A stretch of 44,124 bases of DNA, from NCBI GenBank assembly GCA_002292405.1, contig DBBW01000003.1:10760-54883 (forward strand). The letters run 5' to 3'. Shown here piece by piece: positions 1 to 44,124 of the stretch; position 1 is the first letter of the stretch; each line of letters starts with the position of its first letter. The notes below the pieces were generated by a model. It saw nothing but the letters and a program-made list of their open reading frames with translations. It ran no database searches and had not been told where the DNA came from. The stretch comes from Flavobacteriales bacterium UBA974. GTDB lineage: Bacteria; Bacteroidota; Bacteroidia; Flavobacteriales_D; Sanyastnellaceae. The position numbers and the translations under genes were made by a program.

Positions 1-141
1 TTTATCACCTTCGTTGTCACGGTACGATTCATTTGTAGCCACTGAAAAGTTGACTTTAGACTTGCCTTCGTCGAAGGTGATGATCTTAGGGTCTTGCCCT
101 AATCTGCCAATTAATTGGACTTTGTTACGCAATGCGCTCAT
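1..141 (-). CDS. ssb: Single-stranded DNA-binding protein, N-terminal part (cut by window edge)
   Basis: The first 47 codons of a gene read leftward off the window, starting at the ATG at 141. The peptide begins MSALRNKVQLIGRLGQDPKI and continues with a segment ending in NFSVATNESYRDNEGDK. This is the start of the bacterial SSB OB-fold: the N-(K/R)-V-x-L-I-G-x-L-G-x-D-P strand, then the F-S-V-A-T strand. SSB coats single-stranded DNA during replication, repair and recombination. The acidic C-terminal tail lies outside the window, so neither length nor completeness can be judged. It is divergent from gltX, and the two share the 142-278 intergenic region. Confidence 0.9.
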   Translation of the reverse strand, partial: MSALRNKVQLIGRLGQDPKIITFDEGKSKVNFSVATNESYRDNEGDK

Positions 142-278
142 GATAAATATATTTTATTATTATCTAATTTCCGATTCTTCCTCCACTATTTTTCACTCAA
201 TTTGTAGATGTAGGTCAATACTTTATAGTTGTTTCGAAAAAGCAGTATTACCTTCGCATTCAGCTATAAAAGCACATT
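142..278. promoter_or_regulatory. Divergent intergenic region between ssb and gltX
   Basis: This 137-nt AT-rich gap must hold the promoters of both divergent genes. On the plus strand a TTG (229-231) lies 17 nt before TACCTTCG (249-256), a one-mismatch version of the Bacteroidota -7 box TAnnTTTG at the usual spacing, and would give gltX a leader of roughly 18-20 nt. On the minus strand TATATTTA ends two bases before the ssb ATG and is a weak candidate. No RNA gene or terminator is evident. Confidence 0.35.
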
Positions 279-1823
279 ATGACCACAAGCAACGTTCGGG
301 TAAGATTCGCCCCAAGTCCCACAGGGCCTCTCCACATGGGTGGAGTCAGGACAGCCCTTTACAATTACTTATTTGCTCGCGCTCATGGGGGAAAGTTCTT
401 GTTACGCATTGAGGATACAGATAAAACTCGATATGTTGAAGGAGCTGAGGATTACGTTCGGGAGGCTCTAAATTGGTGTGGAATTGAGATTGATGAGGGT
501 GTCGTGGCTGGGGGAGAGTTTAAGCCGTACAGACAAAGCGAAAGAAATGCCTTATATCGAGAAGCGGTTGAGTTACTTCTCATTTCTGGGCATGCGTACA
601 TGGCTTTTGATACACCCGAAGAACTCAACGCGCTTAGGAAGCAAGCGGAATCAGAGAAGAACGTTTTTCAATATGACGCATCTAGTCGAGGAAATTTAAA
701 AAACAGTTTATCAATGGGTGAAGAGGAGGTTGAAGCTCTTATCGAAAACGAAACTCCGTACATTGTTCGTTTTAGAACCCCCGACAAAGCTGAAGACATC
801 ACTTTCACAGATGAGATAAGAGGAAAAATTTCAATTTCAAGCGCCGTTGTCGACGATAAAGTGCTTGTAAAAGCAGATGGCCTTCCAACATATCACCTCG
901 CAAACGTAGTTGACGATTACGGAATGGAAATCTCACACGTCATAAGAGGAGAAGAATGGCTCCCAAGCGCTCCGTTACATATCATGTTATACCGAGCCTT
1001 TGGTTGGGACGCCCCTAAATTCGCCCACCTTTCCCTCATCCTCAAGCCCACTGGAAACGGAAAACTAAGCAAAAGAGATGGTGACGCAGGCGGCTTCCCC
1101 GTTTTCCCAATTGAGTGGAAAGACCCTAAAACCGGAAAGATTGCAAGCGGATACCGTGAAAGAGGCTATGAGCCCGAGGCTTTCATAAATATGTTACTTA
1201 TGTTGGGTTGGAATCCTGGTGATGAAAGGGAGTTGTTCACCATAGAAGAAGCGTCGAAAATTTTCTCATTAGACAAAGTTGTTAAGTCTGGCGCTCGTTT
1301 CAGTCCAGATAAAGCGCGTTGGTTTAATGAACAGTACTTGCGCGCTAAGCAGCCGGCTGAACTCGTTCCTGCGTTGACTGAATTGGCAAGCTTCAATGGA
1401 ATGGACTTAAATGGAGTGAACGCGGAAGTTGTGCTAAGGTTAATGCTCGAGAGGGTGTCATTCCTGCACGAAGTGTTAGATGCAAAGTGGCTTTTCGGCG
1501 CTCCTTTAAAAGAAGATTTTGACGGAAAGATGGTTCGCAAAAAATGGAAGCCAGAGACCGTTGGATACATGACTGGTTTAAAGTCAATGCTGTCTAACGT
1601 AGAACCGTTTAAGGCAGATGAAATTGAGGCTCAATTTAAATCGCATTTGAAGGAAAACGCTCTGGGCTTCGGGCAGGTTTTGCTGCCATTTCGATTGGCT
1701 TTAACTGGATCTGGTGGGGGGCCATCCATGTTTGACTTTGCAGAATTTCTGGGTTTGGAAAAAACCCTTGAAAGAATCGATTACGGAATAGGTGTTATCG
1801 AGAATATATTGTTAGAGGAATAG
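279..1823 (+). CDS. gltX: Glutamyl-tRNA synthetase
   Basis: A class I aminoacyl-tRNA synthetase that attaches glutamate to tRNA-Glu (and to tRNA-Gln in organisms that amidate it later) in the cytoplasm. It is 514 residues long, normal for Bacteroidota GltX. The protein opens with VRVRFAPSPTGPLHMGGVRT, containing the HIGH-type motif as HMGG. The Rossmann active site continues with LRIEDTDKTR, and the KMSKS-type loop is KLSKRDGDAGG. An extended segment with the motif SGYRERGYEPEAFINMLLML follows KLSKR and is typical of this phylum. The ATG at 279 precedes the conserved RFAPSPTG strand by eight residues. folB follows after five bases, so the two are probably co-transcribed. Confidence 0.97.
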   Translation: MTTSNVRVRFAPSPTGPLHMGGVRTALYNYLFARAHGGKFLLRIEDTDKTRYVEGAEDYVREALNWCGIEIDEGVVAGGEFKPYRQSERNALYREAVELLLISGHAYMAFDTPEELNALRKQAESEKNVFQYDASSRGNLKNSLSMGEEEVEALIENETPYIVRFRTPDKAEDITFTDEIRGKISISSAVVDDKVLVKADGLPTYHLANVVDDYGMEISHVIRGEEWLPSAPLHIMLYRAFGWDAPKFAHLSLILKPTGNGKLSKRDGDAGGFPVFPIEWKDPKTGKIASGYRERGYEPEAFINMLLMLGWNPGDERELFTIEEASKIFSLDKVVKSGARFSPDKARWFNEQYLRAKQPAELVPALTELASFNGMDLNGVNAEVVLRLMLERVSFLHEVLDAKWLFGAPLKEDFDGKMVRKKWKPETVGYMTGLKSMLSNVEPFKADEIEAQFKSHLKENALGFGQVLLPFRLALTGSGGGPSMFDFAEFLGLEKTLERIDYGIGVIENILLEE

Positions 1824-1828
1824 AAATT

Positions 1829-2182
1829 ATGGAAGAGATTATTGAGGTAAACGGACTGAGGTTTCATAGCTATCACGGATGTATGGCTGAAGAAACTACT
1901 ATAGGAGGAGAGTACCGTGTAGATATAAAACTCGGTGTCGATATGGTCGCAAGTGGAGAGTCTGATAAACTTGAGGACACAATTGATTACTGTGCTGTCC
2001 AAAAAATTACTGAGCGTGAAATGGCTATTCCGTCTAAGCTTATCGAACACATAGGAAGACGCATCGTAAAATCACTTCGGCGTGAACTTAGATTGATAAA
2101 ATCAGTTGAACTTAAACTCACAAAACTTTCTCCTCCCATTGATGGGGATTGTGAATCTGTTGCTGTCGTGATGTATGGTTAG
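1829..2182 (+). CDS. folB: Dihydroneopterin aldolase
   Basis: Converts 7,8-dihydroneopterin to 6-hydroxymethyl-7,8-dihydropterin and glycolaldehyde in folate synthesis. At 117 residues it matches the family length of about 120. The start IIEVNGLRFHSYHGCMAEET is characteristic: the Y/F-H-G-x-x-x-x-E stretch carries the conserved glutamate near residue 22. The middle LEDTIDYCAV and the C-terminal LTKLSPPI, with the conserved catalytic-type lysine, also fit. The ATG lies five bases after the gltX stop, which suggests one transcript. The gene ends facing the CoA-transferase genes. Confidence 0.93.
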   Translation: MEEIIEVNGLRFHSYHGCMAEETTIGGEYRVDIKLGVDMVASGESDKLEDTIDYCAVQKITEREMAIPSKLIEHIGRRIVKSLRRELRLIKSVELKLTKLSPPIDGDCESVAVVMYG

Positions 2183-2212
2183 CCTGGTTTTTGCAACTCT
2201 TTTTTAAGGCTA
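2180..2212. terminator. Possible convergent terminator between folB and scoB
   Basis: TAGCCT (2180-2185, overlapping the folB stop) is the inverse of AGGCTA (2207-2212). The long loop contains a small nested GTT/AAC stem, and runs of T on both strands flank it. The stem is only six base pairs, so this is a weak candidate, proposed mainly because two genes converge here within 33 nt. Confidence 0.3.
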
Positions 2213-2215
2213 GAT

Positions 2216-2869
2216 CTAAAGCGTCATTTCTGGGACATCCGAAGGGACAATAAGTTCTCCTGCGGTAGCGTCTATAATCTCCTGAACGGAAACTCCTGGT
2301 GCTCTTTCGATAAGGTGGAATGCACCGTCTTTGATGTCTAGAACGGCAAGGTTTGTAACCACACGTTTCACGCAACCCACGCCCGTTAATGGAAGGGAGC
2401 ATGTGGGCAGAAGTTTCGATTCTCCAGCTCGATTTGTGTGCATCATTGCAACCACTATATTGTCTGCGCTCGCTACCAGATCCATCGCCCCACCCATGCC
2501 TTTGACCATTTTTCCTGGAATCTTCCAATTGGCTATATCACCATTGGAACTAACTTCCATTGCGCCTAAAACTGTAAGTTGAACGTGGCGGCCTCTAATC
2601 ATTGCAAAAGAAGTTGCTGAGTCAAAATAAACTGCTCCTGGCATCGCAGTAATCGTTTGCTTGCCTGCGTTAATGAGATCAGCATCCTCTGAGCCCTCTA
2701 TGGGGAACGGGCCCATGCCGAGAATGCCATTTTCGGACTGGAACTCTACTTCCATCCCTTTTTGGATGTGGTTGGCTACAAGGGTTGGGATTCCTATACC
2801 AAGGTTCACATACCATCCATCTCTTACTTCCTGCGCAATTCTTGTTGCAATACCGTTTTTATCTAGCAT
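2216..2869 (-). CDS. scoB: 3-oxoacid (succinyl-CoA:acetoacetate) CoA-transferase, subunit B
   Basis: Beta subunit of a class I CoA-transferase that moves CoA between succinyl-CoA and acetoacetate or a related 3-oxoacid, in ketone-body and fatty-acid use. At 217 residues it is of normal length. It starts with IATRIAQEVRDGWYVNLGIGIPTLVANHI and carries the SENGILGMGP motif, whose glutamate is the acyl-enzyme residue in this family. AGKQTITAMPGAVYFDS and GKMVKGMGGAMDLV are further family signatures. It lies 10 nt downstream of subunit A, as usual for this heteromer. Which oxoacid is used cannot be read from the sequence. Confidence 0.92.
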   Translation of the reverse strand: MLDKNGIATRIAQEVRDGWYVNLGIGIPTLVANHIQKGMEVEFQSENGILGMGPFPIEGSEDADLINAGKQTITAMPGAVYFDSATSFAMIRGRHVQLTVLGAMEVSSNGDIANWKIPGKMVKGMGGAMDLVASADNIVVAMMHTNRAGESKLLPTCSLPLTGVGCVKRVVTNLAVLDIKDGAFHLIERAPGVSVQEIIDATAGELIVPSDVPEMTL

Positions 2870-2879
2870 GATATTCTAT

Positions 2880-3593
2880 TTAAGAAGGCGAGTTAAGAGG
2901 ACGAACGGTTCTTTGCTCTATTCGCTTTTCAAAGGACAGGCCTTGGAATATGCGTTGGACGAAGATGCCTGGGGTATGGATTTCATTCGGGTCGAGCTCT
3001 CCCACTGGGACGAGCTCTTCTACTTCTGCGATCGTAATTTTTCCCGCCATCGCCATCATGGGGTTGAAGTTGCGAGCGGTCGCTTTGAAAATTAGATTCC
3101 CGGCGACATCACCTTTCCACGCTTTTACAAAGGCAAAATCTGCTGTTAAAGCAGATTCTAGAATGTGTGGCTTACCGTTAAACTCTCTCACCTCCTTCCC
3201 TTCTGCTACTTCAGTACCATATCCTGCTGGTGTGTAAAAAGCTGGGATACCCGCACCACCTGCACGACATCTCTCGGCAAGTGAGCCTTGAGGGATAAGG
3301 TCTACTTCGAGTTCACCGGATAGCATTTGGCGTTCAAACTCCTCATTCTCTCCGACATACGAAGATATCATTTTGCGAATCTGATGGCCACTCAGCAGCT
3401 TTCCCAATCCGAATCCATCGATCCCCGCATTGTTTGAAATACATGTCACCTCTTTCACCCCAAGTTTGACCAACTGCTCAATACAGTTCTCAGGTATGCC
3501 ACACAATCCGAAACCGCCTAACATCAAGGTCATTCCGTCTTCTACACCGCTGCAGGCCTCTTCTACCCCGCTTACTACTTTTGAAATTGACAT
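2880..3593 (-). CDS. scoA: 3-oxoacid (succinyl-CoA:acetoacetate) CoA-transferase, subunit A
   Basis: Alpha subunit, 237 residues, pairing with the beta subunit encoded just downstream. The glycine-rich N-terminal motif [15 protein letters not shown], with [17 protein letters not shown] following, is the CoA-binding fold of CoA-transferase subunit A. The [24 protein letters not shown] segment (here [21 protein letters not shown], shifted by two residues) and [20 protein letters not shown] are conserved in SCOT-type enzymes. The ATG at 3593 is preceded by TAATTTAG and four bases, one of several starts here with a -7-like box almost touching the start codon. The gene therefore probably has its own promoter, separate from the PBP gene upstream. 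Confidence 0.92.
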
Positions 3594-3597
3594 TGTT

Positions 3598-3605
3598 CTA
3601 AATTA
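3598..3605 (-). promoter_or_regulatory. -7-like box directly upstream of scoA
   Basis: TAATTTAG on the minus strand, four bases (AACA) before the scoA ATG. It differs by one base from the Bacteroidota -7 consensus TAnnTTTG. Such close spacing would start the transcript at or beside the start codon. No clear TTG -33 element was found. Confidence 0.35.
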
Positions 3606-3615
3606 ATTACACTGG

Positions 3616-6075
3616 CTAATTAAACAGGTCCGAATCGTCGAATCCATCAGAATCGAAGGTATGCCCTTTTAAAGAGACTTGGTCTTTACAATTTAATGTG
3701 TCAGATCCCAAGGACTCAGGCCTAGCAAAATCTTCTTGTGAAAGACCTATGCTCTCATCTGCGTAAGTATCCTTCATAAAAAATCCATATATAGGTAGAG
3801 CAGTGTTCGCTCCTTGACCGTAATGAGTCGTTGAAAATCTAACTGTGGGGTCTTGCGCTCCTACCCAAACCCCAGTTACCAATTCCGGTGTAAGCCCCAT
3901 AAACCACCCGTCAGTATTGTTTTGTGTTGTTCCTGTTTTTCCGCCCATAGGTGCTGTGATTCCATCGTAATCTCTTGCGTCGGAATCATAACGAAGCCTA
4001 ACGCCTGTTCCCATTCGTTTTTGGAGTTCTTCATTCCAAGCCCCGTCAACAACGCCTTTCATCATACGAACTACACGGTAGGCAGTGAGTTCATCAAGGC
4101 CTTGTCTGATATCAGGGCTGGGTTCAAAAATGGTGTTTCCAAATCTATCTTCTACTCTGATTAAGATGGTGGGTTCAACGTAAACACCCCCATTTACAAG
4201 AGCCGCGTTAGCTGAAACAAGCTCTTTTAATTTAAGCTCTGCTACTCCGAGAGCGATAGAAGGAACGTTGGGAATGTCACTGTCAATTCCCAGGGCGTGT
4301 GCAAGTTTTATTACTCTATCAGTACCGAACGTTTTAATGAGTTTTGCCGTAACTGTATTCATTGAATTGGCAAGGGCGTACTCTAGTGTTACTATTTCTC
4401 CATAATCTTCTGATGAGTTTTGTGGACACCAAATCGGGGGGTCATAACCCTCTGGAAGGTCTATACAAGTCACTTGGTTTGGCAATTCGTCACAGGAATT
4501 CATCCCCATCCTAAGGGCGGTAGCGTATACAAAGGGTTTGAAGGTAGAGCCTACCTGGCGGCGGCTTTGATCTACATTATCGTATTGAAAAAACTTATAG
4601 TCAATGCCTCCAACCCACGCTTTAATTTGGCCTGAGGATGGTTCGATAGAAAGAAGGCCGGCATGAAGCGTTTTCTTGCGATGAATAATGCTGTCCATGG
4701 GAGACATCACCGTATCTAATGGGCCCGAGTGGCTGAAAACCTTCATTTTTACTGGCTTATCCATAGACGCTTTGAAATTCTTTTTACTTAACCCCATCCA
4801 TGTGTTACCGCATCCTCCATGATCGGGCATACACTTAAAGCCTTTCGAGCCGTCTACGAAAGTGTGATCTCGTATGTAAAAAGCGGGTCTATTACAACCG
4901 GGACAAAGCTTGCCTTTGCTTTTCTTATACCTGTCCGAATCACGGACTGCGATGTCTATAATTGTCTTTTTTGCTTCTTGATCTATCTCCTCAAAAAAAG
5001 GATAGTCTTGTTTTGGGCGGTTTTTTAAGTCTCTGTCAAAAACTGCTTGGAGCTCTCCGCCTAAATGTTTAGAAACGGCATTTTCAGCATACTGTTGCAT
5101 GCGACTATCAATCGTGGTATGCACCTTTAATCCGTCTCTGTATATATTGTACTTCGAGCCATCGGCCTTGCTTACAACATAAGAATCATCGGGGTTTTTT
5201 TCCGAGAAAACGCTCTTTAATTCTGCGCGTAAACGCTCTCTAAAATATGGAGCAGCGCCCTCATCGTGGCTTACTCTTTGGTAATTTAAGGTAATCGGCC
5301 GTGCTTTGATAGAATCGAGAGAAGTTGGAGAAAGCCGTTCATATTTACCCATTTGGTTTAGAACAACATTCCTGCGCTTTGTAACCAATTCCATTCTGCG
5401 AAGCGGATTAAATAGGGCGCTATTCTTCAACATCCCCACTAACATCGCGCATTCTTCCACATTTAATTCCTCTACCTCTTTGTTAAAATAAATGGTCGAA
5501 GCAGATCTTATTCCAACGGCTTGATTTAGAAAGTCGTATCTATTGAGATACATCGCAATAATCTCACCCTTCGTGTAGTGACTCTCTAACCGTGCCGCAA
5601 TGATCCACTCTTTGGGTTTTTGTAAAAGCGCTCGCTCTAAAAAGCTTGTCGATTCATACTCTTCTGTAAAAAGTAGTTTTGCCAGTTGTTGCGTTATCGT
5701 TGAACCCCCTCCTCTTTTGCCTAAAAAAGCTATCGCTCTACCCAATCCGAAAAAATCAACTCCATCATGGCTGTAAAACCTTACATCCTCTGTGGAAATT
5801 AACGCATCTATAAGGTGCTGAGGTAAATCCTCGAACCGAGCGTCTGATCTGTTCTCGTTATAATAGCTTCCTAAGACCTTCCCGTCCATGGTATAAACCT
5901 TCGTTGCAAGATCTGTACGAGGGTTCGTGAGTGCTTGCGTGTCTGGCAAATCCCCAAGTCTAGCAAGAGCTACAAGAGCTAGTATTCCTAAAAGAGGGCT
6001 TATTCCCGCTAGGAAAAATAGAGCTTTCCAATAGCCCTTTCTGGGAGTTTTTTTTATTGAGGTGTGTTGAGGCAT
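3616..6075 (-). CDS. mrcA: Class A penicillin-binding protein (PBP1A-like) with a four-cysteine insert
   Basis: Bifunctional peptidoglycan synthase, anchored in the inner membrane and active in the periplasm. From the ATG at 6075 it has 819 residues; an upstream start at 6105 would add ten residues of no evident value. In order: a membrane helix (about 17-39); a GT51 glycosyltransferase with ISTEDVRFYSHDGVD (catalytic Glu96) and GGGSTITQQLAK; and a transpeptidase with GSTFKPF (nucleophile Ser510), SMN in ANSMNTVTA, and the KTG triad in GGKTGTTQNNTDGWFMG. Between the domains lies an unusual insert with cysteines at 391, 394, 415 and 422 (CPGC...C...C), resembling a zinc ribbon or a disulfide knot. 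The gene is divergent from rseP. Confidence 0.93.
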   Translation of the reverse strand: MPQHTSIKKTPRKGYWKALFFLAGISPLLGILALVALARLGDLPDTQALTNPRTDLATKVYTMDGKVLGSYYNENRSDARFEDLPQHLIDALISTEDVRFYSHDGVDFFGLGRAIAFLGKRGGGSTITQQLAKLLFTEEYESTSFLERALLQKPKEWIIAARLESHYTKGEIIAMYLNRYDFLNQAVGIRSASTIYFNKEVEELNVEECAMLVGMLKNSALFNPLRRMELVTKRRNVVLNQMGKYERLSPTSLDSIKARPITLNYQRVSHDEGAAPYFRERLRAELKSVFSEKNPDDSYVVSKADGSKYNIYRDGLKVHTTIDSRMQQYAENAVSKHLGGELQAVFDRDLKNRPKQDYPFFEEIDQEAKKTIIDIAVRDSDRYKKSKGKLCPGCNRPAFYIRDHTFVDGSKGFKCMPDHGGCGNTWMGLSKKNFKASMDKPVKMKVFSHSGPLDTVMSPMDSIIHRKKTLHAGLLSIEPSSGQIKAWVGGIDYKFFQYDNVDQSRRQVGSTFKPFVYATALRMGMNSCDELPNQVTCIDLPEGYDPPIWCPQNSSEDYGEIVTLEYALANSMNTVTAKLIKTFGTDRVIKLAHALGIDSDIPNVPSIALGVAELKLKELVSANAALVNGGVYVEPTILIRVEDRFGNTIFEPSPDIRQGLDELTAYRVVRMMKGVVDGAWNEELQKRMGTGVRLRYDSDARDYDGITAPMGGKTGTTQNNTDGWFMGLTPELVTGVWVGAQDPTVRFSTTHYGQGANTALPIYGFFMKDTYADESIGLSQEDFARPESLGSDTLNCKDQVSLKGHTFDSDGFDDSDLFN

Positions 6076-6163
6076 GGGTATCGCTAGATACTGCAATATG
6101 CACACAACTAAATAAAATATTTAAGAATTTCACAACGTTTGTCAGCATCACATCGTGGAAAGT

Positions 6164-6171
6164 TATCTTTG
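6164..6171 (+). promoter_or_regulatory. Promoter -7 box of rseP
   Basis: TATCTTTG is a perfect match to the Bacteroidota -7 consensus TAnnTTTG, and a TTG at 6139-6141 lies 22 nt upstream, within the reported range for the -33 element. Only five bases separate the box from the rseP ATG at 6177, so the transcript is predicted to be leaderless or nearly so. This supports the ATG at 6177 over the longer upstream reading frame. Confidence 0.55.
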
Positions 6172-6176
6172 CCGCC

Positions 6177-7505
6177 ATGATTGCACTTATTAAAGGATTA
6201 CAACTCCTACTCAGCCTCTCACTTCTTGTGGTATTACACGAGTTAGGCCACTACTTAGCAGCCCGTTACTTCAAAACTAGAGTAGAGAAATTCTACCTGT
6301 TTATGAATCCTGGATTTTCTCTTTTCAAGAAACAAATTGGAGACACCGAATGGGGGATCGGTTGGCTGCCCTTAGGTGGTTACGTAAAAATAAGCGGAAT
6401 GATAGACGAGAGCATGGACAAGGAACAAATGGCTAAGCCGGCTGAACCTTGGGAGTTTCGATCTAAACCGGCATGGCAAAGGCTCATTATTATGATTGGC
6501 GGAATAATTGTAAATCTCATTGTGGGGTTTTTGATTTACAGCATGATCTTACTTGTTTGGGGTCAAACTATTTTGCCTAACAAATACGCAGTTGATATTG
6601 ATCCGCGTCTTGAGCTGTTGGGTTTTCAAAGTGGAGATCATATCATTTCTTTTAACGGAGAAGAGCTTGAAACCTTTAGAAACGTTAGAACAACTGCATT
6701 CTTTGAACCAGTAACCGAGGCGATAATTAAAAGAAATGGTGTAGAGCAGGAGCTTTCTTTTAAAACAGAATTGGGACAGGTGCTACTTGATGAGGGAATA
6801 CGCAGACCCTTTTCTCTACAAGTTCCTCCTGTAATTAAAAGTGTTAACTCTGATTCAAGGGCTGAAGAGGCTGGACTAGTAGCCGGAGATTTAATTCTTG
6901 GGGTTAATGACAATCTTGTTTTCTCACAACAGCAGACCGTAAATGCTTTTCAGGGTTACCCCAATTCTCCCGTTGTAGTCTATATAGAGCGTGATAGAGA
7001 AAAACTCTCTTTGCCTGTAATGACTGACAGTTTAGGGCATATCGGTTTTACAATGGAAAGTCCGGCTAGTTTTTCGGAGATGTTTGTTCAGGAAAAAATA
7101 GAATACGGTGCCTTAGATGCCTTGGTAAATGGGTTTTTTATGGCGGGAACTACTTTACAGGAATATGCCCTTTCTCTTCGATTTTTAGCTTCTAAATCTG
7201 GCGCATCACAAGTGGGGTCGTTAATCACATTTGGTAGCATCTTCGACGGAAGTTGGGATTGGTTAGTCTTCTGGAGAAACACCGCTTTCTTATCGTTAAT
7301 ACTTGCCTTTATGAACCTTTTGCCTATCCCCGCTTTAGATGGTGGGCATGTTGTGTTCTTACTTTATGAGATTGTCGTGGGGAAGCCCGCTCCAGATAAA
7401 ATCATGGAAATAGCGCAGGTAATCGGGATTACACTGTTACTTGGCTTAATGGTTTTTGCGTTAGGGAACGATTTTTGGCGACTCTTTACCGGTGGGTTTG
7501 GCTAA
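6177..7505 (+). CDS. rseP: Site-2 intramembrane metalloprotease (M50 family)
   Basis: Integral inner-membrane zinc protease that cuts anti-sigma factors or other membrane proteins after a first cut by another protease. From the ATG at 6177 it has 442 residues. The first helix carries HELGH at 21-25 (zinc-binding HExxH). A PDZ-like region covers about 195-300 (SRAEEAGLVAGDLILGVN), and the second zinc-ligand helix has NLLPIPALDGGHVVFLLYE, the LDG motif typical of S2P proteases. Further hydrophobic segments lie at about 100-125, 370-400 and 415-435. The reading frame is open 40 codons further upstream, but the promoter box at 6164-6171 and the family alignment favour 6177. Confidence 0.93.
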   Translation: MIALIKGLQLLLSLSLLVVLHELGHYLAARYFKTRVEKFYLFMNPGFSLFKKQIGDTEWGIGWLPLGGYVKISGMIDESMDKEQMAKPAEPWEFRSKPAWQRLIIMIGGIIVNLIVGFLIYSMILLVWGQTILPNKYAVDIDPRLELLGFQSGDHIISFNGEELETFRNVRTTAFFEPVTEAIIKRNGVEQELSFKTELGQVLLDEGIRRPFSLQVPPVIKSVNSDSRAEEAGLVAGDLILGVNDNLVFSQQQTVNAFQGYPNSPVVVYIERDREKLSLPVMTDSLGHIGFTMESPASFSEMFVQEKIEYGALDALVNGFFMAGTTLQEYALSLRFLASKSGASQVGSLITFGSIFDGSWDWLVFWRNTAFLSLILAFMNLLPIPALDGGHVVFLLYEIVVGKPAPDKIMEIAQVIGITLLLGLMVFALGNDFWRLFTGGFG

Positions 7506-7523
7506 ATTCTTATCTTGTGTGCT

Positions 7524-8897
7524 ATGCTCAATAATGTGTTTGAAGTTTTTACAATTGACGATATCGGTGCCTTTTCACTTGTCATAGGTGGAAGTGTAAT
7601 TATCATCCTGTCTTATTTCGCTAACGTATTAGCTAAGAAAACGAATATCCCCTCGGTGCTTGTCTTGATCGCTATGGGCATAGCGCTAAGACAAATAATT
7701 ACAGCTGTGGGAGTTGAAGAAATCCCTTTTGAATCCGTGGCGCTAGAGCTTTTAGGAACAGTTGGGTTGATTTTCATACTGTTAGAAGCCGCGCTAGACT
7801 TAGAGCTCTCCAAAGAAAAACTGCCTCTTATCTTAAAAAGCGCATCGCTCGCTCTTTTCACATTGGCTGCGAGTTCCGCAGGAATTGCATGGCTCCTTCA
7901 TTTTGCAATGGAGATGGATTGGTTTACAGCTTTGGTGTACTCCATCCCGCTTTCCATAATGAGCAGCGCTATTATCATCCCTTCTGTTGGAGGGTTGAGC
8001 CTAGAGCGCAAAGAGTTTATGGTTTACGAAAGTACTTTCTCTGATATTTGGGGAATTATGGCATTCTACCTGTTGCTTGGAAACAGAACTTCTGAAAGTT
8101 ACTTAGAGGTTGCAAAGTCTATCGGAATTAATCTCGGCGCTTCTGTTTTTATCTCTATCGTGGTGAGTTATTTACTCGTTTACGTACTCCAAAAAATCTC
8201 TAGTTCAGTTAAACTTTTTTTATCCATTGCTGTACTCATTTTAATCTATTCAATCCAAAAACTCCTTCACCTCAGCCCTCTGATTTTAATTTTAATCTTT
8301 GGGTTAATGCTTAACAATCACAAGATATTTTTTGCGAACATTTTGAAAAATAAAAAAGGTGAAAGTTGGCTCGGAAGTCTATTAGACAATGAAAAGATGA
8401 ATGGTCTGAGGCATGATTTTCACATCCTAACCCTTGAGAGCGCCTTTGTAATTAGGACTTTTTTCTTTGTGCTTTTCGGCGCAACCGTGGTCCTTAGTTC
8501 TCTAAAAGAGTACGATGTCCTATTCTATGGATTGGCGATATCCATCATACTTTATATCGTTCGCTTTGTCTTTCTAAGTCTTTTCAGACCAGAAGACCCC
8601 TCATCACTTTTATACATAGCACCAAGAGGCCTTATCACCATCCTTCTTTTCTTCCAAATAAGCTCAAATTACCCAGAGCTTATTAATGATTCCTTTGATG
8701 GAGGAATACTCTTGGTCGTCATCTTAGTGACGTGTATTATTATGACTGTCTCTCTAATCCAAAGTGGCTCAGGTTTAGTGCCTATAGAGATAAAAGAGGG
8801 GTTGTCTCTATTATCGAATGAAACTCGCGAAGAATCTAACTCAGAGAATAACTATCCCCAGGAAGACGCTTCACAAACCCCATCGCCTCCAGAATAA
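7524..8897 (+). CDS. Cation/proton antiporter, CPA1 (Na+/H+ exchanger) type
   Basis: A 457-residue membrane protein with about 11-12 hydrophobic helices, predicted to exchange Na+ or K+ for protons across the inner membrane. The repeated pattern of the fold is visible: NIPSVLVLIAMGIALRQI in helix 2-3, LLGTVGLIFILLEAALDLEL (a typical NhaP/CPA segment), and SIMSSAIIIPSVGGL in the discontinuous helix. IAPRGLITILLFFQI near the end is also conserved in CPA1. A hydrophilic tail rich in E, N, S and P follows the last helix. The ATG at 7524 is chosen; the frame runs back to a TTG at 7515. Substrate ion not determinable. Its last 62 bases overlap the end of dprA on the other strand. Confidence 0.87.
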   Translation: MLNNVFEVFTIDDIGAFSLVIGGSVIIILSYFANVLAKKTNIPSVLVLIAMGIALRQIITAVGVEEIPFESVALELLGTVGLIFILLEAALDLELSKEKLPLILKSASLALFTLAASSAGIAWLLHFAMEMDWFTALVYSIPLSIMSSAIIIPSVGGLSLERKEFMVYESTFSDIWGIMAFYLLLGNRTSESYLEVAKSIGINLGASVFISIVVSYLLVYVLQKISSSVKLFLSIAVLILIYSIQKLLHLSPLILILIFGLMLNNHKIFFANILKNKKGESWLGSLLDNEKMNGLRHDFHILTLESAFVIRTFFFVLFGATVVLSSLKEYDVLFYGLAISIILYIVRFVFLSLFRPEDPSSLLYIAPRGLITILLFFQISSNYPELINDSFDGGILLVVILVTCIIMTVSLIQSGSGLVPIEIKEGLSLLSNETREESNSENNYPQEDASQTPSPPE

Positions 8898-9924
8898 ACA
8901 ACCTGGTTCTTAGCACTCTCATTTCTATTCTAAGAACCCTGCTTATTTCAAGTGGAGACTGTGATTCCCTCCTGACTTCTATATAAACTAATTTACATTT
9001 TTCTGGAATTTGCTTTAGCGCTTCGCTTATCCTTACTTCCTTAACTTTTAACTCTACCTCCTTAAACGACATTCGAAAATCTGGCACCTCTCTCAATAAA
9101 CTTCTATACCAGTCCGCCATATTAGAAATTGCGATCCCCCTACCTTCTTCTATGACAAACATATTGCCATCCCAGCGTTTGTTAAAGGAGCATGGAGGAG
9201 TAAAAGCATATGTTTGGCGACCCTCTCTCAAAGCAATTTTTATTGAAATAAGTGACCCCCCAGACTCAGGGCTTTCATCTAAAACATTAGCAGCGCTTAT
9301 CCCTACTAAAATTCTATTTCTTGCGGCAAACATCCATTTAGAGACGGGGGTGTTTGGTGGGTGCTCTGATATCAATGCCCCACCATATTCTAAAATTCTT
9401 TGTGATAAGTTTATATTTTGTTTGGGGTGAATTCTATCAAGTCCATGAGCTAGCACCGCCACAGTGGGCAATCCGCTTAAAAGCGCTGCTTTGTGAGAGG
9501 CTGTATCAATTCCCAAAGCCATTCCGCTCACTAAAGGGAATTTATGTTGCGTCATTAGCTCAACCGCTTTTTCAGCCAATCTTCTGCCCTCCGGACAACT
9601 CTTGCGAGTGCCAACAATAGAAATTGATTGCTTGAGTCTTTTTGGGATTTTTCCTTTTACAAAAATTACAGCTAGAGGATCAACAATGCGTTTTAAATTT
9701 TCTGGGTATTCTTTGCAGTGATATGAAACCACTCTCGCTCCGAGGGCTTTTACTTCCTCATTTATTTCATTCGCTCCTTCCGTTACTTCTTTCCTAATAG
9801 AAAAATTGAATGACTTCAAAAAAGTTATGGGTGAGCCTTTCTTTTCTAAAAGACGTTTTAATTTAACCGGTCCCAACCCCTCTATTAACGTGAGGGATAA
9901 AAGCGCATGTACTCTCTTTTTCAT
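8836..9924 (-). CDS. dprA: DNA processing protein DprA
   Basis: Loads RecA on incoming single-stranded DNA during natural transformation and protects that DNA. From the ATG at 9924 the protein has 362 residues. An N-terminal helix-hairpin-helix-like region (LIEGLGPVKLKRLLEKKGS) precedes the Rossmann-like DprA core: SIVGTRKSCPEGRRLAE, SGMALGIDTASHKAAL, GALISEHPPNTPVSKWMFA with the ARNRI motif, and SGGSLISIKIALREGR. The last 60 residues form the winged-helix DprA domain ending in MGFVKRLPGDSYSLS. A start ten codons upstream (9954) is possible, but MKKRVHALLSLTLIEG aligns with the usual N terminus and has a -7-like box (GACTTTAG) four bases before it. Convergent overlap of 62 nt with the antiporter gene. 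Confidence 0.92.
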   Translation of the reverse strand: MKKRVHALLSLTLIEGLGPVKLKRLLEKKGSPITFLKSFNFSIRKEVTEGANEINEEVKALGARVVSYHCKEYPENLKRIVDPLAVIFVKGKIPKRLKQSISIVGTRKSCPEGRRLAEKAVELMTQHKFPLVSGMALGIDTASHKAALLSGLPTVAVLAHGLDRIHPKQNINLSQRILEYGGALISEHPPNTPVSKWMFAARNRILVGISAANVLDESPESGGSLISIKIALREGRQTYAFTPPCSFNKRWDGNMFVIEEGRGIAISNMADWYRSLLREVPDFRMSFKEVELKVKEVRISEALKQIPEKCKLVYIEVRRESQSPLEISRVLRIEMRVLRTRLFILEAMGFVKRLPGDSYSLS

Positions 9925-10056
9925 GCCTCTAAAGTCATATAACCATCTGTGCATTAAACGAAAAATTTGTATGCGGCCACCATGAATTTATCAACGTTTC
10001 CAAGAATTTACCTTCTAGAAGTTAAAAGTTCCTCAAGAATGTATTTACTTAGATAA

Positions 10057-12486
10057 ATGGAAAAGTTAAATCCTATCCTTAGTGCTTCGAGTTTACTTGT
10101 TTTAACCTGCTTTTTTCTCCTTTCCTTTGGGGCAAACGCCCAAATCATTTCAGGCTCAATCACCTCCTCCGACAAACAAGCAGTCATAGGAGCATACATA
10201 ACCTCTGGAACTAAAGGGGCTTCGAGCGACATCGATGGCAAATACACGCTTTCTCTTGCAAGCGGCACCCACGAAATAACTTGCTCGTTTATAGGTCTTA
10301 AAACCACTACAAAAACAATCACGCTTGCTTCAGGAGAAATGGCGACTTTAAATTTTAGTTTAGACGCTGAAGCTCGTTTGTTAGATATGGCTGTCGTTTC
10401 TGCGGGGCGTTTCGAACAGAGCGTAGCCGAAGTCACCGTATCCCTCGAAATTCTTCAACCCGCCTTGGTCGAAAATAAAGCCACCACTTCGCTTGAATCC
10501 GCGATTGAACAAACCCCTGGGGTGAGCATGGTAGATGGCGAACCGCAAATACGTTCAGGAAGTGGATTCAGTTATGGCGCAGGCTCACGTGTGATGATCA
10601 TGGTGGACGATTTGCCTGTTCTCAGCGGCGATGCTGGACGCCCGACCTGGGGATTCCTTCCTCTAGAAAATTTAGACCAAATCGAAATTATCAAAGGTGC
10701 GAGCTCTGTACTATACGGGAGCGCTGCCCTAAGTGGGGTCATCAATATCAGAACTCGCTACCCTGACGCACGCCCGTTAACTCGCTTCACAGTACAACAT
10801 GGAGTATACTCTAACCCCCGTTCTGATTCCTCAATTTATTGGGATAAACCATTACAGCAAACAAACATCCGGTTTCTTCACAGTAGCCAAATAAAAGGTT
10901 GGGATATCGTAATTGGAGGGAATCTTTTAGGAGATGATGGATATAAGGGTCCCGAAATCACATTCGATGATTCTTTAGGGGTTCCTCTCGACACAAACTC
11001 TACAGGATATAATCCTCTTACGGTAGATAGATTTGGCGCAAATACACAAGCAAGATTTAATATTAACCTTCGCAAAAGAGAAAGTGGAATCAAAGGGCTC
11101 ACCTACGGAATTAGCACCAACTGGCAGAAAGGAGAATCTCTCAACACTTTGATTTGGGACCACTCTGTAACAGGTTTATATAGCAGCTACGCTGGTGGAG
11201 CCACGCGCACCAAGCAACTTGTGGGAACTGTCGATCCATGGGTTGAGTATCTGAGTCCATCGGGGGTGCGAACAAGTTTCCGCAACCGCTGGCAGCACCT
11301 TAACAACGACAACGACAACAATCAAGGAAATCGTTCTGACGTTTTCTATTCTGAAGTTCAATCCCAAAAGCTGGGAGCGTGGGGTATGGAAAAGATGGCC
11401 ATAACCGCAGGGGTAGTTCATCAATATACAATGGGCGAGGCGCAGCTTTACATAGGTGGAAGCGGAGATGGGGTAAACACGGCACGTAACGTCGCTGGGT
11501 ATGTCCAGCTAGACCAACCCATTGGCAAGCATTTTAATTTCTCGGGGGGCGCCCGATACGAACATTTTGCCATTAATGGCGAATCTGAAGGCAAACCTGT
11601 TTTCAGGGCAGGAGGGAATTATCAAGCAGCAGAGGAAACGTATTTTAGAACGAGCCTAGGTCAAGGGTTTAGATTCCCTACAATAGCAGAGAAATTCATT
11701 CGAACGGGTTTGGGTGATCTTCAAGTCTATCCCAATCAAAGTCTCCGACCCGAATTTTCAACAAGCATGGAAATAGGGGTTAAACAAGGGTTGAAAATTG
11801 GTGGATTTATGGGCTATTTAGATCTCGCGGTATTCAAACAAAAATACACTGACTTTATTGAGTTTTCGTTTGGGACATGGGCTGAAAGTGAGGGGGCTGA
11901 AAACCTGTATGGTTTGGGTTTTAGAAGTTTAAATACGGGAGAAAGTCAGGTAGTTGGAGCAGAAATTTCATTCATGGGGCAGGCTAAGTGGGGAGAGAAT
12001 GACAAACACTCGCTTGATATTCTTACGGGATATACTTACACAAACCCCATAAGCTTAACTCCTCACCTGAATTACGATCCCGACAGTACGAACGTTTCTA
12101 CTACCTACATCGGAACGAGTCATGACACCACTGGGTATATTTTAAAATACAGATCCCCTCATCTTGTGCGGTTTGATGCTCAGTGGACCTTTCCGAAAGG
12201 GTTTGTAGGAATTAGCGCTAGATATCAGAGTGTTCTTAAGAATTTCGATGAAGCTTTTTTAAGTTTCGAAGAGTTCGGGTTTGTCAACTGGGGACTTAAT
12301 GATTGGTTAAACAAGAACCCTTCGCTTCCGTGGTTTATAGATGTTAGGTTTGGTCTTAGTTTAAATGACGTTTCTCAAATCTCTCTCGTTGTTAGTAATC
12401 TTTTGAACGAAGAATATAGTATCCGACCGTTGGCTATTGAAGCGCCGAGATTGGTGAATTTAGTTTACACTTATGAATTTGAATGA
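10057..12486 (+). CDS. TonB-dependent outer-membrane receptor
   Basis: An 809-residue outer-membrane transporter powered by TonB. Signal peptide 1-29 (ending SFGANAQ), a carboxypeptidase-regulatory-like beta domain at about 30-115 (GSITSSDKQAVIGAYITSGT, SSDIDGKYTLSLASG), as in many Bacteroidota receptors, a plug at about 125-235 (LESAIEQTPGVSMVDGEPQI, IEIIKGASSVLYGSAALSGV), and a barrel to the end with GQGFRFPTIAEKFI and a final aromatic residue (YEFE). The substrate is unknown; no SusD partner is present, which argues against a glycan SusCD system. The stop overlaps the kdsB start (ATGA), so the two genes are coupled. Confidence 0.92.
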   Translation: MEKLNPILSASSLLVLTCFFLLSFGANAQIISGSITSSDKQAVIGAYITSGTKGASSDIDGKYTLSLASGTHEITCSFIGLKTTTKTITLASGEMATLNFSLDAEARLLDMAVVSAGRFEQSVAEVTVSLEILQPALVENKATTSLESAIEQTPGVSMVDGEPQIRSGSGFSYGAGSRVMIMVDDLPVLSGDAGRPTWGFLPLENLDQIEIIKGASSVLYGSAALSGVINIRTRYPDARPLTRFTVQHGVYSNPRSDSSIYWDKPLQQTNIRFLHSSQIKGWDIVIGGNLLGDDGYKGPEITFDDSLGVPLDTNSTGYNPLTVDRFGANTQARFNINLRKRESGIKGLTYGISTNWQKGESLNTLIWDHSVTGLYSSYAGGATRTKQLVGTVDPWVEYLSPSGVRTSFRNRWQHLNNDNDNNQGNRSDVFYSEVQSQKLGAWGMEKMAITAGVVHQYTMGEAQLYIGGSGDGVNTARNVAGYVQLDQPIGKHFNFSGGARYEHFAINGESEGKPVFRAGGNYQAAEETYFRTSLGQGFRFPTIAEKFIRTGLGDLQVYPNQSLRPEFSTSMEIGVKQGLKIGGFMGYLDLAVFKQKYTDFIEFSFGTWAESEGAENLYGLGFRSLNTGESQVVGAEISFMGQAKWGENDKHSLDILTGYTYTNPISLTPHLNYDPDSTNVSTTYIGTSHDTTGYILKYRSPHLVRFDAQWTFPKGFVGISARYQSVLKNFDEAFLSFEEFGFVNWGLNDWLNKNPSLPWFIDVRFGLSLNDVSQISLVVSNLLNEEYSIRPLAIEAPRLVNLVYTYEFE

Positions 12487-13217
12487 TGAATGTTGTAGCC
12501 ATCATTCCCGCCAGATATGGCTCCACTAGGTTCCCTGGAAAGCCACTGGCGCTAATTGATGGCATTGCTATGATAGAGCGCGTTGTGCGACGTGTCGAAA
12601 GCGCTGGTATCGTGAACAGGGTCATAGTGGCAACTGACGATAGGAGAATTAAAGATCTTGTACTTGGATTCGGGGGTGAAGTGATGATGACTTCCGTTGA
12701 GTGTGTTAATGGTACCGAGAGATGTTTCGAAGCTCTAGGAAAGCTGTCTCCTAGGCCTGACGCAGTAATTAACGTTCAGGGGGATGAGCCTTTTGTGCAC
12801 CCTGAACAACTCAAAGAATTGGTGAGATTGATCAATTTGCCAAACGCAACAATCGCCACACTTGCTCGGCCTATGAAGGCCTCTGATAAAGGGTTAGGGG
12901 ATAAAAATCGCGTAAAAGTTGTTCGCAGTCTTGATGGATGCGCCATGAATTTTAGCAGGAGCCCTATTCCGAATTCAAGCGGGCCTTGGCTACAACACGT
13001 AGGATTATACGCCTACACAAGTTGTGCCTTAGAGGATATTGTTCAGCTAGAAGCTACCGAACTAGAAGAGAGAGAGTCGCTTGAACAATTAAGGTGGTTA
13101 GAGCATGGGTGGGGCATAAATCTGGGTTTAACGAATCACAAAACTCTTGCGGTTGACACTCTTGAGGATTTAGAAAAAATCAAAGTTCTGCTCCAAGGGG
13201 GTGAGAGCCTTTTGTAA
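12483..13217 (+). CDS. kdsB: 3-deoxy-manno-octulosonate cytidylyltransferase (CMP-KDO synthetase)
   Basis: Activates KDO with CTP to make CMP-KDO for the LPS inner core, a cytoplasmic reaction. At 244 residues it has the usual family length. Signatures are VAIIPARYGSTRFPGKPLA (nucleotide loop), VIVATDD, the VQGDEPFVHPEQ motif with the metal-binding aspartate, LGDKNRVKVV and HVGLYAYT. It begins with two consecutive methionines (12483 and 12486); the first overlaps the receptor stop as ATGA, implying translational coupling. Coupling with a TonB receptor is unusual in function, but both concern the outer membrane. Confidence 0.95.
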   Translation: MMNVVAIIPARYGSTRFPGKPLALIDGIAMIERVVRRVESAGIVNRVIVATDDRRIKDLVLGFGGEVMMTSVECVNGTERCFEALGKLSPRPDAVINVQGDEPFVHPEQLKELVRLINLPNATIATLARPMKASDKGLGDKNRVKVVRSLDGCAMNFSRSPIPNSSGPWLQHVGLYAYTSCALEDIVQLEATELEERESLEQLRWLEHGWGINLGLTNHKTLAVDTLEDLEKIKVLLQGGESLL

Positions 13218-13220
13218 TAT

Positions 13221-13228
13221 TATCTTTG
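13221..13228 (+). promoter_or_regulatory. Promoter -7 box of the S9 peptidase gene
   Basis: TATCTTTG, a perfect TAnnTTTG match, sits in the 17-nt gap after kdsB and six bases (CTCAAA) before the ATG at 13235. It lies outside the kdsB coding sequence, and its position implies a leaderless transcript independent of the kdsB operon. No convincing TTG -33 element was found at normal spacing. Confidence 0.5.
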
Positions 13229-13234
13229 CTCAAA

Positions 13235-15457
13235 ATGATAAACACTAATTTAACCCCTATTTCAATTGTTGCTGCACTTGCGCTTTTTTCATGCACAAGT
13301 ATGGGTGACAATAACAAATCATCTATGTCTAACAACAATTACGTTACAAGTGAGAAAAAACTCACTGCATTAGATATTTCTGCTCCAGACGCAAAAATCG
13401 TCCCTTATTCGCAGAAAATTCACGGCATGGATCTCAAAGATGATTATTTCTGGATGAGACTCAGCGACGAAGAAAAATCAGCTGATAAGCCCTCAGAAAA
13501 AACTCAGGACGTATTAGACTACCTCAATTCTGAGAATGATTACAAAGAGAAAGTGCTTTCGCCTACTAAAAAATTCCAAACTAAACTTTTCGATGAGATC
13601 GTAGGGAGGATAGTGAAGGATGATGAAAGTGTTCCTGTATTTTATAGGGAATATTGGTACTACACCCGATACCAGGATGGGAAAGAGTACGCCTACAATT
13701 GTCGTAAAAAAGGCAACATGGAGGCTGTTGAGGAGGTTCTTTTAGATGGTCCTAAACTCGCTGAAGGTCACAGCTATTTTGCTATTGGAGGGTCCAGTGT
13801 GAGCCCCAATAATAAACTGATTGTGTACGGAATTGATACGGTGAGTAGGCGTCAGTATACGCTTAGAGTAAAGGACTTAACAACTGGAGTTGTGCTTGAG
13901 GATGAGATCCCTGAGACAACGGGAGGGGCTGTTTGGGCGAATGACAATAAGACCTTTTTCTACACGAAAAAAGATCCTATTACATTACGCAGTTACCGGA
14001 TTCTTAAACATGTACTAGGCACAGCTGTTAGTGAAGACGTCGTGGTGTATGAAGAAGGTGATGAAACCTTTAATGTGGGCGTTGGAAAAACCAAAAGTGA
14101 GGAATATATTATGATTGGCTCATATTCAACTTTGAGTAGTGAGGTGAGGTATATACACGCTGATAAACCCGACTCTGAATTCATCGTAATTCAAGAAAGA
14201 GAGGCTGACCATGAGTACCGCGTAAGTCATTACTTAGATTCGTTTTATATTACAACAAATGCTGAAGGTGCAAAAAATTTCAAACTTGTAAAAACATCTA
14301 TTAATACACCTTCACGGTCTAATTGGGTAGATGTAATTCCTCACAGGGAGGATGTGCTTTTTGAAGGCATTGAAATTTTTGAGAAGTATCTGGTTTTAGA
14401 AGAAAGGCGAGATGGTCTAACATCAATAAGGGTGAAGAGTTGGGACGAAACTGAAGATTATTACCTAAAGTTTAACGATCCGGCTTACATGACTTATGTC
14501 GGTTCTAACCCCAATTTTAAAGCCGATAAACTCCGCTTTGGATATACTTCACTTACAACGCCTAACACAACATATGAGCACGCGTTTAAAGACAAATCAC
14601 GCACCCAACTCAAGCAACAAAAAGTCCTTGGGGGAGAGTTCGACGTGGAAAACTACACAAGCGAACGTATTATGGTTGAATCTCGCGATGGGGTAAAGAT
14701 TCCTGTGAGTATCGTGTACAGAAAAGATGTTGTTTTAAACGGATCTAACCCTCTGATTTTATACGCATACGGAAGTTACGGATACAGTATGGATCCGGGG
14801 TTTTCTAGTACAAGACTGAGTTTATTAGATAGAGGATTTGTTTATGCTATGGCACATATTAGAGGTGGGTCTGAAATGGGTCGACACTGGTATGAGGATG
14901 GAAAGTTGTTCAAAAAAATGAATACTTTTAACGACTTTATCGATTGTGGAAAACACCTTGTAGAAAACAACTACACCTCATCTGAGCACATGTACGCTAT
15001 GGGAGGTAGTGCTGGCGGTTTACTTATGGGTGCGGTAATGAACCTCGAGCCAGAGCTCTTCAATGGAATCGTTGCTGCTGTGCCTTTCGTAGATGTTATA
15101 AACACAATGCTCGATGAGACTATTCCGCTTACAACGGGGGAGTTTGATGAGTGGGGAAACCCAAAGCAGAGAGATTATTTCGACTATATCATGAGCTACA
15201 GTCCATATGATAATGTTGGAGAAATGAATTATCCAAACACTTTAATTACTACAGGTTATTGGGACAGTCAAGTGCAGTATTGGGAGCCCGCTAAATGGAT
15301 TGCAAAACTTCGGGATTACAAGCAAGGGGATAACATTATTGTTATGCATTGCAATATGGAAACCGGTCACGGTGGTGCCTCGGGGCGTTTCGCTAGGTTT
15401 AAGGAAACAGCCATGGAGTATGCTTTCCTCTTTATGCTTGAGGGTATAGAAAAATAG
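13235..15457 (+). CDS. Lipoprotein prolyl oligopeptidase / oligopeptidase B-like (S9A)
   Basis: A 740-residue serine peptidase that hydrolyses short peptides. The N terminus MINTNLTPISIVAALALFSC is a lipoprotein signal with lipobox LFSC, so it should be lipid-anchored outside the cytoplasm. A seven-bladed propeller occupies about residues 60-460 (the family start KIHGMDLKDDYFWMRL is clear). The alpha/beta-hydrolase domain follows: ILYAYGSYGYSMDPGFSSTR, AHIRGGSEMGRHWYEDGKL, nucleophile serine in AMGGSAGGLLMG, and the C-terminal histidine in METGHGGASGRF. The YGSYG/GSEMG pattern and DP-like loop fit oligopeptidase B (PtrB), which prefers basic residues, but specificity is inferred. The TTG at 13226 in the same frame lies inside the -7 box, so ATG 13235 is used. 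Confidence 0.9.
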   Translation: MINTNLTPISIVAALALFSCTSMGDNNKSSMSNNNYVTSEKKLTALDISAPDAKIVPYSQKIHGMDLKDDYFWMRLSDEEKSADKPSEKTQDVLDYLNSENDYKEKVLSPTKKFQTKLFDEIVGRIVKDDESVPVFYREYWYYTRYQDGKEYAYNCRKKGNMEAVEEVLLDGPKLAEGHSYFAIGGSSVSPNNKLIVYGIDTVSRRQYTLRVKDLTTGVVLEDEIPETTGGAVWANDNKTFFYTKKDPITLRSYRILKHVLGTAVSEDVVVYEEGDETFNVGVGKTKSEEYIMIGSYSTLSSEVRYIHADKPDSEFIVIQEREADHEYRVSHYLDSFYITTNAEGAKNFKLVKTSINTPSRSNWVDVIPHREDVLFEGIEIFEKYLVLEERRDGLTSIRVKSWDETEDYYLKFNDPAYMTYVGSNPNFKADKLRFGYTSLTTPNTTYEHAFKDKSRTQLKQQKVLGGEFDVENYTSERIMVESRDGVKIPVSIVYRKDVVLNGSNPLILYAYGSYGYSMDPGFSSTRLSLLDRGFVYAMAHIRGGSEMGRHWYEDGKLFKKMNTFNDFIDCGKHLVENNYTSSEHMYAMGGSAGGLLMGAVMNLEPELFNGIVAAVPFVDVINTMLDETIPLTTGEFDEWGNPKQRDYFDYIMSYSPYDNVGEMNYPNTLITTGYWDSQVQYWEPAKWIAKLRDYKQGDNIIVMHCNMETGHGGASGRFARFKETAMEYAFLFMLEGIEK

Positions 15458-15461
15458 GCTT

Positions 15462-15893
15462 GTGAAATTTAGAAGGCTATCTGACAAGGAGCTTCAGGCT
15501 GTGGAAAATGAGTTTGTTAAATTCCTGTCCTCTCAAGGTTTTGACGCCCCTGAATGGCAAAGAGTAAAAAGTGAAGACCCTGACAAAGTTGATTTTTTAC
15601 TAGATGAATTTAGCAATCTGTTTTGGGAGTCTTCAACAGAAAGAATTACATATCTCGAGAAAGCGTCTGATGTGGATAGATGGGTGTTTCAGTTTAGCAA
15701 ATCCTCAGCAAAAGTCATTCGGTGGGTGAAGAGGGATGGGGGTGAAAGTCCGGAGCTTTTTAGTGGGGTGAAACAATTTCCACAAGAGGCTAGAGGGAGG
15801 GAGATTTTTCTTCTACTTGAACAGGGGCTTAAGCCTTGCCCAGATGAAAGATATAAGGAATTAAATGAGCTCTTTGAAAAAGAAGGTTTATAG
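15462..15893 (+). CDS. Small uncharacterised protein, DUF6495-like
   Basis: 143 residues, no signal peptide and no membrane segment, so probably cytoplasmic. It begins MKFRRLSDKELQAVENEFVK and continues with a W-containing segment. I recognise this start as typical of a conserved Bacteroidota family annotated as DUF6495; the family name is from memory and the function unknown. The start is a GTG, four bases after the peptidase stop, so it probably shares that transcript. It converges with the SPOR-domain gene and overlaps its end by six bases. Confidence 0.75.
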   Translation: MKFRRLSDKELQAVENEFVKFLSSQGFDAPEWQRVKSEDPDKVDFLLDEFSNLFWESSTERITYLEKASDVDRWVFQFSKSSAKVIRWVKRDGGESPELFSGVKQFPQEARGREIFLLLEQGLKPCPDERYKELNELFEKEGL

Positions 15894-16865
15894 GCGCTTT
15901 AACCAACTGGCTGTTCTTCCTTTTTTTCTTGCTTCTTTTAGAGCTTCCCTTGCTGAGGACTCGGTCTCAAACTCTCCCAGTGCAACGAGATTTAGTTTGT
16001 TGTGATTTTGGTAATGATGTGTTGGGTTGAAGCCTTCTAGTTTTAGGGTTTCAGCAAGATTCAAGGCGTTTTCTTCAATAGAAAAAGCGCCTCCTATGAT
16101 CAAGAAGTTCATCTGAATCGCAAGCGTCTCCTCCTCCTCTTCTTTGTTTTCAGAAAAAAGCAAATCAACTTCCTCTGTAGCGTACTCTATTTCTATTGTC
16201 TCAGTAATCTCTTCGTTGGAGGTGTTAAATAGCGCAGAACCTTCTGATGGCATAAAAGTTGAAACGATCGCCTCTGTGTCAAAGGTTGGTAAAACACTCA
16301 GGAGAGTGCTTGAGTTTGAGGAGTCTGAAAGTATCCATGCGCCACCTAAAACAATCGGCAAGGCAATCACAGCCGCAGCTCTAGCTATTTTAACCACTAA
16401 GGGTGAGTGAATCGGAACTACCTTCTTTTCTTTCTTTTCAACAAGCTTAGATAAAGGAATCCTAGCATGACCGAAAGAACTTAAAACTCTAACCAATTCG
16501 GAATCTGGTAAAAATCTGGTTACACCGTCATCACCTGAGTACAGTCTGCCCACACGAGCAATCTCTACAGGTTTTCCTTCCGTTAGTTGTCTAACCATAA
16601 ACGAAGCTTCCTCCTCAACGTGCTTCATCGCCTCTGAATATGAAAGGTCTCTTGCCCGCATGATCTCTTGAGCGAGGAGGCCGTCATTGTGTATGAGGTT
16701 TGGATTAAATATCACATCCCTTGAAGGAGGGACCATCTCTTCATTTTCTTCATCATACCAAGCAGATCTTCCGTTACATACGAATCCACCTAGTCCCGGG
16801 ATGATTACACAGTCGTAATCGAGGAACATTCCTGGTAACAGGTTGCGGGTAAATTTATAGTCCAT
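15888..16865 (-). CDS. HU-CCDC81-type and SPOR domain membrane protein
   Basis: A 325-residue protein in which a cytoplasmic HU/IHF-like N-terminal part (about 1-130; DYDCVIIPGLGGFVCN, FNPNLIHNDGLLAQEIMRAR and the VEIARVGRLY beta strand) is followed by one membrane helix (about 160-180), an acidic linker, and a C-terminal SPOR domain (about 250-325) ending in TASWLKRL. SPOR domains bind denuded glycan strands of septal peptidoglycan, so the protein probably acts at the cell wall or division site. The HU-CCDC81 family assignment is from memory. It lies just downstream of the large T9SS cargo gene (33 nt) with a possible start-adjacent box TATATTGC. It may be a division factor in this lineage. 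Confidence 0.8.
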   Translation of the reverse strand: MDYKFTRNLLPGMFLDYDCVIIPGLGGFVCNGRSAWYDEENEEMVPPSRDVIFNPNLIHNDGLLAQEIMRARDLSYSEAMKHVEEEASFMVRQLTEGKPVEIARVGRLYSGDDGVTRFLPDSELVRVLSSFGHARIPLSKLVEKKEKKVVPIHSPLVVKIARAAAVIALPIVLGGAWILSDSSNSSTLLSVLPTFDTEAIVSTFMPSEGSALFNTSNEEITETIEIEYATEEVDLLFSENKEEEEETLAIQMNFLIIGGAFSIEENALNLAETLKLEGFNPTHHYQNHNKLNLVALGEFETESSAREALKEARKKGRTASWLKRL

Positions 16866-16898
16866 GCTGCAATATAGTTATGGATTTCGAGATTCCAT

Positions 16899-19800
16899 CT
16901 ATCTCAAGAGTGATACGTGTCCGTGAATTAGATGTGCGCCGTCTTGGTCCTCGTATCTTAATGAATACAAGTAAACAGCGTCGGGGCAATAGTGGGTTCC
17001 GTTTGCGGATTCGCCAGTCCATACTTGTTCCGCGTCTTCCGAGTAAAACACCTCTTCACCCCATCTGTTATAAATAATAAGTCTATATCCTTGTAGTCTG
17101 AGTCCTGCGACATAAAAAACATCGTTTATCCCGTCGTTATTTGGGGTGAAAGATGTCGGGACGTAAATGGGATAAAAAACATCGAGGTATGTGGAGTCCA
17201 TTCCCTCACATCCATTTTCATCTAACGCATGGAAAACATACCATCCCGGCTCGGCAGACAGGACTTCTGGGAGGGTGCAATACGAGCAACTTAAATTTTC
17301 CTCTGGGGTCCACCAATAAGTATCGCCACTTGTCGATCCGAGCAGCCTTACTTCATCAAGCCATTCAACATCTCGGTCAGGTCCAGCATTAACGATCGGG
17401 GGTTGCCCCACATATACTGTAAGCTCATCACTGGCAGTACAACCATTGGAGTCTGTAACATAAACCGTGAAGGTTGTTGTAAACACCGGGAAAACATATG
17501 TGTCGTTACTCGTTGATTGAGAAACAAGTGATGCTGGAGACCAAACATATGTGGAGCTCTCTTGATCATTTCCTGTCGCCGTCACATGAAACTCATCTCC
17601 TCTACAGATGCCGCCATCTTCTGAAGCTTGAGCAGTCGGAACGATAACATGCACAGAGACTTCATCAGTTCCTATACCACATATATTTTGTATAGAAACT
17701 GTGTATGTAATGTCTTGCGTTGGCGTTGCATATGGTGTTTGGATATTCGCCATATTCAAATTCGTAGAGGGTTCCCAAAACCAAGCATCGCCAGGTGCTC
17801 CAGGCAAAGATGTTCCGTGTCCTGTACATATTTCAATCGGATCATATACTTGACCTCCTGGTGGTTCTGGAACGACAGTAATCTGGATTTGTTGGGTGTC
17901 TGAGCAGCCGAAATCATCCGTAACAGTAACAGTATATTGGGTGTTGACATTCGGGGCGGCACTCACTGTAGAAGATGAAGGATCATCTAATCCTGCAGGG
18001 GGAAACCAAGAATAGCCCGTTCCACCCTCAGCAGAAAGCTGGATATTTTCACCCAAGCAGATTGTTGCAGCTATGGGGGTTGCTTCTGCCTCAACGGAAC
18101 TCACTTGAACCGTTACTTGGGTTTGGCCTGAACCACACTCATTTTCATCGTAAACGGTATATGTAGTGGTCTCTGTAGGTGTGGCAATAGGGTTAGCAAC
18201 ATCTGTTGCACTTAGTGTTGGGTCATTAAACCAAAACAAACCATCTGACCCCCAAGCGTTAAGCTGAACTTCTTCGCCTAAGCAAATGGGTTCGACTAGA
18301 TCAATGGTAAGGTCAATTGGTTCACCAATGGTTAAATCAAGCGTTGAAGATTGTTCATCTAAACATCCGAGCGGATCTGAAACAGTAAGGGTAACCTCCC
18401 AATCTCCAGCTGAACTATATGTATGAAACGGTTCGAATTCATCGCTAATCTCTCCATCTCCAAATTGCCACAAATACACACCTCCCCCTTCGGAATTATT
18501 CACGAATTGTATCGGTTCTTCTGGGCAAATGATGTCTGGTGCGTCAAGGTCGATGTCAACATAGATTGTTCCGAGTTCAAACTTAAAAACTCCGATATTA
18601 CAGTTGAAACTATCGTTCGTAGAGCTCCAAGCCCCCGGCGTAGTTGGAAAATCGCTATTCCCGCCACAACCAGCACACACAGCTTGATAAACAGTACCGT
18701 TTTTATCAAACCTTGAGGTACCTCCATCTACATGCTCCGCCGATTGTCCCCCTCCGAAGAACGAGCCATAGATTAATTGCTCAGCTCCAGGATTAAGCAT
18801 CCCAAGCCAAAAATCGCTGTCGTCAGATGTAAATTGATAAGGGCCGCCTGTAATTGGCATGCCTTGGGTGCCGCTATTGTTCCCCGCCTGTGAACTACTA
18901 TTTGTACCTCCGCCCCAACCACATAGGTATATCTGTCCACAGTCGCTGACAAGGAAAGCCGTAGGGCTGATATCTATGCTACCGGCATTGTTGGGGTTTC
19001 CAACTCGGGTATTCCAAAGAAGATTTTGGAGTTGAACATCGAAGCAGGCAATAAATTGACCGGCATTAGGGCTGGCGTCGTACACTGTGCCTGAGAGAGG
19101 TAGGTCCCCAATTGTTTGGCCTAACAAATAAATGTTGTCATCCTCATCAACCTGAACGAAATACGACTGATCATAGGAAGAGCTTCCGTAATAAGTGCTT
19201 GCAAGTGGTGTCCCTCCTCCATTGGGAAAACGGGTTACAAAAGCGTCTGCTACTCCTCCGAAAACAAACTGATGCGAAGAGCCCAGAGCAGGGTAATCTG
19301 TGCTGCGAGTGCCACCACAAACGACAGGCTCAAAAGCGGAAGTGAACTGGACTCCGTATGCTGCGTCTGCCTGAGATCCTCCAACATAGGATGACCACTC
19401 TAAAGTGCTTAAATCAGGACTCATCCTGAATAAAACACCATCTGTAGTTCCACCATTATAACTCGGATAGGGTCCCGCTATCATAGGGAAATCAACACTT
19501 GAAGTCACTGAAGCGACCCAAGGCCTGTCGAGCTCGTCAACATTGATCTCCCCTCTAAAAACGTCGCCATAGTTGTAATTCAACATCGAGCCGGAGTTAA
19601 TTCCATCGTTGCCGGATCCACCTACATAGGTTCCGCTCAACAACCCTCCTGTTCCTGAGGAGAATTTTAAGATGAAGAGGTCTGAACCGTTTGAAAAATC
19701 CCCTGGGAAATTACAACAAGCTTGTAAATTGACGGATGATCCGCCGTTAAACGACTCGTCAAAAGATCCTCCTGAAACTGGGAAATTGGAAGAGCCTGTC

Positions 19801-20864
19801 ATACCAAAAGCATAAAAATCTCCTGCAGAATCAGCAACAAGGGAGGAGCAAATATCCATGCCGTTACCACCCACAATGGTGCTATACACCAAGGCTGTTC
19901 CATCTGCAGAAAATACTGTAATTCCTATATCGAAAGGCCCGTCTCCAGCAGCGAAAGTGGTAGAAACGGCACCCGCCGTAGTGGGGTATGTTCCCATTCC
20001 CCCGTCCCACAATGCGGCACCAGCAATCGCCCTGCCGTCATCATCAAAAGCAGCCGTAAACCCCCAATTTGCTTGGGTTGCTCCTATATAAGTTGCAAAT
20101 ACAAGATCTGGGTCTATTGTTAATCTAAGATCTGGATTGTAGTCCCCTATTTCAAAACTCACCTCTGTCATTCCATCTAACCTCTTTGTCAATTTGTAGT
20201 GGCACTCAACTTGTGAAATACGCGAGCCGTCGATTAATTGGTATGCAAATGGAACACCTTCGATGATGTCTCCCGTCTCGCCCATGAGATGTAACAGTGA
20301 TCCGTCTGGTCTCAAGCTGAGCTCTGTTCCTTCATGTATCAAGACGATGTTTGAGGGGTCTGCTCCCGGCTCTACTATCCAGTCGTACTTCAGTTTTTTC
20401 GTTCCTCTCGCTCTTCCATCCATGATTAATTCTATTCCAGGCCAAACCTCTTTATATCTCACCTGTCCCACCGCATCAAGCCCACTTACCCATTTCGTTT
20501 CGTCGCTACCTCTGTAATAATTTACTTTGTGCCCAAGCTCATGACGGCTTGATTTTTCTGACTCTGGATTTCCTTCTTTAAAGCGAACTCTCCAGGCGTG
20601 AGATAACAGTGTTTCACTTCCGTGATTGCCACTTTTATGGTCCCACAAATCATCGTAACCTTCTCCAGCAACCCATGCCGTCCATCCATTTTCTTCCATC
20701 CAGAAAACCCCACCATCTAAGTCAGCTCGGTATGAAACAAAAGAGTCCCATTGCCCTTGGTTTAGTATGAAGGCTAAATCTGAGGAGTGTTGTTGTGAAA
20801 ATAATGACGCACCTGAAAACAGGAATACTAGAAAAACTAAGATATGTACGACACCTTGTTTCAC
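16899..20864 (-). CDS. Large secreted SBBP/PKD protein with type B T9SS C-terminal domain
   Basis: 1321 residues. Signal peptide 1-24 (ASLFSQ), then an N-terminal domain found in SBBP-repeat proteins (about 25-250; FILNQGQWDSFVSYRADLDG). A long beta-propeller-like section (about 250-790) has SBBP repeats of the form STYYGSSSYDQSYFVQVDED, then PKD-like folds (WQFGDGE, HTYSSAGDWEVTLTV) and SprB-like repeats (YTVTVTDDFGC) to about 1230. The end (1234-1321) is a gliding-motility type B T9SS domain: PTSFTPNNDGINDVF, IYNRWGEEVFYSE. It is thus exported by T9SS to the surface. The start is a GTG whose GTGA overlaps the gpsA stop, so it is coupled to gpsA. Surface binding function likely but unproven. 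Confidence 0.9.
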   Translation of the reverse strand: MKQGVVHILVFLVFLFSGASLFSQQHSSDLAFILNQGQWDSFVSYRADLDGGVFWMEENGWTAWVAGEGYDDLWDHKSGNHGSETLLSHAWRVRFKEGNPESEKSSRHELGHKVNYYRGSDETKWVSGLDAVGQVRYKEVWPGIELIMDGRARGTKKLKYDWIVEPGADPSNIVLIHEGTELSLRPDGSLLHLMGETGDIIEGVPFAYQLIDGSRISQVECHYKLTKRLDGMTEVSFEIGDYNPDLRLTIDPDLVFATYIGATQANWGFTAAFDDDGRAIAGAALWDGGMGTYPTTAGAVSTTFAAGDGPFDIGITVFSADGTALVYSTIVGGNGMDICSSLVADSAGDFYAFGMTGSSNFPVSGGSFDESFNGGSSVNLQACCNFPGDFSNGSDLFILKFSSGTGGLLSGTYVGGSGNDGINSGSMLNYNYGDVFRGEINVDELDRPWVASVTSSVDFPMIAGPYPSYNGGTTDGVLFRMSPDLSTLEWSSYVGGSQADAAYGVQFTSAFEPVVCGGTRSTDYPALGSSHQFVFGGVADAFVTRFPNGGGTPLASTYYGSSSYDQSYFVQVDEDDNIYLLGQTIGDLPLSGTVYDASPNAGQFIACFDVQLQNLLWNTRVGNPNNAGSIDISPTAFLVSDCGQIYLCGWGGGTNSSSQAGNNSGTQGMPITGGPYQFTSDDSDFWLGMLNPGAEQLIYGSFFGGGQSAEHVDGGTSRFDKNGTVYQAVCAGCGGNSDFPTTPGAWSSTNDSFNCNIGVFKFELGTIYVDIDLDAPDIICPEEPIQFVNNSEGGGVYLWQFGDGEISDEFEPFHTYSSAGDWEVTLTVSDPLGCLDEQSSTLDLTIGEPIDLTIDLVEPICLGEEVQLNAWGSDGLFWFNDPTLSATDVANPIATPTETTTYTVYDENECGSGQTQVTVQVSSVEAEATPIAATICLGENIQLSAEGGTGYSWFPPAGLDDPSSSTVSAAPNVNTQYTVTVTDDFGCSDTQQIQITVVPEPPGGQVYDPIEICTGHGTSLPGAPGDAWFWEPSTNLNMANIQTPYATPTQDITYTVSIQNICGIGTDEVSVHVIVPTAQASEDGGICRGDEFHVTATGNDQESSTYVWSPASLVSQSTSNDTYVFPVFTTTFTVYVTDSNGCTASDELTVYVGQPPIVNAGPDRDVEWLDEVRLLGSTSGDTYWWTPEENLSCSYCTLPEVLSAEPGWYVFHALDENGCEGMDSTYLDVFYPIYVPTSFTPNNDGINDVFYVAGLRLQGYRLIIYNRWGEEVFYSEDAEQVWTGESANGTHYCPDAVYLYSLRYEDQDGAHLIHGHVSLLR

Positions 20865-21874
20865 TTTAACTGGTCTGATAAAAGTCTCATTTCCAAAACA
20901 GGAGACATACGCTCGTGAAGGATTCTATACACCGCATCTGCGATAGGTATCTCAACCTTAAACTCTTTGTTCATCTCAAATATACCTTTTGCTCCTGTCA
21001 TTCCTTCGGCGACCATTTTAAGTTCTATCACTGCTGCCATTACTGTATAACCGCTTCCAACCATCGTGCCAAGTGCCCTGTTGCGACTATTCACGCTGTA
21101 GGCCGTTACTAGGAGATCTCCTAGATACGGGCTGGTCTTAATGCTCCTGTCAATATCGTGAACCACATCAATAAATCTCTTCATCTCAATAGCAGCATTA
21201 CAAATCAGGACTGAAATGAAGTTGTCTCCATATCCCAACCCATGGGCTAGCCCAGATCCAACAGCATATACGTTCTTCAAAACTGCCGCTAACTCAGCTC
21301 CGAAAACATCATCCGATGTGCTAACTGTGATATACTTGGTTCTCAAAAATGGAGCGAAAATTTCTGCTTGAATTGTGTCTGGACAAGCCACTGTTAGGTA
21401 GGAAAGCCTTTCACGAGCAACCTCTTCTGCATGGCACGGCCCACATATTATACCGATTTTTTCATAAGGGATATCAAATCTCTTGTGAAGATATCTAGCG
21501 GGAATAGAATTGTATTTAGAAACCATGCCTTTTATGGCAGAAAACACCAGTTTATTTGAGAAGGGCGTAAAAGCTGAGTCTTCACCAAACACGTCGTTAA
21601 ATGCCTCGTCTAAAAACATCGAAGGAATCGCTACAATGAGTATATCGCTTGATTCTATCACGACTTTCATGTCTGTCGATAGCTTGAGTTTCTCTACTTG
21701 GAACTGAATGCTCTGGATATATTTAGGGTTATTTCCATGGAGCACTATGTGATCTATGGTGTCTTGAGACCTAACCCACCAGTTGAGTTCTTCCACATTT
21801 TCGCACAGCATTTTTACCAGTGCCGTAGCCCAACTTCCACTACCTAAAACTCCAATTACAGGCTTCTTCGACAT
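20861..21874 (-). CDS. gpsA: Glycerol-3-phosphate dehydrogenase [NAD(P)+]
   Basis: Reduces dihydroxyacetone phosphate to sn-glycerol-3-phosphate for phospholipid synthesis in the cytoplasm. 337 residues from ATG 21874 (a TTG at 21877 is in frame but less likely). Rossmann motif VIGVLGSGSWATALVKMLCE, ILIVAIPSMFL, ICGPCHAEEVARER, and catalytic lysine in AAVLKNVYAVGSGLAHGLGYGDN are all present. TAACTTAG, four bases before the ATG, is a one-mismatch -7 box, so it may have its own promoter. The stop overlaps the start of the large T9SS cargo gene by GTGA. Neighbourhood with surface proteins is not explained by function. Confidence 0.95.
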   Translation of the reverse strand: MSKKPVIGVLGSGSWATALVKMLCENVEELNWWVRSQDTIDHIVLHGNNPKYIQSIQFQVEKLKLSTDMKVVIESSDILIVAIPSMFLDEAFNDVFGEDSAFTPFSNKLVFSAIKGMVSKYNSIPARYLHKRFDIPYEKIGIICGPCHAEEVARERLSYLTVACPDTIQAEIFAPFLRTKYITVSTSDDVFGAELAAVLKNVYAVGSGLAHGLGYGDNFISVLICNAAIEMKRFIDVVHDIDRSIKTSPYLGDLLVTAYSVNSRNRALGTMVGSGYTVMAAVIELKMVAEGMTGAKGIFEMNKEFKVEIPIADAVYRILHERMSPVLEMRLLSDQLK

Positions 21875-21878
21875 CAAG

Positions 21879-21886
21879 CTAAGTTA
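21879..21886 (-). promoter_or_regulatory. -7-like box directly upstream of gpsA
   Basis: TAACTTAG on the minus strand, four bases (CTTG) before the gpsA ATG, differing from TAnnTTTG in one position. It lies in the short gap between the OmpA/LysM gene and gpsA and could start a leaderless transcript. Confidence 0.35.
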
Positions 21887-21891
21887 GCGAA

Positions 21892-24189
21892 TTAAGGCAA
21901 ATAAATTAATATATCCTGCCCCTCTCTCATTTTCTCGGATTTAAGGCCATTCCAAGTTTTAATCTCTTCCATTTTTACCCCGTACTTTTTCGCAACTCCA
22001 AAAAGAGTCTCTCCAGCTTTCACTCTATGCACATAAGCCCTTTCATTAGGTCTTAAAATATTTGCTGTCGTCCTTCTATTTGCTTGATGTACTGACTCTT
22101 TACAGTCCTTCTCATCCTTACACTGCTCAAGTAAAAACTGCTCACTAGCTCCATATGTTGTTATTCTTTCACTGCTTACGCCAAACTTGACAAAAGCTTC
22201 TCGAACCGCTTCCGCCCTTGCTTGACTAAGAGAGTCGTTATATGTGTCTTTACCTCTCGAATCACAATGAGAAATCACAAGAACATGTGCTTTTGAGTTT
22301 TCGATTAGGTGCCTTGCAAAGGTCTCAATGATAGGCCTGTCGTAATATTTCAATTCAGCCCTGTCAAAATTCCAGTGTAGTTTAAGATTTACGATATCAC
22401 CCTCAATAATTTTTGTTTCCATTATTAAGTCTTTATCCTTTAATCTCTCTTTATCGTTGTCAACGATAGCGTTAAGAGGAGCAATAACCCTTGTGTATTC
22501 ACAAAGCCCATCATCAACTATAGCTTTAGAATTATAGTTCAGCGCAAATGGGTCTATGCATCCAACTGAGATAACAATAGGGATGGGTACTGTTATGGTA
22601 AGAGACTTTTGGGCTTGGTCTTCAGGGGTGGTAAAGGGAGTTGCTGAATACCTCAACGCACCAGGGCATTGAATCATGTATGTCTGATCGCGTAGAACCC
22701 TAGACGACCACTTGCCCGAACCGTCGGATGTAAATTCTGTTAACTCTGAAGCTCCTGTCGTCTCAAGTGCAGCATCTATTCCCGGCCAAGGAGTACCATC
22801 ATGCTCATTTACTATTTCTACGAATAGAGTTATCTCTGGATCGTAATCTGAAAACTGATAAAGAGCATCTATACCATTTCTGTCAGATGTGTAAACCCCT
22901 TGAAACCCTTTTGGGAAAAGCTGAACCCCGAAATCATCTCCTGAAGAATTTATTGGATATGGAAGATCATCCTCAACATACAGCCAATCTTTTGAACTGT
23001 CGGTTCGGGTGGCATAAACAATATCCAGGCCTCCTAAACCCTTGTGACCATTCGAGCTAAATAATAAGGTGTCGGGGTGACGTAGTGTTGCAAATGCATC
23101 ATCTAGGGCTGTGTTAATTATTGGTCCTAAATTCTTAGGATTACTCCACTCTCCTAATATTTTTTCTGAGCTCCACAAATCCATACCACCATATCCACCT
23201 GGCATATCTGATGTGAAGTATAAGGTTTTTCCGTCGGGAGAAAGAGCAGGATGGGCAAACATATATTTCTCATCACAAAAACGAATTCTTGCGCCTGTAT
23301 CCCAGATTTTTGTGCCTATAGAACTCGTTATTAATTCCGCCTCAAACAGCTGAATAGGATACAACACTTTTTCACCAACCGGACGTGTTAATTTTTCAAA
23401 TGTTGAAAGTTGGGGAGGAACGTAGGTTTTGCCTAAAATGCCGCTCGATTCACCTGAAATATGAGCAACTACACCATCGTGGAATTCAGTATTTAACTCA
23501 GTTAAGGGTTCTGAAAAAAGTTCGAGGTGGTTTTCTGTGGCTAAGGTGTCAATGATAACGCCCTTCCACAGGTCCATTAGCCTATTTCCTGTGTAATCAT
23601 CTATAAATGTCTCCGCTCCACGTCTCTGGGAGTAGCTTAGAGGGCTTTCTGCCACAAAGTACAGCTCACCCCCTACTCTATGTGGCAAGGACGCGCTTGC
23701 AACAGATGCGCTTTTTGAGTCTTTGCTAGTTATTTTAATGGGTCTTACTTTAAAATAAACGCTGTCGGCCTGCCTTTCTTCTATTGACGATAGTGTGGTC
23801 AGCCTTATCTCTACTTTCTGGGAATTGCTGCATTTGTTATACATTTCTTTTGCCTCATCGTACCTCCCTAAAGACATCAAGGTCTCCGCTTTATCAAATA
23901 ACAGTTTTTCTGTTAATCCTGAAGTGTTCTCAATAAAATCAATGCAGTATAAGGCTCTTTTGTGCGCGTTCAGTTTGAGATAGATTGGAACTAGGGCCTC
24001 GTAAGCTTCGTTTTTTTTATCTCCTTTTATCGCACGCTCATATTGAGCTGCTGCTTCAACAAAAGCGCCTTGATTTTCAAGGGTTTGGGCTTCTAAAAAG
24101 AAATGAGTGGAGCATCCCGAAAGAAGAGAGGTTGTTATAAATGCACAGGAAATCGCCACGCTTGCCATATATGTTTTCCTGGCAAACAT
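21892..24189 (-). CDS. PorE-like OmpA-family lipoprotein with C-terminal LysM domain
   Basis: 765 residues from the ATG at 24189 (the in-frame TTG at 24192 is unlikely). Lipoprotein signal with lipobox LLSGC; TPR-like helices at about 30-115; a PD40/WD40-like propeller at about 300-440 (FAHPALSPDGKTLYFTSDMP, LLFSSNGHKGLGGLDIVYAT); a carboxypeptidase-regulatory-like fold at about 455-535; a C-T-D/A-x-N-Y...DDGLCEY surface-protein motif near 550; an OmpA peptidoglycan-binding domain at about 620-720 (SHCDSRGKDTYNDSLSQARA); and a LysM domain at 720-765 (HRVKAGETLFGVAKKYGV). The architecture is that of T9SS protein PorE plus an extra LysM. Its ATG overlaps the PorP/SprF stop by one base. Confidence 0.9.
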   Translation of the reverse strand: MFARKTYMASVAISCAFITTSLLSGCSTHFFLEAQTLENQGAFVEAAAQYERAIKGDKKNEAYEALVPIYLKLNAHKRALYCIDFIENTSGLTEKLLFDKAETLMSLGRYDEAKEMYNKCSNSQKVEIRLTTLSSIEERQADSVYFKVRPIKITSKDSKSASVASASLPHRVGGELYFVAESPLSYSQRRGAETFIDDYTGNRLMDLWKGVIIDTLATENHLELFSEPLTELNTEFHDGVVAHISGESSGILGKTYVPPQLSTFEKLTRPVGEKVLYPIQLFEAELITSSIGTKIWDTGARIRFCDEKYMFAHPALSPDGKTLYFTSDMPGGYGGMDLWSSEKILGEWSNPKNLGPIINTALDDAFATLRHPDTLLFSSNGHKGLGGLDIVYATRTDSSKDWLYVEDDLPYPINSSGDDFGVQLFPKGFQGVYTSDRNGIDALYQFSDYDPEITLFVEIVNEHDGTPWPGIDAALETTGASELTEFTSDGSGKWSSRVLRDQTYMIQCPGALRYSATPFTTPEDQAQKSLTITVPIPIVISVGCIDPFALNYNSKAIVDDGLCEYTRVIAPLNAIVDNDKERLKDKDLIMETKIIEGDIVNLKLHWNFDRAELKYYDRPIIETFARHLIENSKAHVLVISHCDSRGKDTYNDSLSQARAEAVREAFVKFGVSSERITTYGASEQFLLEQCKDEKDCKESVHQANRRTTANILRPNERAYVHRVKAGETLFGVAKKYGVKMEEIKTWNGLKSEKMREGQDILIYLP

Positions 24190-25136
24190 CAAAAATATCG
24201 AGGATTTTGAATGACCGAAGTACGTCCACCGAAATTGAAACCAATTTGTATTTCATGTGTGGCCCCTAAGTATGTGTTTAAACCTTTTGCTGCAAAATCA
24301 TACGAATATCCCAACCTGAGGTTATAGGGCAGGATCGCCTCTAGCGACGCTATATATGTAGAACTCGATCTATATCCAGCTCCCACCCATATCTGAGATC
24401 CACTGGGCCCGTTCTCCATAAATAAAGCATGTAGGTTTAGGTCAAATAATATTGGAGCATTATCCATGTATCTAATAAGAAAGCTGGGTTTTAAATCCAC
24501 CCCCATTGGTGTCGATTTAACTCCGCCGCCATAGAGATAGTAATGTCTGTTATAGAACCTCTCATCCGATGAAGACCTTAGAATATCATCTTTAGCATAA
24601 TAACTCGGTGATGAGAATCCGGCATACCATTTTCCGCTTGTGGCGGACATAAATGTGCCAAATCCAAGGGTAAGAAACCCCTCCTGGATATTGCCGTTGT
24701 TATAAACCGGGTCATTTTCGTCCCAATAAATTAAATCGCTAAGTTTTGCAGAATACCCTACATATCCCGCCCTAATCCCGAAGGAAACATTCCCCAAGCG
24801 AGTACGAAGTTTATAACTTAAATCTCCGGAAAATGTTTTCTCGCTAACCACCGCTATTCTATCTGATGTAATTACAAAACCTAAACCAATTGGCGCGTTT
24901 TTCAATGAGCCATCGAGACAAAAAACCTGAGATGTTGGAGCTCCGTCAACTTTCCACTGGCTTCGATGCATCGAGCTGAATTGTGTGTAAGAGTGCGCGC
25001 CAGCATAGGCTGGATTCAGCATTAATGAATTGAAATTATATTGTGAAGCTAAGTAGTCTTGTTGTGCGTAATGTGATTCATAGACACCTACCACAAATAG
25101 AAGGCTAAATATAAATATATAGCTCTTACTTCTCAT
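24189..25136 (-). CDS. PorP/SprF-family outer-membrane protein (T9SS-associated)
   Basis: 315 residues with a signal peptide (1-24) and a beta-barrel-like remainder. The hallmark start of the mature part is QDYLASQYNFNSLMLNPAYAGA, followed by SSMHRSQWKVDGAPTSQVF and GLGFVITSDRIAVVSEKTFSGDLSYKL (given in parts), all typical of PorP/SprF. In Flavobacterium johnsoniae, sprF follows sprB and is needed to export that adhesin. Here the gene follows a type B cargo gene with an ATGA overlap and precedes a PorE-like gene, so a dedicated exporter/anchor role for the upstream adhesin is inferred. Confidence 0.92.
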   Translation of the reverse strand: MRSKSYIFIFSLLFVVGVYESHYAQQDYLASQYNFNSLMLNPAYAGAHSYTQFSSMHRSQWKVDGAPTSQVFCLDGSLKNAPIGLGFVITSDRIAVVSEKTFSGDLSYKLRTRLGNVSFGIRAGYVGYSAKLSDLIYWDENDPVYNNGNIQEGFLTLGFGTFMSATSGKWYAGFSSPSYYAKDDILRSSSDERFYNRHYYLYGGGVKSTPMGVDLKPSFLIRYMDNAPILFDLNLHALFMENGPSGSQIWVGAGYRSSSTYIASLEAILPYNLRLGYSYDFAAKGLNTYLGATHEIQIGFNFGGRTSVIQNPRYF

Positions 25137-27541
25137 CTTCTAAGATCTACATACGTTGTGAATGCCTCGCCATTGGCTTCAAAAACAATAAAATATGTTC
25201 CGCTAGGCAAAGGTGACCCATCGGTATAGGTTCCCTCCCAGTCATTTCTGTAGTTCGTTTCCTCGAAAACGATTTGGCCCCAGCGATTAACAACTCTAAA
25301 TAATGTGTTGTCTATCCAATCACAAGGAGCTACCTCGCCTACCGCTATTAATGGACCTATGTCTAAAATGACGTATGCATCATTGGCGCCATCTCCATTT
25401 GGAGTCATTCCAGTAGGCATTGTTGGGAAAAAAGCTGTCTCTTCCACTCTAATTACGTGGCTTGCTTGAGAATGATTTCCACATCCATCTTCCCAAAAAT
25501 AAGTTCTTTCCCAAAGGCAAGCTTGCTCCTCGCAGTTGCCTTCGATCAAAATATCCGAACATGAATAGGACAATTCCTCCGAACCACACTCGTCAACAAA
25601 GACAAGGTCCGAAAACATTTGTTCACAGCTAGGAACATTGTAGGAGCAGTAAAATGAAAGGGAGTCTAACTCTGTTTCAAGTTGCGGTGCTGTGGTGTCC
25701 CTAATAAAAATGGTTACGCTCTCTGAGGCGGTCAGCCCACAAGCGTCTGTAATGGTGTAAATCCTGGTCTGATCATACCTCTCGTCGCAACCTAGGTACT
25801 GCTCGTCAAAAACTGTGGTAAGGGTGAGACCATTTGCAGAGCATAGATCATCGTATTCCGGATCTGATATCTCGATTTCATTTGTGCACCCCACGGTGAT
25901 GTCTGAAGGAACGAAAGTGAAAAACGGAGGGGTATCGTCGATGAAAGTTATGGTTTGGGTTTGGGAAAAAGAATTTCCCGCATCGTCCATGATTTCGAAA
26001 GTCCTTGACACTACAGACTCATTTGCGCAGTCCTGATAATTTTCATCTGTCGTTAAACTTAATAGAATTGGAGAAGGGTCGCATCCGTCTTGAAAGAAAG
26101 GCATGTCTTCAGGGAAACTTTCACCGCATGGGACAATTGTATCTGATGGAAATTCGGTGAAAAATGGAGTGGAGGTGTCTTGAATATATATTGTTTGGTC
26201 TCCAGTAGCGAAGTTCCCACATGCATCAGATGCGGTGAAGGTTCTTATTAGTGTAAACGTTCCAGCGGATTGAATATTTACTGTGTCTGTTTCTATCTCT
26301 ACAAAAGGTGATGCGTCACAGTGGTCTGTCGCAAATGCATTTTCCAACTGAACCTCGACCCCACATTCCGCCACAATGTCTGATGGAATTGTGAGAGTTG
26401 GCGCTTCCGTATCACTTACTTCAATAGTTTGATACGCAGTTGCGTCATTCGAACAATTGTCCGGTGCTATAAAGGTTCTGGTGATGGTAAAAGTCTGTGG
26501 ACAATTGCTAAAAGTAGTGTCATATACTATCTCACATTCTACAAGACCTAAACAAGCGTCAATAGCTGTAGGCACACTCAATTCGGGTGAGGCGTTGCAG
26601 GAAAATAGCGTGTCTGAGGGGATGAAAGTAAAGATTGGGGAGGTTTCATCTTTTACCTCTATGAAGTATTTGGTTGAGTCCTTGTTGTCGCACGCGTCAG
26701 AGGCATAGGCCCAGCGGGAGAGAATCCAATCGTTGGGGCATGGTGATAGGTTTTCTTCTTCTATGTCACCGGACCACCATACCTCTTCTACTTGAGAGCA
26801 AATGTCATCGGCTGCTAGTTGAGGCCAAGTCACAAGATCTTTACATTCAAACGTGGGTGATAACAATTGAGGAACGGAAAATGTTATAACAGGTCCAGTG
26901 GTGTCCACCACATTCACGACATGTGTGTCGATTCGTGTGTTGTTGCATCCGTCTATAATGGAAAACTCCCATCTAAATTCTATTTCTGCTGCGCAAAGTC
27001 CGGAGACAGTGTCGAGGTTAATTGTTTGGTTTACATCTGAGCAATTGTCAGAAAAATCAACCTGAAACACCCCGCTAATTAAATAATCTAACAAATCCCA
27101 ATTTTCACAGCTAACTGATGTGTCTGCGGGGAATACTGTAAACTCAGGCGGTTCAAAATCCACAACATCTATCGTCTGGGTCTCACACAAAATGCCCGAC
27201 CCGCAACCATAATCCACAAGATCCCCAGAAGAAGTCGAAAAGGTTCTGGTAATTTGAATCACCACATTCGGATTACTCAAATCACCACAGTTTAAAGAAT
27301 CTACATGGACTTGCATCTCAATTTGAGCGTTGAGATCTAAGCTTAAGTCATCACAAGGGTGAACGAACACGCCGGTGGTGTTTGTGTAGATAAATCCCCA
27401 GTCTACGTCGCCGCAATCAATCGATAAATTATCTGGTACTGTTAGACAATTAAGTTGAGCATATACACGGCATTCAAATGTATTTACCACTATAAATGTG
27501 ATTATACATAAAATCTGAAGTCGGTTAATCATAAAATTCAT
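25133..27541 (-). CDS. HYR-like repeat adhesin with type B T9SS C-terminal domain
   Basis: 802 residues with a signal peptide ending near VYAQ (residue 29). The body has about seven cysteine-rich units of 85-95 residues, each with the pattern P-x-F-x-x-x-P-x-D-x-x-x-x-C and D-x-C-G-N, resembling HYR modules; examples are DTTAPQLETELDSLSFYC and SDTEAPTLTIPSDIVAEC. The end (703-802) is the gliding-motility type B domain: PTGMTPNGDGANDAY and FRVVNRWGQIVFEE with a closing YVDLRR. It is predicted to be exported by T9SS and displayed on the surface, with PorP/SprF and the OmpA/LysM protein as partners in the same overlapping run. The ligand is unknown. Confidence 0.9.
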   Translation of the reverse strand: MNFMINRLQILCIITFIVVNTFECRVYAQLNCLTVPDNLSIDCGDVDWGFIYTNTTGVFVHPCDDLSLDLNAQIEMQVHVDSLNCGDLSNPNVVIQITRTFSTSSGDLVDYGCGSGILCETQTIDVVDFEPPEFTVFPADTSVSCENWDLLDYLISGVFQVDFSDNCSDVNQTINLDTVSGLCAAEIEFRWEFSIIDGCNNTRIDTHVVNVVDTTGPVITFSVPQLLSPTFECKDLVTWPQLAADDICSQVEEVWWSGDIEEENLSPCPNDWILSRWAYASDACDNKDSTKYFIEVKDETSPIFTFIPSDTLFSCNASPELSVPTAIDACLGLVECEIVYDTTFSNCPQTFTITRTFIAPDNCSNDATAYQTIEVSDTEAPTLTIPSDIVAECGVEVQLENAFATDHCDASPFVEIETDTVNIQSAGTFTLIRTFTASDACGNFATGDQTIYIQDTSTPFFTEFPSDTIVPCGESFPEDMPFFQDGCDPSPILLSLTTDENYQDCANESVVSRTFEIMDDAGNSFSQTQTITFIDDTPPFFTFVPSDITVGCTNEIEISDPEYDDLCSANGLTLTTVFDEQYLGCDERYDQTRIYTITDACGLTASESVTIFIRDTTAPQLETELDSLSFYCSYNVPSCEQMFSDLVFVDECGSEELSYSCSDILIEGNCEEQACLWERTYFWEDGCGNHSQASHVIRVEETAFFPTMPTGMTPNGDGANDAYVILDIGPLIAVGEVAPCDWIDNTLFRVVNRWGQIVFEETNYRNDWEGTYTDGSPLPSGTYFIVFEANGEAFTTYVDLRR

Positions 27542-27548
27542 TACAACA

Positions 27549-27556
27549 CTAAGATA
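27549..27556 (-). promoter_or_regulatory. -7-like box upstream of the adhesin operon
   Basis: TATCTTAG, one mismatch from TAnnTTTG, seven bases before the adhesin ATG on the minus strand. It is the best promoter candidate for the adhesin/PorP/OmpA run. No TTG at suitable distance was seen. Confidence 0.35.
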
Positions 27557-27583
27557 TCATATACTTCAACGCCATGTTATAGG

Positions 27584-27591
27584 TAACTTTG
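27584..27591 (+). promoter_or_regulatory. Promoter -7 box of glyS
   Basis: TAACTTTG, a perfect match to TAnnTTTG, 40 bases before the glyS ATG. It would give a leader of about 35 nt. No clear TTG -33 element is visible in the expected place. The box shares the 90-nt divergent gap with the adhesin promoter. Confidence 0.5.
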
Positions 27592-27631
27592 GCATCTGTA
27601 AACATTCAATATTGCAAAACACAAAATCGCA

Positions 27632-29161
27632 ATGAGCCAAGAAGACGGACTGAAAAAAGTGATAAGCCACGCGAAAGAGTATGGATTTGTATTTCCAAGT
27701 AGTGAGATTTATGACGGCTTAAGTGCAGCTTACGACTATGGTCAACTTGGAAGTGAGTTGAAAAACAATATTAAAGATTATTGGTGGTCGTCGATGGTTC
27801 GTATGAATGACAATATCGTAGGTATTGACGCCTCGATTTTTATGCATCCGAAAACGTGGAAAGCTTCCGGTCACGTTGATGCTTTCAACGATCCTCTTAT
27901 TGACAATAAGGACAGTAATAAGCGCTATCGTGCAGATGTCTTAATCGAAGATTATCTCGCTAAAATCGAAAAAAAGATTGACAAAGACGTTTCAAAAGGA
28001 GTAAAGCGTTTCGGGGATGATTTCAACGAGGTTGAGTTCCGATCAACGAACGTTAACGTGCTGCGCCGCCAAGCAACCATTGATGAAATAAACGGAAAGT
28101 TCAAGGACGCTATGAATGCCGAAGATCTAGCGGGGGTAAAGAGATTGATTGAAGATTTGGGGATTGTTTGCCCTGTTAGCGGGTCTAAAAACTGGACAGA
28201 CGTGCGCCAGTTTAACCTTATGTTCAGTACTGAACTAGGTGCTGTTAGTGGCGATTCCGGGGTCATCTACCTTCGTCCTGAAACAGCTCAGGGGATTTTC
28301 GTAAACTTCTTAAACGTTCAGAAGAGTAGTCGCATGAAACTTCCTTTTGGTATAGCCCAAATAGGAAAAGCATTCCGCAACGAAATTATCGCCCGCCAAT
28401 TCATTTTCCGTATGCGTGAATTTGAGCAAATGGAGATGCAATTTTTCGTTAAGCCAGGAACTCAAGAAAAATGGTATGAGCACTGGAAAGAGGAGCGTAA
28501 AAAATGGCACTCTGCGCTAGGTTTGGGAGATGTAAACTACAAATTCCACGATCACATAAAGCTCGCTCACTATGCAGACGCTGCTTGTGATATCGAGTTT
28601 AATTTCCCAATGGGTTTTAAGGAGTTAGAGGGAATACACTCTCGAACTGATTTCGATCTTAAAAGTCACGAAGAGTTTTCTGGAAAAAAACTCAGGTTCT
28701 TTGACCCAGAAACAAAAGAGAGTTTCGTTCCTTACGTAGTAGAAACGTCTATTGGGCTTGATCGAATGTTCCTTGCTGTTCTCTGCAACTCTTACAAGGA
28801 AGAAGATTTGGGAGAAGGCAGCGCTCGAACGGTATTGAGTATTCCTTACGCACTTGCTCCAGTTAAAGTCGCTATTCTTCCTCTTGTGAAAAAAGATGGT
28901 CTGCCTGAAAAAGCCCGAGAGGTTCTTTCTAAACTACGCCTCAATCACAATTGTCAATACGATGAAAAGGATGGAATCGGACGACGATACCGCAGGCAAG
29001 ACGCTATAGGAACCCCTCTCTGTATTACCATAGACCACGATTCTTTAAATGACGATGCGGTCACCGTTCGTGAACGCGACGGGATGACTCAAGAACGGGT
29101 TACAATTTCTGACCTTCCGGCATACGTAGAGTCAAGAGTTGGGATGTCTACACTTTTCTAA
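27632..29161 (+). CDS. glyS: Glycyl-tRNA synthetase, dimeric (alpha2) type
   Basis: Class II synthetase that charges tRNA-Gly. 509 residues, the single-chain type found in Bacteroidota, rather than the GlyQ/GlyS pair. Family segments: EYGFVFPSSEIYDGLSAAYD at the start; motif 2 region IGKAFRNEIIARQFIFRMREF with the FEQMEMQFF strand; motif 3 YVVETSIGLDRMFLAVL; and the C-terminal anticodon domain VAILPLVKKDGLPEKAREV...GRRYRRQDAIGTPLCITID. The stop codon is directly followed by the pgk ATG without spacing, so the two are co-transcribed. Confidence 0.97.
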   Translation: MSQEDGLKKVISHAKEYGFVFPSSEIYDGLSAAYDYGQLGSELKNNIKDYWWSSMVRMNDNIVGIDASIFMHPKTWKASGHVDAFNDPLIDNKDSNKRYRADVLIEDYLAKIEKKIDKDVSKGVKRFGDDFNEVEFRSTNVNVLRRQATIDEINGKFKDAMNAEDLAGVKRLIEDLGIVCPVSGSKNWTDVRQFNLMFSTELGAVSGDSGVIYLRPETAQGIFVNFLNVQKSSRMKLPFGIAQIGKAFRNEIIARQFIFRMREFEQMEMQFFVKPGTQEKWYEHWKEERKKWHSALGLGDVNYKFHDHIKLAHYADAACDIEFNFPMGFKELEGIHSRTDFDLKSHEEFSGKKLRFFDPETKESFVPYVVETSIGLDRMFLAVLCNSYKEEDLGEGSARTVLSIPYALAPVKVAILPLVKKDGLPEKAREVLSKLRLNHNCQYDEKDGIGRRYRRQDAIGTPLCITIDHDSLNDDAVTVRERDGMTQERVTISDLPAYVESRVGMSTLF

Positions 29162-30352
29162 ATGACGATCTCCGATCTAAATATCAAGGGGCGCAGAGCG
29201 CTCGTGCGGGTAGATTTCAATGTTCCGCTAAATAAATCGTATAGTGTTCAAGACGACACAAGAATTCGTCGTGCGCTTCCCACAATCAAAGCCCTTTTAA
29301 GTGGTGGCGCTTCTGTGGTTTTAATGAGCCACCTTGGAAGACCTAAAGGTGTTTCAGAGGAGTTTAGCTTAAGGCATATCATCTCTCATTTAGAAGGTTT
29401 ACTAGAAAATCCTGTACAGTTTGCAAGTGATTGTGTGGGTGATCGCGCTCTAGGTATATCACAAAACCTCAAGCCAGGAGAAATAGCTCTTCTTGAGAAT
29501 TTAAGGTTTCATGAGGAGGAAAAAAGTGGGAATGAGTTTTTCGCAGGCCAATTGGCTGAAAATGGTGATCTATATATTAACGACGCGTTTGGTACGGCCC
29601 ATAGAAATCACGCCTCTACAGCTGTCATCGCTCGTTTTTTCCCTGAAGACAAAGCTTTCGGTAAACTTTTAGAAGGTGAAATTTCCGCTTTGAGTCGGGT
29701 TATGTCTAAGCCCGCAAGGCCCCTACTTGCTATAATAGGGGGTGCTAAAGTCAGTAGTAAACTCACTGTTTTAGAAAATATGGTAGAGAAGGTGGATAAG
29801 CTGTTGATCGGTGGGGGAATGGCGTACACTTTTATACTTGCTAAGGGCGGTAAGGTGGGTGCTAGTTTAGTGGAAAAAGAAATGGTAGAAAGAGCGAAGG
29901 TTGTTTTAGAAAGGGCCGCAAATAGTTCCACAGAAATTCTGCTTCCAGAGGACTCTGTTTGTGCAGATCAATTCTCTGCTGATGCAAATTTTATGGTTTT
30001 AAACTCCAATGAAATTAAAGAGGGTTGGATGGGGCTCGATATAGGCCCTAAATCTTGTGAAAAATTTGTCGCGGCTGTAAAAGAAAGCAAAACTATTCTT
30101 TGGAATGGTCCCATGGGCGTCTTCGAGTTTGAGGCCTGTTCTAAAGGCACATTCACCGTAGCAAATGCTTTAAAAGACGCTACAAAAAAGGGCGCATATA
30201 CGCTTGTCGGTGGTGGTGATTCTGTTGCCGCAATTAACGTTTGTGGACTTGCCGATGATGTAAGCTATGTCAGTACAGGCGGAGGAGCTATGTTAGAATA
30301 CTTGGAGGGGAAAACGCTTCCTGGAATCGCAGCAATTCAAGACCAGTACTAG
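29162..30352 (+). CDS. pgk: Phosphoglycerate kinase
   Basis: Transfers phosphate between 1,3-bisphosphoglycerate and ADP in glycolysis, cytoplasmic. 396 residues, normal length. N-domain RALVRVDFNVPLN, VLMSHLGRPKG and LLENLRFHEEE bind 3-PG; C-domain AIIGGAKVSSKLTVLENMVE, LWNGPMGVFEFEA, TLVGGGDSVAAI and STGGGAMLEYLEGKTLPGI bind the nucleotide. The ATG abuts the glyS stop. The stop lies one base from the end of the convergent Lrp-family gene. Confidence 0.98.
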   Translation: MTISDLNIKGRRALVRVDFNVPLNKSYSVQDDTRIRRALPTIKALLSGGASVVLMSHLGRPKGVSEEFSLRHIISHLEGLLENPVQFASDCVGDRALGISQNLKPGEIALLENLRFHEEEKSGNEFFAGQLAENGDLYINDAFGTAHRNHASTAVIARFFPEDKAFGKLLEGEISALSRVMSKPARPLLAIIGGAKVSSKLTVLENMVEKVDKLLIGGGMAYTFILAKGGKVGASLVEKEMVERAKVVLERAANSSTEILLPEDSVCADQFSADANFMVLNSNEIKEGWMGLDIGPKSCEKFVAAVKESKTILWNGPMGVFEFEACSKGTFTVANALKDATKKGAYTLVGGGDSVAAINVCGLADDVSYVSTGGGAMLEYLEGKTLPGIAAIQDQY

Positions 30353-30353
30353 A

Positions 30354-30800
30354 TTATTTTTCTATTATCTCATTCATTACGAACATGCTTTTTACTTGAG
30401 CAATGTTATCTAATGCCGCTAGTTTTCTTGTGATAAATCTATGATAGTGGTCCATATCTGGGACATTTATCTCGAGCATATAGTCTGATATTCCCGTGAG
30501 GTGATAACACGATCTCACTTCTTTAAAGTTGCCTATATCGTGCTCAAATTCCTCAAGAGCTGCGCGTTCATGTAGTTTCAGATTTACGCAGCAAAACGCT
30601 TTGAGCTCTAACCCCATCTTCTTCCTGTCAAGCTTAACGGTATATCTCTGGATTACTCCGTCATTTTCTAAGCGTTTCACCCTGGCAAAAACGGCGCTGC
30701 GGCTTAACCCCGTCAAATCGCTTAAATCTTGCATACTACAGCGTCCGTCAAACTCTAAATGTTCGACAATTGTGCGGTCTAACGCGTCTATTAGATTCAT
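30354..30800 (-). CDS. Lrp/AsnC-family transcription regulator
   Basis: 148 residues with an N-terminal helix-turn-helix (about 5-60; LDRTIVEHLEFDGRCSMQDL, SRSAVFARVKRLENDGVIQR) and a C-terminal RAM/effector domain (about 65-145; AFCCVNLKL, DYMLEINVPDMDHYHRF). Such proteins form octamers that sense amino acids and often control the divergent gene. Here that gene is a Cys/Met-metabolism PLP enzyme, so a sulfur amino acid is a plausible effector (inferred). The intergenic region holds four ATTTGT/ACAAAT half-sites that may be the operator. The gene converges with pgk with a single base between. Confidence 0.92.
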   Translation of the reverse strand: MNLIDALDRTIVEHLEFDGRCSMQDLSDLTGLSRSAVFARVKRLENDGVIQRYTVKLDRKKMGLELKAFCCVNLKLHERAALEEFEHDIGNFKEVRSCYHLTGISDYMLEINVPDMDHYHRFITRKLAALDNIAQVKSMFVMNEIIEK

Positions 30801-30876
30801 TTGTTCTGTTTAACATGCTATTATTAGCACAAATATGCACAAATTAATGTAATTTTAGATATTACAATACATTTGT
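30800..30876. promoter_or_regulatory. Putative Lrp-type operator array and divergent promoters
   Basis: Four six-base half-sites of one sequence occur in alternating orientation: ATTTGT at 30800-30805, ACAAAT at 30829-30834 and 30839-30844 (ten bases apart, about one helical turn), and ATTTGT at 30871-30876. The last overlaps TACATTTG (30868-30875), a perfect -7 box for the PLP-enzyme gene. The first abuts the regulator's own start codon. This arrangement suggests autoregulation and control of the divergent gene, though half-site assignment is by eye. Confidence 0.45.
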
Positions 30877-30922
30877 TCTAAACATCTAACCAATAACAAA
30901 ACAACAGAGTAGTTTTACCCAC

Positions 30923-32206
30923 ATGAACACACATTTAGAAACAAAAGCACTGTTTGCTGGATATAACCCTGCTGATAACCACGGAGCTGTTAAACCTCCT
31001 ATGCACCCAGCTTCTACCTTTGTTTTTCCTAGCGCGGCTGTTGGAGCGGCTCACATGGAAACGGTTTATGGAGTTGATGGGGCGGAAACACCGCCAGAAG
31101 GGGGGTTTATCTACAGTCGTTTAGGAAACCCCACTTTAAGCGTAGCTGAAACCCGATTGGCTGCATGGGACGAATCTGACGCTGCTGCTTTTTTTGCAAG
31201 CGGAATGGCGGCAATTAGCACCATGCTATTTGCTTTAACAGGTCCTGACAAGCCTCTTTGGTATGTAGGCCCCTTATATGGCGGAACCCAACATATTATT
31301 GATGACATCCTTCCTTCTATGGGTGTAAGTGTTAAAAGCATGGAAAGTCTCGATGATTTAGCGTCTGTGACTGAGGCGGATGGCCTCCCTGGAATGATTT
31401 ACTTGGAAACCCCCGCAAACCCAACACTGCAAATTCACAGCATTAAAGCAGCTGCGGATTGGGCAAAAAACAACTCTTCGGAGGATCATCGCATCATTGT
31501 AGCTGTTGACAACACTTTCTTAGGGCCTATTATACAAAGGCCTTTAGAGCTGGGTGCTGATTTAAACGTTTACTCTGCAACGAAATACATCGGAGGACAT
31601 AGCGACCTTATAGCTGGAGCCGTTAGCGGAGAAGCAACAGCAATGGCAAAGGTGTTTGAGTACAGAACGTTCTTTGGAGGAATGGCTGATCCGTACACCA
31701 GTTGGATGCTCTCAAGGTCTATGGAAACCCTTCAGGTTAGGGTTGCCCGACAAATCCGTTCTGCCCGGCTTATACTCGACCATATCCAAGAGGCTCCAGG
31801 TACACCTGTTTCTGGAATAACTAAAATCTACTCTGCTTGGGCAGAAGATTTAGAAGGGTCTGGTGATGTTCGGTCGGCTGAAATTGCGAAAGAGCAGCAG
31901 GCCAATGGAGGAGCTATGTTCGCTATGGAACTTCCTGGCGGGCGTCCAGCTGCATTTGCTTTCCTAGACGCCCTCAACCATATACAACTCGCTGTCAGCC
32001 TTGGGTCAACCGAGTCTTTGGCTGAGCACCCCGCTAGCATGACCCACGCAGGAGTTTCTGTTGAAGAGAAATTAAAACACGGAATAACAGAAGGTCTTGT
32101 TCGCATCTCAATCGGGCTCGAACACCCAGAGGATCTAATCGCTGACATAAACCAAGCGCTTCAAGCAGCTTGCAAAGTTTACGAAGAAACTTTAGAATGC
32201 GTTTAA
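30923..32206 (+). CDS. Cys/Met metabolism PLP-dependent enzyme (methionine gamma-lyase / cystathionine gamma-synthase-like)
   Basis: 427-residue cytoplasmic PLP enzyme of the trans-sulfuration family. Features: the N-terminal GAVKPPMHPASTFVFPS, YSRLGNPT, AFFASGMAAIST, the PLP-phosphate loop and LYGGTQH, IYLETPANPTLQ with the VAVDNTFLGPIIQRPL strand, and the PLP lysine in YSATKYIGGHSDLIAG. The position equivalent to Cys116 of Pseudomonas putida methionine gamma-lyase (YGCT) is glycine here (YGGT), so the lyase assignment is not secure. Divergent from an Lrp regulator, implying amino-acid-dependent control. A small secreted protein gene overlaps its end. Confidence 0.88.
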   Translation: MNTHLETKALFAGYNPADNHGAVKPPMHPASTFVFPSAAVGAAHMETVYGVDGAETPPEGGFIYSRLGNPTLSVAETRLAAWDESDAAAFFASGMAAISTMLFALTGPDKPLWYVGPLYGGTQHIIDDILPSMGVSVKSMESLDDLASVTEADGLPGMIYLETPANPTLQIHSIKAAADWAKNNSSEDHRIIVAVDNTFLGPIIQRPLELGADLNVYSATKYIGGHSDLIAGAVSGEATAMAKVFEYRTFFGGMADPYTSWMLSRSMETLQVRVARQIRSARLILDHIQEAPGTPVSGITKIYSAWAEDLEGSGDVRSAEIAKEQQANGGAMFAMELPGGRPAAFAFLDALNHIQLAVSLGSTESLAEHPASMTHAGVSVEEKLKHGITEGLVRISIGLEHPEDLIADINQALQAACKVYEETLECV

Positions 32207-32691
32207 TCCTCACTTGTGTTCTTGCGATTGTTTCTATTAGCACTTTAGCCCAAACCGCTACGTATCTCTACCCATCAACGTCTCTTAGATGGAATGAGGT
32301 AATCTGCCACATCGATGGTGGGGTCGTTAGGAATGGAAATGGGTGGAGGGGTGAGATCCTTTATATTGTGGATCGAGATAGAATTTACGCTGGATTTTCA
32401 ACCAGCACATTCAATATTGCATACACTCTAAGGGAGGGAAAATTGCACATCGGAGATTCATACTTCACGGATGCAATCACATATGCTCTTGAGGAAGATG
32501 TTATCTATGTGGGGGATAGTAATTTCCCTTTAGATATAGCCTATACGATTCGCCCCGACTTGTCACACCCAGATGTGATAAACATCTTTAAAGAAAATAG
32601 TATTAGCCCTTTTGATATCGTCGCCACGTTACAGGGCGCTCCATCACATACTGAGCTATTCGCTCTCCTTTTGTCCGCTGGGTTGCTTTAA
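32197..32691 (+). CDS. Small secreted protein with beta-strand repeats, unknown function
   Basis: 164 residues from the ATG at 32197, which lies inside the last codons of the PLP-enzyme gene (10-nt overlap), so it is probably co-transcribed. Signal peptide MRLILTCVLAIVSISTLAQ with a cleavage after LAQ. The mature part has tandem units of about 20-22 residues: RIYAGFSTSTFNIAYTLREG, KLHIGDSYFTDAITYALEED, VIYVGDSNFPLDIAYTIRPD, suggesting a beta-solenoid or propeller blade. No catalytic motif is recognised. An earlier in-frame ATG at 32170 would add nine residues of no signal-peptide character. Function not inferred. Confidence 0.75.
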   Translation: MRLILTCVLAIVSISTLAQTATYLYPSTSLRWNEVICHIDGGVVRNGNGWRGEILYIVDRDRIYAGFSTSTFNIAYTLREGKLHIGDSYFTDAITYALEEDVIYVGDSNFPLDIAYTIRPDLSHPDVINIFKENSISPFDIVATLQGAPSHTELFALLLSAGLL

Positions 32692-32709
32692 TAAAGAAAA
32701 TTGCGACGT

Positions 32710-32964
32710 TTACTTCGACTCTTTTATTCTGAAGGTAAAGCCTTCCATTATTTGGTTTACAAGAAGTTTTTCACAAGCTTCAACAACCTTAGCTTCGGCA
32801 ATAGCTTTATCAGCAGCATCTATTTCAAGGGTCACGTGCTTTCCTATTCGCACACCTACTATCTCAGGAAGATCCATGCTCTTCATGGTACCGCCAACAG
32901 CTTTTCCTTGAGGGTCTAAAAGTGTCGGAAGGGGCATAATGTCAATCTCTGCTACAAATTTCAT
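32710..32964 (-). CDS. purS: Phosphoribosylformylglycinamidine synthase subunit PurS
   Basis: 84 residues, the normal size of PurS, which joins PurL and PurQ in the three-subunit FGAM synthase of purine synthesis. Signatures are MKFVAEIDIMPLPTLLDPQG, the GKAVGGTMKSMDL segment, VRIGKHVTLEID and VEACEKLLVNQI. The reading frame is open 32 codons further upstream, but the ATG at 32964 starts the family N terminus and overlaps the pssA stop by ATGA, indicating coupling. purL and purQ are not in the window. Confidence 0.9.
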   Translation of the reverse strand: MKFVAEIDIMPLPTLLDPQGKAVGGTMKSMDLPEIVGVRIGKHVTLEIDAADKAIAEAKVVEACEKLLVNQIMEGFTFRIKESK

Positions 32965-33704
32965 GAGGTAATATCTTTCGGGGCAAATATGAGTGCTAAA
33001 CTTGAGTACAAAAGTACACACAACGACACCGCTGCGTATGCATTTCCCCAAGCAATCCACGTTCCAATAGCAACTGCGATAAATCCCACTCCGAGACCTA
33101 TTCTTACCGCATCAATTGTCTTGTCTTTACCCCATGTTTTTAATCCGAAAAAAGGCCTTTTAATCACCATTAAAAGAGGAAACATAACCATGCCTACGGA
33201 CGCAACTACAAGCATCACTCTTATTTGATAATCACTTCCCGTATAGGCCGCTCCCCACCACAACGTCATCCCCATCCAAAACAATCCGGCTGCTGGAGCT
33301 GGTAGCCCCTCAAAAAATCCTGTGCCCTCTCCTTCCGATGCGCTTACGTTATATCTAGCTAGTCTATAAGCTGCAGCTACTACAAGTAGTGCGGGAAGGA
33401 CGTTCAGTGTTAGGCTATCACACGCCCCGCTTTCGCAAATCAACCTATATGAAACAAAGGCTGGGGCTAACCCGCCCGTCACAAGATCCGCTAAAGAATC
33501 TAACTGCACACCCATCGGGCCTTCCACACCAAGTTTCCTCGCAGCCCATCCGTCTAAAACATCAAAAAACATCGCAGTCAACCAAACAGCCGCTATTCTC
33601 CCATCTGTTATGTCAGCCCCGGAAGCTGCTTCCCAGCATACATATGCTCCCCCTAATAAATTACCCATTGTCAGGGCGTTAGGTATTAATCTATTGAAAT
33701 TCAT
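32961..33704 (-). CDS. pssA: CDP-diacylglycerol-serine O-phosphatidyltransferase
   Basis: Inner-membrane enzyme that makes phosphatidylserine, precursor of phosphatidylethanolamine. 247 residues with about seven or eight hydrophobic helices. The CDP-alcohol phosphotransferase motif is exact: Asp51-Gly52, Ala55-Arg56, Gly65, Asp69 and Asp73 (from DGWAARKLGVEGPMGVQLDS on). The N terminus MNFNRLIPNALTMGNLLGG is typical. TATCTTCG, four bases before the ATG, is a one-mismatch -7 box. purS overlaps its stop. Confidence 0.95.
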   Translation of the reverse strand: MNFNRLIPNALTMGNLLGGAYVCWEAASGADITDGRIAAVWLTAMFFDVLDGWAARKLGVEGPMGVQLDSLADLVTGGLAPAFVSYRLICESGACDSLTLNVLPALLVVAAAYRLARYNVSASEGEGTGFFEGLPAPAAGLFWMGMTLWWGAAYTGSDYQIRVMLVVASVGMVMFPLLMVIKRPFFGLKTWGKDKTIDAVRIGLGVGFIAVAIGTWIAWGNAYAAVSLCVLLYSSLALIFAPKDITS

Positions 33705-33708
33705 GCAA

Positions 33709-33716
33709 CGAAGATA
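33709..33716 (-). promoter_or_regulatory. -7-like box directly upstream of pssA
   Basis: TATCTTCG on the minus strand, four bases (TTGC) before the pssA ATG; one mismatch from TAnnTTTG. It implies a transcript starting at or very near the start codon. Confidence 0.4.
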
Positions 33717-33748
33717 GTAATGGGTGCAGCCTTATGCTCTCAGTTGTC

Positions 33749-33756
33749 TATTTTTG
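33749..33756 (+). promoter_or_regulatory. Promoter -7 box of tRNA-Cys
   Basis: TATTTTTG, perfect against TAnnTTTG, nine bases before the tRNA 5' end. The spacing fits a transcript that begins a few bases upstream of the mature tRNA. Confidence 0.45.
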
Positions 33757-33765
33757 TGGGGTAAT

Positions 33766-33836
33766 GGTCCGATGGCCGAGCGGCTAGGCTCAGCTCTGCA
33801 AAAGCTGCTACAGCGGTTCGAATCCGCTTCGGACCT
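33766..33836 (+). tRNA. tRNA-Cys (anticodon GCA)
   Basis: 71 nt that fold as a cloverleaf: acceptor GGTCCGA with TCGGACC, D arm GCC/GGC, anticodon stem CAGCT/AGCTG around the loop CTGCAAA (anticodon GCA), and T arm AGCGG-TTCGAAT-CCGCT. The discriminator base is T (U73), as expected for cysteine tRNA. CCA is not encoded. A strong terminator hairpin follows within about 15 nt. Confidence 0.95.
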
Positions 33837-33850
33837 CAAAAAAAAAAGAA

Positions 33851-33889
33851 AGCCCTGTTAACTTTTAGTTGGCGGGGCTATTCTTTTTT
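33851..33889. terminator. Bidirectional intrinsic terminator between tRNA-Cys and the CotH-type gene
   Basis: A 12-bp stem (33851-33862 with 33868-33879, AGCCCTGTTAAC against GTTGGCGGGGCT, with G-T pairs) encloses a five-base loop. An A-tract lies upstream (from 33837) and a T-rich tract downstream (to 33889), so it can end transcripts on both strands. The stop codon of the minus-strand gene sits in the T tract. Confidence 0.8.
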
Positions 33890-35801
33890 AAAAGACAATA
33901 AGTTTTAAGCTCTGACCTTTTAGAGATCCTTGGAAAGTGACTATATAGATGCCTTTAGGTAAATCTAAATTGTTTAATTCTAGCGTTTCGCCACCTCTAA
34001 TCGTCACGCTTTCTTCAGTATAAACTATTGATCCAGATGTTGTGGAAATCGTCACAATTCCAAACATTGATTCTTCTGATGTATTCAATAGCGAAAATTC
34101 CCCCGAGCTAGGGTTTGGATAAGCTAAAAGAGTGTTGAATGTTGCTTCAGAGCAACAATCGAAAGGGAAATCCGAAAGATCAAAAAAGTTAGATAAATTT
34201 TCTACTGCATAGCGGTGTCGTTTCTCTAAAAATTCTAACAGATGTTCATTAATGTCATTTCTCCATGCATTTTCATTCTCAGGAAAATTCCATCTGTCAG
34301 AATGTTCTGAAATACTTGAGGAGTAAAGATCTACAAGGGATGATGCTTTGTTAATTGTTGTGTTTAGGGAGAAGTTTGAATTGAGAATATCTACATATCT
34401 CGAAATAAATTCAAACACAAACCCATCGTTACGCAATAGATTTCTAAATATAAAAGTAGAAAGCGGACTATTGGGCCAAACAACTTCAGTGTCATTCAAT
34501 GTACAATGTTCAAGCATATCATACCTGTAGTTGTATAACCCTCCATCGATGTCAAAAAATATCCACCTCCATTGAGTGCTGCCATCTGACTCCCGCCAAT
34601 ATTTAACATTGTTTCCTGGCCAATCATAATTAGATAAGAAAATTTCTGCGATATTATAGTCTATATAGTTCTCAATATCTATTTGCGATAGCAGATAATT
34701 ATAGTTCTCCTCAAAAGCAATGTCGTTCTCATTGATAAATTCTAACAGCTCTATGAATCCCTCTGCATCTCCCTCTATCGCTTCTGGGTTGCTAAATGAA
34801 TTAAGTAGGGTGACGGAGTCTGGGTGCGCTGCGCCTTCTTTATACTCGAGATAGTATTTATCTATGCGGTCGCGTATGATTTGGACTCCCCAGTATTCAC
34901 CATTAAGAAAAACGATCACCGGCCTAGAGTCTTGCGTTGCGAAGTTCAGGGATCTACAAATTTCATGCGCGAGAGGGTCTTTTATTATTGTTTTACTCCA
35001 ATCTCCCATAGAGGATTGGAGAAGAAACCGCTTGTATTCATTATTCTCATTGTTTGGAAGGAGTTTGTAGTGGAATTGGCTGTATCCGTATTCACTTCTG
35101 GCATAAAACTTTAAAGATTTCTGAGAGGCCGTGCGGGTTGCTCCCCCGTGTATTCTTACTCCAGCATCTTGAGAAAACCCTAGATCTCCCGCTTCGTTAT
35201 AGTACTCTATGTGCACATTTCTTTCCCATGCATCTCCACGTTTGTAATAGTTTCCTGTCGACTCTGTATTCTCGTCGTCAAAGCTTAAGCCGGGTATATA
35301 TATCCCTGAGTCTTGGCTGAAAAAATCGGCTTCATCAACCATCATTGATATCACTGGTAGTTCATATTTCTGAGATCCCTCCGAAAAAATAAAATAAGTT
35401 CCACTCTTGATTGTACTACTTATCTCACCATTTTTATAAGAACAAAACCTTAATATATTCCCTTTAGAAAGCAACCCTTCTGTTGATTCCCATATTGGGT
35501 AGCCATAAACAGAAATATATGGCGTTGACACAAACTCCGAGTAATAGTTAGGTTCGTGAGATTTATCCTGAAATACTATTGTATCACCTGGCATGAATAA
35601 GAAAGACTCTTTAGTGGGAACGCTTCCGTCCAGGCTGTAATATATCGTGTCCTCTGAATTTGTTTCTAGGGTAAGTGAAATATTCGATGTGTAGAAACCG
35701 GGGGGGTGGGAGGGTGATATTTGTGGGGTTTGGGCTAAATAAAAAATCGGGGATAAGCTTAGCACAGAAAAAACAAATCTGTGAGCCAATCGGAAATGCA
35801 T
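33888..35801 (-). CDS. T9SS-exported CotH-like kinase protein with chitobiase-type domain
   Basis: 637 residues. Signal peptide (about 1-23, ending YLAQ), a chitobiase/beta-hexosaminidase-type C-terminal domain near the N terminus (about 28-110; TIYYSLDGSVPTKESFLF), a CotH kinase-like region (about 190-480) with KSLKFYARSEYG, LLQSSMGDWSKTIIKDPLAH, FLNGEYWGVQIIRDRIDKYY and WRWIFFDIDGGL (the conserved D-x-D-like site), and a type A T9SS sorting domain at about 565-637 (AYPNPSSGEFSLLNTSEE, LPKGIYIVTFQ). CotH in Bacillus phosphorylates spore-coat proteins; what this protein modifies is unknown. Last gene of a four-gene minus-strand run; 14 nt after the response regulator. Confidence 0.88.
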   Translation of the reverse strand: MHFRLAHRFVFSVLSLSPIFYLAQTPQISPSHPPGFYTSNISLTLETNSEDTIYYSLDGSVPTKESFLFMPGDTIVFQDKSHEPNYYSEFVSTPYISVYGYPIWESTEGLLSKGNILRFCSYKNGEISSTIKSGTYFIFSEGSQKYELPVISMMVDEADFFSQDSGIYIPGLSFDDENTESTGNYYKRGDAWERNVHIEYYNEAGDLGFSQDAGVRIHGGATRTASQKSLKFYARSEYGYSQFHYKLLPNNENNEYKRFLLQSSMGDWSKTIIKDPLAHEICRSLNFATQDSRPVIVFLNGEYWGVQIIRDRIDKYYLEYKEGAAHPDSVTLLNSFSNPEAIEGDAEGFIELLEFINENDIAFEENYNYLLSQIDIENYIDYNIAEIFLSNYDWPGNNVKYWRESDGSTQWRWIFFDIDGGLYNYRYDMLEHCTLNDTEVVWPNSPLSTFIFRNLLRNDGFVFEFISRYVDILNSNFSLNTTINKASSLVDLYSSSISEHSDRWNFPENENAWRNDINEHLLEFLEKRHRYAVENLSNFFDLSDFPFDCCSEATFNTLLAYPNPSSGEFSLLNTSEESMFGIVTISTTSGSIVYTEESVTIRGGETLELNNLDLPKGIYIVTFQGSLKGQSLKLIVF

Positions 35802-35815
35802 CTTGAAAGAGCTCT

Positions 35816-36565
35816 CTATAAAAGGTTGATTTTACTAGCCAACGCGTCCTTGTATGATCCTCCAATCGGGATTTCTTTATCCATGCCCACAATAGTGATG
35901 TTCGAATATTTTATACTCTCTATTGCGTTTAGATTTATGATATACGATCTGTGAACTCGCATAAACACACCGTCGCTGAGCTTGCGCTCTATTTCCTTCA
36001 TTGTGCTGTGAATTGTATAGCTTTCTTTGCTGGTGTGAATTACAACGTAGTCCTTTAGCGCTTCAATAAATAACAAATCATCTTTCTTAACATGCATTAA
36101 GCGGCTTCTGTTTTTCACAAAAATAAAATCAGCTTCAGAATTATGCTCTGCTAAACTTCTAAGAAAAGCGGTCTCTTGTTTTAGTTCTTTTTCTTTTGAG
36201 TGTTTGTGAAGCGCCATCTCTAAGGCGGTTTGAATGTCTGCCTCTTTGAAGGGTTTGAGAATATATCCGTGTGGCTCAGCAATTTTTGCCTTAGAGAGGG
36301 TGTCTTCGTCTGCAAAGGCTGTTAAAAATATTACAGGTACATCAAGGTTGCTTTTTATCTCTTGTGCCGCTTCTATTCCGCTCATATCACCCTTAATCTT
36401 AATGTCCATAAGACATATGTCTGGTTTGTGTTTTAACGCAAGTGAAATAGCGTCTTTACCATTGTCCGCTGTGGCAATAATATTACACCCCAACTGAGTA
36501 AGACACCTCTCAATATCCTTCCTCACTATAATTTCATCTTCTGTAACTAGAATATTGATTGCCAT
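35816..36565 (-). CDS. LytTR-family response regulator
   Basis: 249 residues. Receiver domain 1-120 with acidic pocket near EDE, phosphoacceptor Asp54 (CLMDIKI), Thr82 (FLTAF) and Lys104 (YILKPF), then a short coiled region, then a LytTR DNA-binding domain at about 145-245 (LLFIEALKDYVVIHTSKESY, FMRVHRSYIINLNAIESI). Such regulators bind DNA via beta strands and are activated by a partner kinase. The kinase gene lies immediately upstream with a 7-nt gap, so the two form a cognate pair. Targets unknown; the downstream CotH-type gene is an obvious candidate for co-transcription. Confidence 0.95.
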   Translation of the reverse strand: MAINILVTEDEIIVRKDIERCLTQLGCNIIATADNGKDAISLALKHKPDICLMDIKIKGDMSGIEAAQEIKSNLDVPVIFLTAFADEDTLSKAKIAEPHGYILKPFKEADIQTALEMALHKHSKEKELKQETAFLRSLAEHNSEADFIFVKNRSRLMHVKKDDLLFIEALKDYVVIHTSKESYTIHSTMKEIERKLSDGVFMRVHRSYIINLNAIESIKYSNITIVGMDKEIPIGGSYKDALASKINLL

Positions 36566-36572
36566 TTATCTC

Positions 36573-39524
36573 TTATTTTAAGACTTGTGCTTCAAATCTA
36601 ATTAAAAATGAACTACCCACCCCTCCTTGCTTTGCGCTTTTTACAACAAGCTCAGCATTTAGCTGTTCAGCTAACGCTTGTATTAGGTATAGCCCTAAAG
36701 AATCCCCTTTATTTAATTCGAAGTTTTCTGGAAGCCCCGCGCCATTGTCGCTCACTTCTATTTCTATTTTATCCAAAACCTTTACCGCTCTAAGGACAAT
36801 CGTCCCTTGCTTTTTCCCAATAAACGCATATTTAAGAGCGTTTGAAACCAGTTCGTTTACAATTAGTCCGCTAGGGATTGCTTGGTCTAGTGTAAGGAAC
36901 ACATCTTCTAAAGATGTGTTGAGTTTAACATCGCAATCTGGTGTTGAGTAGCTATTAATCAAGTTCGTGCTCAATCTTTCTAGGTATTCAGCAAAACTAA
37001 TTGAAGAAACATCCGTGTTTCTATAGAGTGATTCGTGGATATCGCTCATGGTCGCAATCCTACTTTGGCTCTCCTCAAGAATATGTGTCAATTTTGGGTC
37101 GTCTACAAATGATTTTTGAAGGCTCATTATACTGCTTATTACCTGTAGGTTGTTTTTAACTCTGTGGTGAACTTCCTTTAGAAGAATTTCCTTCTCTTTT
37201 AACGCTAAACGTATTCTTTCGTCTATCGCCTTCCGTTCTGATATATCATACGCAATACAGCTTATTTCGTTTTGTTTAATCTCGTTAGAAATTGGGTTGA
37301 GGAAAATATGATACCACCCAATTTCTTTGTTTTCATATTTTAATGGAAGTTCGAAATCACTTGCCTTGCCTTTTAGGGCTTTTTTAAACAACTTAACTTG
37401 GTTTTTGTAGGATTCATCACGAAAAAGCTTTAACAATGGAATAAAAGACATCTTAAAATCTGCTTTTACGTTGAACAAATCCTTCATCAGCCTTTTAAAA
37501 TTATCATTAAATGATGTGATTTCATCCTCATCGTTTAGGGTAAACATGATTAAGCTTTGCGTTGAGTTGAAGATGGACTCAAGTTTTGCCGATTGGGTTT
37601 TTGCATCACGCTCAAGGTGTTTCATTTCAGTGATGTCTAGGTAGATACCTCTCATGCCTATAGGCTTGCCGTTTTCATCGTGCTGCGCTGAAGAACCTCC
37701 TATTAATGAAAGCTCCTCACCTTTTGAATCAACGAAAACACATTCGTTCTGAATACCATCTAGCTTATCAATCCAATTCTTTTCTTTTTTTGGGAAGCCT
37801 TTTAAAACCTCTTTAATTGTTGTGTTTGCTAATGACTGTTGTGTATATCCTAGTTTTTTATGAAAGGACGGGTTTGAATACGTGAAATATCCTTTTGAGT
37901 CTACAACAAAAATTATATCCGTTGCGTTGTCTAAAATATCTCTGTGTTTTTCCTCGCTGTTTTTTAATTCTTCTTCAATGATTTTCAAATCTGTTATATC
38001 CCTTCCAACGGCCATTGCGCCAATATCCTCTCCACTTCCGTCTTTCATCATCGCAACAGAAATAAACATACTGAAAACTTCTCCTGACAGTCTCTTTCCG
38101 TGAACTTCTCCTGAAAAATAACTTCTTGTTTGTAGGGCGACTACAACCCTATCTATTTCATCCTTCTTTGAAATAAACATCTTGTAGTTTATTGATTTTT
38201 CTTTTCCTGGCTCCAGACCAAATTCCACGGAAAAAGCATGGTTGTATTGCTGAAGATTTCCTTGCATATCAAAAGCCACAATCATATCAATAGAGGATTC
38301 TATAATAGATCTGTTAAATTCTTCTGCTTTAATAAGGTTTTGCTGGGTTATTTTATGTTTTCGGATTTCTTCCATAAACATTATGTTAGACTCTTCAGCT
38401 AAGGTGGCCCTCATTTGCTCCCGCACTAACTGCACCCTAGCGCTTAAATCAGTAGCTGTTATTTGGATGGCCGGTGATCTATCGTGAAAGGATAGGCTCA
38501 TCCTTAACCCCACCTCCTTTTCTGTTTTATCTCTTAAAACCATCACAACCTCTCTGTATGGAGGTCTCTCTCCTTTTCTTGTTTTTTCGATGTCTTCTTT
38601 TACAATTATTTTATCCTCGTTGTGAAAAAAGTCGGTAAAAACCTCATCGTATATATAATCCTCCACTCTTTCGTTTAACAACTCTAATCCACCGGCATTT
38701 GTATACTTTATCTTTTTATCTAGAACAAGAAACAAGCCAATAGGGCTTGACTCAACAAGCATTCTATAGCGCTCTTTTGTTTGGAGTAAGTCGAATTCCG
38801 TCCGTTTACGGTCTGTAATATCATAAACCATAAGGATTTGTTCATCTAGCTTATGGTTGGGGCTTTCTTTTATTTCGCTTCGAGTAGCTTCGAGATAAAT
38901 TGATCTTCCTTGCCTTGTTGCTCCGCGAAGTTCGCACCGCATTCCCCAGTTTCTCCTTGCTGACAACCTTTGCCAATCCCTTTCGTCTATGAGGTCTAGA
39001 ATTGGGAAACCTATAGGTGCGGAGTCATATCCAAACATAGCGGCAAATTGTTTATTTGAGTCTTGTATTATTCCTTCCGAAATAAACACAATACCCTCCA
39101 TGGCAAATTGAGACAAAACCCTATACCTAGCCTCACTTTCTTTAACAGCGGAGTCGTATAAAACCAAATCTGAGACATCTCTAACTTGAAGAACCTCTAT
39201 TCCTTTTGAAATTTGAGCTATTTTTATTTCGCTGTGAAACTCACCCCCATCTATCCTTTTGGCTAAAATATTTATTTTAATTACCCTTCCAGAAGCTCGA
39301 GCTTGAGTAAGCTTACTCAGCAATAAGCTATGCTCGTCCGGTAGGTATTTAAAAATCCCAGATTTTTCAGAAATGGGGTCAAACCCAACCCAATTATCTT
39401 CCTCACATTTAAAAATTCTTCGAGCGTGTCTATTGCTATTTATGACTTTACCGTTTTTAAGAATAAAGCGCGCTTCTGAAGATTTTTCAAATAAAAGACT
39501 GTCTATTTTATCTAGTTTATCCAC
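36573..39524 (-). CDS. Soluble histidine kinase with six PAS domains (HisKA_2 type)
   Basis: 983 residues, GTG start at 39524 (four bases after the MORN gene stop). No transmembrane segment or signal peptide is visible, so it is probably cytoplasmic. Six PAS-like units by eye (about 10-120, 130-245, 250-370, 405-525, 525-650, 655-775), several ending in the DITDRKR/DISERK-type linker. The kinase part has KEVHHRVKNNLQVISSIMSL (HisKA_2 phosphoacceptor around His786-787), then HATPase_c with N-box VNELVSNALKYAF and G box DNGAGLPENF, GDSLGLYLIQAL. The signal and ligand are unknown; no heme or FMN signature is recognised. Pairs with the downstream LytTR regulator. Confidence 0.93.
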   Translation of the reverse strand: MDKLDKIDSLLFEKSSEARFILKNGKVINSNRHARRIFKCEEDNWVGFDPISEKSGIFKYLPDEHSLLLSKLTQARASGRVIKINILAKRIDGGEFHSEIKIAQISKGIEVLQVRDVSDLVLYDSAVKESEARYRVLSQFAMEGIVFISEGIIQDSNKQFAAMFGYDSAPIGFPILDLIDERDWQRLSARRNWGMRCELRGATRQGRSIYLEATRSEIKESPNHKLDEQILMVYDITDRKRTEFDLLQTKERYRMLVESSPIGLFLVLDKKIKYTNAGGLELLNERVEDYIYDEVFTDFFHNEDKIIVKEDIEKTRKGERPPYREVVMVLRDKTEKEVGLRMSLSFHDRSPAIQITATDLSARVQLVREQMRATLAEESNIMFMEEIRKHKITQQNLIKAEEFNRSIIESSIDMIVAFDMQGNLQQYNHAFSVEFGLEPGKEKSINYKMFISKKDEIDRVVVALQTRSYFSGEVHGKRLSGEVFSMFISVAMMKDGSGEDIGAMAVGRDITDLKIIEEELKNSEEKHRDILDNATDIIFVVDSKGYFTYSNPSFHKKLGYTQQSLANTTIKEVLKGFPKKEKNWIDKLDGIQNECVFVDSKGEELSLIGGSSAQHDENGKPIGMRGIYLDITEMKHLERDAKTQSAKLESIFNSTQSLIMFTLNDEDEITSFNDNFKRLMKDLFNVKADFKMSFIPLLKLFRDESYKNQVKLFKKALKGKASDFELPLKYENKEIGWYHIFLNPISNEIKQNEISCIAYDISERKAIDERIRLALKEKEILLKEVHHRVKNNLQVISSIMSLQKSFVDDPKLTHILEESQSRIATMSDIHESLYRNTDVSSISFAEYLERLSTNLINSYSTPDCDVKLNTSLEDVFLTLDQAIPSGLIVNELVSNALKYAFIGKKQGTIVLRAVKVLDKIEIEVSDNGAGLPENFELNKGDSLGLYLIQALAEQLNAELVVKSAKQGGVGSSFLIRFEAQVLK

Positions 39525-39528
39525 GCGC

Positions 39529-41100
39529 TCAATTTCGTAATGAATCTCTTTTTCTCGCTACTCTTCTGCCGTCAACTTTCCATAATTTACCATAACGGTA
39601 TGTATGTGTGTATTTTAAAGTCCCTTCTTCTGTGAAAAACTTCCATTTTCCATTCTCAACCCCTCCTTCGTACTTGCCTGTTGATTTTAAGGTACCATTC
39701 GGGTACCATTCTTTATGTGTTCCCTCTTTTGAACCAAATGAATACTCACCTTCAAACATTTTTTGCTTTTCAGAATAAAGGTAAATCCAGTTTCCATCTC
39801 TTTCTCCATTCAAATAACTTCCAAGCTCTTTGTGGTCATTTACGTGGTAAAACCAACTATCCACCCTTAGTCCGTTTCTATAAACCCCTTTTAAAAGGAG
39901 TTTGTTTGATGAATCATACTCTATAAACTGTCCTTCTTCTAAACCGTTATCATATGTCTCTAATCTTATAATAAAACCAGATTCGTCCATCCACTTCCAA
40001 ACTCCATCCAATTTTCCTAATCTATAATATCCCGTTTGTTCTAACCAACCGCGCTTGTTAAAATACTTCCATTCACCCACTTTTTTTCCATTTTCATAGT
40101 TTCCTATAGCTTTAACGCTTCCGTCGTTATAATAGAGCTCCCAGCCCCCTTGTTCAAGACCTGAGCGATCTGTTACCCCAGTACATGTTTTTATTCCATC
40201 CTTAAAAATATTTCCCTCTACAATATTTCCTTCCGTGTTAAAAATTCTACTCACACCATTTTTAAGCCCATTTTTATAAACTGTTTCTTCTGAAATTTTC
40301 CCATTGTTGTGGTAAGATGTTATTACATCTGATTTATTAAGCAGCTTATCTTCAAGTACTTCTATACCAAACTCATATCTAACAATGTTGTCCAAATCAC
40401 CACTCGTATTGTAAAATCTAAAAACACCATGTCTTAGATTGTTACGATATGGTCCCTCTTCACTTATTCTGTTGTTTTCATGAAAATATTTCCAAATTCC
40501 CGATTTTTCTGAATTTCTATTAAACCTATTAAATTTTTCAATACTTGAAATTATTCCTTTTTTATAAAATTTAAATGTAATAATTCTCCCATCCTGGGCA
40601 TATTCTGTTGTTTTTCCGTTTTTTAAATCAGCCTCATACTGAACTGTATGTTTTATTTTACCTGATTCATAAAATAGTGTTTGGGTTCGTTCTTTGTTGT
40701 TTAAAACCCAAACTGTAACACTTTTATAATTTCCGTTTTTAAAGTAAATTATTTCCTTGCCATTTTTTAAATCAGCCTCATATTCAATTTCCCTATCAAG
40801 AGTAGAATCTTCATTATAAAATTTCCATTTTCCTGATAGCTTATTTTCAACCCAAAATCCTGAACTTTTAATATTCCCAGATTCATAATATGATTTCCAT
40901 CTCCCATTTGGAATTCCATTAAATAAACAACCTTCACTTGATAGCTTGCCTGACGGATAAAAATACTGTGTTGAATTACATTCTATCTCTGTAATATTTT
41001 CTTGAGAGTTTATTTCAGAACTGAGAAGAGAGCAGTATACACACACTAATAATATATATATATTCTTTAAAGAATTAATAGTTATAGTAAGCATGTTCAT
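39529..41100 (-). CDS. Secreted MORN-repeat protein (YwqK-like)
   Basis: 523 residues from the ATG at 41100 (41094 is also possible; the frame is open 41 codons further upstream to 41223 without signal-peptide character). N-terminal hydrophobic segment KNIYILLVCVYCSLLSS, a likely signal peptide. The rest is about twenty repeats of roughly 22 residues of the form Y-x-N-G-x-x-x-G-x-W-K-x-Y-x-x-x-G, e.g. NGKKVGEWKYFNKRGWLEQT and NGKWKFFTEEGTLKYT. These MORN-type repeats form an elongated beta-hairpin stack. Some families are labelled as YwqK antitoxin, but no toxin gene lies beside it. First gene of the kinase operon; binding partner unknown. Confidence 0.85.
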   Translation of the reverse strand: MNMLTITINSLKNIYILLVCVYCSLLSSEINSQENITEIECNSTQYFYPSGKLSSEGCLFNGIPNGRWKSYYESGNIKSSGFWVENKLSGKWKFYNEDSTLDREIEYEADLKNGKEIIYFKNGNYKSVTVWVLNNKERTQTLFYESGKIKHTVQYEADLKNGKTTEYAQDGRIITFKFYKKGIISSIEKFNRFNRNSEKSGIWKYFHENNRISEEGPYRNNLRHGVFRFYNTSGDLDNIVRYEFGIEVLEDKLLNKSDVITSYHNNGKISEETVYKNGLKNGVSRIFNTEGNIVEGNIFKDGIKTCTGVTDRSGLEQGGWELYYNDGSVKAIGNYENGKKVGEWKYFNKRGWLEQTGYYRLGKLDGVWKWMDESGFIIRLETYDNGLEEGQFIEYDSSNKLLLKGVYRNGLRVDSWFYHVNDHKELGSYLNGERDGNWIYLYSEKQKMFEGEYSFGSKEGTHKEWYPNGTLKSTGKYEGGVENGKWKFFTEEGTLKYTHTYRYGKLWKVDGRRVARKRDSLRN

Positions 41101-41477
41101 ATCAGGGATAACTGTTTTACTTTTAATACTGTTTTTAAATAATTTCAGATATAACAACCACCTGTCAACATGTTTTAAACAGGTTTGATGGTTATAAATC
41201 AATTTTTTAAGTGGTGTTTTCAACGAGCTTTCATTAAAGTTATATACTGAAAAGTTTATTGTATTTTTTGATTTTATAGAGTTGATAAAAATATAAACTT
41301 TGTGTAAAAAGCACTGTAAAGAATAATGTAAAAAATTAGGAAAATAAACCCCGTGGTTTGCTTACGCTTTTAACCCCTTAAATCCAAACCATATTTATCA
41401 CTTAATACCAACAATTTTTTTAATGCAATGAACAACGCTTGTTAATTAACTTACGCACCTTTAAAACACCTACTCTC
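41101..41477. other. AT-rich divergent intergenic region between MORN and rpiB-M28 genes
   Basis: 377 nt without a credible gene, low in GC. It should hold the promoters of both divergent genes. Minus-strand copies of AAAACAGT occur twice with a 17-nt period near the MORN start (about 41106-41130), and CCTGT (41161-41165) is inverted as ACAGG (41179-41183) around the palindrome AACATGTT. TAACTTAC (41446-41453) is a weak -7 candidate for rpiB. No tRNA, hairpin terminator or transposon end was recognised. Confidence 0.5.
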
Positions 41478-43478
41478 ATGAATTTTAGTATTGGATGTGA
41501 TCACGCAGGACCGGCATATAAAAACACAATAATAGAATACCTCAAAGAACGTGGTTTTTCAGTAAAAAATTGCGGAACGGATAGCACAGAGAGTGTTGAT
41601 TATCCAGATTTTGCTCATGACGTTGCTCATGACGTGTCTTTAAAAGATTCAGAACTTGGAATTTTAATATGCGGATCAGCCAACGGGGTTGCTATGACAG
41701 CTAATAAACACAGCGAAGTTAGAGCAGCCATAGCTTGGACCCCAGAAATTGCGCACCTAGCAAAAACCCACAATGACGCAAACGTAATTTGTATTCCCGC
41801 AAGATTTGTAAGCGAACAAGATGCGATAGATATCATAGAGGCTTTTCTCAACGCCAAATTCGAAGGGGGGCGCCACGCAACACGAGTTAGAAAAATTGCA
41901 TGCGGAGTTTTAATTCTATTACTGTGCGTGTCATCGGTATTTTCCACCCTATCCCAAACCAACCCAACAGACACCCCAACCTCTATTAGTCAATCAGGAT
42001 ACGGTCAAATGATGGACTCTACAAAACTAAGATCCCACCTAAGTATAATTGCATCTGATGAGTTTGAAGGAAGAGAAACAGGAACAAGGGGCGCTGAGCT
42101 AACGGCGCTTTATTTAGAAAACTACTATTCTAAACTTGGTTTTGAACCCTACGACGGAAAATCATACACCCAAGATGTGCCGATGCTTAATTCTCAAATT
42201 CAAGGAGGGGTTATGAATATTGCAGGGCAGGAATTAAAGATGGTTGATGGTTTTTTGGTTTATCCAGGAATCAATAAAAAATCAATGAAAGATGTTCCGA
42301 TGGTTTTTGCTGGTTACGGAGCTTTAAGCGTTAATGAGTATGATGATTATGCTAAGATTGATGTAAAAGGCAAGTGTGTTGTGGTTTTACAGGGAGATGT
42401 TAGAAACCCAGACTCAGAAAGTGCAAACAACACCACTTCAAAAAGAGAGAGGGCAGAGTCTCTCGGAGCTGCAGCTTTTATTGTTGTAATGCCCAACTCA
42501 GACTACAGCACGTTTAAAGGAAGAATGAAGTTTTATATGACACGTAAATCAACAATTTTAAATAGAACCAAGGAAGGTGAGGGCGCGAGCATACCCACTT
42601 TTTTTGTCAGAGAAGAAGCCGCGGATGTTTGGTTTGACACATCGGAAAACATTAAAAACATTGCGAAAATTAAAAAGAAAGGCGAGAAAAAAGGGGTGGT
42701 GACAACGGGTGATTTTGGCTTCGCCCTCAACTATAATTTAGAGATCAACAGAACAGAGTTTAATGGAAAAAACATCCTTGCATACCTACCCGGCACCGAG
42801 AAGGATTTAAAGGAAGAGGTTGTTGTTATAACATCTCATTACGACCATATTGGAATTGTTGACGGGGAGGTTAACAACGGCGCAGATGATGACGGGTCTG
42901 GCACCGTAACCGTAATGGAGCTAGCTAGGATTTTTATGAAGGCATATAAAAACGGCGACGGACCGAGAAGGAGCGTTTTATTTATGAATGTTGTGGGTGA
43001 AGAAAAAGGATTACTTGGGTCGGAGTGGTATTCCGATCACCCCGTTTTCCCACTAGAAAATACGGTTGCAAATTTAAACATTGATATGATAGGCAGGGTT
43101 GATGAGGCTCACTCAGATGATGAAAACTACATCTATTTAATTGGATCAGATAAGCTTAGCTCAGAGCTCCATGAGATTTCAGAATCAGCGAATTCATCTT
43201 TTACTAAAATCAACCTTGATTATACTTTCAACGCTCCAGATGATCCCAATAGATTTTACTATCGTTCAGATCACTACAACTTTGCAAAGCACAATATTCC
43301 TGTGATTTTTTACTTCAGCGGTGTTCACGAAGACTACCACGCTCCAGGAGATGATGTTGAGAAGATAATGTTCACTAAGATGACAAACGTAGGGCGTTTA
43401 GCGTTCCACACAGCTTGGGAATTGCTTAACAGGGATGAAAAAATTGTTGTAGACAGAGTGAACGGTTTTAAAGACTAA
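41478..43478 (+). CDS. rpiB: Fusion of ribose-5-phosphate isomerase B with a secreted M28 peptidase
   Basis: 666 residues in one open frame. Residues 1-140 are a complete RpiB: GCDHAG at 6-11, catalytic-type Cys65 in ICGSANGVAMTANKH, THNDANVICIPARF, and the family end FEGGRHATRVRKI. Residues 141-160 (ACGVLILLLCVSSVFSTLSQ) look like a signal peptide, using RpiB's own basic tail as n-region. Residues from about 175 form a M28 peptidase with an inserted PA domain (VFAGYGALSVNEYDDYAKI); zinc ligands His454, Asp470, Glu508/Glu509, the aspartate in NIDMIGR and the histidine in EDYHAPGDD are all present. No in-frame ATG, GTG or TTG precedes the signal peptide closely, so the fusion is not an obvious misannotation. 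RpiB acts in the cytoplasm, the peptidase outside. Start at 41478 rather than TTG 41439. Sequencing or assembly error remains possible. Confidence 0.85.
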   Translation: MNFSIGCDHAGPAYKNTIIEYLKERGFSVKNCGTDSTESVDYPDFAHDVAHDVSLKDSELGILICGSANGVAMTANKHSEVRAAIAWTPEIAHLAKTHNDANVICIPARFVSEQDAIDIIEAFLNAKFEGGRHATRVRKIACGVLILLLCVSSVFSTLSQTNPTDTPTSISQSGYGQMMDSTKLRSHLSIIASDEFEGRETGTRGAELTALYLENYYSKLGFEPYDGKSYTQDVPMLNSQIQGGVMNIAGQELKMVDGFLVYPGINKKSMKDVPMVFAGYGALSVNEYDDYAKIDVKGKCVVVLQGDVRNPDSESANNTTSKRERAESLGAAAFIVVMPNSDYSTFKGRMKFYMTRKSTILNRTKEGEGASIPTFFVREEAADVWFDTSENIKNIAKIKKKGEKKGVVTTGDFGFALNYNLEINRTEFNGKNILAYLPGTEKDLKEEVVVITSHYDHIGIVDGEVNNGADDDGSGTVTVMELARIFMKAYKNGDGPRRSVLFMNVVGEEKGLLGSEWYSDHPVFPLENTVANLNIDMIGRVDEAHSDDENYIYLIGSDKLSSELHEISESANSSFTKINLDYTFNAPDDPNRFYYRSDHYNFAKHNIPVIFYFSGVHEDYHAPGDDVEKIMFTKMTNVGRLAFHTAWELLNRDEKIVVDRVNGFKD

Positions 43479-44124
43479 TCATTTAAAAAAGCCTCAATAG
43501 TTTCTCGGTAGAACACCACCTCTTCTTCATATGCCCCACCCGTTGCTGGCCCATTAAAGCCCGAGTGGATAATTGGATCGCCCTCTAGCGGGATAAATGC
43601 TGTTGTGGGAAAAGACCTAACCCCCCCGAAAAAAGCAAGGCGCGAATCAGCCTCACTCTTGCTAGCAGCTCCTCCATGTAACATTTCCCAAGAAACCCCT
43701 AGACTCTCTTTAAACTTTGCTATTCTTCTCAAAGCCTCATCACCTTTAGACCTTTCGAAAGACATAGATACAACGAGCATTTCGGGATAATCTAAAGACA
43801 ACTCCTTCAACAACCTCACCTCGTCCATACAGTTAGGGCACCATGTACCCATAACGTCTACTACAAGAAGTTTATACCCAGACTTTTTAAACCTTTCCCT
43901 AGACCAAACCTCAACCTCTCCACCTGAGTTCACCCCCTCAAACCCCACCCTCTCTCCCCTACCCCGCTTCTGCTTAGAGCTCCATTTAACCTTTTCGTTT
44001 TCCGCCCTCACCCCGCTCCATGAAGCGTTGTAATGAATTCCACTCTTAAACACCCCGCTGGTTATTGAATCTCCCCGGATTGATCCCTCGAAATAAAAAA
44101 GATGCACCCCATCGAAATTTTGAA
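43475..44124 (-). CDS. TlpA-like thioredoxin-fold protein, C-terminal part (cut by window edge)
   Basis: 216 codons; the frame is open to the right edge, so the N terminus lies outside. The GTG at 44107 is a possible but unlikely start, since the residues before and after it (FDGVHLFYFEGSIRGDS) look like the interior of a TlpA N-terminal domain. The thioredoxin fold follows: LLVVDVMGTWCPNCMDEVRL with the CxxC motif WCPNC, VVSMSFER, and the cis-proline region RSFPTTAFI. This family reduces disulfides in the periplasm; with its extra N-terminal domain it is typical of Bacteroidota. Its end overlaps that of the convergent peptidase gene by four bases. Confidence 0.85.
   Translation of the reverse strand, partial: QNFDGVHLFYFEGSIRGDSITSGVFKSGIHYNASWSGVRAENEKVKWSSKQKRGRGERVGFEGVNSGGEVEVWSRERFKKSGYKLLVVDVMGTWCPNCMDEVRLLKELSLDYPEMLVVSMSFERSKGDEALRRIAKFKESLGVSWEMLHGGAASKSEADSRLAFFGGVRSFPTTAFIPLEGDPIIHSGFNGPATGGAYEEEVVFYRETIEAFLND

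Follow-up and report, generated by a model that had tools for sequence, protein, structure and literature searches.

A single reading frame joining RpiB to an M28 peptidase in Flavobacteriales: a probable two-compartment precursor with an internal signal peptide

The Bradyrhizobium FbcH precursor of cytochrome b/c1 consists of two proteins encoded in one frame; the signal peptide of the second one forms the join, and signal peptidase separates the two. Both products belong to a single membrane complex. PA/M28 aminopeptidases such as those of structures 2ek8, 8acr, 6zep and 6hc6 carry a signal peptide at their N terminus. Gene fusions normally unite proteins of one compartment. Studies on RsiV and RsiP describe a cut by type I signal peptidase beside the transmembrane segment, followed by the action of RasP (PMC6066255, PMC8844934). 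A study on Escherichia coli RseP reports that this protease clears away what is left of signal peptides and also cleaves small membrane proteins bearing an N-terminal MBP tag (PMC10470546).

The locus described here, by contrast to such one-compartment fusions, appears to combine a cytoplasmic enzyme with an exported one. It lies in the window, i.e. the whole stretch of 44,124 nucleotides that was analysed, and consists of one uninterrupted open reading frame from the ATG at 41478 to the stop codon at 43478 (666 amino acids, zero internal stops). An earlier note on this DNA had proposed that one frame joins RpiB, a signal peptide and an M28 peptidase, and both the frame and its domains confirm this. 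The following features were assigned:

41478..43478, + strand: rpiB-M28 fusion gene, 666 amino acids plus stop codon (open reading frame, Pfam domains, fused homologues)
41478..41897, + strand: RpiB domain, residues 1-140, with D8, H9, C65, H98, R132, H133 and R136
41871..41897, + strand: C-terminal basic tail of RpiB, RHATRVRKI (132-140), probably doubling as signal-peptide n-region
41898..41954, + strand: putative h- and c-region of the internal signal peptide, residues 141-159
41952..41957, + strand: candidate signal peptidase I site S159/Q160, proposed by comparison
41955..43475, + strand: predicted mature exported peptidase, residues 160-666, about 56.8 kDa
42327..42626, + strand: PA domain, residues 284-383 (Pfam)
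42771..43409, + strand: Peptidase_M28 catalytic domain, residues 432-644 (Pfam)

With RsiV and RsiP the predicted product would share the succession of a cytoplasmic part, a transmembrane segment and an extracytoplasmic part, as well as a signal peptidase cut on the outer side and subsequent processing by a site-2 protease. RsiV and RsiP are regulators that are degraded after a signal-dependent cut, whereas each half of RpiB-M28 has the appearance of an intact enzyme and a cut, should it occur, would seem to be constitutive. FbcH differs in another respect: RpiB-M28 links a soluble enzyme of the cytoplasm with an exported peptidase to which it is not related. A further comparison is with separate rpiB and M28 genes found within the same taxonomic order, which encode the same two enzymes in the same succession; there, M28 starts independently and supplies a basic n-region itself, and RpiB ends free. 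The component enzymes are ordinary, and the principle of an internally cut precursor has precedents in RsiV/RsiP and in FbcH. A literature search for an RpiB-M28 fusion, with most subscription journals outside its coverage, retrieved no report, and the literature searched on bacterial polyproteins and internal signals cut by signal peptidase contained nothing on such a fusion.

LacAB_rpiB (PF02502) matched residues 5-140 up to the last profile position (3-138 of 138; E 7.8e-53; 178.6 bits versus a cut-off of 24.7), which bears out the previous claim that RpiB ends exactly where its family ends. The RpiB part also passed PRK05571 (169.8, threshold 135) and scored 137.1 against the equivalog TIGR01120, slightly below its cut-off of 138.65. 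D8, H9, C65, H98, R132, H133 and R136 are residues that we take to form the RpiB active site. In the second half, Pfam located a PA domain at residues 284-383 and Peptidase_M28 at 432-644 (E 1e-36; 127 bits versus a cut-off of 21.3). H454, D470, E508, E509, D536 and H621 are all in place; presumably they represent the zinc ligands (H, D, E, D, H) plus the catalytic glutamate of M28 enzymes, and the claimed complete set of ligands in a PA/M28 peptidase was therefore upheld. Between the domains, residues 141-159 (ACGVLILLLCVSSVFSTLS) are uncharged and are followed by Q160. The hydrophobic stretch had been placed at 141-157; the stretch is real, but the uncharged run extends to 159. Calculated masses are 73.9 kDa for the whole chain, 17.2 kDa for RpiB plus tail and 56.8 kDa for M28.

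Solved sequence relatives agree with this division. Over residues 1-140, the first half aligns best with solved RpiB enzymes, and the second half has leucine aminopeptidase A and YwaD as its closest solved relatives; no listed solved chain had its best-matching stretch across both halves. Structures 2ek8, PaAP (8acr), leucine aminopeptidase A (6zep) and YwaD (6hc6) have the fold and the zinc-binding and catalytic residues of the exported half. In Foldseek the M28 aminopeptidases 2ek8 and PaAP ranked at the top, with whole-chain TM-scores (0.40-0.41) that are low, as is to be expected when the query has several domains. The AlphaFold2 monomer model, computed with 41 fused sequences (mean pLDDT 83.7, pTM 0.65), predicts one helix at 132-154 in which the RpiB tail is continued by the signal peptide. 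Confidence in this joint helix is only moderate, with a mean pLDDT of 62 at 131-140 and of 77 at 141-150, and pLDDT falls below 50 at 155-169, round the cleavage-like site.

As the window derives from a single draft MAG (28 contigs, 62% complete), an assembly error or a recently lost stop codon had been named as alternatives. Related genomes were searched for the same junction. Matches were obtained in 57 of 60 genomes (own included); in the own genome the fusion gene was the sole match. Among the best 30 loci from these 60 genomes 15 were fused, and they came from the own genus and four other genera; in the 14 besides the window's, RpiB was 62-92% identical. This single-frame arrangement occurs in nine of the 14 searched members of the genus (own included) and in further genera. 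At family level, 106 of 114 genomes matched at E<=1e-30. Of 122 loci fetched, eight were dropped as single-domain (three M28 only, five RpiB only), and the remaining 114 two-domain loci comprised 44 fused, 67 split and three in which a stop codon interrupts the shared frame. Twelve of the 67 split ones come from outside the family, which itself (102 loci) accounts for 44 fused, 55 split and three stop-divided ones. The fused loci come from 43 genomes of six genera (g5, 19; g1, 10; g3, 10; g10, 2; g11, 2; g14, 1). With 43 further fused loci in other assemblies, an artefact or recent mutation confined to this MAG is effectively excluded and its probability negligible. The arrangement that the earlier note had named as refuting, a stop codon followed by a separate start, was encountered only in relatives that are more distant and ancestrally split and in split g11 loci, and not in the own genus.

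When residues 1-175 were used as query, 336 proteins fell within the length limits, and 117 of the 120 matches listed contained both RpiB and M28; the other three of those listed (P0040, P0055 and P0061; 403-429 aa) contained RpiB only. A hydrophobic stretch following the GGRH tail was recognized by eye in 121 of 121 proteins, P0001 included. The few names given to such proteins by their sources cite one half only and should be taken with caution. In the order outside the family, no single frame over both domains was detected in 16 matching genomes (399 searched, 118 matched at E<=1e-120), in a search that scored at most three candidates per genome at this threshold and that weaker fusions could escape. 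Adjacency of rpiB and M28 is not universal: no M28 was present in the stretch at five loci of the order fetched round RpiB, nor in the stretch of 13 more distant RpiB records.

Some loci deviate from the two main types. In L015, L059 and L061 rpiB and M28 share a frame with a stop codon between them, and in G150, G180, G193 and G206, all outside the family, the match covers both domains with one to three internal stops. Such in-frame but stop-bearing pairs are a possible stepping stone to fusion. Genome G002, a MAG of the own genus, has two fused loci, one of which (L047, G002:C23) groups with G017 of another genus; L047 may be a binning stray or the result of transfer.

To characterize the junction, the fused sequences of 44 loci and 121 proteins, 165 in total, were reduced to 55 representatives with RpiB identities below 85%, X-bearing rows being excluded, and compared with the M28 genes of 70 split or divided loci, whose starts were assigned by a simple rule. 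All 70 separate M28 proteins have their own lysine or arginine before the hydrophobic core, versus none of the 55 fusions, in all of which the GGRH..KI segment carries three to four such residues. Since the fusions lack an n-region of their own, the RpiB tail would serve instead. That the basic tail of RpiB acts as the n-region, as the earlier note had suggested, is strongly supported by this sequence comparison. Core hydrophobicity is similar in both groups (2.70 split, 2.55 fused). In 53 of 55 fusions the first glutamine follows KI at a distance of 15-19 residues, and in 52 the segment between KI and position -3 is free of charged residues. An [AGSC]Q pair 13-21 residues past KI is present in 52 of 55 fusions versus 104 of 1100 control windows (9%) taken farther downstream in the same proteins. 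At the first glutamine, 39 of the 55 fused sequences satisfy the strict -3/-1/+1 rule, as do 52 of the 70 split ones, so that the fused sites are about equal to those of their separate relatives. In the window, the cleavage-like SQ site is indeed present as S159/Q160; with T at -3 and S at -1 (T-L-S/Q), it is weaker than the A/Q-type site common in the relatives.

Overall, the segment has the basic n-region (from RpiB), the uncharged hydrophobic core and the small -1 residue of a Sec signal peptide, but not its N-terminal placement: it is internal, after 140 residues, and therefore would act in the manner of a signal peptide but from a signal-anchor position. Two other types of signal were considered. 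A Tat signal was dismissed because the twin arginine is not conserved (in 11 of 55 fusions, the window's with T among them, R136 is preceded by a residue other than R), and a lipoprotein signal because a simple lipobox motif occurred in 0 of 55. A search for signal peptidase I was positive in 17 of 20 genomes, though not in the own MAG, which is 62% complete.

These data bear on the question, raised previously, of whether the product is a two-sided inner-membrane protein or a precursor that is split. In the former case residues 141-159 would be a permanent signal anchor, with RpiB in the cytoplasm and M28 in the periplasm. Such a topology (N-in/C-out) suits the basic tail plus hydrophobic segment, the window's own site is weak, and 16 of the 55 fused representatives fail the strict site rule. 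Against a lasting anchor speak the short distance of just 15-19 residues from KI to Q in 53 of 55 and the [AGSC]/Q pair kept in 52 of 55, much like in separate secreted M28 proteins; if the segment were an anchor, it is not evident why the site should be retained across representatives whose RpiB parts are less than 85% identical. The conserved cleavage-like site thus favours the split precursor, and an uncleaved enzyme is considered unlikely.

Another way to obtain free peptidase would be internal initiation, ribosomes starting also at the junction and making M28 alone as in the ancestral gene pair. Between GGRH and KI+3, 32 of the 44 fused genes have an ATG, GTG or TTG codon in frame (12 with ATG, mostly at +3, and 20 with GTG or TTG only); ATG at +3 falls about at the ancestral M28 start, and 19 of the 44 have GTG at -4. 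The remaining 12, the window included, have none of the three codons there, and the nearest candidate in the window is a GTG within the hydrophobic core. Moreover, a product begun at +2 or +3 would be devoid of a basic n-region, K or R between KI and the core being found in 0 of 55, and the junction start codons are not conserved whereas the RpiB-fed signal peptide is. Internal initiation was rejected as the main route on account of the 12 genes that lack a canonical start, and even as an additional one, conceivable in the 32 genes with such a codon, it appears quite improbable. The cleaved precursor is the preferred reading.

Phylogenetic analysis was used to trace the origin of the fusion. 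In 50 of 67 split loci an M28 ATG overlaps the rpiB stop codon, the position being exactly -4 in 34 of them. A tree of both domains without the junction, obtained by a quick search with long-branch warnings (fused L016 included), placed all 44 fused rows within a 58-row clade (support 100) nested among split rows. On it the fused state requires two changes, one in a 42-row group (support 93) and one in a two-row g11 group (support 100); the two fused g11 rows stand beside 14 split g11 rows. A single fused clade was rejected (p-AU 0.00027) in a test on a chosen subset of 68 of 114 rows (44 fused, 24 split). On the evidence of this tree the split state is ancestral, and the fusion arose twice, or once with re-splitting in g11, given the rejection of the single clade. 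The ATG lies at -4 in each of the 14 split g11 genes, as it does in many outgroups, so that two independent fusions are favoured and probably occurred. The fusion appears to have developed from a conserved, mostly overlapping rpiB-M28 gene pair. A methionine at the third place after KI, present in 12 of 55 non-redundant fusions and absent in the window, would be a relict of the M28 start displaced by a small frame change.

Both enzymes seem to be kept in the fusions. Across all 44 fused rows, the RpiB positions tested do not vary except for position 100 (N in 32, D in 12), where both residues are also seen in split genes, and the tested M28 positions are invariant in the 44 rows, one of which has no letters at H621. 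In 16 close pairs, some of them sharing rows, dN/dS ranged from 0.00 to 0.11 for RpiB and from 0.03 to 0.085 for M28; values for the signal segment of 15-19 codons (0 to 1.97, one undefined) were too noisy for use. RpiA was detected in 0 of 60 genomes (own included), the control search having matched in eight of 14 named genomes. RpiB was found in 50 of 60 genomes, with a single match in 47 of these 50. In the own genome the one RpiB is the fused copy, and the same applies to the fused genomes, although G011 has a distant second match too. The idea that RpiA or another RpiB covers the cytoplasmic role was discarded, as none was found apart from additional RpiB matches in three genomes: another fused copy in G002, the distant one in G011 and, in G023, pieces that lie on two contigs. 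Because no RpiA was found and RpiB is single in 47 of 50, the fused RpiB should be required in the cytoplasm, if the non-oxidative pentose phosphate pathway runs as elsewhere.

Five members of the same genus (G001, G004, G007, G009 and G010; completeness 63-84%) gave no RpiB match and no strong match to this M28, the M28 match in G001 and G007 being only about 1e-4. The absence of both RpiB and RpiA in these genomes may be due to gaps in the sequence, or ribose-5-phosphate isomerase may truly have been lost.

Taken as a whole, the gene probably encodes a two-compartment precursor, with RpiB remaining inside, M28 exported via Sec and signal peptidase I cutting between them. RpiB would be translated first, fold and stay in the cytoplasm as the sole detected ribose-5-phosphate isomerase, while its basic tail R132-K139 would also provide the n-region of the internal Sec signal peptide 141-159. 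The downstream chain would then cross by way of the Sec channel, giving an N-in/C-out topology; cleavage by signal peptidase I would follow at S159/Q160, and the freed PA/M28 aminopeptidase would reach the periplasm or beyond. RpiB would retain a hydrophobic tail of 19 residues and hence be bound to the inner membrane at first; a site-2 protease of the RseP type may trim it free later. The window encodes an RseP-like M50 protease with PDZ domains (6057-7505, +), a candidate trimmer of the RpiB tail, which makes such a step possible.

A more far-reaching version, in which the gene specifies a natural bacterial polyprotein for two compartments, is given about an even chance. It holds that the tail of the cell's only isomerase was co-opted as n-region, that each copy launches one peptidase and stays tethered for a while, that M28 export needs RpiB, that the arrangement evolved probably twice, and that a pentose-phosphate step is placed at the membrane. 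Candidate reasons for retention are (i) a fixed 1:1 output; (ii) membrane placement of RpiB; (iii) plain irreversibility once M28 had lost its own start and n-region, i.e. a ratchet and not an adaptation, which is the simplest of the three. In any case the fusion has been retained in six genera with signal peptide and cut site maintained in between; it would exemplify a route from an overlapping gene pair to a signal peptidase precursor, and offers a natural, testable case of a large folded domain ahead of a cleavable Sec signal. Elsewhere in the window (33888-35801, -) a CotH-kinase-like protein with a Por_Secre_tail domain (type IX secretion sorting) is encoded.
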